Positions 1 through 64,000 of a stretch of 64,000 bases of DNA are shown here, one piece after another. Origin of the DNA: an uncultured Collinsella sp. (GTDB lineage: Bacteria > Actinomycetota > Coriobacteriia > Coriobacteriales > Coriobacteriaceae); NCBI GenBank assembly GCA_949285915.1, contig CASDZW010000022.1, positions 1 through 64,000 of the forward strand, read 5' to 3'. The notes beneath the pieces were generated by a model. The model ran no database searches and was not told the origin of the DNA. It worked only from the letters and a program-made list of their open reading frames with translations. The position numbers were made by a program, and so were the translations under genes. The stretch's first letter is position 1, and each line of letters begins with the position of its first letter.

Positions 1-1507
1 CCAGAAGCGTTATGCGCACGTCGGTAAGCGGCGCGCCGGTAAGCACGCCGGCGTGGTCGCGCTCGAGCACATGGGTCAGGATGAGGCGCTGCCAGTTACG
101 GTCGAGGTCGTCCTCGGCCGCCCGCGACCCCGCCACCACGCCCGACCCGCGCGGCCCGGGCTCGATGAGGAGCTGCACCTCGGCGTAGTGGCGCAACGGC
201 TCAAAGTGGCCAACGCCCCGCACCGGTGCGGTCACCGTTTCCCGATAGAGAATGCCGCCCTCGCCGAAGGTGACAAAGAGCCCAAAGCGCTCACGGAGCG
301 TCTCCTGCACAACCTCCTGCTGGACCGTCCCCATAAGCTGAACGTGCACCTCTTGGAGCTGCTCGTGCCATCTCACCGCCAGAAGCGGGTCCTCGTCCGC
401 AAGCTCGCGAAGCGCCCGCACCACCGCGGTGACGTCCTCCTCGCCCGGCAGAACCTGATAGGAGACGACGGGGACGAGCGCCGGGGCCTCCCCTTCCGCC
501 TCGGCCCCGAGGGAGCTGCCGGGCATGACGTGCGTAAGGCCCGTTACCGCGCAGACGCATCCGGCCGCCACCTCGGGCACAATCTCAAATGCGTCCGCAT
601 CGTAGCGGCGCACCTGATCTACCTTCTCCTGCCAGGGCTCGCCGCGCTCTACGCCAGAAAGAACCATCTTGGCGCGCAGCGCGCCGCCGGTCACCTTGAG
701 CCAAGCGAGGCGCTCGCCGCGCGGACTGCGGCTCACGCGGTACACGCGGGCGGCAAACTCGCTCGGCCACGGGCGCTCGCGCACCAGGCTGGCGACGCCG
801 TCCAGAAACGCATCGATGCCCGCACCCTTGAGCGCCGAACCAAAGAAACAGGGAAAGACAGCGCGCTCCGCAACAAGACGACGGACCGTGGAGGCGCCGA
901 GCGCGCCGGTGTCGAGGTACTCGTCGAGCGCCGCCTCATCGAGTGCGGCCGCATCCTCACGTGCCGCCGCATCGCCTGGTTCCGCCTCGCCGCGCACCGC
1001 GCGTGCAAGAGCGGCCCCGTCCACCAACGCAGCCGAGAGCCTCTCGCGCAGGCGCTCCAGCACCGCGGCAGGCCTCTCATCGACCAAGTCCATCTTGTTC
1101 ACGAACACGAAGGCGGGCACGCCGTAGCGCTCGAGAAGCTCCCAGAGGGTCTCGGTGTGACCCTGCACGCCGTCGTTTGCCCCCACGACCATGATGGCGT
1201 AGTCGAGCGCCCTGAACGTCCGCTCCGCCTCTGCGGAGAAATCGACGTGCCCGGGCGTGTCAAGCAGCATGATATGGGCGCCCGCATGATCGAACGCCGT
1301 CTGTTTTGAGAAGATGGTGATGCCCCGGGCGCGCTCCATCGCGTCGGTGTCGAGGTGGGCGTCTCCGTGGTCGACCCTACCCTGCCGCCGGATGGCGCCA
1401 GCATGGTAAAGCATCGCCTCGGCAAGCGTTGTCTTGCCGGCGTCTACGTGGGCGACGAGGCCCACCACCGCGTTAATCGCGTCGCGAACCGGCGTTTCGT
1501 TACGCAT
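1..1507 (-). CDS. Tet(M)/EF-G-like translational GTPase, C-terminus beyond window
   Basis: Only about the first 502 residues are in the window; the frame is open to base 1. The N-terminus has the GTPase motifs P-loop AHVDAGKTT (residues 19-27), RGIT, DTPGH and NKMD, and the sequence near the edge (GVLTGAPLTDVRI) resembles the later domains of Tet(M)/Tet(O) ribosomal protection proteins. Family members are EF-G paralogues that bind the ribosome and hydrolyse GTP; some release tetracycline. Divergence from the classical mobile Tet proteins, and its place beside ndk, suggest a chromosomal paralogue, so tetracycline resistance is not shown. The ATG overlaps the ndk stop by 8 nt, implying translational coupling. 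The gene was found by reading the reverse strand, since it has no stop in the window. Confidence 0.85.
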   Translation of the reverse strand, partial: MRNETPVRDAINAVVGLVAHVDAGKTTLAEAMLYHAGAIRRQGRVDHGDAHLDTDAMERARGITIFSKQTAFDHAGAHIMLLDTPGHVDFSAEAERTFRALDYAIMVVGANDGVQGHTETLWELLERYGVPAFVFVNKMDLVDERPAAVLERLRERLSAALVDGAALARAVRGEAEPGDAAAREDAAALDEAALDEYLDTGALGASTVRRLVAERAVFPCFFGSALKGAGIDAFLDGVASLVRERPWPSEFAARVYRVSRSPRGERLAWLKVTGGALRAKMVLSGVERGEPWQEKVDQVRRYDADAFEIVPEVAAGCVCAVTGLTHVMPGSSLGAEAEGEAPALVPVVSYQVLPGEEDVTAVVRALRELADEDPLLAVRWHEQLQEVHVQLMGTVQQEVVQETLRERFGLFVTFGEGGILYRETVTAPVRGVGHFEPLRHYAEVQLLIEPGPRGSGVVAGSRAAEDDLDRNWQRLILTHVLERDHAGVLTGAPLTDVRITLL

Positions 1508-1916
1508 CCTTGCCGAAGAAGCGCTCGATCTCGATGGCCGCCGTATCGGGACCGTCGGACCCGTGGATGACGTTGGAGTTCACGTCAACGGCAAAGTCGC
1601 CGCGGATGGTGCCGGGAGCGGCGTCGAGCGGGTTGGTCGCACCCATGATGGTGCGCATCTTGCCAATGGCACCGAGGCCGGAGACGACCATTTTCACCAC
1701 GGGACCGCTCGTCATGAACGCGACGAGGTCGCCAAAGAACGGCTTGTCGGCGAGGTGCGCATAGTGTTCGCGCACCACGTCGGCGTCGAGCGTGGCCATA
1801 TCGAGCCGCTCGATGACAAGGCCGGTGCGCTCGATGCGCGTGATGATCTCGCCAATCTTGCGGTCGCGCACGGCATCGGGCTTGATCATGATGTAGGTCT
1901 TCTCGATCTCTGCCAC
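1500..1916 (-). CDS. ndk: nucleoside diphosphate kinase
   Basis: A 138-residue protein of normal length for Ndk, which transfers the gamma phosphate from ATP to nucleoside diphosphates through a phosphohistidine in the cytoplasm. The active-site motif NVIHGSDG is present with the catalytic His at residue 118, and the N-terminal KTYIMIKPDAV strand is typical. The start is GTG with AAGGAG five bases upstream. The stop overlaps the start of the Tet(M)-like GTPase, so the two are probably co-transcribed. The 131 bp between argH and ndk likely carries its promoter; no clear terminator for argH was found there. Confidence 0.97.
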   Translation of the reverse strand: MAEIEKTYIMIKPDAVRDRKIGEIITRIERTGLVIERLDMATLDADVVREHYAHLADKPFFGDLVAFMTSGPVVKMVVSGLGAIGKMRTIMGATNPLDAAPGTIRGDFAVDVNSNVIHGSDGPDTAAIEIERFFGKDA

Positions 1917-2047
1917 GGGAGCTCCTTTCGCCGGGGCGGCCGCTGCGGGCGGCGCCCGTTCATGTCCTACACCCAGTATGGCATAACGCCTGCGGGGCGC
2001 CTATGCCCTGATGTCACCGGTAACGAGTCGGAGAGCTCAAGGCGGCA

Positions 2048-3472
2048 CTAGAGCGCGCCCATCTCCACGACGGGGGTGAGCTCGGCCAGGGCGGCCTCGT
2101 CGTTGACAAGTCCCTCTTCCACCCGCGCGAACTGGACCTCGACCGCAGAGGGTGCCGTACCGCCGCGCGTCGTACGCGCCGCCACCACGGCGTCGATATC
2201 GAGCGCGTCGGTGATGTCGCTGTCAATCAGGTCGCTCGCCTCACGGAACACCTCAAAGGGAAGCTCAGAGATGTCGACGCCGCGATGCTCGGCCTCAAGC
2301 ACCAGATGCCCTACCACCGCGTGCGCCTCGCGGAACGGCATGCCGCGCTTGGCGAGGTAGTCCGCCACGTCGGTCGCCGCCAGATGCCCGCGCGCCATGA
2401 CCTGGCGCATCCTGCCGGCGTTGACCGTCCAGGTCCCCACCATCCCCTTCATGACGTTCAGGCAGGATATGAGCGTGTGCGCGGCATCGAGCGCGCCCTC
2501 CTTGTCCTCCTGAAGGTCCTTGTTGTACGCGAGCGGCAGACCCTTCACGGTGACAAGCAGCTGGACCAAGTCTCCCACCACACGCCCGGTCTTGCCACGG
2601 ATGAGCTCGGCAAAGTCCGGGTTCTTCTTTTGGGGCATGATCGACGAGCCCGTTGAGAAGGCGTCCGAGAGGGTGATGAAGCCAAACTCCTGGCTCGACC
2701 ACAGCACGATCTCCTCAGAGAGGCGCGAGAGGTGCACCGCCATGACGCTGCAGGCGTACTCGAGGTCGAGCAAGAAATCGCGGTCCGAGACGGCGTCCAT
2801 CGAGTTCTCGATCACGCGCGAGAACCCGAGCGTCCAGGCGGTCGCCTCGCGGTCGAGCGGATAGCTCGTACCCGCGAGCGCCGCGGCGCCGAGGGGCGAG
2901 GCGTCCGCCGCATCAAAGGCGGCCTCGAGCCTGCCAAAGTCGCGCGCGAACATCCACGCGTAGGCGAGCAGGTGATGCGCAAAGAGTACGGGCTGGGCGT
3001 GCTGGAGGTGCGTCATGCCGGGCAGGACGGTGTCGCCGGCGTTGTGAGCGGCCTCCACCAGCGTTTTCCTGAGTGTAAGGTTTGCCTCCATGAGCTCTTT
3101 GGCGAGTGCCTTGGCGGCAAGGCGCGTGTCGGTCGCCACCTGGTCATTCCGGCTGCGACCGGTGTGCAGGCGCGCCCCCGCCCCGCCGATGCGGCGCGTG
3201 AGCTCGGCCTCGATCGACATATGGATGTCCTCGTCGTTGATATCGAAGGTGAAGTTCCCCGCATCGATGTCGCGCTCGATGTCGCGCAGGCCGCGCTCGA
3301 TGGCGGCAGCATCATCGGACGTGATGATCCCCTGCTGGGCAAGCATGGTCGCATGCGCGATGCTCCCCGCAATATCCTGGCGGTAGAGCGCGCGGTCCAC
3401 CGGCAGCGACGCCCCAAATTCCTGCGTCGCCTCCGCTACGTTCTCCTCAAACCTTCCGCCCCAAAGCGCCAT
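2048..3472 (-). CDS. argH: argininosuccinate lyase
   Basis: A 474-residue protein, full length for ArgH, which splits argininosuccinate into arginine and fumarate in the last step of arginine synthesis. The fumarase/aspartase superfamily signature GSSIMPQKKNPD is intact, as are the substrate-binding TGRSRNDQ and THLQHAQP motifs. argG, the preceding enzyme, lies upstream on the same strand, but a toxin-antitoxin pair (3505-4378) separates them. The toxin stop is only 32 bp from the argH start, so argH may be transcribed partly from the toxin-antitoxin promoter. Confidence 0.97.
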   Translation of the reverse strand: MALWGGRFEENVAEATQEFGASLPVDRALYRQDIAGSIAHATMLAQQGIITSDDAAAIERGLRDIERDIDAGNFTFDINDEDIHMSIEAELTRRIGGAGARLHTGRSRNDQVATDTRLAAKALAKELMEANLTLRKTLVEAAHNAGDTVLPGMTHLQHAQPVLFAHHLLAYAWMFARDFGRLEAAFDAADASPLGAAALAGTSYPLDREATAWTLGFSRVIENSMDAVSDRDFLLDLEYACSVMAVHLSRLSEEIVLWSSQEFGFITLSDAFSTGSSIMPQKKNPDFAELIRGKTGRVVGDLVQLLVTVKGLPLAYNKDLQEDKEGALDAAHTLISCLNVMKGMVGTWTVNAGRMRQVMARGHLAATDVADYLAKRGMPFREAHAVVGHLVLEAEHRGVDISELPFEVFREASDLIDSDITDALDIDAVVAARTTRGGTAPSAVEVQFARVEEGLVNDEAALAELTPVVEMGAL

Positions 3473-3504
3473 GTCAAACCTCCCATGGTTCCCGTTCGTA
3501 CCGG

Positions 3505-3993
3505 TCAGTCCCTACTGGCATCGTCATACTCGCCCGTTTCGCCCGCTTCCGCGCGCTGCAGTTTGCCCGCATCACGCGCAACCGGGAACAGGTCGAGAAA
3601 CGCCGACGCCGAAAACGATTTAACTCTTGAGCGCACAAATGCCCGCTCGTCACGCGTGATAATGCAATCAACCATATCGCGCTCGGCAATCGCACGGATA
3701 CAACCGTCCTCGAAATCCGGTTCGTCCGAATCGACGGCCATCGCGCACACCTCGACATCAAGCTCCACCACCGTGAAAGCGCGCATGAAAACCCGCAGCC
3801 AGTCACGTGCCGCCTGATCGCCCTGCCACTTGCGCGCAAGGTAGTAGAAATCCTTGAGCGAAGATGCCGCAACGACACCCTCGTACCGCCCCGAGACCAC
3901 CTGCCTAAAGAGCTCGATAGCCGCCGCCTCGTCGGGACGGCCCGGCTCGGCGTAATCAAGCAAATAGTTGGTGTCGAGCAGAAGCCTACGCAT
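3505..3993 (-). CDS. PIN-domain toxin (VapC-like)
   Basis: About 162 residues from the ATG at 3993. The N-terminus MRRLLLDTNYLLDY carries the first PIN acidic residue (Asp7); the later stretch with DEPDFEDGCIRA and IITRDERAF supplies the remaining acidic residues expected for a metal-dependent RNase. The longer frame to 4011 lies inside the antitoxin gene; the chosen ATG overlaps the antitoxin stop by 8 nt, the usual toxin-antitoxin coupling. VapC-like toxins cleave tRNA or other RNA when freed from antitoxin. The target is unknown. It sits between argG and argH. Confidence 0.85.
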   Translation of the reverse strand: MRRLLLDTNYLLDYAEPGRPDEAAAIELFRQVVSGRYEGVVAASSLKDFYYLARKWQGDQAARDWLRVFMRAFTVVELDVEVCAMAVDSDEPDFEDGCIRAIAERDMVDCIITRDERAFVRSRVKSFSASAFLDLFPVARDAGKLQRAEAGETGEYDDASRD

Positions 3994-4378
3994 AGCGCTC
4001 ACCCAACTCACGCTTCATGTCGTCGCAGGTAAGGTCATGCAAATGCTCGCTTTGCGGAGCACGCTCGCGCAGCGCCATCGCATACTCGAAGAGCTCCTGC
4101 CCGCCCGAAGGCACCCCATCCGAAGCGTCCCCTTCCTCTTGAAGGTAGTCCAAGGGCGCAGACGGCCAAAGGCGGTCGTATTTCGCAGATGCTGCCGGTA
4201 GAGGATTGTGCGCGTCGGGACCACGGTCATCTGAGCCCGATTCAGCCGGCACAAAGGGAACGATCTTGAACAAGGGCTTGCTGCGTTTGAAGATCGTGAA
4301 CTCGACCCCCTCGCGGCACACGCGATCCGCAATCGAGGTGAGGTCGCGGCGCGCTTCAGAAAAACTGGCAGTCAACAT
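3986..4378 (-). CDS. antitoxin paired with the PIN toxin (Phd/YefM-like)
   Basis: A 130-residue protein with a Phd/YefM-like N-terminus (SFSEARRDLTSIADRVCREG...FTIFKRSKPLFKIVP), the fold that binds operator DNA as a dimer, followed by a variable acidic C-terminal half that would bind the toxin. GAGGAAGG precedes the ATG. It directly precedes and overlaps the PIN gene. Autoregulation is likely from the palindrome at 4427-4436. The family assignment rests on the N-terminal pattern and gene context; the C-terminal part is not recognised. Confidence 0.8.
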   Translation of the reverse strand: MLTASFSEARRDLTSIADRVCREGVEFTIFKRSKPLFKIVPFVPAESGSDDRGPDAHNPLPAASAKYDRLWPSAPLDYLQEEGDASDGVPSGGQELFEYAMALRERAPQSEHLHDLTCDDMKRELGERYA

Positions 4379-4405
4379 GGCACACCTTCCTCTCTCGTTG
4401 CAGTT

Positions 4406-4438
4406 ATCATACCATAGCTCAATCTATTAACGTTAACG
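4406..4438 (-). promoter_or_regulatory. candidate promoter and operator of the toxin-antitoxin pair
   Basis: A TATGAT -10 (reverse of 4406-4411) lies just upstream of the antitoxin. TTAACGTTAA (4427-4436), a perfect palindrome overlapping CGTTAACG, falls where the -35 would be. This arrangement suits autorepression by the antitoxin. No binding evidence. Confidence 0.45.
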
Positions 4439-4458
4439 TATATGTTCAGGTATACAAA

Positions 4459-4486
4459 CGCGCCGCCGCATTGAGGCGACGGCGCG
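4459..4486 (-). terminator. GC hairpin after argG
   Basis: Eleven-base arms with one mismatch around ATTGAG, 45 bp past the argG stop. The following tail on the minus strand is only weakly T-rich, so termination is probable but not certain. Confidence 0.5.
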
Positions 4487-4530
4487 CGTATCTCGTGATG
4501 CAACCGGTGCCGAACGGCTCCGTCGACCCC

Positions 4531-5748
4531 TTACGCGAGACCCGAGCCCGGGCCCTGCATCCGCGACCAGGTGCGCGACTGCAGGCTGTGAAGCTCGATA
4601 AAGCCGGGCGCCGCCTCGTGCGGGAAGATGTCGCCCTCGTCGTAGGTTGCGAGCGGCTTTGAGTAGAGGCTGTAGTCGCTGCGCACGCCGTCCATGAAGA
4701 TGCCGCCGCGGCAGAGCTTGAAGCGCACCTCGCCGGTGACGTACTTCTGCGTGTAGGCGTTGTACGCGTCGATGGCGTGACGGTTCTGCGAGTACCACAG
4801 ACCGCGGTAGACCGCGCTCGCCCACTCCACGTCGAGCTTTGCCTTCTCCTTCAGGGTCTCGTAGTCGAGGCAGAGCGTCTCGAGCGTCTTGTGCGCCTCG
4901 ATGAGCAGCAGTGCGCCCGGACACTCGTAGCACTCGCGGCTCTTGATGCCCACGACACGGTCCTCGATCATGTCGAGGCGACCGTAACCGTTGCGACCGG
5001 CGATCTCGTTCGCTTTGATAATGAGGTCGAGGAGCTCCATCTCCTCGCCGTTGATGCTCGTGGGCACGCCGCCCGTAAAGCCGATGATGACGGTCTCGGG
5101 CTCGGCCGGGCAGTCCTCGGGAGCCGCGGTCATCGTCCAGATGTCATCGGGCGGGGTGTTCCAGGTGTCCTCGAGCACGCCGCACTCGATGGCGCGACCC
5201 CACAGGTTGTCGTCGATGGAGTAGGGCTTCTTCTTGGTGGTGGGCACGGGCACGTCGTGCGCCGCCGCCCATTCCATCTCGGACTCGCGGGAGGTCAGAT
5301 CCCACTCGCGCACCGGCGCGATGATCTGCAGGTCGGGGTCGAGCGCGCGGATGGAGGTCTCAAAACGCACCTGGTCGTTGCCCTTGCCCGTGCAGCCGTG
5401 CGCCACGTACTTGGCGCCGTACTTATGGGCGAGGTCCACGAGGTGCTTGGAGATGAGCGGACGCGAGAGCGCCGAGAGCAGCGGGTAGATGCCCTCATAC
5501 TTGCCGTTAGCCCAGACCGCCTTGGAGAGGAAGTCGCGCGCGTACTCGGCGCGCATGTCCACGGCCTCGCTCGCGATCGCGCCCATATCGAGCGCCTTCT
5601 GACGGATCCACTCGAGGTCCTTCTCATCCTGGCCGACGTTGCCGCAGATGGCAATGACGTCGAGATTCTTCTCAACCTGCAGCCACTTGATGCACACCGA
5701 CGTATCAAGACCGCCGGAATATGCAAGAACGACTTTCTCCTTCTCCAT
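4531..5748 (-). CDS. argG: argininosuccinate synthase
   Basis: About 405 residues. It condenses citrulline and aspartate with ATP to argininosuccinate. The PP-loop ATP motif YSGGLDTS lies near the N-terminus, and GHGCTGKGNDQ-type (here AHGCTGKGNDQVRFE) and SIDDNLWGRAIE motifs are conserved. The start at 5748 (MEKEKVVLAYSGG) is chosen because AGGAGG lies just upstream; the in-frame extension to 5859 is low in GC and non-conserved. It precedes the toxin-antitoxin pair and argH on the same strand. The upstream region holds a 9-bp inverted repeat that may be an arginine operator. Confidence 0.96.
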   Translation of the reverse strand: MEKEKVVLAYSGGLDTSVCIKWLQVEKNLDVIAICGNVGQDEKDLEWIRQKALDMGAIASEAVDMRAEYARDFLSKAVWANGKYEGIYPLLSALSRPLISKHLVDLAHKYGAKYVAHGCTGKGNDQVRFETSIRALDPDLQIIAPVREWDLTSRESEMEWAAAHDVPVPTTKKKPYSIDDNLWGRAIECGVLEDTWNTPPDDIWTMTAAPEDCPAEPETVIIGFTGGVPTSINGEEMELLDLIIKANEIAGRNGYGRLDMIEDRVVGIKSRECYECPGALLLIEAHKTLETLCLDYETLKEKAKLDVEWASAVYRGLWYSQNRHAIDAYNAYTQKYVTGEVRFKLCRGGIFMDGVRSDYSLYSKPLATYDEGDIFPHEAAPGFIELHSLQSRTWSRMQGPGSGLA

Positions 5749-5768
5749 AGCGCCCTCCTGTGCTCGTA

Positions 5769-5825
5769 GTAATATACGCGAATTTGCATATTTGAGGATA
5801 TACATAACGCTTGTGTGTATATTAC
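5769..5825. promoter_or_regulatory. inverted repeat upstream of argG
   Basis: GTAATATAC at 5769-5777 and its exact reverse complement at 5817-5825, about 48 bp apart centre to centre, in an AT-rich stretch. ArgR-family hexamers bind paired AT-rich sites at arginine genes, so this is a candidate arginine-responsive operator; it does not closely match known ARG boxes. Confidence 0.4.
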
Positions 5826-6033
5826 ACGATTGCCTCGCAAAGTTCGCGAGTTTCTCCAATCGGGCACAAAGCAGGCGGTTTTATTTCCGGAAGATAAACG
5901 GAATGAGGCCTATGCAGGGCGCACCCCAAACGAAAACGCGAGCCTTTGCGCTGGGGTACGCGCACGAGCGCGCCTCCGTGGGCGGGCACGCGCTACAATC
6001 TCAAAAAGACCAAACCCACCAAGGAGAAACCAC

Positions 6034-6870
6034 ATGCTCCCCTACACGCAAGACACCGACCTCGCCTCAATCCGCCTCATCGCGTGCGACATGGACCGCA
6101 CGCTTCTTGCGGACGATAAGACGCAGCCTCCGCACATGGCAGAGCGCATCGACGCCCTCGCGCGCGCAGGCGTTGTCTTCTGTCCCGCGAGCGGGCGTCC
6201 CGGCCCCACGCTCGTGGAAATGTTCTCTGAGCACGCTCACGACATGGCCTTTATCGCCGATAACGGTGCCGCCATCACCTACCGCGGCGAGCTCATCTAC
6301 AAGAGCCTCATCGAGCCCGACCTCTACCACGAGCTTGCGCGCGCAACTATCGATCACAAGGCAGGCGTGCCTGTGCTCTGCGCCTTTAACCGCGCCTTCG
6401 TCCCCACCTTTGGCAAGCCTCATCACGACGCGCTCTCGGTCTACTACCACGACATCGTCTATGTCGATGATCTTGATGCGATCGATGTTGAGGCCAACAA
6501 GTTCACCATCTACGTCCCCACCAACGATAGCAAGCGCCTCTTTGACGAGGTGTTCGCACCCGCTTTTGGCGAGCGCCTCTGCGTGGCGTGCGCGGGTGTG
6601 GAGTGGATCGATTTCATGAATCCCGGCGTCAACAAGGGCGCGGGGCTCGCGCACCTTTGCGCGCTTCTGGGCGTAGACCTAGCACAGGCCGCCTCGGTGG
6701 GCGACACCTACAACGACACCGAGATGCTCGACGCCGCAGGCCACAGCTTCATCGTTGCCAACGCCACGCCCGACATGCGCGCGCACGCCGACTTTGAGCT
6801 GCCGAGCAGCAACGACCGCGGCGTCGCCGTCCTCATCGACGCCATCCTCGCGGCCAAGGGCGTCGCCTAA
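6034..6870 (+). CDS. HAD-superfamily phosphatase, Cof type
   Basis: A 278-residue protein in the size range of Cof/YidA-like phosphatases, which hydrolyse sugar phosphates or flavin mononucleotide. HAD motif I is CDMDRTLL, the conserved lysine lies in NPGVNKGAGL, and motif IV is GDTYNDTEML. The C2-type cap lies between motifs I and III. The start at 6034 follows AAGGAG at 6021-6026; the longer frame back to 5815 runs through the argG promoter region. Substrate cannot be predicted from sequence. It is monocistronic and converges on the MFS gene. Confidence 0.88.
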   Translation: MLPYTQDTDLASIRLIACDMDRTLLADDKTQPPHMAERIDALARAGVVFCPASGRPGPTLVEMFSEHAHDMAFIADNGAAITYRGELIYKSLIEPDLYHELARATIDHKAGVPVLCAFNRAFVPTFGKPHHDALSVYYHDIVYVDDLDAIDVEANKFTIYVPTNDSKRLFDEVFAPAFGERLCVACAGVEWIDFMNPGVNKGAGLAHLCALLGVDLAQAASVGDTYNDTEMLDAAGHSFIVANATPDMRAHADFELPSSNDRGVAVLIDAILAAKGVA

Positions 6871-6894
6871 CGCGGACCCGCTCGAGGGCACCGC

Positions 6895-8112
6895 CTAGAC
6901 CGCGTGCCGCACTACGACCGCCGACGCACGCCGGCGCTCGAGCACGCCGCCCGCCACGAGGAGCGCGGCGCCTATCACCGTGCACGTCGCGGCATAGGCA
7001 AACATGGCGTCGAGACCGAGCGTGTCCTGCAGCCTTCCGCCCAGGTAGTTGCCCGCCATGGATCCAAAGCCCGAGGTCATGATCGCGATGAGGGTCTGGC
7101 CGAGCATGCCGTCGGCCTCCTCGCAAACCTCGCCCACGTAATTGGTGAGAAGCGAGGTGAGCGTGCCAAAGCTGAGGCCCTGGAAGACAAGGCCCAAAAA
7201 CACCACCGACAACGACGGCGCAAACGAAATCAGAAGGTTCCGCGCGAGGTAGGCCACAGCCGCAACCATAAGCAGTGCACCCGTACCAAACCGCCGGCGC
7301 AGACGCGGGACAATCGCCATGAACGGCAGCTCGCTCAAAGCGCTCAAAAAGATGCCGATGCCGTAGAGCGATACGTCGCCACCGAGCGAGGTAACGATGT
7401 TGATGAGGTAGGTCGACAGGCACGAGCTTGCCGAATACGCAAAGCCAAAGCCCACGAGGATGAGCATAAGAAGCCGATAGCGCGCAACAAAGGCGGCCAC
7501 TCCCCTGCCGCGTGCCGGCGCGGAAGACGTGTCCGACCGCGCACTTTCCGACTCGCGGGGCGCGATGGGCGGCAGGGCATGTATGGATACGAGAAATGCC
7601 GCAGAAGAGATAACGAACACCGGAAGGAGCACCGCAGGTCCCAGGACGTTCACTCCTTGCCCCGCTAGGGCGGCGCATATCGCATAGCTCACCGACCCCA
7701 TGCCGCGTGCGAGGCCAAAGTTGATGGGCTTGCCGGCGCGCAGGTAGTCAATCGCAATCTGCGAGGTAAGGGGCGCGGAGATCATGATTGCACCGTAGAG
7801 CAGAATGTAGGCTGCCATAACCGCAGGGATGGGAAGCGGCGCCACGATAATCGCCGCAAAGAGCACCTCCATCGCGATAAACTCGACATCAAAGAGCCGA
7901 GCGACCTGAGCAAGCGAGAAGCGCGCCGCCACGCGCGAGAGCACCGGGCCAACGAGGACGGAGAGGACGCACGCCGACGCCGTCACGATACCGACCTGCG
8001 TGTTATCGAGCCCTCGATACTGCAGAACCACCGTCACGAACGCGCACGCGGCGCAGGTAGCTACGTAGTAGAAGAACTGCAGGGCGCTGTAGCGCAGCTG
8101 AAGCGATTGCAT
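6895..8112 (-). CDS. MFS transporter
   Basis: A 405-residue protein with about 12 hydrophobic segments and a hydrophilic central loop (around residues 185-205, rich in Ser, Arg and Glu), the usual major facilitator plan. The overall look is of the LacY/nucleoside-symporter-like group (MFS_1-like), including an N-terminus lacking a signal. Substrate is unknown. It is divergent from cyuA, with 311 bp between them. Convergent with the HAD gene with a 24-bp gap. Confidence 0.8.
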   Translation of the reverse strand: MQSLQLRYSALQFFYYVATCAACAFVTVVLQYRGLDNTQVGIVTASACVLSVLVGPVLSRVAARFSLAQVARLFDVEFIAMEVLFAAIIVAPLPIPAVMAAYILLYGAIMISAPLTSQIAIDYLRAGKPINFGLARGMGSVSYAICAALAGQGVNVLGPAVLLPVFVISSAAFLVSIHALPPIAPRESESARSDTSSAPARGRGVAAFVARYRLLMLILVGFGFAYSASSCLSTYLINIVTSLGGDVSLYGIGIFLSALSELPFMAIVPRLRRRFGTGALLMVAAVAYLARNLLISFAPSLSVVFLGLVFQGLSFGTLTSLLTNYVGEVCEEADGMLGQTLIAIMTSGFGSMAGNYLGGRLQDTLGLDAMFAYAATCTVIGAALLVAGGVLERRRASAVVVRHAV

Positions 8113-8423
8113 ACCGTCCCCTCCGGCGTTATCGACTTGTCTATAACAGAGCGGGAAAGATGACTCCGCTCCCGTTGCAGCATAGTGAACCTATCGGGAC
8201 GTATGTTCAAGCATTCCGCAAACTTGTCAGAACAAGTTGCACAACGCCGAGCCATGACGCGCCGCTGCCGGCTCATGAGGCGCTTCATCCCCTTGTGAGC
8301 AGCGCCCCGGGCCAGTGCCCCAAGCCCCTGCACCCGGGCCCCTTTGCCCCAGAGAGTAACGATATGGGATACTCTTTCGCGGACCAGGCAAAGGCGCCGC
8401 CAGCGGCACAACGGGGAGGGCCC
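8113..8423. other. intergenic region between MFS gene and cyuA
   Basis: No gene supported. It holds a 7-bp dyad AACTTGT-CAGA-ACAAGTT (8221-8238), a candidate operator for cyuA, and a GC-rich stretch near 8309-8340 that can fold with CCCGGG ends but lacks a T-run. I saw no T-box or known riboswitch. Confidence 0.4.
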
Positions 8424-9734
8424 ATGAACAAGCAGACCGAGAACATCTACCGAGCATACCGCGCCACCCTCGTGCGGGAGCTCGTTTGCGCCCTCGGCTG
8501 CACCGAGCCCATCGCCGTCGCCTACGCCGCCGCCCTCGCGCGCAAGACGCTTGGCTGCGAGCCGGAACATCTGCGCGCCGGCTGCTCTGGCAACATCATC
8601 AAAAACGTGAAGAGCGTGACCGTGCCCAACTCAGACGGCATGCACGGTATCGAGGCTGCGGCGACATTGGGCGCCGTGGGCGGCAACGCCGAGAGCGCCC
8701 TTGAGGTGCTCGAGAGCGTGACCGAGCAGGACATCGCGCGCACGCGCGAGCTTCTCGCCAAGTCGGCGTATTGCACCGTCGAGCTCGTGGAGGACGTACC
8801 CAACCTCTATATTGACGTGACGGCCACCGGCGGCGACCACACGGCACGCGTCGTCATCGCCGAGCACCATACCGACGTCGCCCTCGTCGAACTCGACGGC
8901 AAAACCGTGCACAGCTCCGGCGCAGCCTCCGCAGATGACTCCGCCGCGGACACGCAAGCGACAAACGACCTGCTCGCCATCGAGGGCATCCTCGCCTTTG
9001 CCGAGCGGGCCGACCTGGGCGAGGCACGCGCCGCGCTCGAACGCCAGCTTGAGCTGAACGACGCCATCTCCCGCGAGGGCCTCGAGCACCCTTGGGGCGC
9101 CGAGGTGGGCCGGACGCTCCTTGCGCGTTTTGGCGAGAGCCATGCCGTACGTGCCCGGGCGCGTGCCGCCGCCGGATCCGACGCGCGCATGAACGGCTGC
9201 CCCAAACCGGTCGTTATTAACTGCGGAAGCGGCAACCAGGGCATCACCTGCACCCTACCCGTGCTGGAGTATGCCGAGGCACTCGGCGTCGATCATGAGC
9301 GCCTGCTGCGCGCGCTCGCCGTCTCCGACCTCACCGCTGTCCACCTCAAGAGCTACATCGGCAGCCTCTCGGCCTTTTGCGGCGTGGTGTGTGCCGCCGC
9401 GGGCGCCGGCGCCGCCATCTGCTGGATGGGCGGGGGCACCTACGAGGAGGTGGCGGGGACCATCGTCAACACGCTCGGCAACGTAGGCGGCATCGTCTGC
9501 GACGGCGCCAAATCGAGCTGCGCCGCCAAGATTGCAACCGCGGTGGACGCCGCGCTCGTGGGGCTCGAGATGGCGCGCAGCGGGCACGGCTTCCATGCTG
9601 GCGAGGGCCTGGTGCGCGGATCGCTCGAGGAAACGATCGCAAGCATGGGCTACGTGGGACGCGTGGGGATGAAACCCACCGACGTGGAAATCCTGAACAT
9701 CATGATCGGCAAGACCGACGTAACGGGGTGCTAG
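8424..9734 (+). CDS. cyuA: L-cysteine desulfidase (CyuA/UPF0597 family)
   Basis: A 436-residue protein of the serine dehydratase-like UPF0597 family, known as cysteine desulfidase: L-cysteine to pyruvate, ammonia and sulfide, using an oxygen-sensitive 4Fe-4S cluster. Candidate cluster cysteines are Cys26 in GCTEP and cysteines in GNVGGIVCDGAKSSCAAK near the C-terminus. The glycine-rich GCSGNIIKNV and GSGNQGI motifs match the family. The start at 8424 follows GGGGAGG; upstream in-frame ATGs lack a good ribosome site. No transporter partner is adjacent. Fits anaerobic sulfide production. Confidence 0.88.
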   Translation: MNKQTENIYRAYRATLVRELVCALGCTEPIAVAYAAALARKTLGCEPEHLRAGCSGNIIKNVKSVTVPNSDGMHGIEAAATLGAVGGNAESALEVLESVTEQDIARTRELLAKSAYCTVELVEDVPNLYIDVTATGGDHTARVVIAEHHTDVALVELDGKTVHSSGAASADDSAADTQATNDLLAIEGILAFAERADLGEARAALERQLELNDAISREGLEHPWGAEVGRTLLARFGESHAVRARARAAAGSDARMNGCPKPVVINCGSGNQGITCTLPVLEYAEALGVDHERLLRALAVSDLTAVHLKSYIGSLSAFCGVVCAAAGAGAAICWMGGGTYEEVAGTIVNTLGNVGGIVCDGAKSSCAAKIATAVDAALVGLEMARSGHGFHAGEGLVRGSLEETIASMGYVGRVGMKPTDVEILNIMIGKTDVTGC

Positions 9735-9813
9735 CCCCGCATATAAGACACTCTCTCTACGGTACCGCCACTCATCCCGCCATCTCGACCAACTGCCGAT
9801 TAACGATGATTAT

Positions 9814-9830
9814 TTGTCGATTATCGACAA
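9814..9830. promoter_or_regulatory. palindromic operator before the DUF2975/HTH pair
   Basis: TTGTCGATTATCGACAA is a perfect 17-bp palindrome, with extra CGAT-containing half-sites on both sides (CCGATTAACGATG before, TTATCGG after). It lies about 55 bp before the DUF2975 start, a natural site for autoregulation by the HTH protein encoded second. Confidence 0.6.
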
Positions 9831-9884
9831 TTATCGGGTTTACAATTCATGCTGTGGAATCCAAAGGCAGTGGAGGTGACCAAC

Positions 9885-10385
9885 ATGTCGCTCACTAACG
9901 AACGAAAGCCGGCACGCCAGAACATTAAGTTCACCTACACCCTAGCGCGCATCGTCTTGTTACTCATGTTTGTCCTTCTCCTCGCCCCTATTGCCATCAC
10001 CCTCTACATGGCCCTATACCCGACACCGGGAGTGACTGTTGAACTTACAAAGGGCATCGGTGGTGTAGCGGAGGGCATCCTATTCGCCGGTATGACGGCA
10101 GTTGCGATGTTTATTGGACAGAATCTACTTGGAAGGGTTAGCCGTACGGGCGATCCATTTCGCGCAGAGAACACGCGCGATCTCAAGCTTATATCGGTTC
10201 TCGTACTGGGAGCCGGTATTGCCTCGGCGCCGTTCGGCCTCCTCGTTGCCCATCTCTTAGACGGAGCCTATATTGGCACCATGGTGAACATCCCCGCGAC
10301 CGCATGCGGCTGCCTCATCCTCGCTACCTCTAAAGTATTCGAATATGGATGCATCCTGCAGCAGCAAGATGATGGAACGATTTGA
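9885..10385 (+). CDS. DUF2975 membrane protein
   Basis: A 166-residue protein with four hydrophobic segments (around residues 20-45, 60-85, 105-130, 135-155), matching the DUF2975 plan. GGAGGTGA precedes the ATG at 9885. It is followed after 7 bp by a small HTH gene, the usual two-gene arrangement of this family. The function of the membrane part is not known; it may sense a membrane condition or be regulated by the HTH partner. Confidence 0.8.
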   Translation: MSLTNERKPARQNIKFTYTLARIVLLLMFVLLLAPIAITLYMALYPTPGVTVELTKGIGGVAEGILFAGMTAVAMFIGQNLLGRVSRTGDPFRAENTRDLKLISVLVLGAGIASAPFGLLVAHLLDGAYIGTMVNIPATACGCLILATSKVFEYGCILQQQDDGTI

Positions 10386-10392
10386 GGAACCT

Positions 10393-10602
10393 ATGATCGC
10401 TCTTCGCCTCGACCGGGTTCTCGCGGACCGCAAAATACGCTCGAAAGACCTGGCAGAACGCATAGGCCTTTCGGAGACGAACCTCTCGCGCATCAAGACT
10501 GGCAGAGTCGTTGCCGTTCGCTTCTCGACACTCGATGCCCTGTGCCGCGAACTCAACTGTAAGCCAGGAGATATTCTGGACTACGAACCAGACGAGGACT
10601 AA
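10393..10602 (+). CDS. small XRE-type HTH regulator (YozG-like)
   Basis: A 69-residue single-domain Cro/C1 helix-turn-helix protein: DLAERIGLSETNLSRIKTG is the helix-turn-helix, and the ending CKPGDILDYEPDED is typical of small YozG-type regulators paired with DUF2975 proteins. The start is at 10393 (MIALRLDRVL), since the longer frame overlaps DUF2975. Likely binds the palindrome at 9814-9830. Confidence 0.85.
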   Translation: MIALRLDRVLADRKIRSKDLAERIGLSETNLSRIKTGRVVAVRFSTLDALCRELNCKPGDILDYEPDED

Positions 10603-10683
10603 CGACGCCCCCAGAAATCACGGCGCCGCCAACGGGGCTGTCAAGTGGCCATGAGGCGAGCGAAGCCGCTTCACCATCACGAG

Positions 10684-11097
10684 CTAACGGCGGCTGTCCC
10701 GGAATTTCCTCAGCAGCCATCCGCACACGAAGCCGATGGCGCCGGGCGCAAGCCCCGCCAGAAACGCAGCAAGGTCAACGGGCGCAATGTTTGCGATATC
10801 TAGCGCCGTTGACAGGCTAAACGTCAGTAGCAGCGCCGCAACATACAGCAGCGCACCAACAAGCGGTGCGAACCAGCGAACGCGCCCAAGCTCTGCACGC
10901 CATCCAATCAGGGCGCAAACGATTGCTACCGCACCGGGCAGCGTCAGATAATACACAACGAGGGTGTACGCAAAGATTCCGCCGCCGGAAAACGGGATGC
11001 TCATCCAGAACCACAGGATGCACACCAACCAAATCAGGAGATAGACGACAGCCGCAATCGACACCGCCTTGCCGGCGCGCTCTAGCCACATCCTCAT
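10684..11097 (-). CDS. small four-helix membrane protein, unknown function
   Basis: About 137 residues with four hydrophobic segments (near residues 12-32, 42-65, 75-95, 105-128) and a short basic end. No family recognised. The ATG at 11097 has GGGAGG eight bases upstream; a GTG at 11106 would overlap that site. It is convergent with the HTH gene. Confidence 0.65.
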   Translation of the reverse strand: MRMWLERAGKAVSIAAVVYLLIWLVCILWFWMSIPFSGGGIFAYTLVVYYLTLPGAVAIVCALIGWRAELGRVRWFAPLVGALLYVAALLLTFSLSTALDIANIAPVDLAAFLAGLAPGAIGFVCGWLLRKFRDSRR

Positions 11098-11179
11098 TCC
11101 GGACACCTCCCACCCTGTCCGCCTTTACTGAGATGGTACCCGCCCAAATAGCATACGAACCGTGAGAGGACAAAGGGCG

Positions 11180-11524
11180 CTACAGTGCGGCAGCAACCTT
11201 AGAAAGAGGCTTGATCTTCTTAAGTTCCGGCTCAAGCTTGCGCCGTGCGACCTCAATGTCGTACGCCACCTGAGCGCGCAGCCAATATCCATCCGACAGA
11301 CCAAAGAAGCGGCAGAGCCTCAAATCGGTATCGGCAGAAATTGCACGACGGCCAAGAACGATTTGGCCAATGCGCTGCGCGGGGATACCCGTCTCTTTCG
11401 CAAGACGATATTGTGTAATACCCATTGGCTCAAGAAACTCGTCACGTAGCAGCTCACCAGGTGTAACGGGAGAAATGAGGACGTCGCCGTCCCCCGTCTC
11501 AGTGATAGTCTGTGATTTCAACAT
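11180..11524 (-). CDS. HigA/VapI-type HTH protein without an adjacent toxin
   Basis: About 114 residues: ISPVTPGELLRDEFLEPMGITQYRLAKETGIP...RIGQIVLGRRAIS is the HigA-family start and helix-turn-helix, followed by a FFGLSDGYWLRAQ segment typical of the family. GGAGG lies eight bases before the ATG at 11524. HigA antitoxins usually follow a higB toxin; the 250 bp upstream contain no HigB-like frame, so this is an orphan regulator or the relic of a toxin-antitoxin system. A TATACT -10 lies about 90 bp upstream. Confidence 0.8.
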   Translation of the reverse strand: MLKSQTITETGDGDVLISPVTPGELLRDEFLEPMGITQYRLAKETGIPAQRIGQIVLGRRAISADTDLRLCRFFGLSDGYWLRAQVAYDIEVARRKLEPELKKIKPLSKVAAAL

Positions 11525-12011
11525 CTTCAGCACCTCCATCCACCCAACGAAAGCAAACGCTACCGCCTCACGCCACGCCACCAAGTTACGAACATGTCAC
11601 ATAGTATATGGCGTCAACGACTACTCTGCGATTTTCTATTCCTTGCCACCAGATCAAAGGGGTATGGACACGGCCGCCAACGTCTGCCGTATAGCCTCTA
11701 ATTAATCAAAATGCCGTGGGGTTGATAAAGCGCCACCCTCACATCGCAGCCTTTCTCGCTGTTCGCGATTGCCGATGTGGTCAAATCACCCCGCGAGAGG
11801 GCAAACACGGGATATCGCAGGCGGCGATTGAGGTAGTGATGGGCGCTCCGCTGGGCAGAGCATCGTGCCAAAAGCTATTCTTTTCCGCCGGCTGCCGTCC
11901 GATTCTCATCGTTATACGTTCGCGGCGGCCTCCAGATGCCCCTTCACAGGGTGATTTGACCACACCGCTGCGCACGAGGCGCGTAAGCTCTTGCTTGCTA
12001 CTCAAAATGCG
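11525..12011. other. 487-bp non-coding stretch with an inverted-repeat element
   Basis: Lower in GC than its surroundings. No reading frame looks coding. The second half is occupied by the inverted-repeat element 11776-11964. Confidence 0.5.
11776..11964. repeat. 189-bp element with perfect 16-bp terminal inverted repeats
   Basis: TGTGGTCAAATCACCC at 11776-11791 recurs as its exact reverse complement at 11949-11964. Weaker matching continues inward (7 of the next 11 bases). The interior of about 157 bp has no convincing gene. It resembles a MITE or decayed insertion sequence, but no target-site duplication is evident. Confidence 0.55.
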
Positions 12012-12473
12012 TCAGCGCACTGCATGAACTCTCTTCATCTCTAGCACCGAAGGCAGGAACCCTCGCCGTTCATAGAAGAGGCGCGCCTCCTCGTTACCCA
12101 CTACAACCAACAGCTCCACTTGGCGGACTCCATGTTCGAGGAAGACGCCGTCAGCCCAGTCCATGAGCTTCGAGCCTATCCCCTGCCCTCGGTAGTCCGG
12201 CTTTACTACCAGCTCTTCGAGGTAGCCTCGATCACCAACGATGTCCACCTTGCAAAACGCCACGATTCCGCCATCCTGCTCAACGACCGCCACATAGGAT
12301 TTACCGCTAGCAACATCTTCGGCGCATTCCCTTATCTGATTCGCGACGGGAACAGAGGGGTAGCTGCCCCTGAAGTGTGACGATACCTCATTGTGGTGCC
12401 GCGCCAGTTCCAGATAGAGCGGCTCGAGCAGGGGCACCTCAGTTCGATTGATAGTGCGAAACTGAACACTCAT
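12012..12473 (-). CDS. GNAT-family N-acetyltransferase
   Basis: A 153-residue protein of single GNAT-domain size. The acetyl-CoA binding motif A appears as VVKPDYRGQGIGSKLMDWA and the C-terminal NEEARLFYERRGF motif is typical. It would transfer an acetyl group from acetyl-CoA to an unknown amine. GGAGGAG precedes the ATG. No functional partner nearby. Confidence 0.88.
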   Translation of the reverse strand: MSVQFRTINRTEVPLLEPLYLELARHHNEVSSHFRGSYPSVPVANQIRECAEDVASGKSYVAVVEQDGGIVAFCKVDIVGDRGYLEELVVKPDYRGQGIGSKLMDWADGVFLEHGVRQVELLVVVGNEEARLFYERRGFLPSVLEMKRVHAVR

Positions 12474-12606
12474 GCGCTCCTCCGAACAGAAGAGCTACTC
12501 GCGGAATCACTCATGTCGGCATTTCCCCAAAGAAGGATGTCCTCTCTCTCCTCCGGACGCGGATATCATATGCGATAGAAACCGAATGTGATGAAGGAGA
12601 ATCGCC

Positions 12607-13281
12607 ATGGCGGTGTTTCGCTACGGAGAGGTTGAGACATCATGGCTCGCCTCGCGCGACCCTCGGCTCGGCGATGCCATCGAACGCATAGGGCCCATCG
12701 AGCGCGAAGTCGACCCCGATCTGTTCTCCTCGGTCATGCACCACATCATCGGCCAGCAGATTTCCACCAAGGCACAGGCGACCATCTGGAGGCGCATGTG
12801 CGAACGCTTGGGCGAGGTCACGCCCGAGACGGTGCTCGCCGCAGGCGAAGGAGAGCTGCAGGCGCTCGGCATGACGTTTCGCAAGGCGGGCTATCTCATG
12901 GAGCTCGCGCGGCGCATTGAGACGGGTGCGTTTGACCTTGCGGCTGTCGCGCGCATGCCGGATGAGGAGGCCATCCGCGCCCTCGATGAGCTCCCGGGTA
13001 TCGGGCGGTGGACCGCCGAGATGATTCTGCTGTTCTGCCTCGAGCGCCCGAACGTGCTCTCGTGGGACGATCTGGCGATCCAGCGCGGCATGCGCATGCT
13101 CTACCACCATCGCCGCATCACGCCCGAGCTGTTCGCCAAGTACCGGCGGCGCTATAGCCCCTACGGCAGCACGGCGAGTCTGTACCTGTGGGCCATCGCC
13201 GGCGGGGCGATTCCCGGCATGCGCGACTGGGCGCCCAAGAGAAAGACAAGCAAAAGCACAGCCGGGGAGAAAACCACGTGA
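12607..13281 (+). CDS. alkA: DNA-3-methyladenine glycosylase (AlkA-like)
   Basis: A 224-residue HhH-GPD glycosylase that removes alkylated purines from DNA. The hairpin and catalytic region LPGIGRWTAEMILLF...SWDDLAIQRGM is clear, with the catalytic Asp in the DDLA segment. It is shorter than E. coli AlkA, lacking the N-terminal beta domain, as in many bacterial 3-methyladenine glycosylases. AAGGAG precedes the ATG. It overlaps ogt by 4 nt, so the two form a DNA-alkylation repair operon. Symbol by family. Confidence 0.88.
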   Translation: MAVFRYGEVETSWLASRDPRLGDAIERIGPIEREVDPDLFSSVMHHIIGQQISTKAQATIWRRMCERLGEVTPETVLAAGEGELQALGMTFRKAGYLMELARRIETGAFDLAAVARMPDEEAIRALDELPGIGRWTAEMILLFCLERPNVLSWDDLAIQRGMRMLYHHRRITPELFAKYRRRYSPYGSTASLYLWAIAGGAIPGMRDWAPKRKTSKSTAGEKTT

Positions 13282-13907
13282 AACGCTTGATACCGTCGTT
13301 AATCGAAAACTACCCCTCGCCCCTCGGCGAGTTAACGCTCGCGGCCGACGCCGAGGGGCTCATCGGTGCATGGTTCGAGGGGCAGAAGTACTACGGCTTC
13401 GTCGGGTCGACAGGCATCGCCTTCGATATGAACGCGCGTGCTGAAGGCTCATCGGAAACCCAGCTCTCCCCTAGGGATGTCTCTTCCGCCCGCCTGGCTC
13501 TCGACGCGGCACGGACATGGCTTGACACCTATTTCTCCGGGCGCGATCCCGGCGCTCTGCCGCCGCTGCACCTCATGGGCTCTACGTTCCAGCGCGCGGT
13601 GTGGGCGCGGCTTGTAGAGATTCCCTACGGTGAGACCACGACGTACGGAGCCATCGCCAGTGAGCTCGCCTCCGCAAAGCGCGCCGAGGCCGAATCGCGC
13701 GGCGAGGACCCTTCTGCGGTCCGCGTCTCGGCCCGTGCCGTCGGCGGCGCGGTGGGGCGTAACCCCATATCGGTCATCGTGCCGTGCCATCGCGTGCTCG
13801 GTGCCGACGGGTCAATCACCGGATATGCCGGCGGCCTCGACCGCAAGCGTGCCCTGCTCTGTTTGGAGACTGATGCTGGGCAGCTATCTAAATCGCAAAC
13901 GCCATGA
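13278..13907 (+). CDS. ogt: methylated-DNA--protein-cysteine methyltransferase
   Basis: A 209-residue protein that repairs O6-methylguanine by irreversible transfer of the methyl group to its own cysteine. The active-site VIVPCHRVLG motif and downstream GYAGGLDRKRALL are intact. It starts with GTG at 13278, overlapping the alkA stop as GTGA, with GGGGAGA seven bases upstream. Between the helix-turn-helix motif and the active site is an unusual insertion, SAKRAEAESRGEDPSAVRVS, before RAVGGAVGRNP. Confidence 0.93.
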   Translation: MKRLIPSLIENYPSPLGELTLAADAEGLIGAWFEGQKYYGFVGSTGIAFDMNARAEGSSETQLSPRDVSSARLALDAARTWLDTYFSGRDPGALPPLHLMGSTFQRAVWARLVEIPYGETTTYGAIASELASAKRAEAESRGEDPSAVRVSARAVGGAVGRNPISVIVPCHRVLGADGSITGYAGGLDRKRALLCLETDAGQLSKSQTP

Positions 13908-13984
13908 CGAGCAATTGCTAAATTGCCATAGAGCGATAGACGGGGCCGGGGTACCGCACCGTCTTGGGCAGCAGGCTCGGCACG

Positions 13985-14011
13985 AAAAAAGCCAGAGCCG
14001 AAGCTCTGGCC
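13985..14011 (-). terminator. terminator of tRNA-Val
   Basis: GCCAGAGC / GCTCTGGC eight-base stem with a TTCG tetraloop on the minus strand, followed by six Ts. Immediately downstream of tRNA-Val. Confidence 0.92.
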
Positions 14012-14021
14012 TTAGAATGCG

Positions 14022-14096
14022 TGGTGGGCGTTACAAGATTTGAACTTGTGACCTCTTCCGTGTCAGGGAAGCGCTCTCCCCCTGAGCTAAACGCCC
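14022..14096 (-). tRNA. tRNA-Val (GAC)
   Basis: Cloverleaf on the minus strand: acceptor GGGCGTT/AACGCCC, D-arm TTAGCTCAGGGGGAGAGC, anticodon stem CTTCC/GGAAG with loop CTGACAC (anticodon GAC), T-arm GTTCAAATC, and encoded CCA. Confidence 0.95.
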
Positions 14097-14126
14097 GTTC
14101 AGGGTGCGCTCGCAAGCGCAAGGGAT

Positions 14127-14155
14127 AATATACCGAAGCCCGCGCGCCCTGTAAA
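14127..14155 (-). promoter_or_regulatory. promoter of tRNA-Val
   Basis: On the minus strand TTTACA, 17 bp, TATATT: a strong sigma-70-type promoter placed about 30 bp before the tRNA. Confidence 0.8.
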
Positions 14156-14240
14156 GCAAAAGTTTGAAAAAGTTTGGAACCGCTACCGATGTCCAGCTCG
14201 CAGGCGCCAATCGGAGCCGCCCCGCAGCCCTCCCCGCGCG

Positions 14241-15161
14241 CTACTTTGCAGCTGGCGGAATGTCCTCGCCAATCCTCATGTTCTCAAACGTCTCCGCCAT
14301 AAAGCGATCGTCAAAATGCGTGTCGACATACATCTCAAAACCGTTGCGCGGCGGCACTCCCTCAAAACGCTGGCCTGCGCGCCAGAAGCAGGCGACCGTC
14401 ATCGTCACGTCCAAAGCGATAAACGCCGCCAGAAGCGTCACCAAAATCACCTGGCGGCGCGACGTGGGCTCCCCGATGCGGTAAATCATCTCGGGCATGA
14501 TGACGCGGCACCACACCACACCCAAAATGCCCCACATGACCACAAAACGCCACGCGACCCACTGGGTGATATGGTCCGGCAGCCCTAGGTAGGTCCACGA
14601 CTGCAGGTGGGCAAAGTGCTCCATACTCCAACCGGACACCTGCTCGAGCGCGCTGCCCAGCACCGCGGAGATGAGAAAGACCTTCCAGATCGGCTCCTTA
14701 CGCAGGCGCCAGAGCACCATGGTGAGCAGAACCGCGCCCGCACCGTAGAGCGGCGAGAACGGGCCCCACACAAGCCCCACACGGCTCTCCCAGATACCAA
14801 AGACCACAAAGGTGTAGACCGTCTCGATCACAAGGCCCAGGACCGACGAGACAAGAAAGATGATGATGTATTGGTAGAGCCCCGGCACCGTGTCGTCGAG
14901 AAAGTCCTCGCGCATCTCCAGGCGCGCCTGCAGAATCGCGTTGCGCTGCTCGTTGGAGATGCGGGAGCGCACCTTGCGCGCCCCGGAAGTCGTGGCGGAC
15001 CAGAGGGCGTCGGCGTAGACCCCCGCCTCGAGCCTGCCTTGGGTGAGCATGCGCCTGAACGCACGGCCCCGCGCCCTGCCCTCGAGATAGCGCTGAACGC
15101 TCCCGATCACAAAACGAGCCAGAAGGAAGGCCAGTATGATGAAGAGCGAGATGGTGAGCAC
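14241..15161 (-). CDS. putative ABC transporter permease (CmpB-like, PF06541 type)
   Basis: A 306-residue membrane protein. An N-terminal helix is followed by a basic linker (residues about 25-85), then five or so hydrophobic segments. The segment ETVYTFVVFGIWESRVGLV...GPFSPLYGAGA and the ALEQVSGWSMEHF region are characteristic of the CmpB-like family, named putative ABC transporter type; no ATPase is adjacent and the function is unknown. GTG start with AAGGA upstream. Faces the tRNA-Gly/Cys unit. Confidence 0.8.
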   Translation of the reverse strand: MLTISLFIILAFLLARFVIGSVQRYLEGRARGRAFRRMLTQGRLEAGVYADALWSATTSGARKVRSRISNEQRNAILQARLEMREDFLDDTVPGLYQYIIIFLVSSVLGLVIETVYTFVVFGIWESRVGLVWGPFSPLYGAGAVLLTMVLWRLRKEPIWKVFLISAVLGSALEQVSGWSMEHFAHLQSWTYLGLPDHITQWVAWRFVVMWGILGVVWCRVIMPEMIYRIGEPTSRRQVILVTLLAAFIALDVTMTVACFWRAGQRFEGVPPRNGFEMYVDTHFDDRFMAETFENMRIGEDIPPAAK

Positions 15162-15256
15162 GTGAGTCCTTATCGTTTAGCTGCGCGCCCTACCTGCGCA
15201 GACACTGTGTCAACGTAGGGTTCATTCTACCCCAGCAAATTTTTTCAAAACAATGC

Positions 15257-15285
15257 TTGCATTCCTTTGGAGAGTCCCGTATAGT
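15257..15285 (+). promoter_or_regulatory. promoter of the tRNA-Gly/tRNA-Cys unit
   Basis: TTGCAT, 17 bp, TATAGT, ending 12 bp before tRNA-Gly. Confidence 0.8.
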
Positions 15286-15297
15286 ATCTCCTTGCAA

Positions 15298-15373
15298 GCG
15301 GACATGGCTCAGTTGGTAGAGCACAACCTTGCCAAGGTTGGGGTCGCGGGTTCGAGCCCCGTTGTCCGCTCCA
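15298..15373 (+). tRNA. tRNA-Gly (GCC)
   Basis: Acceptor GCGGACA/TGTCCGC, anticodon stem CAACC/GGTTG around loop TTGCCAA (anticodon GCC), T-arm GGTTCGAGCC, discriminator T and encoded CCA. Confidence 0.95.
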
Positions 15374-15385
15374 TCGCATGTAAAG

Positions 15386-15412
15386 GGCCGGATGAATACA
15401 TTCGGCCTTTTT
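15386..15412 (+). terminator. terminator-like hairpin between tRNA-Gly and tRNA-Cys
   Basis: GGCCGGATG / CATTCGGCC nine-base stem (one G-T pair) followed by five Ts. It lies only 4 bp before tRNA-Cys, which has no clear promoter of its own, so it may attenuate or serve as a processing site. Confidence 0.65.
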
Positions 15413-15416
15413 CATC

Positions 15417-15490
15417 GGCGACGTGGCCAAGTGGTAAGGCAGAGGCCTGCAAAGCCTTTACCCCCAGTTCGAATCTGGGCGTCGCCTCCA
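15417..15490 (+). tRNA. tRNA-Cys (GCA)
   Basis: Acceptor GGCGACG/CGTCGCC, anticodon arm AGGCC-TGCAAAG (anticodon GCA), T-arm AGTTCGAATCT, discriminator T and encoded CCA. Confidence 0.95.
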
Positions 15491-15500
15491 TCGCATCGTA

Positions 15501-15525
15501 AGGGCACCGGCAACGGTGCCCTTTT
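15501..15525 (+). terminator. terminator of the tRNA unit
   Basis: GGGCACCG / CGGTGCCC eight-base stem with GCAA loop and a TTTT tail. Confidence 0.9.
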
Positions 15526-15561
15526 CGTTACCGCCCCGACCACCGGACCACATCATCCCAA

Positions 15562-15713
15562 GCTCAAGTCGTTTATGAGCGTAAAGCTGAGGTGCATCGG
15601 GTTTCACACCGCACACGGATGCGAAACATACACGATTTGCCCAGATAATCGCTTCGCTAGACTGACGTGTCGACGAGGGAGTGCCCACGAATACGCTCAT
15701 AATCGACTTGAGC
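15562..15713. repeat. 152-bp element with 22-bp terminal inverted repeats
   Basis: The left arm GCTCAAGTCGTTTATGAGCG(TA) at 15562-15583 matches the reverse complement of 15692-15713 at 21 of 22 bases. The interior shows no gene. A third, exact copy of the 22-mer lies at 56866-56887, before the lysR gene. Confidence 0.6.
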
Positions 15714-15739
15714 CTCACGGGGGTGGCACGCGTCGCCGG

Positions 15740-16474
15740 TTAGGCGGCGGGCGCGAACAGCTTGATGAGGCGGACCATGGTGCCCTGCACGTCCGTGCGA
15801 CGCTTGACCTCGGCGCTATCGACGAGCATCCTCATGAGTTTGATGCCGCGGCCGCGCTCCTCGGACTCGGCAACGTCCTCGTCGGGTGCGATCTCAAAAC
15901 CGCCGCCGCAATCGCACACCTCGATGACGACCCGGTCCTCGTAGGCGCGCACGTTGAGCACGCAGCCGGCGGCGCCCGCATGGTCGTACGCGTTGCCGAG
16001 CGCCTCCCCCGCCGCGAGCGCCGTGTCGTACACCGCGTCGCGCCCCAAAGGCAGCGTCTCCAACAGCTCCACCACACGGTGCCGGTACAGGCCAAGGTGC
16101 TCGACACCCTCCGCGACCGAGATACTGCGGCTCCACACCGGAAGCGTCCCCGGAGAGAGCACGGGCACGGGCGGGCGGTCGCGCGCCGTCACGTGCAGCA
16201 CGCTGATGAGGCGGGCGATCTGGAGAAAGCGCGACACCTCGGCAGAGACGTTCACGAGCGAGAGCATACCGCCCTCTTGCATGAGCCGCCGCGCACGGGA
16301 GAGCAAAAACGCAAGCCCGGTTGAATCGATGAAGGTTACGTTTTCGCAGTTAAGCAGGATGCGCCTCGTCCCCGCGGCGATAAGGGAATCCACCTCGCTG
16401 CGAAGACCGGGCACCGTTGCGATATCGATATCGCTCACGGGCGCCAAAACGGCTATGTCCATCCATTCACGCAT
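15740..16474 (-). CDS. fused STAS anti-anti-sigma / RsbW-type kinase protein
   Basis: A 244-residue protein joining two normally separate partners. Residues about 5-95 form a STAS domain with the SpoIIAA/RsbV phosphorylation motif FIDSTGLAFL (Ser51). Residues about 115-240 form a GHKL ATPase like SpoIIAB/RsbW: N-box EALGNAYDH (Asn161), G1 box CDCGGGF (residues 187-193), G2 box RGRGIKLM. In known systems the kinase phosphorylates the STAS serine and a PP2C phosphatase removes it. The phosphatase gene lies 82 bp upstream, in the same direction. No sigma factor is in the window. Both halves look catalytically intact. Confidence 0.88.
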   Translation of the reverse strand: MREWMDIAVLAPVSDIDIATVPGLRSEVDSLIAAGTRRILLNCENVTFIDSTGLAFLLSRARRLMQEGGMLSLVNVSAEVSRFLQIARLISVLHVTARDRPPVPVLSPGTLPVWSRSISVAEGVEHLGLYRHRVVELLETLPLGRDAVYDTALAAGEALGNAYDHAGAAGCVLNVRAYEDRVVIEVCDCGGGFEIAPDEDVAESEERGRGIKLMRMLVDSAEVKRRTDVQGTMVRLIKLFAPAA

Positions 16475-16556
16475 ACGCTCATGGTTCCCGCCACAAGCGC
16501 CGCTTAATCACCCGTACCGCCAAACGGAGGTGCTCGGCGGCGCAGGCGGCGCGGCG

Positions 16557-18908
16557 TCAGTCAAAGCGCAGAGCGACCATGGCGATGTCGTCCTCGAGCG
16601 CGGAGTCGGTAAACGCGTCGAGCTCGCCGAGGACGCGCTGGCATAGGCCGTTGACCCCCTGCCCCACCGAGGAGATCACCACGTCGCGCAGACGCTGCTC
16701 GCCAAAGAACTCGCCCGCGGCGTTGCGCGCCTCGATGGCGCCGTCGGTGTACATGAAGAGCACGTCACCCGTATCGAAACGGAACGACCCGCTGCGAAAA
16801 GCCATGCCCTCAAAAGCGCCCACCACGCCCGACTGCGTGCTCAGAAGCTCAACCTCGGTCGCCTGGGCACGGGTCTGGCCACCGGCATCCAAGGTGTGGT
16901 TGCGCACGAGCATCGAAGGGGGATGTCCGGCGGAGCAGTAAAGGGCGCTGCGGTAGCGCAGGTCGATCTTGGCAACGAACATCGTGGCGAAGGTCTCCAC
17001 ACGCGAGAAGCTCATGAGCATGCTGTTGAGCGAGCGTACCATGTGCACCGGGCTCGCCCCCTCCCACGCGTAGGCCGTGAGCGCGGTCTTGACCAGGGCC
17101 GACATGGAGGCCGCCTCGACGCCCTTGCCCGACACATCGCCCAGAATCATGACGGCGCGGTCGTCGGGCAGGCGGATAAGCGTGTAGAAGTCGCCGCCCA
17201 CGAGCGCCTGGCGCGTGGCGGAGGAGTAGAGCGCGTCTGTGGTGATACCCGGCACGACACCGAGCGAGCTCTGCATGCCGCTCTGGAGGGCCTGAGCGAT
17301 ATGGCGGTCCTCGCTCTTCTGCTCCTCGCGGCGGAAGAGGAGCTCGAACTCGTGGGTGAGGCGGACGAGATAGTCGTATTCCACATCGTCGATGGGTTCC
17401 TGGGTCCCGTCGCGCAAAAGCAGGACGAGTGGCGTCATAGCAGAGGGGGACCCGGGCGCTGCGAGCGCAAGCGCGCTGGGCTCCGACTCCTCGCCCTCGT
17501 CCAAAGCGGCGCCGTCCGGCGCGAACTCGATGAAGACGCCCTGGTTGGGCAGCCCGTGCGCAAGCAGCCACTCCCCCGCATGGGAGAGGCGGTCGATACG
17601 CGTGACGCGCGCGAACTCGAGCCCGTCCTCCTCCGGGGCCCCCGCGGCAAAGTAGTCGCTCACCACAGGGCTCACCTTAGCCGCCGGCGCGGTACTCCCC
17701 CCGCCGAGCCACTCGGGGCCGCCGGGGAGCGCCACCTGGCTGCCGCCCTCGTAATCGAGTACGTAGCACCCGCGCTCCGCATCAAAGACGACCGGGCAGA
17801 TATGGCAGGAAAGGACGCGCCGCACCTCGGCCGAGATCTCTGCCCAGGCGCTCGTGCGGTCGCCCTCCAGGGTGAAGACGGTGTCGCGGACGTTGTTGAG
17901 CGAGCGCGTGAGCTCGGCCGAGCGGCGCGAGCGCATGCTCGTGATGAGGCTCACGAGCTCGATGGAGAGGTAGTCGCAGGTCACCTCGAGCACGTTGACA
18001 TCGTAGTCGCGCGGACGGCACGGGCGGCCCCAACCGAGCTCCATAATGCCCATGATCTGGCGACCGAAGAAGACCGGCACGGCGATGAGCGTCTTGAAGG
18101 GCGGCACATCCTGCACGCGCAGAGGGCGCGTCTCGCGATGGTCGATGTCGTAAAAGACACCGCTCGAGGCCATCCCCTCCTCCGCCGGCACGACCGAGAT
18201 GCGGCAGGCGCGGGCCTCGCGCAGCACGTAGGTAGGGATTCCCGCGCCAAAGGGGATGAACTCGGGCACGAAGGAGCGCGTAAGACTCTGCGAGATGCCG
18301 CGGAGCTTGAAGCCACCGTTCTCGGCAAAGTACATGGTCGAGCCGTCTGCGTCGAGCGCGTCGACGAGCTTGTTTAAAACCGAATCGAGAAGCCCTGAGA
18401 GGTCCTCGGCGCCCACGGTTGCCATAATGACCGAAAGGGTGCCCGAAAGGCGCTTGTTGGCCGTCTGGAGCTCCGAGAGGACGCGGCGCATCTGGCGGTC
18501 GCGCGCATACTGCTCGGCGAGGCTGCGCACCACCACGAGCACGCGCTCGCGCGGTGCGAGACGGCGGACGATCTTGCGGCGGATATCGCTGGAGCGCGCC
18601 GAGGGCGCAGTTGCGCGGACCTCGACGGGGATGAAGGACCCGTCGTTGAGCTTGAGCCTGAGCGTGGTTGGCTCGCCTTTGAGCGGGAAGGGCAGGTGAT
18701 GGTCCTGGGCGCGCTCGAACGCGTCGGAGAACAGGAGGTCCTTGATGTCAGACCCCACAAGCGTCCGGCGGTCCTTGCCGGAGAGCTCGCAGAAGCGCTG
18801 GTTCACATGGCCGATGGAGCCGTCGAGGCCGCATACGGCAACCGCATCGCTTGTCAGCTCGACCAGCTGCGAGATCTTGGGCAGATCCTCGTGCGCGTCG
18901 CTCGCCAT
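16557..18908 (-). CDS. PAS-GAF-SpoIIE/PP2C serine phosphatase
   Basis: A 783-residue regulator. A PAS domain lies near residues 10-105 (ELTSDAVAVCGLDGSIGHVN...FCELSG), a GAF-like sensor around 160-330, a poorly conserved middle, and a SpoIIE-type PP2C phosphatase from about 590 to the end with GGDFYTLI, GDVSGKGVEA, SAGHPPSMLV and FMYTDGAIEARN. The metal-binding aspartates are present. Family members dephosphorylate STAS proteins in partner switching; the fused STAS-kinase is encoded next. Start at 18908 follows GGGGAGGGG; the longer frame would enter tRNA-Leu. Lacks predicted membrane segments, so sensing is likely cytoplasmic. Confidence 0.88.
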   Translation of the reverse strand: MASDAHEDLPKISQLVELTSDAVAVCGLDGSIGHVNQRFCELSGKDRRTLVGSDIKDLLFSDAFERAQDHHLPFPLKGEPTTLRLKLNDGSFIPVEVRATAPSARSSDIRRKIVRRLAPRERVLVVVRSLAEQYARDRQMRRVLSELQTANKRLSGTLSVIMATVGAEDLSGLLDSVLNKLVDALDADGSTMYFAENGGFKLRGISQSLTRSFVPEFIPFGAGIPTYVLREARACRISVVPAEEGMASSGVFYDIDHRETRPLRVQDVPPFKTLIAVPVFFGRQIMGIMELGWGRPCRPRDYDVNVLEVTCDYLSIELVSLITSMRSRRSAELTRSLNNVRDTVFTLEGDRTSAWAEISAEVRRVLSCHICPVVFDAERGCYVLDYEGGSQVALPGGPEWLGGGSTAPAAKVSPVVSDYFAAGAPEEDGLEFARVTRIDRLSHAGEWLLAHGLPNQGVFIEFAPDGAALDEGEESEPSALALAAPGSPSAMTPLVLLLRDGTQEPIDDVEYDYLVRLTHEFELLFRREEQKSEDRHIAQALQSGMQSSLGVVPGITTDALYSSATRQALVGGDFYTLIRLPDDRAVMILGDVSGKGVEAASMSALVKTALTAYAWEGASPVHMVRSLNSMLMSFSRVETFATMFVAKIDLRYRSALYCSAGHPPSMLVRNHTLDAGGQTRAQATEVELLSTQSGVVGAFEGMAFRSGSFRFDTGDVLFMYTDGAIEARNAAGEFFGEQRLRDVVISSVGQGVNGLCQRVLGELDAFTDSALEDDIAMVALRFD

Positions 18909-18990
18909 GCTACCCCTCCCCTGCGCGCAAAGACAGATGTCCTCGGTATACCCCGAACGGGCGACACCGTGCACAGAACCAATCGGTAAG

Positions 18991-19012
18991 AAAAAAGCCT
19001 CCGAAGAGGCTC
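18991..19012 (-). terminator. terminator of tRNA-Leu
   Basis: On the minus strand GAGCCTC-TTCG-GAGGCTTTTTT: stem, tetraloop and T-run, 10 bp past the tRNA. Confidence 0.9.
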
Positions 19013-19022
19013 GTGTATTCGA

Positions 19023-19112
19023 TGGTGTCGGAGGCGGGACTTGAACCCGCATGACCGAGATGTGGTCACTAGCACCTCAAGCTAGCGCGTCTGCCAATTC
19101 CGCCACTCCGAC
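19023..19112 (-). tRNA. tRNA-Leu (GAG)
   Basis: Class II tRNA with long variable arm: acceptor GTCGGAG/CTCCGAC, anticodon stem CTAGC/GCTAG with loop TTGAGGT (anticodon GAG), variable stem around ACCACATCTCGGT, T-arm GGTTCAAGTCC, encoded CCA. Confidence 0.95.
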
Positions 19113-19128
19113 AAAAGCAGCAAGAAGA

Positions 19129-19157
19129 ATAATACCCATACCCCCGGGTGAGCGCAA
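19129..19157 (-). promoter_or_regulatory. promoter of tRNA-Leu
   Basis: On the minus strand TTGCGC, 17 bp, TATTAT, about 17 bp before the tRNA. Confidence 0.75.
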
Positions 19158-19231
19158 GGGGGAATTTTGAAAAAGTTTGCGCCGGCGCGGGGTCGCCGAT
19201 CGGGCCGTCCGCCGGCGTCCCCGCCGCGCGT

Positions 19232-20914
19232 CTACTCCTCGGGGGGAATCTCGGCCAAGCGGGGAACGCCCTGAGGGTCGATGACAAGGCCGTTTGCCTT
19301 GGCCGTGCAGGCAAAGGCATGCATGGGATAGGTGAGCGGGACGACGGGCGCCTCCTCCCCTATGAGCGTGTCGGCCTCGGCGAGCAGCGCCTCGCGCGAC
19401 ATGTCGTCGCGAGCGGCGCGCGCCTGATCGATCAGGCTGTCGACCTCCTCGCTCGCAAAACCGCTCACGTTCGAGCCACCGCGGCTTCGGGAATGGAACA
19501 GCGGGAAGAGCACACTTTCTGCAACCGGGCGCTCCGTCACCGCGTCCAGACGCGCGATCTGATAGTCCCCGGAGCGCACGCGCTCATAAAAGACCTGCTC
19601 CTCAAGCTCCTCGGGATCGCACTCAACGCCTACGGCTGCGAGGTCCTCGACAATCTGCTCGATGACGTTCTCGTTGCCTCCCCTGCCCGTGTAGATAAGG
19701 CTGAGGGGCTCGCCGCGCACGCCCTCGTCGTTTGCGGGGTACGCAGCGTCGAGCAGCTCGCGGGCGCGTGCCGGGTCGTACATGGTATATGGCCATGCGG
19801 CGTCTCGATAGCCCGAGACAAACGGCGGCACGATACCGTCCGCCACAAGATGCGTATCGCGGTACACGCGGCCCACAAGGCCTTGGCGGTCGACGGCAAG
19901 CGAGAGCGCGCGGCGCACATCGGCGTTATCGAGGGGCGCCGCGCCCACGTTGAGGGCAAGATAGCTCATCGCGAGGTCGGGCGCCTGCACGAGATGGGCG
20001 CCGGGACCGACCGTAAGGCCGTCCGCTGCACGACCGTAGCGGGCGATAGCGCCCTCAAGCTCATCGACCGGACACGCCGCCATATCGAGCGAGCCGGTCA
20101 GGAACTCTTGATAGGCGCTCACGGTGTCCGAGAATACCTGGAAGCGCGCGCCCGCGAGCACGGGGGTATCGCCGGTGTAGCCGTCAAAGCGCGTAAGCCT
20201 GACCGCCGTGGAGTTCTTGCCCCACGACCCCGCCATGCAAAACGGGCCTGCCCCGATGGGGCTCGATCCAAACGCGGCGACGTCCTCCTCGGCGGACGCC
20301 GGCACCGCGGCCAGCGAGGGATGGGCAAGCACGGACGCAAAGTCCGCATAGGGTTCGACCAGATGAATCTCGAGCGTGCGCTCGTCAGGACAGCTGACGC
20401 CAGAGAGTGCGCCTGCGTCTCCCGCGGCAAGTGCATCGTAGCCCTCGACGAGCGCAAGACGGTAGGCGTTAGGCGAGGCGCCGAGCTCGGCAGAAGCCGC
20501 GCTTGCGGGGTTCACGAGGCGCTCCCAGGCACGCTTGAAATCGCGTGCCGTCGCCGCGCTGCCGTCGTGAAACACACGCTCGCGAAGATGGAACGTAAAG
20601 GTGCGTGCATCATCCGCGACGTCGAAGCGCTCTGCCGCCGCCCCCACAAGCTCGCCTGTGGTGTAGTCGAATCGCACGAGCGGCTCGAAGATCTGGGAGA
20701 CAACCTGTTCGGCGGACGTTCCCACAAGCGCGAACGGGTCGAGGGAGACCGGGCGCAGGATGCCGATGGCAAGGACGCCCTCGAGATTCTCGGCATCACC
20801 TGCGGGCGCACCATTCTGCGTGCAGCCCGTCACGAGAGCGGAGGTGAGAAGGCAGGTCGTACCGATCAGGCCCCGCCTGCTTATAAGCGGCAGCGTGTTG
20901 GAGACAGTAGCCAT
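19232..20914 (-). CDS. peptide-type ABC substrate-binding lipoprotein (SBP_bac_5), orphan
   Basis: A 560-residue SBP_bac_5 (OppA/DppA type) protein. The signal has ISRRGLIG followed by a hydrophobic stretch and lipobox-like LVTGC at about residue 31, so it should be a lipid-anchored extracytoplasmic receptor, possibly Tat-exported. Family features include TFTFHLRERVFHDGS, NPASA and DNADVRRALSLAVDRQ. AAAGGAG precedes the ATG. It lies downstream of a complete Opp-type importer but behind a terminator (21023-21046), so it may be expressed separately and share that permease. Ligand unknown. Confidence 0.88.
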   Translation of the reverse strand: MATVSNTLPLISRRGLIGTTCLLTSALVTGCTQNGAPAGDAENLEGVLAIGILRPVSLDPFALVGTSAEQVVSQIFEPLVRFDYTTGELVGAAAERFDVADDARTFTFHLRERVFHDGSAATARDFKRAWERLVNPASAASAELGASPNAYRLALVEGYDALAAGDAGALSGVSCPDERTLEIHLVEPYADFASVLAHPSLAAVPASAEEDVAAFGSSPIGAGPFCMAGSWGKNSTAVRLTRFDGYTGDTPVLAGARFQVFSDTVSAYQEFLTGSLDMAACPVDELEGAIARYGRAADGLTVGPGAHLVQAPDLAMSYLALNVGAAPLDNADVRRALSLAVDRQGLVGRVYRDTHLVADGIVPPFVSGYRDAAWPYTMYDPARARELLDAAYPANDEGVRGEPLSLIYTGRGGNENVIEQIVEDLAAVGVECDPEELEEQVFYERVRSGDYQIARLDAVTERPVAESVLFPLFHSRSRGGSNVSGFASEEVDSLIDQARAARDDMSREALLAEADTLIGEEAPVVPLTYPMHAFACTAKANGLVIDPQGVPRLAEIPPEE

Positions 20915-21022
20915 GCAAGCTCCTTTAGGGGATAAGGGTTGCGTGATTGCCTAGACGATACGGCAACCTACCGCGCGCGTCCACCGCGCTCACCCATCCC
21001 CTGCGCAATCCCCACGGCAACC

Positions 21023-21046
21023 AAAAAAAGGACCCCGCAGGGTCCT
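21023..21046 (-). terminator. terminator of the opp operon
   Basis: AGGACCC / GGGTCCT seven-base stem with a TGCG loop on the minus strand, followed by TTTTTTT. It lies 150 bp past the ATPase stop, after the structured element 21093-21190. Confidence 0.9.
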
Positions 21047-21092
21047 CAATCAACTATGTTTGCCCTTCGAAGCACAAGCACCTATCTTGCAA

Positions 21093-21190
21093 AGGCCCCG
21101 TACGAAACCCGCAGGGCGTTTCCCGCAGCCGCGGGGCGCGAAGCGCACCCCGCGGCGAGGACCACGCCCGAAGGGTTTCGTGCAGGGCCT
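21093..21190 (-). repeat. structured 3'UTR element, copy A
   Basis: Nested inverted repeats on the minus strand: an outer 18-base stem (16 paired) starting AGGCCC, then a GGGCGT/ACGCCC stem, asymmetric internal loops and a 12-base GC stem. The inner flanks GGGCGTGGTCCTCG (21156-21169) and CTGCGGGAAACGCCC (21114-21128) are almost identical to those of copy B at 57887-57961, while the stems between and outside differ. It begins 9 nt after the stop of the ATPase gene, in the sense orientation. Confidence 0.7.
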
Positions 21191-21199
21191 CCCCCAAGC

Positions 21200-22219
21200 C
21201 TAGAGCTCGATGCTCGACTCCTTGATGGGGAACGGCGCCGCAAAGTGGCAGGCGCAGAAGTGCCCCGGCTCGACCTCGCGGAACTCGGGCTGCTGCTCGG
21301 AGCAGACGCCCTGCGCGATCGGGCAGCGCGTATGGAAGCGGCAACCGCTCGGCGGATCGATCGGCGACGGCGGGTCGCCGGCGAGGATGATGCGGCTGCG
21401 GCTCTTCTGGATGTCCGGATCGGGGATCGGGGCGGCAGAGAGCAGCGACTGCGTGTAGGGGTGCTGCGGCTCGGCGTAGAGGGTCTTCCAGTCCGAGAGC
21501 TCGACGATCTTGCCGAGGTACATGACCGCGACTCGGTCGGAGATATGCTGGACGACCGACAGGTCGTGCGCGATGAAGAGGTACGCCGTACCGAACTGCT
21601 TCTGCAGGTCCTTGAGCAGGTTCAGCACCTGGGCCTGAATCGACACGTCGAGTGCCGAGACCGGCTCGTCGCAGATGATGAGCTTGGGGTGCAGGGCGAA
21701 GGCGCGGGCGATGCCGATGCGCTGACGCTGACCGCCGGAGAACTCGTGCGGGTAGCGGTTAATGTGCTCGGGGTTCAGACCCACGACGTCGAGAAGCTCG
21801 CGAACATACTTGTTGCGCTCGCTCGCGGTCCTGCCGTCGCCGTGAATCTGCAGCGGCTCGGAGATGATCTCGCCGATGGTCATACGCGGGTTCAGCGACG
21901 CGTACGGATCCTGGAAGATGAACTGCATCTCGCGGCGGAGGCTCTTGAGCTCCTTGTGGCTCATCTTCGCCACATCGCGGCCCTCGAAATAGACATGGCC
22001 GGCGGTGGGACGGGTGAGGCGCATGATGGAGCGACCGGTGGTGGACTTGCCGCAACCGGACTCACCGACGAGACCGAGCGTCTCGCCCGGATAGATTTCA
22101 AAGCTCACGTCGTTTACGGCGGAGACCTTCTTGGCGAAGCGGCTCATGAGCATGCCGGACTCCGCGGGGAACTCCTTAGAGAGGTGCTCGACCTTGAGCA
22201 GGGGCTCTTTCGTAGCCAT
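21200..22219 (-). CDS. dppF: peptide ABC importer ATPase F (Opp/Dpp type)
   Basis: A 339-residue ATPase of the oligo/dipeptide importer class. Walker A is [10 protein letters not shown], the signature is [14 protein letters not shown], and Walker B ends [12 protein letters not shown]. The C-terminal extension with cysteines ([14 protein letters not shown]) matches the Fe-S or zinc-type cluster region of OppD/OppF-family ATPases. The start directly abuts the stop of the D gene. Powers uptake with D, B, C. Assigned by family; peptide preference not predictable. Confidence 0.93.
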
Positions 22220-23347
22220 TTACGCCTCCTTCTTCTCAGACGAGGCACCCTGGCCAGCTGCCTTGCGCGCAGCGAGGTCGGCGCGGGTACGCGAGTTCTC
22301 GGGAGCGAACTCGAGGAACGCAGGGTCGTCGGCAAAGTGGCATGCCGAGTAATGTCCCGTCTCGGTGGTGATGTGCTCGGGCAGCTTCTCGTGGCAGATA
22401 TCGACCGCATACGGGCAGCGCGGAGCAAAGGGGCAGCCGGTGGGAAGGTTCACGAGCGACGGCGGATTGCCGGCAATGGGCGTGAGCTCCTTCTTCTCGT
22501 CCATACCGTGATCGGGGATGGAGCGGATGAGACCCCAGGTGTAGGGATGGCGCGGATCGTAGAAGATCTCCTCGGCGGTGCCGAACTCCACGGGGCGACC
22601 GGCGTACATGACCATGATCTTATCGGCCATGTCGGCGACGACGCCGAGGTCGTGCGTGATCATGATGATGGCGTTGCCGTTCTCCTCCTGCATCTTCTGC
22701 ATGAGCTCGATGATCTGCGCCTGGATGGTCACGTCAAGAGCCGTGGTGGGCTCGTCGGCGATGAGGATATCCGGGTCGCAGGCGAGCGCCATGGCAATCA
22801 TAACGCGCTGGCGCATACCGCCGGAGAACTGGTGCGGGTACTCGTTCACGCGCTTCTCGGGCTCGGGGATACCCACGAGGTCCAGAAGCTCGGTGGCGCG
22901 CTTGAGCGCCTCCTGCTTGGAGTAGCCGCGGTGCAGGCGCAGGCCCTCGCCCACCTGACGGCCGATCTTGTAGACCGGGTTCAGGCTCGTCATGGGGTCC
23001 TGGAAGATCATGGCGATGTCGTTGCCGCGGACGTGCTGCATCTCATCCTCGGTCATCTCCAGAATGGAGCGACCGCGGTAGCGGATGTCGCCGCCCTCGA
23101 TCTTGCCCGGAGGCATCTCGATGAGGCCCATGATGGTCATGTGCGTGACGGACTTACCGGAGCCCGACTCGCCCACGACGACCAGGGTCTCGCCGCGGTC
23201 GAGCGTATAGCTCACGCCGTCGACCGCGTGCACGACGCCGTCCTGGGTGTGGAAGTACATCTTGAGGTTATCGACCTCGAGCAGATGGCTCCCCTCGGGG
23301 ATGGGCTGCTCCTTCAGGTCAACGTAGTTCTTATCGTGCTTAGCCAT
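22220..23347 (-). CDS. dppD: peptide ABC importer ATPase D (Opp/Dpp type)
   Basis: A 375-residue ATPase with Walker [11 protein letters not shown], signature [14 protein letters not shown], Walker [13 protein letters not shown], and the oligopeptide-transporter C-terminal extension with [14 protein letters not shown]. The start overlaps the permease C stop as TAATG. It pairs with F to form the heterodimeric motor. Confidence 0.93.
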
Positions 23348-24303
23348 TATGCATCCTTCATCTTGACGTCGAGAGCGTCGCGCAGGCCGTCACCGAGCAG
23401 GGTGAAGGCGAGCACCGTGGAGAGGATCGCGAGACCCGGCAGGATCATCAGCCAGGGCTCGGTCTGCAAGTACTGCTGACCGTCCTGGATGAGGGTGCCC
23501 CACGACGGGTTGGGGGGCACAACGCCCATGCCGAGGAACGACAGAGCGCTCTCGGTGAGGATGGCGCCGCCGATGTTCATCGTGGCGTAGACCACGATGG
23601 AGGCAACGGAGTTGGGGAAGATGTGGCGCGCCACGATGCGGACGTCGGAGGCGCCCATGGCACGGGCCGCATCAACGTAGTCGTTCTCCTTGACCGAGAG
23701 AATCGCCGAGCGGAAGACGCGCGCGATCGACGGCCAGCCGAGGATGCCGATGGCGATGAACACGTTCTGGATGCCGTTACCGATGACCGCAATCATCGCA
23801 ACGACGAAGAGCGTATAGGGGAACGCCAGGAAGATGTCGGCAAGACGCATGATGATGGTGTCCCAAATGCCGCCGTAGTACGCGGCAATGGCGCCCATGA
23901 TAAGACCGAGGATGGTCGAGATGCCCGTGGCGACCACGCCGACGGTGAGCGAGATGCGCGCGCCGTAGATGACGCGGGAGAGCACGTCGCGGCCGAGGGT
24001 ATCGGTGCCAAAGGGGTGCTCGAGCGAGGGCGCGAGGCGCGAGGACTCAGCCATGTTCGCAGCCGTTGCCGTAGGGTCGCCGAGCGTCTGGGGAACCCAG
24101 AGGTCCGCGGTGAGCGCGACGAGGATGATGAAGATGATCCAAACGGCCGCGATGATGGCGAGCTTGTTCTTTTTCAGGCGGCCGAAGGCGTCGCCCCACA
24201 GGGTGCGGGAGGCGCTGCTGTCGCCGGCGTTGGCCTTGGCGGCACCAGTGGACTCAGCCTTGGCCTGCATACCGATGTTTTGAGTCGGTGACGGGTAAAT
24301 CAT
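23347..24303 (-). CDS. dppC: peptide ABC importer permease C
   Basis: A 318-residue permease with an N-terminal cytoplasmic segment, a first hydrophobic helix near residues 48-70, and a BPD_transp_1 domain with the EAA-like loop (MGASDVRIVARHIFPNS). The sequence HPFGTDTLGRDVLSRVIYG is a hallmark of DppC/OppC. It follows B after 12 bp and overlaps D. Confidence 0.93.
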   Translation of the reverse strand: MIYPSPTQNIGMQAKAESTGAAKANAGDSSASRTLWGDAFGRLKKNKLAIIAAVWIIFIILVALTADLWVPQTLGDPTATAANMAESSRLAPSLEHPFGTDTLGRDVLSRVIYGARISLTVGVVATGISTILGLIMGAIAAYYGGIWDTIIMRLADIFLAFPYTLFVVAMIAVIGNGIQNVFIAIGILGWPSIARVFRSAILSVKENDYVDAARAMGASDVRIVARHIFPNSVASIVVYATMNIGGAILTESALSFLGMGVVPPNPSWGTLIQDGQQYLQTEPWLMILPGLAILSTVLAFTLLGDGLRDALDVKMKDA

Positions 24304-24315
24304 GTGCGTTCCTCC

Positions 24316-25353
24316 CTAGCCCTCGTTCTTGGAGCTGCCGAGGCGGATGCGCGGGTCCAGGAAGGCGTAGCTCACGTCGACGATAAGGTTGATGATCATG
24401 ACGACGCACACGATCACCGTGACCGTGCCCATGACGATGGGCCAGTCGCGCTGCGTGATCGCGATGTAGGTCTCACGACCGATGCCGGGCCAGCTGAAGA
24501 CCGTCTCGGTCAGGATGGCGCCGGCGAGCATCGCGCCAAAGTCCATACCCACGTACGTAACGACGGGGATGAGGGCGTTCTTGAGCGCGTGCTTGCGAAT
24601 GATCGCACCCTTGGAGAGGCCCTTGGCCTTAGCGGTGCGGATGTAGTCCTGATTCATAACATCGAGCAGCTGCGAACGCATGATGCGCGCGGTGTAGGCA
24701 GTGGAAACCGCGGCGAGCGTGCAGGCGGGCAGGATGTAGTAGGTCCAAGCGGGATACTTGGAGATGGGGCCGGCAACGCCGGAGATGGGCAGCGCGATGA
24801 CGCCGCCGGTAAGGTCCTTCAGCCAGATGCCAAAGATGAGCTGGAGCAGCATGCCGAACCAGAAGGCGGGCATGGCGACCAGAAGAGACGTCACGAGCGT
24901 GACCAAGATGTCCCAGAACGAGTAGCGCTTGATGGCCGAGATGATGCCGGCGCCGATGCCCACGATCGCCTCGATCACGATGGCGACCAGCGCGAGCTGC
25001 ACCGTATAGGGGTACTTCTGCGCGATGATGGCCGTTACCTCGGTGCCGCGCTGGTACGACGTGCCCAGGTTGCCCTGGAGCAGGTTGGTGAGATAGACCA
25101 CATAGCGCTTCCACAGCGGCGTGTCGATCGTGTCACCGTTCTCATCGTAGATGATCTTGCCGTCGGCATCCGTTTCGATGAACCCATGGGTGGCGCGCAG
25201 GTTCAGCTCCACCTGGGGATCGAGCTTCCTTTCACCGGCGATCAGCTTGATGGGATCGCCCGGCACAACGTTCTGCATGATAAAGAGAATCAGCGTCACG
25301 CCGAGGAAGACAGGGATGAACTGCAGGATTCGCTTGGCAATGTACTTGACCAC
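24316..25353 (-). CDS. dppB: peptide ABC importer permease B
   Basis: A 345-residue permease with an N-terminal helix (IAKRILQFIPVFLGVTLILF), a periplasmic-side domain, and the BPD_transp_1 domain with the EAA loop (AKGLSKGAIIRKHALKNALIP). A GC hairpin at 25518-25547 and 238 bp of spacer separate it from the substrate-binding gene upstream. Confidence 0.93.
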   Translation of the reverse strand: MVKYIAKRILQFIPVFLGVTLILFIMQNVVPGDPIKLIAGERKLDPQVELNLRATHGFIETDADGKIIYDENGDTIDTPLWKRYVVYLTNLLQGNLGTSYQRGTEVTAIIAQKYPYTVQLALVAIVIEAIVGIGAGIISAIKRYSFWDILVTLVTSLLVAMPAFWFGMLLQLIFGIWLKDLTGGVIALPISGVAGPISKYPAWTYYILPACTLAAVSTAYTARIMRSQLLDVMNQDYIRTAKAKGLSKGAIIRKHALKNALIPVVTYVGMDFGAMLAGAILTETVFSWPGIGRETYIAITQRDWPIVMGTVTVIVCVVMIINLIVDVSYAFLDPRIRLGSSKNEG

Positions 25354-25383
25354 GGCGATACCCTCCCTTGTCTGGCTTATACA

Positions 25384-25410
25384 ACTCAGTCGCTTTATGA
25401 CCGTAAAGCG
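25384..25410 (+). repeat. degenerate copy of the 22-bp repeat
   Basis: ACTCAGTCGCTTTATGACCG and the following bases align with the left arm of 15562-15713 (CTC-A-GTCG, TTTATGA, CGTAAAGC) with small indels. It lies 30 bp before dppB. Weaker than the other copies. Confidence 0.35.
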
Positions 25411-25517
25411 CTAGTATACCGGAAACGCCGGTACCATAGCGAAAATGCTCGAAATAACGCATATCGTGCACCGCCGCTGCCGGATGGGTCTTCCTTATTT
25501 GGCCTGTGCACAAAACA

Positions 25518-25547
25518 GGAGGGGCGCCGAAAAGTCAGCGCCCCTCC
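25518..25547 (-). terminator. partial terminator between substrate-binding gene and dppB
   Basis: GGAGGGGCGC / GCGCCCCTCC ten-base perfect stem on the minus strand with a TGTTTTGT tail, just after the binding-protein stop. Such hairpins typically raise binding-protein mRNA above permease mRNA. Confidence 0.7.
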
Positions 25548-25591
25548 CCTCGCCGCCCTACCGGGCGACGTCACACTCGCAGGAACACGCC

Positions 25592-27250
25592 TTACGCAAG
25601 CTCAGCGGTCTCGAAGTGCGGGATGGTCTGAGCGTCGTAGTTGAAGCTGGCGAGACGCTCGGTACCGACGTAGTTGTGCGCATAGAACACGATCGGGATG
25701 ACCGGCATATCCTCGCCGATCTGGTGGCAGATGGCGCGGTAGGCGTTCTTGCGCTCCTCCTCGTCCTGAATCTGGCGGGCAGCCAGCAGCGCGGCGTCGA
25801 CGTCGGGGTTGTTGTAACCACCGTAGTTGTTGTCGGCCGTGGAGAAGAAGTTCGGATAGAGGAAGTTGTCCATGGTCGGGTAGTCAGCGGTCCAACCAAG
25901 ACGGGCGAGCTTGTAGTTGCCGTCGGACAGATTGTCGAGGTAGGTAGCCCACTCGGTGGTGTCCTGGGTAACGGTGATGCCGATGGCCTCGAGGTTGGCC
26001 TGGACGGCGCTCATGAGCTCTTCGTGGCCGCCGTCGCCGTTGTAGTTGAGCTCGACGGAGATGTCGCCCTCGGCGTAGCCGGCATCGGTGAGGATCTGCT
26101 TGGCGCGCTCGGGCTCGTAGGCGCAGTACTCCCAGACGTTCTGCTCGTTGTCGTCGATCGAAAGCGGCATGATGGAGTTAGCCGGCTCACGATAGCCCTC
26201 ATAGAGGGTGTCGACGATGGCCTGACGGTCGATGGCAAGGGAGATGGCGCGACGGACGTTCACGTCGGAGAGCGCCTCGTCCTCGAGGTTCACCACGAGG
26301 TAGTAGGTGGAGAGCTCGGTGCCGGTGAGGGTCTGCTTGCCCGGGGTGACGGTGAAGCCGTCGTCGGAGAGGCCGTAGGCGTCCACGGTCTCCTGGATCT
26401 TGCCGGCCGGGATCATGGCGAAGTCGATGTCGCCCGCCTCGAGCGCGCGGAACGCGGTGTCGGGGTCAGCCTGGATGGACATGTACACGCCGTCGATCTT
26501 GGGAGCCTCGCCGTAGTAGTCGGCGAACTTCTCAAGCAGGATGTACTGGTTGTGCTGCCAAGCATCGGCCATCATGAACGGGCCGTTGCCGATCGGCTTC
26601 TCGAGGAAGGACGCCGGATCATCGATGGCGGCCTGCGGCACAGGCACGAGGCCCGGGTGGCAGCACACGGCGACGAAGTCGGCCATGGGGTCGGTGAGGG
26701 TCACCTGGAAGGTGAGGTCGTCCACGACGGTGAGGCCGGAGATCTCCTCAGCCTTGCCAGCGGCCATCTCGGCATAGCCGGCAACTGGCGCGAGGTGGTA
26801 GCCGATCTCGGACGGAGAGGCCATCGTGGAATCGGCAAGACGCTGCCAACCACGCTTGAAGGACTCAGCGTCGACAGGGTCGCCGTTGTGGAACTTCATG
26901 CCCTCGCGGAGCTTGAAGGTGTAGGTGAGGCCGTCCTCAGAGACGGTGGGGAGCTCGGTGGCGCAGACCGGCACAGGCTCGTTAACGCTCCAGTCCCAGG
27001 TGACCAGGCCGTCGAAGCAGGCGCGGACGACCGAAGTGCCCTGGTTCTCCTGAGCGTTGTACGGGTCGATGTACGCAGGCTCAGAGAGGTAGTAGTTCAT
27101 GTAGTTGTCGCCAACCGTGGGGGCAGCCGCGGAAGCGGAGCCGGAACCGGTGCCGCCACCGTTGTTGGTGCAACCCGCCAGAGCAGCGAGGGCGCTCGCC
27201 GCGAGGGCACCGCCCACGAACTGGCGACGATTCATGTTGAAGTCTGCCAT
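25592..27250 (-). CDS. peptide ABC substrate-binding lipoprotein (SBP_bac_5)
   Basis: A 552-residue OppA/DppA-type receptor. The signal peptide has NRRQFVGG and lipobox ALAGC (Cys at about residue 27), then a Gly/Ser/Ala linker, which fits a Tat-exported lipoprotein. DVNVRRAISLAIDRQ and the YTFKLREGMKFHNGDP motif are typical. GGAGGATTGC precedes the ATG at 27250; the frame to 27286 is 5' leader. First gene of the operon with B, C, D, F. The ligand is presumably a short peptide, by family. Confidence 0.92.
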   Translation of the reverse strand: MADFNMNRRQFVGGALAASALAALAGCTNNGGGTGSGSASAAAPTVGDNYMNYYLSEPAYIDPYNAQENQGTSVVRACFDGLVTWDWSVNEPVPVCATELPTVSEDGLTYTFKLREGMKFHNGDPVDAESFKRGWQRLADSTMASPSEIGYHLAPVAGYAEMAAGKAEEISGLTVVDDLTFQVTLTDPMADFVAVCCHPGLVPVPQAAIDDPASFLEKPIGNGPFMMADAWQHNQYILLEKFADYYGEAPKIDGVYMSIQADPDTAFRALEAGDIDFAMIPAGKIQETVDAYGLSDDGFTVTPGKQTLTGTELSTYYLVVNLEDEALSDVNVRRAISLAIDRQAIVDTLYEGYREPANSIMPLSIDDNEQNVWEYCAYEPERAKQILTDAGYAEGDISVELNYNGDGGHEELMSAVQANLEAIGITVTQDTTEWATYLDNLSDGNYKLARLGWTADYPTMDNFLYPNFFSTADNNYGGYNNPDVDAALLAARQIQDEEERKNAYRAICHQIGEDMPVIPIVFYAHNYVGTERLASFNYDAQTIPHFETAELA

Positions 27251-27265
27251 GCAATCCTCCTTCAG

Positions 27266-27297
27266 ATGTAGGCGTGCGCCTTGCACGCCCCTTACAT
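27266..27297 (-). promoter_or_regulatory. 5'UTR hairpin of the opp operon
   Basis: ATGTA...GGCGTGC pairs with GCACGCC...TACAT across 32 bp, ending 5 bp before the ribosome-binding site of the binding-protein gene. It could tune translation or mRNA stability. The rest of 27298-27511 shows no gene. Confidence 0.45.
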
Positions 27298-27511
27298 CGT
27301 CTTCACCCCAAAGACACAGAACTGTGCTCAGGATGCTGACGTTCTGTATAACAGTACCCGATTTTAACCGCGTGCGTGCAAACTATTTCGGTAAACGCGC
27401 TGGTTACTCTTTGGCACGCTGGAGTGTTCCTGCGATTTCGCTGGTTGTTATCTCATAGAAACCGCTCGCCGATGCATATTGTTTCAAGCGTGTTTCTCGC
27501 AAATAGGAAAA

Positions 27512-27560
27512 GGGCCCCCGCGCTCACGGGAACGACACGTCCCCAAGAGCGCGAGGGCCC
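27512..27560 (-). terminator. terminator of secG
   Basis: Fourteen-base arms (GGGCCCCCGCGCTC, one mismatch) and a TTTTCC tail on the minus strand. The 21-nt loop itself contains a REP-like hairpin, GGGGACGTGTCGTTCCC. Confidence 0.85.
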
Positions 27561-27593
27561 TCAGCAAATCCGCTTGCCGTGCAACGGGCGGGC

Positions 27594-27848
27594 TTAGATG
27601 CCGACGATACCCTGCGGGAAGAAGAACATGCAGAGGACCACGCACACCGCAAACACCACGGAAACGATGATGGTGAGCTTGTCGAGGTTCTTCTCCATGA
27701 CGCCGGTGGCAGCGCTCGCGTTGTAGAGCGAGCTCGCGATCATGTCGGAGACGCCAGTGCCCTTGCCGGAGTGCATGAGCACGAGCGCGATGAGTGCGAG
27801 GGCGGACAGCGCCCACACGATGAAGATGATGATCTGGAACGGACCCAT
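27594..27848 (-). CDS. secG: SecG preprotein translocase subunit
   Basis: An 84-residue protein with two hydrophobic segments (about 5-25 and 60-80) separated by the conserved MHSGKGTGVSDMIAS loop, as in SecG of Gram-positives. It forms the SecYEG channel. In many high-GC Gram-positives secG follows the glycolytic genes; here a transposase insertion separates it from gpmI. Confidence 0.92.
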   Translation of the reverse strand: MGPFQIIIFIVWALSALALIALVLMHSGKGTGVSDMIASSLYNASAATGVMEKNLDKLTIIVSVVFAVCVVLCMFFFPQGIVGI

Positions 27849-27953
27849 GGGTCACTCCTCGTTGGTTTTGGGGACAGGTGCTTGTCGGCCGCCGCCCCTC
27901 GAAAGACATATCCTTCGATACTTTAGCGCAACCTCGCTTTCCGTCGCAAGCTC

Positions 27954-28011
27954 ATTTGGGGACGGGTTCAAAACGTGCAATTGCATCACGATTGGAGCAT
28001 TTGGGGGCGGG
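27954..28011 (+). repeat. REP-like composite repeat, left flank of the transposase
   Basis: Two units, TTTGGGGACGGGTTCAAA and ATTTGGGGGCGGG, 45 bp apart. The same two-unit arrangement lies inverted on the other side of the gene. Confidence 0.7.
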
Positions 28012-28076
28012 CAGAAGTTCGCTCAAACCCGCAAGGTAGAGCACGGCCGCCATGCTCTCCCCTCGATTGGGGACCT

Positions 28077-28823
28077 TCAGTGCGCGGTTACGCGAGATAT
28101 GATGCTCGCGCCGATGCCCGTCAACCGCTCAATTTGCTTGCAGGTAAGGCCCGCTTGCCGCAAAGCGCGCAAGGCATCGTCCCGCTCGGCTTTTGGCAGC
28201 TCCTTCAACCCTGTCGGGGCGACATTGCCCAACACGCTGCGTGCCGCAAGCAGCACATCGTCATCGGAGACCCGTTTGCCCGACCGCACGTAATACCCAG
28301 AATACCGCTCGCTGCGGCTGAACTCCTCAAAGTGTTCCCTGCCCCCAATCAACCCAAGAACCAACTCATCGCTGATGAGGCGCGCGCCGCTCAGATACTC
28401 TTTGTAGCTGCTCCAGCGGTATTCCCGGGCCGACGCGATTCCCGCCTTCTCGGGATTGTCGTGGATGTAACGCACGGCTCGGAGCAGTTGGCGCTCGTCT
28501 TTGATGGGCACGCTGGTGAAGCGTCCCTGAAAGACCGCGCCCACACGTCCGGATACATCGTTGAAGTGGCGGGCATAGGCGGTTGCCAGCGCATGCATGG
28601 CGTGGCTCAGATTGTCCTGTGGGTCATCGAGCAGCAGGTGGATATGGTTGCTCATGAGGCACCACGCAATAACGGAGATGATGTCGGCCTGGGTCTTATC
28701 CCGCAATAAGCTGAGAATGCGCACGCGATCCTCGTCGCTTTCGAACAGCAGCTGCTTTCCGTTGCCGCGCAATATGACATGGTAGAGCCCGGATTCGGAA
28801 CGGGTACGTGATGTTCTCGGCAT
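28077..28823 (-). CDS. REP-associated tyrosine transposase (RAYT, Y1_Tnp)
   Basis: A 248-residue IS200/IS605-like single-strand transposase of the RAYT class. The HUH motif is SNHIHLLLDD and the catalytic tyrosine region is VRYIHDNPEKAG...YRWSSYKEY. A C-terminal helix-turn-helix-like region (AGLTCKQIERLTGIGASIISRV) resembles DnaA/RAYT tails. RAYTs act on REP palindromes near their gene; matching repeats lie on both sides. The gene is full length with a good ribosome site (GGGGGAG), so it may be active. Confidence 0.9.
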   Translation of the reverse strand: MPRTSRTRSESGLYHVILRGNGKQLLFESDEDRVRILSLLRDKTQADIISVIAWCLMSNHIHLLLDDPQDNLSHAMHALATAYARHFNDVSGRVGAVFQGRFTSVPIKDERQLLRAVRYIHDNPEKAGIASAREYRWSSYKEYLSGARLISDELVLGLIGGREHFEEFSRSERYSGYYVRSGKRVSDDDVLLAARSVLGNVAPTGLKELPKAERDDALRALRQAGLTCKQIERLTGIGASIISRVTAH

Positions 28824-28863
28824 GTCGTCTCCCCCTTTTCAGCGCGCGGATCTTCGCTTGCAT

Positions 28864-28931
28864 ATTTCGACCCCGTCTCCAAATGTGCACAAACGTGCAT
28901 CAGCGCGCACGATTTGACCCCGTCCCCAAAT
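28864..28931 (-). repeat. REP-like composite repeat, right flank of the transposase
   Basis: On the minus strand TTTGGGGACGGGGTCAAA then ATTTGGAGACGGGGTCGAA, the inverted counterpart of 27954-28011, with a CGTGC segment shared in the spacer. Confidence 0.7.
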
Positions 28932-28935
28932 ACAC

Positions 28936-28970
28936 AAAAGACCATCCGCCGGAATCAGCAGATGGTCTTT
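28936..28970 (-). terminator. terminator of gpmI
   Basis: AAAGACCATC / GATGGTCTTT ten-base perfect stem with a TTTTG tail on the minus strand. A second hairpin, GGGGCGG...CCGCCCC, lies at 28981-29008. Confidence 0.85.
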
Positions 28971-29049
28971 AGTTGTGCCGTGGGGCGGGATGACTGGCAC
29001 CCCGCCCCTTATGTTGGGATAGGCCAAAACGGACCCGCCCCCAAATGCG

Positions 29050-30615
29050 CTACTCCTCGACGGCGAGCACGCGACCGGTCATCTCGGCGGAGGGCTCGAG
29101 ACCGGCGAGCGTGAGCATCGTCGGCGCGATGTCCGAAAGACGCCCGTCCTCAATGCCGGTGAGCTTGGCTGCCGGATCAACCACAATGAAGGGCACGCGG
29201 TTGGTCGTGTGGGCGGTGAAGGGGTGCTTCTCGCCCGACTCGTCCTCGTCGTACATGTGGTCGGCGTTGCCGTGGTCAGCCGTGATAAGCGCGAAGCCGC
29301 CCTTGGCGAGAATCGCCGGGATGACCTTCGACAGGCCGTCGTCCACAGCCTCGACCGCCTTGACGGCAGCGTCGAAGACGCCCGTGTGACCGACCATGTC
29401 GCAGTTTGCGTAGTTCACGATGTAGAAGTCGGCGCGGTCCTCGTTGATGGCCTCGACGAGCTTCTCGGTAACCTCCGGCTCGCTCATCTCGGGCTGCAGG
29501 TCGTAGGTAGCGACCTTGGGCGAGGGAACGAGCACGCGCTCCTCCCCCTCCTTGGGCTCCTCGACGCCGCCGTTCAGGAAGAACGTCACGTGAGCGTACT
29601 TCTCGGTCTCGGCGGTATGAAGCTGCTTGAGCCCGTTCTGGGCGATGACGTCGGCAAGCACGTTCTCCGGGAAGGTCTTGGGGAACGCGACCTCCACGTT
29701 GGTGAAGGTGTCGTCGTACTCCGTCATGGTGACGAAGTGGCTGAGCTTCGGCGCGACCTTGCGCTCGAAACCGTCAAAGTCGGTCTCGGTGAAGGCGCGG
29801 GTCATCTCGCGGGCGCGGTCGGGACGGAAGTTGAAGAACACCATCGCGTCGCCGTCTGCAACACCTTCGTTATGGCAGGCGAAGGGCTCGACGAACTCGT
29901 CGCCGCGCTCGTCACGCTCGTAGTAGGCCTTGACGCCCTCGACCGGGTCGCACTCGGTGTCGGAAGGCAGGGTGACCACATCGTAGGCGCGCTCGACGCG
30001 CTCCCAGCGGTTGTCGCGGTCCATGGCCCAGTAACGACCGGAGACGGTGGCAATGCGCGCATCGACGCCGGTGTACTTGGAGAGCGCCTCGAGGTTCTCC
30101 TTCAGGGTCTCGATGTAGCCGGCACCGGAGTGCGGATCCACGTCGCGACCGTCCATGAAGCAGTGGAAGCGCACGCGCTCCACACCGTGCATGGCGGCGA
30201 TGGCGGCGAGGTTCTCACCATGGCGCTGCATGGAGTGGACGCCGCCCGGGGAGACGAGGCCGAGCAGGTGCAGGGTCGCGCCCTTCTTGGCAACGTCGTC
30301 CATAGCCTTGGCGAGGGTGGCGTTCTCCTGGATGGAGCCGTCCTTGATGGCGTTGTTGATGCGGCTGAGCTCCTGGAACACGATACGACCAGCGCCGATG
30401 TTCAGGTGGCCGACCTCGGAGTTGCCCATCTGACCGTCAGGCAGGCCCACGTCCTCGCCCGAAGCGCCGAGCGTGGTATGCGGGTACTCGTTCCAGAGCT
30501 TGTCGAGGAACGGCTTGTTCGCCTTGTAGACGGCGTTGTTGTCGCCCGCGGGAGCGAGGCCAAAGCCGTCCATGATCACGAGGAGCGCCGGAAGGTGACG
30601 CTTGTTCTCTGCCAT
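29050..30615 (-). CDS. gpmI: 2,3-bisphosphoglycerate-independent phosphoglycerate mutase
   Basis: A 521-residue enzyme interconverting 3- and 2-phosphoglycerate with two manganese ions. The alkaline-phosphatase-like motifs are present: VIMDGFGLAP, the catalytic serine in QMGNSEVGHLNIGAGR, the VHSMQRHGENL and FMDGRDVDPHS segments, and TADHGNADHM near the C-terminus. Its start overlaps the tpiA stop (TAATG). Part of gap-pgk-tpiA-gpmI. Confidence 0.97.
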   Translation of the reverse strand: MAENKRHLPALLVIMDGFGLAPAGDNNAVYKANKPFLDKLWNEYPHTTLGASGEDVGLPDGQMGNSEVGHLNIGAGRIVFQELSRINNAIKDGSIQENATLAKAMDDVAKKGATLHLLGLVSPGGVHSMQRHGENLAAIAAMHGVERVRFHCFMDGRDVDPHSGAGYIETLKENLEALSKYTGVDARIATVSGRYWAMDRDNRWERVERAYDVVTLPSDTECDPVEGVKAYYERDERGDEFVEPFACHNEGVADGDAMVFFNFRPDRAREMTRAFTETDFDGFERKVAPKLSHFVTMTEYDDTFTNVEVAFPKTFPENVLADVIAQNGLKQLHTAETEKYAHVTFFLNGGVEEPKEGEERVLVPSPKVATYDLQPEMSEPEVTEKLVEAINEDRADFYIVNYANCDMVGHTGVFDAAVKAVEAVDDGLSKVIPAILAKGGFALITADHGNADHMYDEDESGEKHPFTAHTTNRVPFIVVDPAAKLTGIEDGRLSDIAPTMLTLAGLEPSAEMTGRVLAVEE

Positions 30616-31344
30616 TACTCAGCCGCCTTCTCAACCATCGCAGCGAAGCTGTCGGCCTTGAGCGAGGCACCGCCCACGAGCGCGCCGTCGACGTCCTCCT
30701 TCTCGAGGAAGCCAGCGATGTTCTCGGGCTTGGCGGAGCCGCCGTACAGGACGCGGATGCCAGCCGCGGTCTCCTCGCCGAAGATCTCGGTGAGCGTGGC
30801 GCGGATGGCGCCGCAGACCTCCTGGGCGTCATCGGCCGTGGCGGTCTTGCCGGTGCCGATGGCCCAGATGGGCTCGTAGGCGATCACGTACTTGGAGGGG
30901 TCGGTGATCTCGAGGCCCTCGGTGTCCTTCTTGATCTGGCTCAAGGGACTCGCCGCAGCAGCTGATCGGCACGATGCCGGCAGCCATGAGAGCCTTGGCC
31001 TTCTTGTTGACGTCCTCGTCCGTCTCATGGAAGTAGTCGCGACGCTCGGAGTGACCGATGATGCAGTACTCGGCGTTGACGGACTTCAGCATGTCGCACG
31101 AGGTCTCGCCGGTGTAGGCACCGGAGGCCTCCCAGTAGACGTTCTGGGCGCCCAGCTTGATGGCGGAATCGGCGACCTTGTGCGAGGTGCACGCAAGGTC
31201 GATGGTGGGCGGGCAGATGACGACCTCGACGGAATCGGAAGCCGGGACCTGCTCGACGAGCGCCTCGGCGAGCTCCTTGGCGGCCGGGACGTCGTTGTTC
31301 ATCTTCCAGTTGCCTGCGATGAGGCGGGTACGCTTACTCGGCAT
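30615..31344 (-). pseudogene. tpiA: triosephosphate isomerase, frameshifted by an internal deletion
   Basis: Two frames together make most of TpiA. The first (from 31344) carries AGNWKMNND, the active-site histidine region [11 protein letters not shown] and CCGESLE; the second (to 30615) resumes at QIKKDTEGL and carries [14 protein letters not shown] (catalytic Glu) and YGGSAKPEN. At the junction near 30945-30950, GAG-C-CAG joins what in homologues are residues about 13 codons apart, so roughly 38 bp (not a multiple of three) are missing. The gene is essential for normal glycolysis, so this is either a true lesion compensated elsewhere or a sequence error. Its start overlaps the pgk stop by 11 nt. 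Confidence 0.85.
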
Positions 31345-32530
31345 CGTTCAGAGCCTCCACTCCAGGAAGGGCCTTGCCCTCGACGAGCTCCATGGAGGCG
31401 CCGCCACCCGTGGAGATCCAGGACATCTTGTCGGCCAGGTTGAACTTGTTGACAGCCGCGACGGAGTCGCCACCGCCGATGATGGAGGTGCAGCCCTCGT
31501 TGGCGGCAACCGCCTCGGCGACAGCCTGGGTTCCGTGCGCGAACTGATCCATCTCGAAGACGCCCATGGGGCCGTTCCAGAAGACGGTCTTGGCCTCAGC
31601 GATAGCGTCGGCATAGAGCTTCTCGGTCTTGGGGCCGATGTCCATACCCATGCGGTCGGCCGGGATCTTGTCGGAGTCGACGACCTCGCCCACGGCGTCC
31701 TCGCCAAAGTGATCGGTCACGATGTTGTCGATCGGGAGCAGGATCTTGACGCCCTTCTCCTCGGCCTTCTTGAGCATCTCGCCGGCGCGCTCAACCCAGT
31801 CGGGCTCCTGGAGGGAGGTACCGACGGTGTAGCCCTTGGCGAGGAAGAAGGTGTAGGCCATGCCGCCACCGATGATGAGGGTGTCAGCGGAGTCGATGAG
31901 GTGATCGAGAACGCCGATCTTGGAGGACACTTTGGAGCCGCCGACGATGGCGACGAAGGGGCGCGCGGGCTCAGCGAAGATGGAGGTCAGGGTGTCGACC
32001 TCCTTCTCGAGCAGGAAGCCGGCGACGGCGGGCAGGTAGGCGGCGGGGCCGACCACGGAGCCCTGGGCGCGGTGAGCGGTGCCGAAGGCGTCGAGCACGA
32101 AGATGTCACCGTAGGAGGCGAGGATCTTGGCGATCTCGGGGTCGTTCTTCTTCTCGGCCTTGACGAAGCGGACGTTCTCGAGAACGAGGATGTCGCCCGG
32201 CTCGAGGGCGTCGACGGCGGCCTTGGCCTTCTCGCCGTAGGTGTCATCCACGAACTTCACGTCATAGCCGGTGAGCTCGGCGAGCTTGTCGGCAGCCGGC
32301 TTGAGCGAGAGCTCGGGCTCGGGGCCGTCGCCCTTCGGGCGGCCGAGGTGGCTCATGAGGATGATCTTGGCGTTGTGCTCCTTGAGATACTGGATCGTGG
32401 GGATGGCGGCGCGCACGCGCGTGTCATCGGTCACGACGCCGTCCTTCAGAGGCACGTTGAAGTCAACGCGCATGAGAACGCGCTTACCGTCGACGTCGAT
32501 GTCACGGACGGTCTTCTTGGTGAAAGCCAT
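31334..32530 (-). CDS. pgk: phosphoglycerate kinase
   Basis: About 398 residues, full length. It makes ATP from 1,3-bisphosphoglycerate. RVDFNVPLKDG is the N-terminal signature; MSHLGRPKG, and the nucleotide-binding C-domain with GGSKVSSKIGVLD, FWNGPMGVFE and IIGGGDSVAAV are intact. Start taken at MAFTKK (32530); an ATG two codons earlier (32536) is also possible, both behind AAAGG. Followed by the overlapping tpiA. Confidence 0.97.
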   Translation of the reverse strand: MAFTKKTVRDIDVDGKRVLMRVDFNVPLKDGVVTDDTRVRAAIPTIQYLKEHNAKIILMSHLGRPKGDGPEPELSLKPAADKLAELTGYDVKFVDDTYGEKAKAAVDALEPGDILVLENVRFVKAEKKNDPEIAKILASYGDIFVLDAFGTAHRAQGSVVGPAAYLPAVAGFLLEKEVDTLTSIFAEPARPFVAIVGGSKVSSKIGVLDHLIDSADTLIIGGGMAYTFFLAKGYTVGTSLQEPDWVERAGEMLKKAEEKGVKILLPIDNIVTDHFGEDAVGEVVDSDKIPADRMGMDIGPKTEKLYADAIAEAKTVFWNGPMGVFEMDQFAHGTQAVAEAVAANEGCTSIIGGGDSVAAVNKFNLADKMSWISTGGGASMELVEGKALPGVEALNDAE

Positions 32531-32599
32531 GTGCATCTACCTTTCTAGCGTTGCGTGTACTTACCTATCTGACGATGGGACGGCGCGTCCCATCGAAAA

Positions 32600-32638
32600 G
32601 GGGCGCGGCTTCGGGCCCAAGCCCAAAGGCCGCGCCCC
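32600..32638 (-). terminator. hairpin between gap and pgk
   Basis: GGGGCGCGGC / GCCGCGCCCC ten-base perfect stem and a TTTT tail on the minus strand. It may lower pgk-tpiA-gpmI transcription relative to gap. Confidence 0.8.
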
Positions 32639-32677
32639 TATCAGACGCTAACTGCGTTCAAGCTCGCGAAGCGGCAC

Positions 32678-33703
32678 TTAGGCGACGAACTTCTCGAAGT
32701 ACTTGATGGTGCGGACCATCTGCGAGGTGTAGGAGTTCTCGTTGTCGTACCAAGAGACGACCTGAACCAGGGTCTGGCCGTTGCCGAGGTCAGAGCACAT
32801 GGTCTGGGTGGCGTCGAAGATCGAGCCGTGGGTCTCGCCGATGATGTCGGTGGAGACGATGTCGTCAGTGTTGTAGGCGAAGGTCTCCGGGATGGTCTCG
32901 GCGTAAGCCTTCATAGCAGCGTTGACCTCGTCGACGGTGACCTTCTTGTCAACGACGGCGTAGAGGTTGGTGAGGGAGCCGGTCGGGGTGGGAACGCGCT
33001 GGGCGGCACCGATCAGCTTGCCGTTGAGCTCGGGGAGCACCAGACCGATGGCCTTGGCGGCACCGGTGGAGTTGGGGACGATGTTGACGGCGCAAGCGCG
33101 GCTGCGGCGCTTGTTGCCCTTGCGCTGCGGGCCGTCGAGCGGCATCTGGTCGCCGGTCCAGGCGTGGATGGTGGTCATGATGCCGGAGACGATGGGCGCG
33201 AAGTCGTTGAGACCCTTGGCCATCGGGGCGAGGCAGTTGGTGGTGCAGGAGGCGGCGGAGATGATGTTGTCATCAGCCGTCAGGCTCTCATGGTTCACGT
33301 TGTAGACGATCGTGGGGAGGTCGTTGCCCGCAGGAGCGGAGATGACGACCTTCTTGGCGCCAGCGTTGATGTGGGCCTGAGCCTTGTCCTTGCTGGTGTA
33401 GAAGCCGGTGCACTCGAGAACGACGTCGACGCCGAGCTCGCCCCACGGGAGGTTGTTAGCGTCGGCCTCCTTGTAGATGGTGATCTCCTTGCCGTCAACG
33501 GTGATGGAGTTCTCGCCAGCGCTGATCTCGTGATCGCGGCTGTAGTTACCCTGCGTGGAGTCATACTTCAGCAGGTAAGCAAGCATGTCAGGGGAGGTGA
33601 GGTCGTTGATGGCGACGATCTCGGAACCCTCGTGCCCGAACATCTGACGGAACGCGAGACGACCGATGCGACCAAAGCCGTTAATCGCAACCTTTACTGC
33701 CAT
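32678..33703 (-). CDS. gap: glyceraldehyde-3-phosphate dehydrogenase
   Basis: A 341-residue NAD-type [18 protein letters not shown] is the nucleotide-binding start, Asp in AINDLTS fits NAD preference, and [12 protein letters not shown] holds the catalytic cysteine. [12 protein letters not shown] closes the fold. AAAGGAG precedes the ATG. It follows whiA on the same strand after 231 bp, and leads the glycolytic run. Confidence 0.97.
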
Positions 33704-33934
33704 TCGTGTCTCCTTTCGTTAGACCTCCGCGGACGGGTGCCCGCAGTCGAGGTCCACAGACAAACCACTTACTCAGTGTACCGTTTTTTCAAAATTGCAT
33801 TCGCGTCATTGGCGAGTTTTTGACCGAAAGCTGATGTTCATCGGTGGACGGTGGGTCACTTGATTATCTGACACCCCGTCTGAGCTGCAGAGAGCTCATT
33901 TTGGTGCACAGCATACCGGTTTGCGCACACGTCC

Positions 33935-34858
33935 TCAGTGCTCGCCGAAAAGCTTCTCCAGGCGGAGCACCCGATGATAGAGGGCGGACTTGGATAGCGG
34001 TGGCTCGACGAGCGCGCCCAGATCGCGCAGCGACAGATCGGGGTGTGCCTCGCGCAGGTCGCAGAAGGTGCGCAGGGCCTCGGGGAGCGTCTCGTACAGT
34101 CCCTCGGCATGCACGCGGGCGATGAGCTCGACCTGATGCTGAGCGGCGTCGGCCGTGCGCGACTGGTTGGCGAACTCGGCGTTCACCCGACGGTTCACAT
34201 TGTTCTTGACGTGCTTCATGGCGCGCGCATCGCGCACGCTTGCAACGCTGCGCTTGGCGCCAACCGCATCGAGCAGCCGGCAGATATCCTCCGCGCTCTT
34301 GATATAGACGGCAAACGCGCCGCGCCGGCGGTTCACACGGGCATGGACCCCCACCTGCTCGATAAGCTGCGCGAGCCCCTCGGCAAGCTCCTCGCCCGAG
34401 ACCGCGATCTCGAGGTGAAAGTCCCCTTTGGGGTCCGCCACGAAGCCGCCCGCGATGAGCGCACCGCGCAGGTAGGCGAGCCTGCAGCACGGACGCGCGA
34501 CCACGTGCCGGGGGACCCCCGCCACGAGCCGCCCCTTGCGGTCGAGAATACCGAGCAGGACGAGGGCTTTGTCGAGCCCCGGCTGCTCGGGCAGCGTGAT
34601 GAGGTAGTTGCGGACCTTGTGGAGCACCGAGCGGCGCGGGGTGAGCTCGGTTTTGAGCTTGAGCACGGTGTGCGTGAGGTTGATCATGGTGCGCGCCACC
34701 GCGCCCGTCTCCGTCGCAACGGTGAGCCGGCGCCCCTCGCCGGTGATGGAGAGGGTTCCGCTCACGCGCACGAGCGCCGCCAGCGTGGCGAGGTTGCAGT
34801 ACTCGCACGCAGGCTCGCAGCGCGACAGCTCGTCGCGCACCTCAGCGGTAAACGACAT
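33935..34858 (-). CDS. whiA: WhiA-family DNA-binding protein
   Basis: A 307-residue WhiA: N-terminal LAGLIDADG-like domain (SFTAEVRDELSR...AYLRGALIAGGFVADPKGDFHLEI) and C-terminal helix-turn-helix (LREAHPDLSLRDLGALVEPPLSKSALYHRVLRLEKL). WhiA controls sporulation in Streptomyces and division/chromosome segregation in Firmicutes. It follows rapZ by 12 bp. GGGGAG precedes the ATG. Confidence 0.95.
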   Translation of the reverse strand: MSFTAEVRDELSRCEPACEYCNLATLAALVRVSGTLSITGEGRRLTVATETGAVARTMINLTHTVLKLKTELTPRRSVLHKVRNYLITLPEQPGLDKALVLLGILDRKGRLVAGVPRHVVARPCCRLAYLRGALIAGGFVADPKGDFHLEIAVSGEELAEGLAQLIEQVGVHARVNRRRGAFAVYIKSAEDICRLLDAVGAKRSVASVRDARAMKHVKNNVNRRVNAEFANQSRTADAAQHQVELIARVHAEGLYETLPEALRTFCDLREAHPDLSLRDLGALVEPPLSKSALYHRVLRLEKLFGEH

Positions 34859-34870
34859 CGCTCTCCCCTA

Positions 34871-35806
34871 TCAGTGGGCCTCGCCCGTAGGCGTGAGATT
34901 GGCACGCGACAGGTCGCGGTGCGACACCGCCACGTGATAGCCCTGCCCGGCAAGATAGCGACCCGTAGCCTCGGCAATAGCCACCGAACGGTGCTGGCCG
35001 CCCGTGCAGCCCACCGCAATGGAGAGCTGCGGCTTGCCCTCGGCGATGTAGCCCGGCATGACCGCGTCGAGCAGCTGGCACCACGCGCGCCAGAACGCCT
35101 CGGTCTTGGGGTGGTCGAGCACAAAGGTCGAGACCTTCTCGTCAAGCCCCGTCAGGCGGCGCATCTCGGGGTCGTAGAAGGGATTGGGCAAAAAGCGCAC
35201 GTCGATCATGATGTCGGCCTCCGCGGGGAGCCCGTGCTTGAAGCCAAAGGAGAAGACGCGCACCTCCATGAGCTGCTGGTCGGTGAGCTCAGAGAAGGCG
35301 CTTCTGAGCATCGCGCGAAGCGACGAGGTGGAAAGGTGCGAGGTGTCGATGATCATGTCCGCGCGGTCGCGGATGGCGGCGAGCTGGCGGCGTTCCCGTG
35401 CGATGGCGTCCGCCGTGCTCTCGCCCGGCTGCGCAAGCGGATGACGACGGCGGTTCTCGTTGTAGCGGCGCATGAGCACCTCGTCCGAGGCGTCGAGGTA
35501 GACGACGTCGACCGACATCTCGTGCTCCTCTAGGGCGCAAACCACATCGAGGAGCTCGTCAAAGAGTCCCTGGCTGCGCAAATCGCACGTCACGGCGAGG
35601 TGCCTGCCCACGCCCGCGTTGATGCCCACGAGCTCGGCGAGCTGCTGGATGAGGCGCGGCGGCAGGTTGTCGATACAGAAATAGCCCATGTCCTCGAACA
35701 CGTGCATCGCCTGCGTGCGGCCGGAGCCGGACATGCCGGTGATGATCACGATGTCGGGCACGCGCTCGGCGTTTTCCCGCGTTCTGATGGCCTCGTCGCT
35801 CGCCAT
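34871..35806 (-). CDS. rapZ: RapZ/YvcJ nucleotide-binding protein
   Basis: About 311 residues. Walker A is GMSGSGRTQA, with Arg in the lysine position, as is common in Actinobacteria. DMGYFCIDNLPP, the YLDASDEVLMRRYNENRRRHPL stretch and the C-terminal AVGCTGGQHRSV motif are family hallmarks. In enteric bacteria RapZ steers RNase E to GlmZ; elsewhere its role is less clear. The start at 35806 follows TAGGAGG. In most genomes yvcK (glmR) lies between rapZ and whiA; here it does not. Confidence 0.94.
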   Translation of the reverse strand: MASDEAIRTRENAERVPDIVIITGMSGSGRTQAMHVFEDMGYFCIDNLPPRLIQQLAELVGINAGVGRHLAVTCDLRSQGLFDELLDVVCALEEHEMSVDVVYLDASDEVLMRRYNENRRRHPLAQPGESTADAIARERRQLAAIRDRADMIIDTSHLSTSSLRAMLRSAFSELTDQQLMEVRVFSFGFKHGLPAEADIMIDVRFLPNPFYDPEMRRLTGLDEKVSTFVLDHPKTEAFWRAWCQLLDAVMPGYIAEGKPQLSIAVGCTGGQHRSVAIAEATGRYLAGQGYHVAVSHRDLSRANLTPTGEAH

Positions 35807-35826
35807 GAGCGCACCTCCTAAAAGAC

Positions 35827-35882
35827 ATCGGGGGCGCGACGACCGCCGCGTTGCCCCCGATTGCTCGTCTCTATTCAGTATA
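35827..35882 (-). promoter_or_regulatory. rapZ leader: -10 box and terminator-like hairpin
   Basis: A TATACT -10 (reverse of 35877-35882) is followed in the leader by ATCGGGGGC / GCCCCCGAT (35827-35861), a nine-base stem followed by TCTTTT right before the ribosome site. It may end the nan operon or act as an attenuator of rapZ. Confidence 0.5.
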
Positions 35883-35942
35883 GCGGTGCGCGCGGACATG
35901 CGCCGCCGCGCTCACGAGCGCCAGCCTGCGCGCCGCGGCGCC

Positions 35943-36629
35943 TTACGCGTCGAGCGCGGCCTTGAACCAGCTGGTGATGCTCGTGGGATGCGTAATCGCG
36001 GTGCCCACCACAACCGCCCAGGCACCGGCGTCGATGGCGGCACGGGCCTCCTCGGGCGTGTGGACGCGGCCCTCGCAGATCACGGGGAAGCCGGGGAACT
36101 CCTCGGCGGCCTGGCGCAGAAGCGGTAGGTCGGGACCGTCCGCCATGGTGCAGTCGATGGCGGCGACACCGTGGGAGAGCGTGGTCGAGACAATGTCGAA
36201 ACCCATCTCCACCGCGCGACGAATGTCGTCGATGGTCATGCAGTCCGCCATGGTGAGCACGCCCTCGGCCTTAAGCGGCTCCAGGGTGTCGGCAACGGTC
36301 TTTCCATCGGGACGCGGGCGGTCGGTGGCGTCGATTGCCACGATATCCGCACCCGCCATGACGCAGGCGCGCGCATGGCGCAGCGTCGGCGTGATGTAGA
36401 CGCCCTCGTGACCCTCCTTCCACAGACCGATGACGGGAACCTCCACGCGGCCCTTGATGGCAGCGATGTCGGAAAGTCCCTGGCAGCGGATAGCGGCCGC
36501 ACCGCCGAGCTCGCAGGCGCGCGCCATGGTCGCCATGATCTCGGGACGGCGCAGGGGCTCGCCCTGGTAGGCCTGGACGCTCACGATGAGCTTGCCCTTA
36601 AGCGATTGGATGATCGGATCGACGGTCAT
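35943..36629 (-). CDS. nanE: N-acetylmannosamine-6-phosphate 2-epimerase
   Basis: About 228 residues, a TIM barrel of the NanE family that turns ManNAc-6-P into GlcNAc-6-P. LIVSVQAYQGEPL at the N-terminus, GLWKEGHEGVYITP, VAIDATDRPRPDG and VICEGRVHTPEEA are family motifs. AGGAAG precedes the ATG at 36629. Last gene of the sialic-acid run, with nanK and a nanA-type lyase upstream. Confidence 0.94.
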   Translation of the reverse strand: MTVDPIIQSLKGKLIVSVQAYQGEPLRRPEIMATMARACELGGAAAIRCQGLSDIAAIKGRVEVPVIGLWKEGHEGVYITPTLRHARACVMAGADIVAIDATDRPRPDGKTVADTLEPLKAEGVLTMADCMTIDDIRRAVEMGFDIVSTTLSHGVAAIDCTMADGPDLPLLRQAAEEFPGFPVICEGRVHTPEEARAAIDAGAWAVVVGTAITHPTSITSWFKAALDA

Positions 36630-36701
36630 GAGTCTTCCTTTCTGGGAAAAGCAGCGAGGGCTACGGGACACCTAGCCTCAGATGTACCCGCGCCGCGCGC
36701 C

Positions 36702-37673
36702 TCATTTCAGGGTATCGAGCAGATTCTCCGCAGCGCCAATGAGCGGGGCCTCGCCCTCGAGCTCGCCGATGAGGATGGGCGTGTCCTGCAGGGGGTCGAG
36801 CGCCTGGGAGCGGTAGCCCTCCGCAACCGAGGTGCGCCAGGTCTCGCTGCGCCAACCGGTCCCCTCGTGGATAACGCCGCCCGAAAGCACGATGACCGCG
36901 GGATCGAGAACGTTGGCAAGCGACCCCAAGCTCGCGCCGAGGGCATGCCCCGCCTCACGCACGACCGAGATCGCACGCTCGTCTCCCGCGGCGACGAGGT
37001 CGTTGACGTCGCGGCCGACCGTCGGGCGCGCAGGGTCAACACGACCGTAGCGCTCCTCAAACACGCGGCCGATAGAGGTGCCCGAGGCAACCGACTCAAG
37101 ATGGCCCGACCGCCCGCACGCGCAGGGGATGCCCGCGGCGGCCGTGCTCTCGATATGACCCATGTGACCGGCGGCACCGTGGGAGCCGCGCATGACGCGG
37201 CCGTCGACAACAAAGGCACCGCCGATACCCGTGCCGATACCCAGGCAGAGCACCGAGTCGTACTCCCTGCCGACGCCCCAGCGCGCCTCACCGAGCGCGT
37301 GGGCGTGAACGTCTCCCGTCACCGCGACGGGAAGACCGAGCGCCTCTGCCAGGCGCGGGCCGAGCGCGATACCGCCCCAGCCGGGCATGATCTCGTTCGC
37401 ATAGGCAATGCAGCCGGTCTTTGGATCGACCACGCCGGCGGATCCCACGCCCACGCCAAGAACCTCGCCCCCGTCAAAGGAGGCGAGCGCCGTGCGCACC
37501 GCATTCTCAACGCGCGCGTAAACCGCCTCGCCGCCCTCGGAGGCGCCGGTGGCAACCTCTGCCTCATAGACCGGGCGCGGGCGTTCCCCCGTTGCGGGAA
37601 ACGCCATGATGGCGCAGGCGATCTTGGTACCGCCGATATCGACGGCGCAAACGAAACGGTCGGTGTTCTCCAT
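36702..37673 (-). CDS. nanK: ROK-family kinase, probable N-acetylmannosamine kinase
   Basis: About 323 residues. AVDIGGTKIACAIM is the ATP-binding start and GIGTGIGGAFVVDG the second motif. The ROK metal-binding region is present (HIESTAAAGIPCACGRSGHLES), with His in place of the usual third cysteine. ROK kinases phosphorylate many sugars; ManNAc is inferred from the nanA/nanE neighbours. Start at MENTDRFV (37673). Confidence 0.85.
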   Translation of the reverse strand: MENTDRFVCAVDIGGTKIACAIMAFPATGERPRPVYEAEVATGASEGGEAVYARVENAVRTALASFDGGEVLGVGVGSAGVVDPKTGCIAYANEIMPGWGGIALGPRLAEALGLPVAVTGDVHAHALGEARWGVGREYDSVLCLGIGTGIGGAFVVDGRVMRGSHGAAGHMGHIESTAAAGIPCACGRSGHLESVASGTSIGRVFEERYGRVDPARPTVGRDVNDLVAAGDERAISVVREAGHALGASLGSLANVLDPAVIVLSGGVIHEGTGWRSETWRTSVAEGYRSQALDPLQDTPILIGELEGEAPLIGAAENLLDTLK

Positions 37674-37769
37674 AGTCTCCCCTATCGCCCAAGCAAGCGG
37701 CGCCGACGCCAAACGACACCGAGCCGCAAAACAGCAGGGGCGGGCTCACGTGCCCGCCCCTCTCACGGT

Positions 37770-38690
37770 TTACAGAAGGCCGTTGTCCACAAGGACGCGG
37801 CGGATTGCCTCGACGTTCTCGCCCTTGAGCGAGTGAACGGGGCGCGGCATCTGGTTGGTCTCAAACACGCCCATGAGCTGAAGGGCCGTCTTGAAGGCAC
37901 CGACGCCGGCGCCGAAGCCCTGGACACCGGAGGTCACCGAGGTGATCTCCATAATGCGGGCGAGGCGGTCCTGCTCGTCACGGACGGCTTCCCAGTCGCC
38001 GGCCTGCGCGGCCTTCCACTGGCGGACGTAGCCGTAGGGCTCGACGTTGGCCAGACCCGGCACCGAGCCGTCGGCGCCGCCGAGATACGCTCCGTCGACC
38101 ACGACCTCGTGGCCGGTGAGAAGCTGCAGCGGATGGCCCGCGTCGCGGTTCTTGAGGATGAGACGGCGGAACGACACGTCGTCGCCCGAGGAGTCCTTCA
38201 CGCCGGCGAGCACGCCGTCGACGCCGAGACGGATGAGCATGTCCACGTCGAGCTTGTTGTGCACGCACACCGGGATGTCGTAGGCAAAGATGGGCAGATT
38301 GAGCGCATCATGCAGGCAGCGGAAGCTCCACTCAATCTCGTTGATACCCTGGAGCGCGTAGAACGGACAGGTGGCCACGAGCGCGTCGACGCCCATCTGC
38401 TCGGCACGCTTGCCGTGCTCAATCATACGCTCGGTCTCGGTATCGATGATGCCCGCGAGAACCGGCACGCGATGGTCGACGATGCGCACCATGTTCTCGA
38501 TGATCTCGGTACGGCGCTCATCGGTCGAGAACACGACCTCGGAAGAAGAGCCCAGGATGAACAGGCCGTCGACGCCCGCCTCGATCATGCGGTTGATGTT
38601 GCGCTCGAACGAGGGCACATCAAGCTTGCGATCCTGGGTAAGCGGCACCACCACGGGAGGAATGACGCCGCTGAATCTCTTGTTGTCCAC
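37770..38690 (-). CDS. nanA: DHDPS/NAL-family aldolase, probable N-acetylneuraminate lyase
   Basis: A 306-residue TIM-barrel of the dihydrodipicolinate synthase/NAL family. The Schiff-base lysine lies in LAGVKDSSGDD, the tyrosine in IFAYDIPV; the phosphate/carboxylate loop reads GSSSEVVF instead of the DapA GTTGE. The sialic-acid-lyase role is inferred from nanK and nanE downstream. GTG start at 38690 with AAGGAG. A divergent member, so other 2-keto-sugar acids are possible substrates. Confidence 0.78.
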   Translation of the reverse strand: MDNKRFSGVIPPVVVPLTQDRKLDVPSFERNINRMIEAGVDGLFILGSSSEVVFSTDERRTEIIENMVRIVDHRVPVLAGIIDTETERMIEHGKRAEQMGVDALVATCPFYALQGINEIEWSFRCLHDALNLPIFAYDIPVCVHNKLDVDMLIRLGVDGVLAGVKDSSGDDVSFRRLILKNRDAGHPLQLLTGHEVVVDGAYLGGADGSVPGLANVEPYGYVRQWKAAQAGDWEAVRDEQDRLARIMEITSVTSGVQGFGAGVGAFKTALQLMGVFETNQMPRPVHSLKGENVEAIRRVLVDNGLL

Positions 38691-38839
38691 AGTTGCTCCT
38701 TCATAGTTTGGCGCGGGGCTAGACTGCCTGCGCCCGTTGACGGTAGGTGTGGCGTGACCGCGCCACACCGGCCTCCCATGGTAGCGCGCCGCACACGGCG
38801 GCAGAGCCGCATGGGAAGGTTTCATGAACCCTCTCAAAG

Positions 38840-38866
38840 AGGGCGCGCCCCGAAAGAACGCGCCCT
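38840..38866 (-). terminator. hairpin after the ABC importer genes
   Basis: AGGGCGCG / CGCGCCCT eight-base stem on the minus strand with CTTTG tail, between the ATPase and the nanA-type gene. Confidence 0.55.
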
Positions 38867-38879
38867 TGAACACGATGCC

Positions 38880-39719
38880 TTACGCACTCGCTCCCAACTT
38901 GGGATGGAGCAGCGAGGGCGCCGCGCCGAGCAGCATCCGCGTATACGGATCGCGCGGCTCGTTGAAGACCTGGCTCGCCGGCCCCTCCTCCACGATCTTG
39001 CCGCCGTTCATGACGACGATCTTGTCGGAGATGTAGCGGACCGTCTGGATATCGTGGCTGATGAACATCATCGACAGCCCCAGGTCGCGCTTGAGATCGG
39101 TGAGCAGGTTCAGGATCTGAGCGCGCACCGAGACGTCGAGCGCCGAGGTGGGCTCGTCAGCGATGATGGCATCGGGGTTGAGCGACATGGCGCGCGCGAT
39201 GGCGACGCGCTGGCGCTGACCGCCCGAGAGCTGACCGGGCAGCACGTTGAGCGCGCTCTTGGGGAGACCCACCAGACTCACGAGCTCGCGGATGCGGCGC
39301 TCGCGCTCCTCGGGGCTTCCCACCTCGTGTACGAGCAGCGGGTCGAGGAGCTGGTCGTGCACGATCATGCGCGGGTTCAAAGCCGTCGACGGGTCCTGGA
39401 ACACGACCGAGACCACGCGGCCGATCTGGCGGCGCTCCTCAGCGGTGCGCTTGGTAACGTCGACACCTTTGAAGTAGACCTTGCCCGAGGTGGGTGCCTG
39501 CAGGCCGCACATAACGTTGGCCGTGGTGGACTTGCCGCAGCCGGACTCGCCCACGATGCCGATAGTCTCGCCCGGCATGAGCTTGAGCGTCACGTGATTC
39601 ACGGCGTGCACGAGGTTTGGCTTGAAAAGCGAGCCCGTGCGCGTCTTGAACGTCACGCAAATGTCATCGAGGAAGATGATGGGTTCAGTCCCGCGGGACG
39701 CAGCAGTCTTCTCGCTCAT
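38880..39719 (-). CDS. Opp-type ABC importer ATPase (OppF-like), sialic-acid locus
   Basis: A 279-residue ATPase with Walker [11 protein letters not shown], signature LSGGQRQRVAIARA and Walker B AIIADEPTSALD. It lacks the long cysteine-bearing C-terminal extension of the other OppF. It directly follows the fused permease-ATPase with no gap. Likely the second motor subunit of a sialic-acid importer. Confidence 0.9.
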   Translation of the reverse strand: MSEKTAASRGTEPIIFLDDICVTFKTRTGSLFKPNLVHAVNHVTLKLMPGETIGIVGESGCGKSTTANVMCGLQAPTSGKVYFKGVDVTKRTAEERRQIGRVVSVVFQDPSTALNPRMIVHDQLLDPLLVHEVGSPEERERRIRELVSLVGLPKSALNVLPGQLSGGQRQRVAIARAMSLNPDAIIADEPTSALDVSVRAQILNLLTDLKRDLGLSMMFISHDIQTVRYISDKIVVMNGGKIVEEGPASQVFNEPRDPYTRMLLGAAPSLLHPKLGASA

Positions 39720-41783
39720 CTACCTCACCTCCCCAGCGGTCGCGGCGGAAAGCTTCTCAAGATAGGGTGTAAGACCGTTCTCCTTGAGGTACTCGTCGGG
39801 CAGCTCCGAGTAACGATGGTACACGTCGCCCGGAAGCGTCTTTAGGATCGGATGCACATCGAGACCGAGCGTGGGATGACTCGAGCGCGGGGCAAAGCGG
39901 TCGCCGCGCGGGAAGTCCTGCGGGCTCGGCACGGAGCCGGGCACCTGATGCAGGCGCGTTCCCTCTTGCACACCCTCCTCGATGGAGAGCACCGAGCCCA
40001 GAAGGCCACGCGTGTACTCGTGAATCGGGTTGGTGAGAAGCTCGGTAGTGGGCGCCTGCTCCACGATCTGGCCGGCGTACATGACCGTGATGTCGCTTGC
40101 GACCTCGGCGACGAGCGCCAGGTCATGGGAGACAAAGATCATCGCGAAGCCGAGCTTATCCTGGAGGTCGTTCAGGAGCTTGATGACCTGCTTCTGTACC
40201 GTCACGTCGAGGGCGGTGGTGGGCTCGTCGCAGATGACGAGTGACGGGTCACGCGTAAGCGCCATAGCGATGAGCACGCGCTGGCGCTGACCACCGGAAA
40301 GCTCGTGCGGGTAGCTCTCGAGCGTGCGCTTGGGATCGAGACCCACGAGCTCGAGCAGGTCCTCGGCGGAACGGGTACCGCCACGGCTGGTGAGCTGCTT
40401 CATCTGAGCGGAGATGAGCATCGAGGGGTTGAGCGAGGAGAGGGCGTCCTGGTAAACCATCGCGATCTCATGACCGAGGAGCTTGCGGTGCTCCTCCTTG
40501 GTGAGCTTCACCAGGTCCTTGCCCTTGAAGAGCACCTCACCGGTGACATGCTCGTCCGGATCGGTCAGGCTCATGATGACCTTGGTGGTGATGGACTTGC
40601 CGCAACCAGACTCGCCCACAAGCGCCATGCACTGGCCGGGGCGCACGTCAAACGACACGCCGTCGACGACCTTCACGTCACCGTGGTGCTCGAAGCCAAT
40701 GGAGAGGTTACGCACCGAAAGCAAGGGCTCGACCGAGTGATCGGGGATATGGCGATCGTGGCGCTTGAGCTCCACCTCACGGAGCGCGGAGAGACGGCGG
40801 TTGAGGGCAGCCTCCTGCTCCTTGTAGGCACGGACCGGGTCGGCAGCGAGGATGTCGTCGGCACGACGCTGCTCGGCGTCCTCTTCACTCTCGTCGAGCT
40901 TGGCGGCGCCGGGCGCAGCGGCCATGGCGTCGGTAAGGCCCTCGGAGAGGATGTTCAGCGCAAGGCAGGTGATCATAATCGCCAGGCCCGGGAAGAGCGC
41001 CTGCCACCAGCGGCCGGCGAGCACGCCGGCGCGCGCATCTGCCAAGATGTTTCCCCACGTGGCAGTGGGCTCGACGATGCCTGCGCCGATGAAGGTGAGT
41101 GACGCCTCGAAGATGATGGCGTCGGCGACGAGCGTCACCGTGAAGACCATGATGGGCGCGATGCAGTTACGGAGCACGTGCTTCATCAAGATCCACGGCG
41201 CGCGAGCGCCAGAGACAATGACGGCGCGCACGTAATCCTCGCCGTACTCGGACACCACGTTGGCGCGGACGATGCGCGCGATCTGCGGCGTGTACATGAA
41301 ACCAATGGCAAAGATGATCGCCGGCACGGAGTTGCCGAGGATGAGTACGAGCACCGCGGCGAGCGCGATGCCGGGGACGGACATGATCACGTCGAGGACG
41401 CGCATGATGAACTCGGAGACCACCTTGCGCGACACGGCTGCGACGGCGCCGACGATGGAGCCGCACACGAGCGCGAGGAGTGTGGCACCGAAGCCGATGA
41501 CGAGCGAGTACTGGCCGCCGTAGAGCATGCGCGAGAGGATGTCACGGCCTTTGTCGTCCGTACCGAAGATGAACTCGGCGCTCGGCGCCTGACGCGCCAT
41601 GAAGATCTCGGTCGGGCCATGTGGGGCGATGACCGGTGCGAGAATCGAGAGCAGTGCGACGACGAGCAGGAGCCCGAGCGAAATCTTGCTCGAGAGGCTC
41701 ATCTTCTTGAAACCGCCGAACCTGAAGCCCTTCGCGGCGGCGTGCTCGAGTTTCTTGGTCTGTTCTTCTCTAATCTGTCCCAT
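39720..41783 (-). CDS. fused OppC-type permease and OppD-type ATPase
   Basis: A 687-residue fusion. Residues about 1-300 are a DppC/OppC permease (FIFGTDDKGRDILSRMLYG, EAA-like VSGARAPWILMKHVLRN). A charged linker (about 290-350, rich in Glu, Asp, Arg) leads to an ATPase at about 355-640 with Walker [11 protein letters not shown], signature LSGGQRQRVLIAMA and Walker [13 protein letters not shown]. No stop or frameshift separates them. The tail continues about 45 residues. With the OppB permease 3 bp upstream and the F ATPase downstream it makes a complete importer in fewer polypeptides. Confidence 0.92.
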   Translation of the reverse strand: MGQIREEQTKKLEHAAAKGFRFGGFKKMSLSSKISLGLLLVVALLSILAPVIAPHGPTEIFMARQAPSAEFIFGTDDKGRDILSRMLYGGQYSLVIGFGATLLALVCGSIVGAVAAVSRKVVSEFIMRVLDVIMSVPGIALAAVLVLILGNSVPAIIFAIGFMYTPQIARIVRANVVSEYGEDYVRAVIVSGARAPWILMKHVLRNCIAPIMVFTVTLVADAIIFEASLTFIGAGIVEPTATWGNILADARAGVLAGRWWQALFPGLAIMITCLALNILSEGLTDAMAAAPGAAKLDESEEDAEQRRADDILAADPVRAYKEQEAALNRRLSALREVELKRHDRHIPDHSVEPLLSVRNLSIGFEHHGDVKVVDGVSFDVRPGQCMALVGESGCGKSITTKVIMSLTDPDEHVTGEVLFKGKDLVKLTKEEHRKLLGHEIAMVYQDALSSLNPSMLISAQMKQLTSRGGTRSAEDLLELVGLDPKRTLESYPHELSGGQRQRVLIAMALTRDPSLVICDEPTTALDVTVQKQVIKLLNDLQDKLGFAMIFVSHDLALVAEVASDITVMYAGQIVEQAPTTELLTNPIHEYTRGLLGSVLSIEEGVQEGTRLHQVPGSVPSPQDFPRGDRFAPRSSHPTLGLDVHPILKTLPGDVYHRYSELPDEYLKENGLTPYLEKLSAATAGEVR

Positions 41784-41786
41784 TGC

Positions 41787-42746
41787 CTACACCGTCCTAA
41801 TGCGCGGGTTGATGAGCAGGTAGAGCATATCAACCACGATGTTGATGATGACAAAGGCAAGAGCGACCACCACCACGACGCCGAGCACGAGCATCGTCTC
41901 GCCACCCTGAATACCGGCAAGAATCGCTGTGCCCATGCCGGGCAGGTTGAAGATGACCTCGATGACGACGGCGCCACCCATGAGGTAACCGATTTTGAGG
42001 CCGAGCGTGGTAACCGGCGTGATGAGGGCGTTGCGCAGGACGTTGCGGGCGATGACGATGTTCTCGGGGATGCCGCCGCCGCGTGCAGTCTTGACGTAGT
42101 CCTTATCGAGTTCCTCGACCATCGCCGTACGCACTATGCGCGTCATCTGGCCGGTCAGCGGGAACGCCAAGGCGACCGCCGGCATGAGCATGCGCGCGAG
42201 GTAGCCGCCCGGGTTGACAAAGAAGCTGGGAAGCGGACCCGAGGCGGGCAGGACGTGCAGATAGGACGAGAACACGAGGATGAGCAGGACCGCGAGCCAG
42301 AACGAAGGTGTGGCGATACCCGCGATGGATATGACGCGGATGAGCTGGTCGGGCCATTTATCACGGAAAAGGGCCGAGATCACGCCCAAGATGAACGACG
42401 CAACCGCACCCAGGATGAGGCCGATGAACGTGAGCTGCATGGTGACGGGAAGCGCCGAGGCGATGCGCTCGGCCACCGGCGTCTGGGAGGCGCCATAGGT
42501 GCCGAGGTCGCCTTGGAGAAGCCCGCCGATATAGGCGACGTAGCGGACAGGCCAGGGGTCGTCGAGGCCGTGCTCCGCCATATAGGCCTCGATAGCCTCC
42601 TGCGTGGCTCCCTCGCCCAGGGCGTTGCGCGCCGGGATGGAGGGGTCGGTGAAAGACATGAGGAAGAACACGAGAAGCGTGACGGCGAGCGCCATGATCG
42701 GCAATGCGATGATTCGACGCCCGACGAGCCGGATGAGGTTATTCAC
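41787..42746 (-). CDS. Opp-type ABC importer permease (OppB-like), sialic-acid locus
   Basis: A 319-residue permease with an N-terminal helix (IALPIMALAVTLLVFFLMSF), BPD_transp_1 domain and an EAA-like loop ARGGGIPENIVIARNVLRNAL. It starts 130 bp after the binding-protein gene and is 3 bp from the fused permease-ATPase. Confidence 0.92.
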   Translation of the reverse strand: MNNLIRLVGRRIIALPIMALAVTLLVFFLMSFTDPSIPARNALGEGATQEAIEAYMAEHGLDDPWPVRYVAYIGGLLQGDLGTYGASQTPVAERIASALPVTMQLTFIGLILGAVASFILGVISALFRDKWPDQLIRVISIAGIATPSFWLAVLLILVFSSYLHVLPASGPLPSFFVNPGGYLARMLMPAVALAFPLTGQMTRIVRTAMVEELDKDYVKTARGGGIPENIVIARNVLRNALITPVTTLGLKIGYLMGGAVVIEVIFNLPGMGTAILAGIQGGETMLVLGVVVVVALAFVIINIVVDMLYLLINPRIRTV

Positions 42747-42784
42747 TACATCTCCCCCTTTCTATGTGAGTAGCAAATGCATAC

Positions 42785-42815
42785 GGGGCCCGGGCGCTCT
42801 GGGTGCCCGGGCCCC
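42785..42815 (-). terminator. GC hairpin between binding-protein and permease genes
   Basis: GGGGCCCGGGC / GCCCGGGCCCC, eleven-base perfect stem without a T-run. The other Opp operon has a hairpin at the same point (25518-25547). Probably attenuates transcription or protects upstream mRNA. Confidence 0.65.
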
Positions 42816-42876
42816 ATGTCTGGCTAACGTATCGCGCTTTGGAGACGCGCAAGGCAGCTTGTACCAGAATGCTCGG

Positions 42877-44481
42877 CTATGCCGTGACCGTCGCACTGCC
42901 GATGAAGGACATGCCCGTGGTGCCGATGCCGGAGAAGTCCTGGATGGCCGTGCCGTTGGGGGCGACGGACGGGTCGTTCCAGTAGGCCGTGGCGGTCTGG
43001 ACCTGAAGCACCGGATAGAGGACGCACTGCTCGGCGATGAAGTCGAAGCACTGGTTCCAGGTCTCCTGCTGCTCGTCACCGGACTGAGCGAGTGCGGTGC
43101 CCATGAGCTCGGTGAGCTGCGCCCACTCGGGCGTGTCGGCCCAGTGCGAACGGGTGGTCATCCAGTTGTTGTTGCCGTACCACCAGTTCATGAGCAGATC
43201 GGGGTCGTCGCCGAAGCAAGATGGGTCGCCGGGGCCGAGCATGAGGTCGTACGCGGCGCCGCTCTCGATGTAGCTGAAGATGTTGCTCGTGGTCTGCGTG
43301 TTGATGCTGACTTCGAAGCCGAGAGCGTCGAGGTCCTCCTTGATCTGCGCGGCCATGGAGACAACCTGCTCGTTATCGGTGGTACAGAGCTCGATGGGGC
43401 CGGGAGTCACGCCCGCCTCGGCCAGAAGTTCCTCGGCACGGGTGGGGTCGTAGTCGTAGACTACGGACGCCTCGTGGTAGTTGGCGAAGTGCTCGGGCAG
43501 GTAACACGTTGGCTTGTCGGCGAGGCCAGCGAACACGTTGGAGATCATCTGATCGTAGTTGAGGGCGTACATGACCGCCTGGCGCGCCGCAGCGTTGTTC
43601 CACGGGGCCTTGGAGGTGTTGAACATCATGAAACGCGTGGCGAAGCCGGGGACGACGTCGACCTTGCAGCCCAGACCCTCGAGCTGGTCGATGGCGTCTG
43701 CCGTAGCCATCTCCATGACAAGTGTCGAACCCTCCTGCTGGGCGGTGATGCGCGCGGTAGCGTCGACGAGGATGTCGTAATGGAGGGCATTATCCTGCGC
43801 GGGATAGTCGCCGTTGTAGTTGGGATTGGGCGACATATCGATCGCGGAGTCCGTGATGGAGTCGTACTGCCACGGACCGGAGCCGATGGGCTTGGCCGTC
43901 ATGTCCTCCTGCGAGGAGGAGGCGGGGATCACGCGGATGATGGCGAGGCGCTGCTTCAGCAGGGAGAAGTTGGGGATGGTAGTGGTGATGGTGAGGGTGG
44001 CCTCGTCCTTCTCCACAATGTCAGCGATGGGGGTGAGCATGGGGATGTAGATGTTGCCCTCTGCCGTGCAGCGACGGAAGGATTCGACCACGTCCGCCGG
44101 GGTGACGTCCGTACCGTCGGAGAACTTGGCACCTTCGCGGAGGGTTACCTCGTAGGTGGTCTCGTCGACCTGAACGGGGTCACCCGTGGCGAGCTCGGGG
44201 AAGTAGCTGTAATCATGGAAGTCAATGCCGTAGAGGCCCTCGACCACATGCCAGTTGGTTCCGAGCGAAAGCGCCGAGGAGGTGCTGGACGGGTCATAGT
44301 TCTGCGTTGCGTAGGCGGAGCCGGCCGTGATGGTGCCGCCGCCCGCGGTCCCCGCAGCGCTGCTGCCCTGCGCGGGCTCCTCGCCGCCGCAGCCCGCAAG
44401 GCCGAGACCGGCAACCGAGGCTACCCCGGCGGCCCCCAGGAACGTGCGGCGGGACAGGCTTCTTGTCATCAACTCGCGCAT
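42877..44481 (-). CDS. SBP_bac_5 substrate-binding lipoprotein of the sialic-acid locus
   Basis: A 534-residue Opp-type receptor. The signal has LSRRTFLGAAG followed by a hydrophobic stretch and lipobox GLAGC at about residue 31, then Gly/Ser-rich linker. The Tat-like RR motif suggests Tat-dependent lipoprotein export. Family motifs include VTLREGAKFSDGTDVT and AAARQAVMYALNYDQ. Opp-family receptors for sialic acid are known (SatA of Haemophilus ducreyi, SiaE of Corynebacterium glutamicum), which fits the adjoining nan genes. The ligand is an inference. GGAG precedes the ATG. Confidence 0.87.
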   Translation of the reverse strand: MRELMTRSLSRRTFLGAAGVASVAGLGLAGCGGEEPAQGSSAAGTAGGGTITAGSAYATQNYDPSSTSSALSLGTNWHVVEGLYGIDFHDYSYFPELATGDPVQVDETTYEVTLREGAKFSDGTDVTPADVVESFRRCTAEGNIYIPMLTPIADIVEKDEATLTITTTIPNFSLLKQRLAIIRVIPASSSQEDMTAKPIGSGPWQYDSITDSAIDMSPNPNYNGDYPAQDNALHYDILVDATARITAQQEGSTLVMEMATADAIDQLEGLGCKVDVVPGFATRFMMFNTSKAPWNNAAARQAVMYALNYDQMISNVFAGLADKPTCYLPEHFANYHEASVVYDYDPTRAEELLAEAGVTPGPIELCTTDNEQVVSMAAQIKEDLDALGFEVSINTQTTSNIFSYIESGAAYDLMLGPGDPSCFGDDPDLLMNWWYGNNNWMTTRSHWADTPEWAQLTELMGTALAQSGDEQQETWNQCFDFIAEQCVLYPVLQVQTATAYWNDPSVAPNGTAIQDFSGIGTTGMSFIGSATVTA

Positions 44482-44646
44482 GGGAACTCCAATCAGTCGA
44501 TGCGTGTCCTGCCATGCCGCAGGGGCACGCGGTGGATGTACTTAACATACTTGTTACAACCACTTAACAGAGACTGTTCTCGGCGAGAGGTCACAACCAC
44601 GTGGCAAACGGTATTCGCAGGTTATCCCTATTTTTTTATTGACAAA

Positions 44647-44681
44647 ACATACTGGTATCAACATGTGTGATACCAGTATGT
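44647..44681. promoter_or_regulatory. operator upstream of the sialic-acid locus
   Basis: Fourteen-base arms ACATACTGGTATCA / TGATACCAGTATGT, perfectly inverted around ACATGTG. A GGTATCA/TGATACC core resembles GntR-family (including NanR-type) sites. A minus-strand TTGATA with an AT-rich -10 region 17 bp away overlaps the right arm, so repression is plausible. No GntR gene is in the window. The rest of 44482-44807 shows no gene. Confidence 0.7.
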
Positions 44682-44807
44682 ATCGCAATAGTAAGACCAG
44701 TTGGAGCGTACATCATCTTGACACGGCGTGTTTGACCTGCTAAATGCACAAATGATGCCAAAATGCGCGATATGGCACGTAGAGCGACGGCCGCTCCTCA
44801 GGCGCGC

Positions 44808-46796
44808 TCAGCTGTTGCGCTCGGCATCCCAGGCGCGCAGCGTATCGTACACCGCCTGTGCCACGTCGCGCGGCACACCCTTTACGGCGGCTATCTCCTC
44901 CACACTCGCCTGTCGCAGGCGCTTGAGCGAGCCAAAATGCTTCATGATGGCCTTCTTGCGCGTGGGACCCACACCCTCCACCTCGTCTAAGACCGATACC
45001 GTCATGGCTTTGTCGCGAAGCTCGCGGTGGAAGGTGATGGCAAAGCGGTGCGCCTCGTCACGGACCTGCTTGATGAGATAGAGCGAGGCCGATCCGTTGG
45101 GCAGAACGACCGGCGTGTCGTCCCAGGGGACAAAAACTTCCTCGTCCGCCTTGGCAAGGCCGCATACGGGAATATCGAGCCCGAGCTCCTCAAGCTGCGT
45201 CAAGGCCGCCGTCAGCTGCGGCTTGCCGCCGTCGACCACAAGCAGATCGGGCCGCGAGCCAAAGCGCTCGTCCTCCATGCGCTCCGGCGCATAACGGCGG
45301 CCGAGCACCTCTTGCATGGAGAGGAAGTCGTTGGCCTCGCCGGTGACGCTTCTCACCTTGAAGCGGCGGTACTGCGACTTGTCCGGCTTGCCGTTGGTGA
45401 AGACCACCATGGACGCCACGGTGAAGCGGCCATGGATGGTCGAGATATCGAAGCACTCGATGCGCAGCGGCGGCGCCGGCAGCGCAAGGGCGCTCTCGAG
45501 CTCGAGAAGCGCCTGGTTGGTGCGATCGTCGGCGTAGCCCGTGCGCATCATGTAGCGCATGAGCGCGTGGCGGGCGTTGCGCTCGCACGTCTCCATCAGA
45601 CGGCGTTTCTCGCCGCGCTGCGGCCGGTGAATCTGGCAGGCGCGGCCGCGCTTCTCGGCGAGCCACTCCCCCATCACCTCGGCATCGGCAAGCTCCACCG
45701 CCACATCGACCTCGGCGGGAATATCGGCCGTCTCGTCGTAGTAGCGCTTGATGAAACCGGCGACGAGCTCCTCCTCGTCCACATCAAGGCCCTTGTCGAG
45801 GATGAACTCGCAGCTTCTGACCGTGCGCCCCTCGCGCACCACGAACACACAGGCGCCGGCGATGGTCTCCTCGCGGTAGAACCCGATGACGTCGATATCC
45901 ACCCGCGAGGGAAACACGACCTGTTGGCGGTCGTCGAGCCCGTCAATCACCTCGAGGCGGCGCTTGATGCGGGCGGCGCGCTCAAAATCGAGCTCGGATG
46001 CGGCTTCTGCCATCTCTGCCTTGAGCTCGCCTGTGACCTCGCTGCGCTTGCCCGAGAGGAACCGCTCCACCCGGCGCACGTTTTTGGCGTACTCCTCAGG
46101 TGAAATCGCGCCCACGCATGCCCCAGGCCCGCGCCCCACGTGGTAGTCAAAGCACGGACGCCCCTTCTCCGCCATGATGAGGCCGAGGATGCCCTCGTCC
46201 CCTTTATGTGCCTCGGCAAGGCGCCGGCAGCGCTTCCATTCCGCGCAGGTAGCGATGCAGATGGGAATCACCTTGCGGATGGTGTCGATTGTGTCGCGCG
46301 CGGCGCGGCTGTCGGTATAGGGGCCAAAGTAGCGCGTACCGGGACGGTGCCGCTCGCGCGTGTACTTGATAGCCGGAAAGAGGTCGCCCTTGGTGAGCGC
46401 GATAAAGGGATAGCTCTTGTCGTCTTTAAAGTCGACGTTGAAGTGGGGGTGGTACTGCCCGATGAGGTTGCGCTCCAAAACGAGCGCCTCGTGCTCGCTT
46501 TCCACCACGAGGTAGTCGAAGGAGCGCACGAGCTGCATCATGAGCGGAATCTTCTGTCGCTCGTCGGTGAGCTGGACGTATTGGCGCATGCGGGCACGCA
46601 GGTTTTTGGCCTTGCCCACGTAGATGACGGTGCCCTCGGCATCCTTCCACAGGTAGCAGCCGGGGCTCGTGGGGACGCGAGCGACCTGCTCGGCAAGGCT
46701 CGGCTCGATGCCGGGAGCCGGCGCGATGAGGGTCTCGTCGATATGCTCGGTACGCTCGGCAGACGGCTGCGCGTCGTGCCACTGTTGCGATGCCAT
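44808..46796 (-). CDS. uvrC: UvrABC system protein C
   Basis: A 662-residue excinuclease subunit that cuts both sides of a DNA lesion. GIY-YIG domain near residues 42-120 (GCYLWKDAEGTVIYVGKAKNLRARMRQ), UVR domain near 255-290 (MAEAASELDFERAARIKRRL), RNase H-like nuclease (IECFDISTIHG...VVFTNG...LLVVDGGKPQL) and C-terminal HhH (LDEVEGVGPTRKKAIMKHFGS). Six bases after murJ, so likely co-transcribed. Confidence 0.96.
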   Translation of the reverse strand: MASQQWHDAQPSAERTEHIDETLIAPAPGIEPSLAEQVARVPTSPGCYLWKDAEGTVIYVGKAKNLRARMRQYVQLTDERQKIPLMMQLVRSFDYLVVESEHEALVLERNLIGQYHPHFNVDFKDDKSYPFIALTKGDLFPAIKYTRERHRPGTRYFGPYTDSRAARDTIDTIRKVIPICIATCAEWKRCRRLAEAHKGDEGILGLIMAEKGRPCFDYHVGRGPGACVGAISPEEYAKNVRRVERFLSGKRSEVTGELKAEMAEAASELDFERAARIKRRLEVIDGLDDRQQVVFPSRVDIDVIGFYREETIAGACVFVVREGRTVRSCEFILDKGLDVDEEELVAGFIKRYYDETADIPAEVDVAVELADAEVMGEWLAEKRGRACQIHRPQRGEKRRLMETCERNARHALMRYMMRTGYADDRTNQALLELESALALPAPPLRIECFDISTIHGRFTVASMVVFTNGKPDKSQYRRFKVRSVTGEANDFLSMQEVLGRRYAPERMEDERFGSRPDLLVVDGGKPQLTAALTQLEELGLDIPVCGLAKADEEVFVPWDDTPVVLPNGSASLYLIKQVRDEAHRFAITFHRELRDKAMTVSVLDEVEGVGPTRKKAIMKHFGSLKRLRQASVEEIAAVKGVPRDVAQAVYDTLRAWDAERNS

Positions 46797-46802
46797 GGGC
46801 GC

Positions 46803-48527
46803 CTACCGCTTCACGCGGCGCAGGATGGAGCGGAACATCTCCGCTTCGGGGAACTTGAGTGCGATGGCCGGCGCAAAGGTGACGATGAGCGCGACGATGC
46901 CGCCGGCGACGATGTAGGCGAACGTCTGCGCCATGCCCGCCGTAGCGACGCTGCCGTCGGGCAGGTAGCTGACAAGCGGACTCACGAAGGTCTCGAGCGC
47001 GGCAACCACGCCCGCACCCGCCGCGGCGCCGAGGCCGCCGAGCACAAGGCCGCCCACGATACCGTGCGCGATCTTTGCCGTACGCAGGCCGCGCAGACGA
47101 CGGCGCATCCACCAGAAGGCGCCAATATCGGAGGCGAGGTAGGACGCCGTCATGGACAGCGCGATGGCGGGCATGCCAAACCCGGCCCCCACTGCGAAGG
47201 TGAGCGAGAAGGCGATCTCTGCCACGGCGCCGATGAGCATGAACGCGGCATAGGGGTTCATGTTGCGCAACGCCGAGCAACCCTTTTGCATGAGCATGCA
47301 CACGCCGTAGAGCGGCAGCGACGGCGCAAGGAAGCAGAGGTACTCTGAAACGAGCCCCACTCCCTCGATGTCAAACGCACCGGCGCAGTAGACCATGTTG
47401 AGCGGGAAGCTGAACGCCATGAGGTAGAGGGCGAAGGGAATGAGCACGAAGAACTGCTGGGCGATACCGCGGGAGAGGCCGTCGCGCACCGCGTCGTCGT
47501 CTCCCACCGTGGCGTCGCGCGCGAGCTCGGTGTAGAGCGCGGTGTTGAGCGAAACCGCAAGAAGGGCGTAGGGCAGCGTGTACCACAGGCGCGCATACGC
47601 GATGACCGACGAGCCCGTGCCCGGCTGAACGGCGAGCGCCGTGGAGTTCATGACCGAGCTCGTGACAAGCGTGCAGAGCGTAGCGATCACCGTGGGCACG
47701 CCAAGAGAGACGGTCTTCTTGAGGAGCGGATCGTGCAAGTCCACGTGCAGGCGCGGGTGGATGCCGTGGCGCGCAAGCGCGGGGATCTGGCAGGCCATCT
47801 GCACAAAGACGCCGGCGGTGGTGCCTACGGCGAGCACCGTGATCGCGGCCGCCTCGCTCACGCCGGCGATTGCCGGAAACGCCGCGAAACTCGCGATCAC
47901 GACCACGTTGTTGAGAATCGGACCGACGTTGCTCCAGAAGTAGTCGCGGTGTGCGTTAAGCACGCCGGAAAACACCGAACCAAGTCCGTAGAACAGGATC
48001 TGGAACGCGAAGAAGCGGAAGAAGTAGACCGCCGTCTCCATCTCGGAACCGTCGCTCAAAAACGACTGCGTCCAGATGAGCGCCGGGGCGAATACGCAGG
48101 CTATGACCGAGACGCCGCCCAAGATGATGAGCAGGATCGACAGGAGGTTCCCCACATAAGCGTTGGCGCCCTCACGCCCGCCCTGCCGACGCGCGTCCAT
48201 GTAGACGGGCAGAAACGCCGTGACGAGCATGCCGCCCATCACAAGCTCGTAGAGCATGTTGGGGAGGTTGTTGGCGATGTTGTAGGACGAAGCGAGCAGC
48301 GACACGCCAAAGGCGATGCCCATGAACCACGTGCGCGCAAAGCCGGTCAGGCGCGAGATGATGATGAGCAGCGTCATGAGGCCGGCGGAGCGCCCTACAT
48401 TTGCGTAATCTCCCGACGTGGAGAAGTCATCGTCCGCCGCCGCAGCCGCCGAAGCCGGCGAAGTCGGCTCGACAGCGCCCTCGGCACCCTTGAAATGCGC
48501 GCCCTCGCGGCGCTTCTCGTCACTCAT
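46803..48527 (-). CDS. murJ: lipid II flippase MurJ
   Basis: About 574 residues with roughly 14 membrane helices. GLMTLLIIISRLTGFARTWFMG and NLPNMLYELVMGGMLVTAFLPVY are MurJ/MviN hallmarks, including the conserved arginine cluster. A hydrophilic N-terminal tail of about 45 residues precedes the first helix. The ATG at 48527 overlaps the ybaK stop as ATGA. Confidence 0.94.
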   Translation of the reverse strand: MSDEKRREGAHFKGAEGAVEPTSPASAAAAADDDFSTSGDYANVGRSAGLMTLLIIISRLTGFARTWFMGIAFGVSLLASSYNIANNLPNMLYELVMGGMLVTAFLPVYMDARRQGGREGANAYVGNLLSILLIILGGVSVIACVFAPALIWTQSFLSDGSEMETAVYFFRFFAFQILFYGLGSVFSGVLNAHRDYFWSNVGPILNNVVVIASFAAFPAIAGVSEAAAITVLAVGTTAGVFVQMACQIPALARHGIHPRLHVDLHDPLLKKTVSLGVPTVIATLCTLVTSSVMNSTALAVQPGTGSSVIAYARLWYTLPYALLAVSLNTALYTELARDATVGDDDAVRDGLSRGIAQQFFVLIPFALYLMAFSFPLNMVYCAGAFDIEGVGLVSEYLCFLAPSLPLYGVCMLMQKGCSALRNMNPYAAFMLIGAVAEIAFSLTFAVGAGFGMPAIALSMTASYLASDIGAFWWMRRRLRGLRTAKIAHGIVGGLVLGGLGAAAGAGVVAALETFVSPLVSYLPDGSVATAGMAQTFAYIVAGGIVALIVTFAPAIALKFPEAEMFRSILRRVKR

Positions 48528-49018
48528 GCTTTGCCCTCCATGCAGATGTCTGCCATCTGCGCCTTGGTGATGCGTACGAGCTCCGCAGGATCGAGCTCGA
48601 GCTGGATGCCCCGCCTGCCGCCAGAAACCATGATGGTGTCGAACAGCTGGCAGGTCTCGTCGATGATGGTGGGGAACGGCTTTTTCATGCCCACGGGCGA
48701 GCAGCCGCCGCGAACGTAGCCGGTCACCGCGGTGAGATCGCGCAAGGGCAGCATCGAGAGCGCCTTGCACCCGGCAGCGCGCGCCGCGCGCTTGAGGTCA
48801 AGCTCCTGGTCGACGGGAATGCAGCAGACCACATGGGCACCGGACGGGGACACGCACACGAGCGTCTTGAAGACCTGGTCGGGGTCCTCGCCCAGTTGCT
48901 CGGCCACATGCACGCCCGAGAAGTCACCTTCGACGTGCTCATAGGTGTGCACACGGTACGCAACGCCCGCTACCTCGAGCTCGCGCATGGCATTTGTCTT
49001 CTTTACCGCTGCCCCCAT
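48524..49018 (-). CDS. ybaK: Cys-tRNA(Pro) deacylase YbaK family
   Basis: A 164-residue YbaK/EbsC editing protein that hydrolyses mischarged Cys-tRNA(Pro). The conserved lysine lies in DPDQVFKTLV and the SPVGMKKPFP loop is typical; G(G/R)RRGIQLELDP closes the fold. GAGGCGG precedes the ATG. It overlaps murJ by 4 nt. Confidence 0.93.
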   Translation of the reverse strand: MGAAVKKTNAMRELEVAGVAYRVHTYEHVEGDFSGVHVAEQLGEDPDQVFKTLVCVSPSGAHVVCCIPVDQELDLKRAARAAGCKALSMLPLRDLTAVTGYVRGGCSPVGMKKPFPTIIDETCQLFDTIMVSGGRRGIQLELDPAELVRITKAQMADICMEGKA

Positions 49019-49032
49019 GAACCGCCTCGCGC

Positions 49033-50278
49033 TTAAATGGGGCTGCCGCCGCCGCAGAAGCCCGAGCTGTAGTAAAGGCCCGAGGTGATGACGCCCGTGC
49101 TGTAATCGCTCGCGTGGATGACGTTGCCGCCGCCAATATAGATGGCGACGTGGCGGATGGTCCCGCCCGTCTGGTAGAAGACGAGGTCGCCCGCAACGAG
49201 CTGGGACGCGTCGGTCTTGAGGTTGCCGGCGTTCTTAACGGTGCGGTACTGCGTTGCGGAGGACCGCGGGATGGAGACGCCCGCCAGGCTGTAGCAGTAG
49301 GTGGTGAGACCCGAGCAGTCGAACGAGACGCCCGGGATCATGGTGCCGTAGTCGTAGGCGCAGCCGAGCTGGCTGCGTGCGGCGGCGATGATGGTAGAGC
49401 GCTGGCCCTGGCTCAGGTTGCCGCTGCCGGCGGGCGCGCTCGGCGCGGGATCGGGGTCGGGTGTGCTCGGGGCGGGGTCGGGGTCAGTCGAGGGCGTGCT
49501 CGGGGTCGTGGTACCGCCGTTGCCGGCGTTACCGTTGTTGCCGTTGCTCTCGTTGCCCGCGTTTTCCTCGGAGCCGGTGCCCTCTTCGGAAGCAGAGCCG
49601 TCGTTATCGGTGGCGGGCGTCGAGCCCTCCGCGCTCTCGCGCACGACCTCCGCCGCGGCGGCGCGCTCTGCCTCGAGGGCCTCGGCGAGCTCACCGGAGA
49701 GGCCGTTGACGTAGCTCGACGTCTCGTTGCGCGCGGCCTCTAGCGCCGCGGCGTCGGCGGACTGGTCCGCAAGGAGCCCGGTCAGCTCGTCCTCACGCGA
49801 GGTGAGCTCGCTTTTTTGGGCGGCGAGGCTCTCCTGCAACTCACGAACGGTCGAGACACGGTCGGCCTCGGCCTCGGCAACCTTGTTCGCATAGAACAGA
49901 CGGCTTGCGAGCTCGTCAAAGCTCGACGAGGAGAAGATGATGTCGATAAGGGTGACCGCGCCGGACTTGTACGACTGGACCGCCTTGCTCGACAGGTCCG
50001 CCTGCGCGGCGTCGAGCTGCTCGGAGGTCTCGACAACCTGTGCCTCGAGCTCAGAGATGCGGTCCTGGGTGTCGGCAAGATCAAGTGCGGTGGTATCTGC
50101 CTCTGCCTGGGCGAGCTCGAGCGGCAACCTGCGCCTCAAGGCTGTCCGAGGGCGCGGCTGCCGCAGACAGCGGCGCCAAGACGCTCGCCCCCGCAAGCGA
50201 GAGGGCGAGGCCCGCGGCGACCGCCCGCCGGACGGCGCCGGCGCGCGCAAGGCATGCAACGGTGTGGTTGAGCTTCAT
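49033..50278 (-). pseudogene. secreted NlpC/P60 peptidase with a frameshift after the signal peptide
   Basis: The start at 50278 (MKLNHTVACLARAGAVRR) gives a signal peptide ending near SAAAAPSDSLEAQVA, but this frame stops soon; the mature protein continues in another frame from about 50128 (LELAQAEADTTALDL). Removing one C at the junction GCCGCTCGAG restores AAELAQAE. The rest has a coiled coil (about 200 residues), a Pro/Asp/Ser-rich linker and a C-terminal NlpC/P60 domain with catalytic Cys in FDCSGLTTYCY and His in IRHVAIYIGGG. It would cut peptidoglycan stem peptides. Sequence error is possible. Confidence 0.8.
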
Positions 50279-50397
50279 GTCTGATGCCTTCCCGAGGGGC
50301 AGAAACGTATGCCTACCATGATAGCAGGCTCCACGGGTACCCAAACACACTCCACAACGCCCGCGAGGCCATGCCCCGCGGGCTGTTGCGCACGCGC

Positions 50398-53274
<2,877 letters not shown>

Positions 53275-53364
53275 TGAGAACCCCTTTCGGTGGACCAGGT
53301 GCGAAACGTATGGGAAAGGCGCCGGCAACTACCGGCTAACAGTTCAGTTTAGCGCCACCGATGG

Positions 53365-53378
53365 CGGACAGGTGTTCG
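53365..53378. promoter_or_regulatory. LexA/DinR-like box upstream of uvrA
   Basis: On the minus strand CGAACACCTGTCCG, one mismatch from CGAAC-N4-GTTCG, about 90 bp before the uvrA start. Confidence 0.5.
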
Positions 53379-53436
53379 ACCACCCGTCCGTCACGGGATA
53401 TTCAATCCTTGTTCGATTGTGTCTTTGAGGCGCGCC

Positions 53437-53781
53437 CTAGCCGACCATATCGATCTCGCCGGCAAGACCCAAGCGCTCCGCGGTATCCGGCTTGAGCCAG
53501 AGCGTGCGCTCGTCGCGCGACATGAAGTCGCGGCCGCTGTCCTCAAGACCGAGTACCTCGACGTTGTCTGCCGAGAGCACAAACAGGTCGTCGTCGTACG
53601 TGACGACCTCATAGTCGTCGCCTGTCATCGTCACACTACGAAGCTCAAAGGCGTCGGTGTCAACGCCCTCGGGATTCTTGCTGCCCAAAGAATCGAAGAA
53701 CACAAAGCCGATCGCCAAAAAGATTACGAGCAAAATGATCGCGACGACGCGCCCCTTGCCCGGTGTTGCCGGTGCCGCCAT
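53437..53781 (-). CDS. membrane-anchored protein of unknown function
   Basis: A 114-residue protein with one helix (residues about 12-30) after a short basic N-terminus, then a soluble domain of about 80 residues, predicted outside the membrane, rich in Asp, Glu and Val. No family recognised. GGAG lies upstream of the ATG. It stands alone upstream of uvrA. Confidence 0.7.
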   Translation of the reverse strand: MAAPATPGKGRVVAIILLVIFLAIGFVFFDSLGSKNPEGVDTDAFELRSVTMTGDDYEVVTYDDDLFVLSADNVEVLGLEDSGRDFMSRDERTLWLKPDTAERLGLAGEIDMVG

Positions 53782-53917
53782 GCGGGTCTCCTTCCCCTCG
53801 CCTCACTCATACCTATTGTGGCGAGCACAGCGCGCACCGTGAAGAGGAAAAGATTCAACTGTTTGTTGATATTACTGGAAGCAGGCAATCGCGCCGGCTC
53901 CAAGCCGGTCCGCGTGC

Positions 53918-54925
53918 TTACGGCGTATTCACGATGCGCTGCTCGTCCACCACGGCGATGGAAAGCTCGTCCAGGTGAAGACCCGCGTCAAGGAGCGCCT
54001 TGTTCAGCCGCTCTGCAGAGGGCACGCGCTCCGAGCCCGCGATCTCGAGCCTCAGCTCACCGTCCTCAAGCTCGAACCGTGAGACGCGGTAGCCACTCCC
54101 CTCGATCCATGCCCCCACCTCGTCTTGGGCGATGCGCAGCTGCTCGTTCTCGTGGACGATGCCCATGCTCGTCGTAGCGAGCAGCGCCACGACGACCGCC
54201 GCGGCGATTCCCACGCTGATGTACCAGAGCTCGCGCGCCTTGCCCTCAACAACCGAGAACTTCCGAGCCCCAAGCCCTGCGGCGAGGTACACCGCCGTAC
54301 CGGCAATTTGGATAGCGACGTAGTTGGTCACAAAAAGCAGGAAGGACCCGAGGGCGGTGTCGGGCGCCCCCTCAAAGAGCGCCGCCCCCGTCACACAGAG
54401 CGGCGGAACAATAGATGCCGAAAGCGCGATACCGGGCGCCGTACCGGGGATATCACGGCGAATCGAGGCAAGCGCCGCCATGAAGCCGGCGGCGAGAGCG
54501 ATGATGAGGTCGACGAGCCGTGGAGATATGCGGGCCAGAACCTGGGAATTGGTGCTCAGGTCAATCGCCACGGGAACGATGGCCGTCACACAGGCGGACA
54601 CGGCAACGACCACCGCCATGCCCACGAGTGTGAGCGCGAGCGTCTGAAGCGTCTTTGCGGGCCGGCCGAGCGCCGCGGCGAGCGCAGCACCAAGCATGGG
54701 GGACATGAGCGGCGCCAAGAGCATGGCGCCTATGACGGCGGTTGCGGAGTCTGCGGCGATCCCCGCGGTAGCAACGACCGTTGCGGCAACAAGTCGCAGA
54801 AAAAACGCGGTGTACTGGTGCCAGGGGTCATCCACCTTCACAAAGCCGGCGCGCTCGGCATCCGCCACCACTCCGGGTTCGAGCCTACCGCCAAGCAGGA
54901 TCTTGCTCAGACTGGTCATGCGCAT
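53918..54925 (-). CDS. DUF389 membrane protein
   Basis: A 335-residue protein with about six hydrophobic segments. DSATAVIGAMLLAPLMSPMLGAALAAALG and the GTAPGIALSASIVPPLCVTGAALFEG segment are DUF389 hallmarks. The last 90 residues are soluble (IAQDEVGAWIEG...LDELSIAVVDEQ). Function unknown. It directly follows the flavin reductase gene. Confidence 0.87.
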   Translation of the reverse strand: MRMTSLSKILLGGRLEPGVVADAERAGFVKVDDPWHQYTAFFLRLVAATVVATAGIAADSATAVIGAMLLAPLMSPMLGAALAAALGRPAKTLQTLALTLVGMAVVVAVSACVTAIVPVAIDLSTNSQVLARISPRLVDLIIALAAGFMAALASIRRDIPGTAPGIALSASIVPPLCVTGAALFEGAPDTALGSFLLFVTNYVAIQIAGTAVYLAAGLGARKFSVVEGKARELWYISVGIAAAVVVALLATTSMGIVHENEQLRIAQDEVGAWIEGSGYRVSRFELEDGELRLEIAGSERVPSAERLNKALLDAGLHLDELSIAVVDEQRIVNTP

Positions 54926-54926
54926 C

Positions 54927-55457
54927 TCATTTCACGATGTAGGCATCCACGACCTCGCCGTAATAGACGGTGTGGTAGACCGGCGCGTCACCGTACACGC
55001 TCTCGCGCAGCTCATCGGGCATGAGCGCGGTGTCCTGATCGCGGCGGTAGATGATGCGGCACTCGAGCGTGAGCGGCAGCTCGGCAATGGCCGGCGCGTC
55101 CACTTGCTCGCCCTCGACAAGCGTGAGGCCGAGCTCGGCAATTTTATCGAGATCGCGACCGCTCTTTGAGCCGCAGAAACCGAGGGCGCGGCGCACACGC
55201 GCATCCGTCTCGGCGTCTCCCGTCGGCACCGGAACGTTGACGGTGAAGCAGTCGGCGCGCTCGAGCAGCTCGTGCGTATAGCGGTCGTTGCGGATATAGG
55301 CGATAAAGACGGGCTTGCGCCACTCGATGCCGAGCATGCCCCAGCCGATGGTCATCGTGTTAACCTCGCCGTCCACACATACCGTGAACAGCGCCCCGGG
55401 CGTGAGCGCGCCCAGGATATCGCCCGCACGCTCGATGACGTCGATATGCTCCTTCAT
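54927..55457 (-). CDS. flavin reductase-like FMN-binding protein
   Basis: About 176 residues, a split-barrel flavin-binding protein of the flavin reductase-like family (PF01613 type). The N-terminus ALTPGALFTVCVDGEVNTMTIGW binds flavin. GAGGAGGG precedes the ATG at 55457. Its stop lies next to the DUF389 start. Partner enzyme unknown. Confidence 0.82.
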   Translation of the reverse strand: MKEHIDVIERAGDILGALTPGALFTVCVDGEVNTMTIGWGMLGIEWRKPVFIAYIRNDRYTHELLERADCFTVNVPVPTGDAETDARVRRALGFCGSKSGRDLDKIAELGLTLVEGEQVDAPAIAELPLTLECRIIYRRDQDTALMPDELRESVYGDAPVYHTVYYGEVVDAYIVK

Positions 55458-55504
55458 ATGCCCTCCTCGCAAATTGCCGTTACCCTACCGCACTGCCAAT
55501 CCGA

Positions 55505-55867
55505 TTAATGATGACAGGCATGCTCCTCGCCCATCGCGGGCAGCGCGCCCGCGGCGGCCTTTTCCGCGACGTCGCCCACGCGCGGGGTCTCGGCATCGTA
55601 GAGCACCGTGATGCCCACCTCGGCAAAGCCCATCATAGGCCGCATGCCCATACCTGCAGCAACGATGGCGTCGATACCGGCATTGGCGAGGATTCCCACG
55701 GGACGCAGGCAGCCACCCTCCTCATGGGGCGGGTTGTCCATGATGTCGGTTGCAATGATCTTGCCATCCTCGACGGTCACCACCGTAAAGCAGTCGCAAT
55801 GGCCAAAGTGGCCGGAGCGCTCGCAATCAAGTCCGCCGGCACCCATGGTGGGAATAGCGATTTTCAT
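55505..55867 (-). CDS. NifX/NifB-type iron-molybdenum cofactor domain protein
   Basis: A 120-residue single-domain protein of the dinitrogenase iron-molybdenum cofactor family (MKIAIPTMGAGGLDCERSGHFGHCDCFTVV), with a His/Cys-rich end (HACHH). Such small proteins occur widely outside nitrogen fixers and may handle metal clusters. No nif genes nearby. Start at 55867 follows AAGGACC. Confidence 0.82.
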   Translation of the reverse strand: MKIAIPTMGAGGLDCERSGHFGHCDCFTVVTVEDGKIIATDIMDNPPHEEGGCLRPVGILANAGIDAIVAAGMGMRPMMGFAEVGITVLYDAETPRVGDVAEKAAAGALPAMGEEHACHH

Positions 55868-55993
55868 AATAAGGTCCTTTCTGCTAGCGTCCGTCGGGAC
55901 GCGCATCGAACCAGTAGCCGAGTTGCTATTGTCTCTCAACAGACACCGGCCGCTCGAAGACATTCCGCGAACGGCTAGGTGCGAGGCCACCCA

Positions 55994-56845
55994 TCAAGGG
56001 CGTCCACTCTCGCTCACCCAAGAGAAAAGCGCCCGCGCAACCCCGCTTGCATCTGAGCGCGCCACAAGGTGAAACCCCACATGGGCATCAGAATCGGAAA
56101 TGGGAACGACCGCGCGCCCGGGGTGAGAGCCGCGCTGGAACGGCGCATCGGTGACGAAGGTACAGTGCGGAGTGGTATGCGCGAGCTGCATGAACACCAT
56201 GCGATCGGCCTGCTCGATATACGTGGCGTCCGGGATTGCGCGATCGACCACACCGCGCCAAAAACCGATGTTTGTCATGATGAGGAACGTCTCGCCGGCA
56301 AGATCGGCGAACGCGACCTCCCTACGGGCCGCAAGGGGATGATTGGGCGGCAGCGTCACAAAGAGATTCTCACGCATGAGCTCGCACGTCTGAAGATCGG
56401 GTCGATGCGGGTCGGTGCGCGTTATGGCAAAGTCACTCGCACCGGCAACCACCTGGCGCAGCGCCTCGCGTTCCTCCACCGTCTCATAGGTGAGCGTCTC
56501 CTGGGGAAAGCGCTCCATGGCAAGGGCGGTCAGGCGCCACAAGGGGGCCGGCGCGACCGTGGAGACGCGCAGCGCGTGCGCGCGCTCTGCCGCAGCCGCC
56601 ACGTTAGCGCGCAGAACCCGCTCATCGCGCAAGATCGCCCGTGCACCCTCGACCGCCGCGCGCCCCACCTCGTTTAGCTCGACGCGACGGCCCGCGCGGT
56701 CGAACAGCGCGCAGCCGAGCTCCGCCTCAAGTCGTTGGATGGAGCGACTGAGCGCCGGCTGAGATATGTGCAGCTCCTCGGCCGCAGCCGACATCGTACC
56801 CAAACGCTCGACGGCGTCGAGCTGACGCATCTGCTCAAACTCCAT
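55994..56845 (-). CDS. LysR-family transcriptional regulator
   Basis: A 283-residue LysR protein: winged helix at residues 1-60 (MEFEQMRQLDAVERLGTMSAAAEELHISQPALSRSIQRLEAELG) and substrate-binding domain from about 90. It is divergent from two aldo/keto reductase genes. Two candidate operators lie between: the palindrome 56899-56919 and the 22-mer 56866-56887. Likely controls the reductases. Effector unknown. Confidence 0.9.
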   Translation of the reverse strand: MEFEQMRQLDAVERLGTMSAAAEELHISQPALSRSIQRLEAELGCALFDRAGRRVELNEVGRAAVEGARAILRDERVLRANVAAAAERAHALRVSTVAPAPLWRLTALAMERFPQETLTYETVEEREALRQVVAGASDFAITRTDPHRPDLQTCELMRENLFVTLPPNHPLAARREVAFADLAGETFLIMTNIGFWRGVVDRAIPDATYIEQADRMVFMQLAHTTPHCTFVTDAPFQRGSHPGRAVVPISDSDAHVGFHLVARSDASGVARALFSWVSESGRP

Positions 56846-56865
56846 GACGGCCCCTTACGCGGACA

Positions 56866-56887
56866 TACGCTCATAAACGACTTGAGC
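56866..56887 (-). repeat. copy of the 22-bp repeat, before lysR
   Basis: Exact reverse complement of 15562-15583 (22 of 22). It lies 21 bp from the lysR start. Confidence 0.6.
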
Positions 56888-56898
56888 GTTTATTCAAA

Positions 56899-56919
56899 CT
56901 TATGCGTTTAACGCATAAG
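56899..56919. promoter_or_regulatory. LysR-type operator
   Basis: CTTATGCGTTTAACGCATAAG is a perfect 21-bp palindrome with central T, containing T-N11-A with dyad symmetry, the canonical LysR box. It lies between lysR and the reductase. Confidence 0.7.
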
Positions 56920-57008
56920 AATCTAACCATATTGCATTTTACATCAGCACTAATAGAGAAGACACTATGTGTAAGCAGAAATCATCCCTAGAAAGGAAAG
57001 GAACGATT

Positions 57009-57878
57009 ATGAGCGTAAAAGTGCCAAGTCTCCCTCTTTCTGGCGGCAAATCCATCCCCGCCATAGGCTACGGCGTCTTCCAGATGACCTCTGCCGAGGT
57101 TGAGGAGCATCTGCCCGAGGCGCTTGAGGCGGGCTACACCCACATCGACACGGCCAACGCCTACTTCAACGAGGCGGCCGTGGGCCGCGCCATCAAGGCC
57201 TCGGGCGTTCCGCGCGAGAAGCTCTTCGTGACGACGAAGCTCTTCCCGCAAAGCTACGCGTACGAGCAGTGCCGCAAGGATATCGATGCCACGCTTGAGC
57301 GCCTCAACATGGACTACGTGGACCTGCTGCTTTTTCACCAGCCCTACGGCGACTACGTCTCCGGCTGGAAGGCAATGGAGGAGGCCGTGCGCGAAGGCAA
57401 GGTGCGCGCCATTGGCCTGTCCAACTTCCCCGTTGAGAAGATCGATGAGATTCTCGCTGTGGCCGAGATCAAGCCCGCCGTACTCCAAGTGGAGATCAAT
57501 CCCTACTGCAACCAGCATGAGCTCAAAGAGGCGCTTGCCGAGCGAGGCCTCGGTGATGTGGTCTTTGAGGGCTGGTATCCCTTGGGTCACGGCGACGCCG
57601 GCCTCATGACCGAGCCCGTCTTCACCGAGCTTGCCCAGAAGTACGGCAAGAGCCCTGCGCAGATCATCCTGCGCTGGAGCTTCCAGGAGGGCAACGTCAC
57701 GTTCCCCAAGACGCTCAATCCCGCACACATGCGCGACAACATCGATATCTTCGATTTCGAGCTGACCGAAGACGAGATGGCGCGCATAAATACCCTGCCC
57801 CAGCACCCCTACTACCAGGTGCCCGAGGAGCCGCCGGCGTTCGTGCTCGCAGTGAACGATTACTCCCAGCAGGCATAA
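57009..57878 (+). CDS. aldo/keto reductase
   Basis: A 289-residue AKR with the classic YGVFQM start, HIDTANAYFNE (catalytic Asp and Tyr), VTTKLF (Lys) and LLLFHQPYGD (His), plus a C-terminal PKT-type NADPH site. Substrate unknown. Start at MSVKVP (57009), behind GGAAAGGAA. Divergent from lysR. A second AKR follows. Confidence 0.9.
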   Translation: MSVKVPSLPLSGGKSIPAIGYGVFQMTSAEVEEHLPEALEAGYTHIDTANAYFNEAAVGRAIKASGVPREKLFVTTKLFPQSYAYEQCRKDIDATLERLNMDYVDLLLFHQPYGDYVSGWKAMEEAVREGKVRAIGLSNFPVEKIDEILAVAEIKPAVLQVEINPYCNQHELKEALAERGLGDVVFEGWYPLGHGDAGLMTEPVFTELAQKYGKSPAQIILRWSFQEGNVTFPKTLNPAHMRDNIDIFDFELTEDEMARINTLPQHPYYQVPEEPPAFVLAVNDYSQQA

Positions 57879-57886
57879 GCGTCCCG

Positions 57887-57961
57887 GGGGCGCCGGGTGC
57901 TCTCCGGGCGGGGTCCTCGGCTTTGCCTGCGGGAAACGCCCGGAAGGGCACCCGGCGCCCC
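57887..57961 (+). repeat. structured 3'UTR element, copy B
   Basis: Outer 14-base perfect stem (GGGGCGCCGGGTGC), then CCGGGCG/CGCCCGG, then internal loops GGGTCCTC and TGCGGGAAA around a short GGC-TTT-GCC hairpin. The conserved core GGGCGGGGTCCTCG / CTGCGGGAAACGCCC is shared with copy A. It starts 8 nt after the stop of the first AKR. Confidence 0.7.
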
Positions 57962-58011
57962 GCAGGCGCTCACCGCGCGACGAGCTCGTGAAAAAGAGGA
58001 GGAGAATGGTC

Positions 58012-58890
58012 ATGGAGTTTGTAAAGCTGAACAATGGTGTTGAGATGCCTGTGCTTGGGTATGGCGTGTTCCAGACGCCACCGGAGGAGACGGCGCGCTG
58101 CGTTAGCGAGGCGCTCCAAGTGGGATACCGCCTTATCGACACCGCGCAAGCCTATGGCAACGAGGACGGCGTGGGCGAAGGCATTCGCAAAAGCGGCGTG
58201 CCGCGCGATGAGGTCTTCATCACCAGCAAGATCTGGGTCTCTAACATGAACTACGAGCGCGCAACCGCCTCGATTGACAAGACGCTCAAAAAGCTCGGCA
58301 CCGACTATCTCGACCTCATGCTCCTCCATCAGATGATGGGCGACTACCCCGGCGCCTACCGCGCCATGGAGGATGCCTACAAGGCCGGCAAAATCCGCGC
58401 CATCGGCGTCTCCAACTGCTATCCGGAGCGTCTTGTGGACCTCTGCACCCTTGCGGAGGTGCCGGCGGCGGTCAATCAGATTGAGACGCACCCATTCCGT
58501 CAGCAGGATGCCGCCCACAAGGTCATGGAGCGCTTCGGTGTGACGCACGAGGCGTGGGGGCCTTTCGCTGAGGGCAAGAACGGCATCTTCACTAACGAGG
58601 TGCTCACCAAGATTGGCGCCAAACATGGCAAGACCCCAGCGCAGGTGGCGCTTCGCGCCCTCATCCAGAAGGGCGTCGTAGTCATTCCTAAATCCACGCA
58701 TCGTGACCGCATGGAGCAGAACTTCGATATCTTCGACTTCACGCTCGATGATGTCGACATGGCCGCGTTCTCCGCGCTTGAAGATCCGACCTTCTCGCGC
58801 ATCTTCGACCACTTCGATCCTGACACCGTGGGCTGGATGCTTGGCGAGCTCGTGAAAAAGCAGCAGCTCGGCGGCGGCACGTTGTACTAG
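58012..58890 (+). CDS. aldo/keto reductase
   Basis: A 292-residue AKR related to its neighbour, with VLGYGVFQTP, LIDTAQAYGNE, ITSKIW and LMLLHQMMGDY for the Asp, Tyr, Lys and His positions (the tetrad His is kept). IPKSTHRDR is the nucleotide-site loop. GAGGAGG precedes the ATG at 58012. Probably a duplicated pair under the same LysR. Confidence 0.9.
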   Translation: MEFVKLNNGVEMPVLGYGVFQTPPEETARCVSEALQVGYRLIDTAQAYGNEDGVGEGIRKSGVPRDEVFITSKIWVSNMNYERATASIDKTLKKLGTDYLDLMLLHQMMGDYPGAYRAMEDAYKAGKIRAIGVSNCYPERLVDLCTLAEVPAAVNQIETHPFRQQDAAHKVMERFGVTHEAWGPFAEGKNGIFTNEVLTKIGAKHGKTPAQVALRALIQKGVVVIPKSTHRDRMEQNFDIFDFTLDDVDMAAFSALEDPTFSRIFDHFDPDTVGWMLGELVKKQQLGGGTLY

Positions 58891-58955
58891 CCAATGTAAA
58901 ACCATGCGCCTCTAAGGCGCAGCTTCAACTCCATCACTCAACAGGAGGATAACCC

Positions 58956-59330
58956 ATGCTTGACCAACTCAAAGACCAGCTCATCGAGACCAGCCAGCGC
59001 TTCTGGGACGCTATGGAACACGCCGACGAGGCCGTTATTCGCACCATCGCCGACCCCGCCTGCACCTTCGTGCACATCGGCATCACCGCGCCGCTCGACA
59101 AGGAGATCGAGTTCTACACCTCGGGTGCCTTCAAACCCACGAGCATCGTCTTCCACGGCCAGACGCCGAGCGTCTTCGGCGACACGGGCGTGATCATCAC
59201 CGACTGCGACTACGCCCTTTTGCTCGACGGGCAGGAGACCACGCACCACTTCGCCGTGACCGAGGTTTACCATCGCGCGGACGACGAATGGAAGCTCGTC
59301 GCCTTCTCGTTCACCGCACTCGTATACTAA
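58956..59330 (+). CDS. NTF2-like (DUF4440/SnoaL-type) protein
   Basis: A 124-residue protein with the cone-like NTF2 fold pattern: RFWDAMEHADEAVIRTIADPACTFVHIG at the N-terminus and TTHHFAVTEVYHRADDEWKLVAFSFTAL at the C-terminus. AGGAGGA precedes the ATG. Function unknown; it may act with the reductases. Short gap to the histidine phosphatase. Confidence 0.8.
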   Translation: MLDQLKDQLIETSQRFWDAMEHADEAVIRTIADPACTFVHIGITAPLDKEIEFYTSGAFKPTSIVFHGQTPSVFGDTGVIITDCDYALLLDGQETTHHFAVTEVYHRADDEWKLVAFSFTALVY

Positions 59331-59371
59331 ATGCAAATCAGTAAACAATCCCGACGACAATGAGGAATCCC

Positions 59372-59971
59372 ATGTCAAAGCTCTATCTCATGCGCCACGG
59401 TCAAACCCTCTTCAACGTGCTCAAGCGCAAGCAGGGCTGGTGCGACTCGCCTTTGACCGACCTCGGCATCGAGCAGGCGCGGGGCGCCGGCCGCTGGTTT
59501 GCCGAGCACGGCGTAGCGTTTGATCACGCCTACAGCTCCACCTCCGAGCGTGCCGTCGATACGCTTGAGCTCGTGCTTGCCGAGAGCGGCCAAGGCGACC
59601 TCGCCTACGAGCGTGTGAAGGGTCTCAAGGAGTGGAACTTCGGCTCGTTCGAGGGCCTTACCGAGGACGTGAACCCGCCGCTTCCCTACGGCGACTTCTA
59701 CGTGCCCTTCAGCGGCGAGGGCGAGATGGCGTTCCGCGCGCGCCTCGTCGAGACCATCACCGAGCTCATGCGGCGCCCCGGCCACGAGCGCGTCCTCATG
59801 GCGAGCCATGGTGCTGCGGTCGCACAGTTCCTGCGTGCGCAGGGACCCGAAGCGGAACGACGCCTGCGCGGCGACGGGCGCCGTATCGGCAACTGCGGCA
59901 TCACCGTCTACGAGTTCGACCCCGCAACGGCGCAATTCGAGGCTCTCGAGCTCGTTAATCCCAACGATTAA
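59372..59971 (+). CDS. histidine phosphatase family protein
   Basis: About 199 residues of the phosphoglycerate-mutase-like superfamily. The catalytic LMRHGQTLFN motif lies at the N-terminus, with the second histidine in MASHGAA. Not the glycolytic mutase: shorter and lacking its long active-site loop. Substrate unknown. Start at 59372 behind GAGG. Confidence 0.87.
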   Translation: MSKLYLMRHGQTLFNVLKRKQGWCDSPLTDLGIEQARGAGRWFAEHGVAFDHAYSSTSERAVDTLELVLAESGQGDLAYERVKGLKEWNFGSFEGLTEDVNPPLPYGDFYVPFSGEGEMAFRARLVETITELMRRPGHERVLMASHGAAVAQFLRAQGPEAERRLRGDGRRIGNCGITVYEFDPATAQFEALELVNPND

Positions 59972-59991
59972 AGCCACCGCGAACAAAAAGG

Positions 59992-60117
59992 CAGCTATTC
60001 AACAATCCAATGCGGACCCTTCAAGTAGACAGGGATTGCTGGCTTTCAAATCCTGCGGTTTTGCCTGCAATCGCAGCGCCCTTGCCCGAAGTCCCGTTTG
60101 AGATTGTTGAATAGCTG
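59992..60117. repeat. 126-bp palindromic element
   Basis: Perfect 16-bp terminal inverted repeats CAGCTATTCAACAATC / GATTGTTGAATAGCTG, with an inner GATTGC-T-GG / CC-T-GCAATC stem. No gene inside. It lies between the convergent histidine-phosphatase and glnK genes and could end both transcripts. Confidence 0.65.
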
Positions 60118-60149
60118 AAAAACGTTCGGCGGCAGCACCCGCGCCGCTC

Positions 60150-60488
60150 CTACAGCGCCATCGCCCCACGCTCGCCGGTGCGAATTCGCACGACGTCATC
60201 GACCGGCATGATGAAGATCTTGCCGTCACCTACCTCGCCGGTGCGCGCAACGGCGCAGATGCGCTCGACAAGCGGTTCCACCTCGTCGTCGTCGACCACG
60301 AGCATCACCTCGACCTTGGGAACCATGGTGAGCAGCACCTCAGAGCCGCGCACGAACTCCTTCCAGCCGTGCTGGTGTCCAAAGCCCTGGACTTCAAAGA
60401 CCGTCATGCCGGACACACCCGCCTCGGTAAGCGCGTCCTTCAAGGGCTCGAGGACCTCCGGGCGCACGATTGCCGTTATCTGCTTCAT
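60150..60488 (-). CDS. glnK: PII nitrogen regulatory protein
   Basis: A 112-residue PII trimer subunit. MKQITAIVRP, GFGHQ, and GDGKIFIMPVDDVVRIRTGE are conserved. In the T-loop the sequence KEFVRGSEV has Val at the positions of Tyr46 and Tyr51 and Ser at position 49, so uridylylation at Tyr51 is not possible; Ser49 matches the site phosphorylated in cyanobacteria. Paired with amt, so it likely plugs the channel. Start at 60488, behind GAGGAGGA. Confidence 0.94.
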   Translation of the reverse strand: MKQITAIVRPEVLEPLKDALTEAGVSGMTVFEVQGFGHQHGWKEFVRGSEVLLTMVPKVEVMLVVDDDEVEPLVERICAVARTGEVGDGKIFIMPVDDVVRIRTGERGAMAL

Positions 60489-60551
60489 CAGGATCATTCC
60501 TCCTCTTCAGGCGCCGCCAACGTTGGCAGGCGCCCTTCACATCCAATCGCC

Positions 60552-61826
60552 CTACACGTCCAGACCGGTATAGGCGGGGTAAGCGCTCTCGCCGTGGGCG
60601 GCGACGTCGAGGCCGAGCGCCTCCTCGGCATCCGTCACACGCAACCGTCCGCCAAAGAGGGCGCGGACGACAATGATGAGCAGCGCATCCAGCGCGAGCA
60701 CCAGAACCGCCGTCACCACGATGCCCAAAACCTGGCTCGCAAGAAGCGTTGCGTCGCCGGTGTAGATGAGCCCGCCGTACTCCGTCCACGAGAGCTCCGG
60801 CACGCAGAAGATGCCCGTGAGGATGCCGCCCAAGATGCCACCGATGCCGTGGCAGCCAAACGCGTCGAGCGCGTCGTCGTAGCCAAAGCGGGCCTTAAGG
60901 TGCGAGATGGCGAAATAGCAGACCGGCGAGACCATAAGGCCCATGAGGACCGCGGCCCACGGCTCGACAAAGCCCGCCGAGGGCGTCACCACCACGAGCC
61001 CCGCCACCAGACCGGTGCAGGCGCCCACGAGCGTGGGCTTGCCCGTAGCCAGCCGCTCGACGATCATCCACGAGGCCAAGCCCGCGGCGCTGGAAACCAC
61101 CGTGTTCAAGATCGCAAGCGCCGCGATGCCGTCTGCCGCAAAGGCCGATCCGCCGTTGAAACCAAACCAACCAAGCCACAGAAGCCCCGCGCCGAGCGCG
61201 ACGAAGGGTACGTTGTGAGGTCGGTAGGTCTTGATGCCAAACCCTTTACGGGCGCCGAGCGCACAGCAAAGCGCAAGTCCGGTGAGGCCGGAGCTGATGT
61301 GCACCACGTCGCCACCTGCGAAGTCGAGAGCGCCAATAATCCCGCCGATGAGCGAGTGCTCACCACCCCAGACCATATGGGCAAGCGGCGCATAGACCAC
61401 CAAGGACCATGCAGCGATAAACGCCGCCAGCGCGCCGAAGCGCATGCGCCCCGCCACAGAACCGGTCACGATGGCGCAGGTGATGAGCGCAAATGCCATC
61501 TGAAACGTTATGTCCACCACGCTGGGATACGTGGCATCGCCCGGCGCCGCGGCCTCCTTAAGCATCGCCGATACCGTACCGGCGAGCCCCAGTTGATCAA
61601 ATCCACCGATGATGGGGTTGGCGCCGTCGCCCCCGTAGGCGATCGACCATCCTGCGACCACCCACGTGAGCCCTACGATACCAATCACCACAAAGCTCAT
61701 GAGCATGGTGTTGATCACGTTCTTGCGCCGTGACAGTCCACCGTAGAAAAATGCCAGACCTGGCGTCATGAACAGGACGAGCATGCTGCTCACCATCATG
61801 AACGCGGTCGAACCCGTATCGTACAT
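60552..61826 (-). CDS. amt: ammonium transporter
   Basis: A 424-residue Amt with about 11 helices. The start MYDTGSTAFMMVSSMLVLFMTPGLAFFYGGL and the paired pore histidines in DVVHISSG and GCHGIGG are conserved. GGGAGG precedes the ATG at 61826. glnK follows 63 bp downstream in the same operon. Confidence 0.95.
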   Translation of the reverse strand: MYDTGSTAFMMVSSMLVLFMTPGLAFFYGGLSRRKNVINTMLMSFVVIGIVGLTWVVAGWSIAYGGDGANPIIGGFDQLGLAGTVSAMLKEAAAPGDATYPSVVDITFQMAFALITCAIVTGSVAGRMRFGALAAFIAAWSLVVYAPLAHMVWGGEHSLIGGIIGALDFAGGDVVHISSGLTGLALCCALGARKGFGIKTYRPHNVPFVALGAGLLWLGWFGFNGGSAFAADGIAALAILNTVVSSAAGLASWMIVERLATGKPTLVGACTGLVAGLVVVTPSAGFVEPWAAVLMGLMVSPVCYFAISHLKARFGYDDALDAFGCHGIGGILGGILTGIFCVPELSWTEYGGLIYTGDATLLASQVLGIVVTAVLVLALDALLIIVVRALFGGRLRVTDAEEALGLDVAAHGESAYPAYTGLDV

Positions 61827-62328
61827 ACGCGTCGCCTCCCAAATAGCGCGTACCTCACTTGACCGCCCTCCCCGCCGCGGCGCCTGCGGCGGAATGGACA
61901 CGGCCATGGTAGGAGCGCGATTGACCCCCGGAGGTTCGTGCGCCGTGCGTTTTACCATCCCACAATGGACTCGAAACATCGGAAACGCCCTCGCAACCGA
62001 CAGGAAAGCAGCCTGACCCAGGCGGGCAACGAGCTCTCAACATGTCGGAAACATGCCGACAGCCCATTTTTCGCTTCTCTATGCGTTTGCCATGCAACGA
62101 TCGATTTTTAGCCGATTACAACACACGATTTTGCAAGGTGACCACGATGAACCTCACGGAGGCACAGTGACGTTTCACTCAATTCGAGCAGGAAAGATCG
62201 CCCTCGCGACATAGGACTTCTATTCGATGGGCGAGGCGTAAAAATGAGGAACATCATCTTACCGCCGCGGTTTATGCGTTCGCATAAACTGCGCTATGGT
62301 CAGACGTGATTTATGCGAACGCATAAAA
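61827..62328. other. 502-bp non-coding region before amt
   Basis: No gene supported. It holds a TGTCGG / CCGACA dyad at 62043-62061 and two TTTATGCG palindromes (62271-62288, 62310-62327). The amt promoter was not identified. Confidence 0.4.
62271..62327. promoter_or_regulatory. pair of TTTATGCG-N2-CGCATAAA palindromes
   Basis: TTTATGCGTTCGCATAAA (62271-62288) and TTTATGCGAACGCATAAA (62310-62327), 21 bp apart, with identical 8-base arms. The first lies 444 bp before amt; the second ends at the stop of the PPOX-fold gene. A related half-site TTATGCG occurs in the LysR operator. Confidence 0.5.
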
Positions 62329-62823
62329 CTACGCACGCGGGGGCATGAGCTCTTTTGCCTGCTTGCCGCTCAAGTGCTCGATGCGCAGCTCCAGCATGCA
62401 GAGCCCGGCCCAAAACCGATTGATCTCCTCCTCGCAAGCGGAAGCGGGCAGATCGGGCCCATATCGACGCCCCAGAAGCTCTGCCGCGGCTCGCTTCTCG
62501 GCATCGTCTTCAATCACGCGCATCCGCCCAAAGGCGATGACGCTCCGGAAGTACGTGGTGAACTCCGCAGGATGCACATCGTCCTCGTCGACCACGCAAA
62601 ACGAGGCCCTGGGGCAGCGCACGATCGCATCGATTTTGTGCCCCTCGCGCGCGCTGTGAAAGATGATCCTGTCGCCGTCGAGCGCATAGCTCAGCGGCAC
62701 CGCGTACGGATAGCCCTCGTCACCCGCAACTGCAAGCACGCCCGACGTCGCCCGCTCGAGCACCTCCCGGCACTCCTCGGGTGAAAGCTCCTGACGACGG
62801 CGGCGCATAGGTCGAAACTCCAT
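62329..62823 (-). CDS. pyridoxamine 5'-phosphate oxidase-fold protein
   Basis: A 164-residue split-barrel FMN-binding protein of the NimA/PPOX-like group (VLAVAGDEGYPYAVPLSYALDGDRIIFHSAREGHKIDAI, ASFCVVDEDDV). These include nitroimidazole reductases and proteins of unknown role. A TetR gene lies next upstream in the same direction. Confidence 0.85.
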   Translation of the reverse strand: MEFRPMRRRRQELSPEECREVLERATSGVLAVAGDEGYPYAVPLSYALDGDRIIFHSAREGHKIDAIVRCPRASFCVVDEDDVHPAEFTTYFRSVIAFGRMRVIEDDAEKRAAAELLGRRYGPDLPASACEEEINRFWAGLCMLELRIEHLSGKQAKELMPPRA

Positions 62824-62932
62824 GGCGGCCCCCTCTCGACATCTCTATAGTCTCTATGTTCAGAGCACCATTCTATTCCCGGACAGCCGTCACACCGCTC
62901 AAGGTCCACGCGAAAGTTCTACATCCAAAGGC

Positions 62933-63481
62933 TTACAGCCCCGCCGCCTCGAGCATGCCCGCCAGCTCGTCCGCCGACTCACGCATACCCCTGCGAAACC
63001 ACACCACCGCCCAGCCGTAGAGCACATAAGCCGCATAGGCGCTCGTATAGGCAGCCTCTTTGGGCCCCTCGGGGTCAAAGCCCACACTCGCGAGCATTGC
63101 TTCCTCAAGCAGGTAAATCAGACCCCGGCGCTCCAACAGGCGATAAAATGAGCGGTTCTCCTCAAAATGGGCGAACATCGAGCGAACTAACGCGCTTACC
63201 GAAGCGCCTCCCCGCCGCTGACGAGACTCTTCCCATATCGCGAGCAGGTGCCGTATGCGGCGGCACAAAACATCTTCTTTACTGGAAAAGTTTCGGTAGA
63301 ACGAAGCACGTCCCACCTGTGCCCGCGTGCAGAGCTCGCTGATTGAGATCTCCTCGAGAGACCGCTCTTCGAGCAGAGCGATGAGCGTAGCGGTGATCTG
63401 CTCGACCACATAGGCGTTGCGCGCCTCGTTACCCACCGCCGATACAGATACGCCAGTCTGTCCCATTTTGTCTGCGCTCAT
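62933..63481 (-). CDS. TetR-family transcriptional regulator
   Basis: A 182-residue TetR protein. The HTH is SISELCTRAQVGRASFYRNFSSKED in residues about 40-70, with a C-terminal ligand domain. Divergent from the pectinacetylesterase-like gene with 65 bp between, suggesting it controls that gene and itself. Inducer unknown. Confidence 0.9.
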   Translation of the reverse strand: MSADKMGQTGVSVSAVGNEARNAYVVEQITATLIALLEERSLEEISISELCTRAQVGRASFYRNFSSKEDVLCRRIRHLLAIWEESRQRRGGASVSALVRSMFAHFEENRSFYRLLERRGLIYLLEEAMLASVGFDPEGPKEAAYTSAYAAYVLYGWAVVWFRRGMRESADELAGMLEAAGL

Positions 63482-63546
63482 GTCTTGTCATCCTTTTGCT
63501 GATACATTTGTCTCATCGATTACAGTCTAGTGTAAAGGATGGCATC

Positions 63547-64000
63547 ATGCCGCGCGTTCTTACCACCATCGGCAAAATCCTCGGCGTCATTTTGATTGTG
63601 CTCGCCCTTGCCATCGGCCTCATCTACTTCTTCGTCCTGCAATATCCAGAGCTCGACAGCAACCCCACGCAGGACAAGTGGTATCGCGTCTCCAGCCCGC
63701 AGATGGTCTGCTCGGACGGAAGCCCGTACCGGGCGCTTTACAAGCAAGGTAGCGCCAAGCGCGTGCTCATCTACCTCGCCGGCGGCGGCGTGAGCATTAA
63801 CGAGGAAACCGCGGCAGGCGACTTCTACAACAAAAGTGAGATTGGAATCGACGCGCTCGCCAACCTCACGATGAACATGGGAGGCATCGCGAGCGATATC
63901 GAGGGGAGCCCCTTTGCCGACTGGACTGTCATCGCCTTCCCCTATGCCACGGGCGACTTTCACGTGGGGACCGGGGATTTCCCCTATACCGACCAGGACG
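63547..64000 (+). CDS. pectinacetylesterase-like hydrolase, 5' part
   Basis: First 151 residues, running off the right edge. An N-terminal helix (about 8-30) is followed by SPYRALYKQGSAKRVLIYLAGGGVSIN and the WTVIAFPYATGDFHVGTG stretch, as in pectinacetylesterase-family hydrolases. The catalytic triad lies mainly beyond the window. AAAGGATGG precedes the ATG. It is divergent from TetR. Confidence 0.72.
   Translation, partial: MPRVLTTIGKILGVILIVLALAIGLIYFFVLQYPELDSNPTQDKWYRVSSPQMVCSDGSPYRALYKQGSAKRVLIYLAGGGVSINEETAAGDFYNKSEIGIDALANLTMNMGGIASDIEGSPFADWTVIAFPYATGDFHVGTGDFPYTDQD

Follow-up and report, generated by a model that had tools for sequence, protein, structure and literature searches.

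A conserved STAS-kinase fusion and its neighboring phosphatase in Collinsella: probable parts of a SigB/F-linked partner switch

Related Partner-Switching Systems

In partner-switching systems, the STAS antagonist and its kinase are usually separate proteins. The two switches of Bacillus subtilis, RsbP/RsbU-RsbV-RsbW-SigB and SpoIIE-SpoIIAA-SpoIIAB-SigF, combine a sensor-linked PP2C phosphatase, a STAS protein phosphorylated on serine, a GHKL kinase, and a SigB/F-type sigma factor. All of these parts have counterparts in the uncultured Collinsella described here. In B. subtilis, however, one protein serves as both kinase and anti-sigma factor and is encoded with the STAS and sigma genes, whereas in Collinsella the kinase and sigma-binding roles appear to be split and the sigma gene lies on another contig.

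A split of this kind is known from Mycobacterium smegmatis, in which RsbW1 is a kinase-less anti-SigF factor and the antagonist RsfB is phosphorylated by another protein, RsbW2 (PMC7693655). The Collinsella genome likewise pairs a putative antagonist kinase with a distinct candidate anti-sigma factor, which, like RsbW1/UsfX, appears to lack the means for kinase function. On the other hand, RsbW2 and RsfB are separate proteins, while kinase and antagonist are fused here. M. smegmatis RsbW3 was considered as a possible fused antagonist and set aside, as it is described as a 194-aa RsbW homolog with a 30-aa N-terminal extension and a STAS domain is not mentioned (PMC7693655).

Rv1364c of M. tuberculosis (3KE6) carries PAS, PP2C, kinase (RsbW), and STAS (RsbV) modules in a single chain, and its own kinase is reported to phosphorylate the STAS domain, which its own phosphatase reverses (PMC9138534). 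The same four module types and a proposed link to SigF recur in Collinsella, the STAS phosphorylation and its reversal proposed below would match those of Rv1364c, and the kinase part of the fusion is detectably homologous to Rv1364c (E = 8.7e-6). In contrast to Rv1364c, the Collinsella phosphatase is a separate adjoining gene with an extra GAF domain, which places the locus outside the Rv1364c-type single-chain switches, and the domain order is STAS-kinase instead of kinase-STAS. Rv1364c is therefore a partial relative and was rejected as a strict one.

The STAS-Kinase Fusion

The window (the whole 64,000-nucleotide stretch analyzed, on contig C22) comes from a 1.88-Mb metagenome-assembled genome (MAG) that is 81.8% complete. 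The fusion gene and its parts are as follows:

15740 to 16474, minus strand: STAS-HATPase fusion protein, 244 aa (Pfam/NCBIfam, ortholog alignment)
16184 to 16459, minus strand: STAS domain, RsbV/SpoIIAA-like, residues 6-97, with Ser51 in DSTG (Pfam, TIGR00377, SpoIIAA alignment)
16322 to 16324, minus strand: codon of Ser51, the putative phospho-acceptor (invariant in 31/31 aligned orthologs)
16136 to 16183, minus strand: short interdomain linker, residues 98-113 (length constancy in orthologs)
15761 to 16135, minus strand: RsbW-type GHKL kinase domain, residues 114-238, with E157, N161, D188/G190/G192, and G208-R-G210 (Pfam, alignments)

According to the open reading frame list, one uninterrupted frame spans the gene, and Pfam detects STAS (PF01740; residues 6-94, E = 1.1e-15) followed by HATPase_c_2 (PF13581; residues 124-238, E = 1.5e-16). 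The STAS part also scores above the NCBIfam cut-off for TIGR00377 (E = 1.5e-19), and Ser51 lies in a canonical DS(T)G motif aligned with the phospho-serine of SpoIIAA/RsbV. For a SigB/SigF partner switch, the fusion thus supplies a STAS antagonist with a conserved phospho-serine site (D50-S51 invariant in 31 orthologs) as well as a GHKL serine kinase with its motifs intact: E157/N161 (EALGNAYDH), D188-x-G-x-G192, and the G-x-G motif, G208-R-G. Arg131, in the first helix of the kinase domain, is invariant and aligns with an arginine of RsbW. The fusion is nevertheless not a canonical RsbW, that is, one stand-alone kinase and anti-sigma factor: its score against TIGR01924 (anti-sigma B factor) is 28 with a cut-off of 155, it is fused to STAS, and a separate anti-sigma candidate adjoins the sigma gene. 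An AlphaFold model (pLDDT 84.7, pTM 0.83) has two well-folded domains, and Foldseek matches RsbW, SpoIIAB, UsfX-complex, and STAS chains to one domain at a time.

A sequence-only reading of this DNA had described STAS (Ser51) and GHKL kinase as one 244-residue chain with both active sites apparently intact, and had named an annotation artifact joining two genes as one finding that would overturn it. The description holds, and the artifact is ruled out. Single-frame orthologs of 83-99% identity occur in isolate genomes, such as those of Collinsella sp. An307, An268, and An7; the closest named relatives are an uncultured Collinsella (99% identity) and An307 (98%). The survey of related genomes that the same reading had proposed found the fusion in 43 of 60 relatives, including every genome searched from the same family, and a profile search of the order found it at full length in 159 of 299 genomes (weakest match listed, E of about 1e-73). 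Nine further matches (E 4e-12 to 5e-11) were left out of this count as too weak. Weaker matches that extend over both domains, some of them in one frame, turn up in other families of the phylum.

Selection has acted on both halves of the protein. D50, S51, R131, E157, N161, D188, G190, G192, G208, and G210 are invariant in 31 aligned orthologs with identities down to 30%. The dN/dS ratio is about 0.12-0.17 for the STAS domain and 0.09-0.17 for the kinase domain, indicating purifying selection, and rises to 0.3-0.7 in the looser 16-residue linker. The segment corresponding to residues 95-119 measures 25-27 residues in all 31 orthologs, so that linker length is constant within two residues. The invariant residues, low dN/dS, and constant linker length indicate that both active sites, and the short link between them, have been maintained. 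The fusion is old.

The Neighboring Phosphatase

Upstream of the fusion, on the same strand, lie:

16557 to 18908, minus strand: PAS-GAF-SpoIIE (PP2C/PPM) phosphatase, 783 aa, with D573, D591, D722, and D773/D774 invariant (Pfam, alignment)
18995 to 19012, minus strand: terminator-like hairpin between tRNA-Leu and the phosphatase gene (pattern match; such matches are no commoner than in shuffled sequence)

The phosphatase frame ends at 16557, leaving 82 bp before the fusion start, the spacing that had been read from the sequence at the outset. The initial description of the product as a PAS-SpoIIE phosphatase was right on both domains but missed the GAF domain; Pfam detects SpoIIE (PF07228, E = 5.7e-45) along with PAS and GAF. 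The product thus provides the PP2C/SpoIIE phosphatase with a sensor domain found in SigB/SigF partner switches. D573, D591, D722, D773, and D774, which we take to be the metal ligands, are invariant among 25 aligned sequences. A start at 18908 (MASDAHED...) is preferred over an in-frame ATG at 19052, because the latter would overlap the tRNA-Leu gene. The putative hairpin would fit transcription of phosphatase and fusion as a unit of their own.

Among relatives whose contigs reach far enough, the phosphatase gene is nearly always upstream and on the same strand. Inspection of the locus in Collinsella sp. An7 (L046/G005; L152) found no phosphatase beside the fusion. In genus g6 (L095, L096), the phosphatase is near the fusion but on the opposite strand and has a long, low-complexity C-terminal extension.

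Elsewhere in the window, in a glycolytic cluster, the N-terminal and C-terminal parts of tpiA (triosephosphate isomerase; 30615-31330, minus strand) lie in different frames. This is probably a sequence error in the MAG, because the neighboring glycolytic genes look intact.

A Sigma Factor and a Candidate Anti-Sigma Factor on Another Contig

The sequence-only reading had noted that no sigma factor lies nearby. This is true of the fusion's contig, on which no sigma gene was found, but it is wrong for the genome as a whole. Four proteins with sigma-70 region 2 are encoded: RpoD and a 271-aa SigB/F-type protein (both on contig C20), an ECF-like protein (C26), and another (C16). Of these, only the 271-aa protein (C20:48110-48784) exceeds the TIGR02980 (SigB/F/G) cut-off. 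Its gene is directly preceded by one for a 120-aa HATPase-family protein (C20:47659-48018), so that the genome holds the anti-sigma candidate and SigB/F/G-type sigma factor of a SigB/SigF partner switch. Gene adjacency suggests that the two proteins bind each other.

In the PDB, a profile built from 21 orthologs of the 120-aa protein matches B. subtilis RsbW alone (E = 6.9e-6), and Pfam detects HATPase_c_2 only below threshold. Compared with RsbW, its N-box asparagine is replaced (EEAFIYA vs. EACTNA), it has lost the D-x-G-x-G motif, and nothing in it matches the G-x-G region. Because the ATP-site motifs are replaced or absent, this RsbW-fold protein should be incapable of kinase activity, like M. 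smegmatis RsbW1; its similarity to RsbW and the position of its gene beside a SigF-type sigma gene fit a kinase-dead anti-sigma factor of the UsfX/RsbW1 type. In this genome and in seven relatives of the same family (f1), no HATPase_c_2 protein other than the fusion matches strongly; the next matches are much weaker, and the anti-sigma candidate is a weak match or none.

Co-occurrence Across the Order

All counts of the fusion, the anti-sigma profile, and the SigB/F family refer to one set of 299 genomes from the order. The anti-sigma profile matches 161 of them, SigB/F proteins exceed the cut-off in 161, and the two genes are adjacent in the matches listed. The fusion and the anti-sigma/sigma pair are both present in 158 genomes and both missing from 137 (295 of 299 in agreement); one genome (G123) has only the fusion, and three have only the pair. 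The latter (G054, G272, and G294) are incomplete MAGs, 89-91% complete, in 40 to 470 contigs. By family, f1, f3, f5, and f8 have both the fusion and the pair, and the other families have neither. Because the split follows families, ancestry could account for much of the co-occurrence, which may reflect one or a few gain or loss events instead of function. It is supportive of a functional link, not proof of one.

G123 (L151; family f5; 98% complete) is a real exception. Its fusion and phosphatase are intact, but no SigB/F sigma factor or anti-sigma factor is detectable, and the one match to the sigma family is an RpoD-like protein; rewiring is possible. It also has four other strong HATPase_c_2 matches in long frames, and both of those read (L161 and L183; 892 and 953 aa) end in an RsbW-type ATPase domain. 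A SigF-type promoter joining the two loci was also considered and rejected: a search for the GTTT-N-GGGTA motif upstream of the phosphatase and anti-sigma genes found none shared and no enrichment.

Proposed Mechanism and Alternatives

The fusion and the phosphatase are likely to be the half of a SigF/SigB-type partner switch that handles sensing and phosphorylation, with an RsbW2-like kinase and an RsbV/RsfB-like antagonist in one chain. In unstressed cells with ATP available, Ser51 would be phosphorylated by the kinase domain, either in cis or between the two chains of a fusion dimer, and in that state the STAS domain would be unable to bind the anti-sigma factor. Input through PAS-GAF would activate the SpoIIE-type phosphatase, which would dephosphorylate Ser51. 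The unphosphorylated STAS domain, with its kinase still attached, would then capture the separate, putatively kinase-dead RsbW/UsfX-like protein (G000:C20) and so release the adjoining SigB/F-type sigma factor. We infer all of these phosphorylation, binding, and output steps from the domains, motif conservation, gene order, the C20 gene pair, and co-occurrence.

It had been argued at first that the fusion upsets switching, since its STAS domain cannot leave the kinase. This is probably not the key point, given that a separate, apparently kinase-dead anti-sigma factor and a SigB/F-type sigma factor co-occur with the fusion. The inability of the antagonist to leave its kinase is no longer a problem if the captured protein is a separate one: the STAS domain would go on exchanging partners in trans, through the anti-sigma factor, while its own kinase and the adjoining phosphatase would determine its phosphorylation state.

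Most relatives encode a second, stand-alone STAS protein elsewhere in the genome (about 105-126 aa, with a DST motif), for instance at L082:4878-5258 and L084:4935-5261, away from the sigma gene. This RsbV-like protein may be an extra substrate or antagonist, and the fusion kinase may phosphorylate it too. Its presence, together with the precedent of M. smegmatis RsbW2 as the kinase of a separate antagonist, RsfB (PMC7693655), raises the alternative that the fusion serves chiefly to phosphorylate the stand-alone protein, the real antagonist, and that the fused STAS domain is regulatory, acting for example as an autoinhibitory pseudo-substrate or as a docking site through which the kinase is tuned. 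This is unlikely, as the fused Ser51 and D-S-x-G are invariant down to 30% identity, as for a real phospho-acceptor, and no stand-alone STAS protein was found in the 82%-complete MAG itself.

The RsbW/SpoIIAB-like HATPase_c_2 domain and Arg131, with its RsbW counterpart, would also suit a fusion that binds sigma itself, as an anti-sigma factor with a built-in antagonist and hence a self-contained switch. This is highly improbable, however, given that in the genomes examined the sigma gene adjoins one for a dedicated RsbW-like protein and that M. smegmatis likewise splits anti-sigma factor from kinase (PMC7693655). Least credible is an output other than a sigma factor, with the fusion and phosphatase controlling another target as in the non-sigma switches SypE/SypA and SiaABC, for although the contig of the fusion has no sigma gene and G123 keeps the fusion-phosphatase pair without SigB/F, the fusion is found together with SigB/F and its ATP-site-less anti-sigma protein in the same genomes almost without exception.

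Taken as a whole, the locus is probably part of a conserved SigB/F-linked partner switch whose parts are divided in an unusual way. A more specific proposal, to which we give an even chance, is of a variant conserved across the Coriobacteriaceae and Atopobium-like families: the antagonist stays attached to its kinase at all times, and the partner of sigma is a separate, kinase-dead paralog. STAS phosphorylation would then serve as an intramolecular timer or latch, and the kinase domain would enter, and may shape, the complex of antagonist and anti-sigma factor.

Significance

A search of open papers returned nothing on a general-stress pathway in this gut bacterial group. If the partner-switch reading is right, it would provide a candidate pathway of that kind, with all parts named, for a major bacterial group of the human and animal gut. 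It would also extend beyond the mycobacteria the assignment of kinase and anti-sigma roles to two different RsbW-family proteins, and the tethered STAS domain would be a natural test case for whether a freely diffusing antagonist is required in partner switching.
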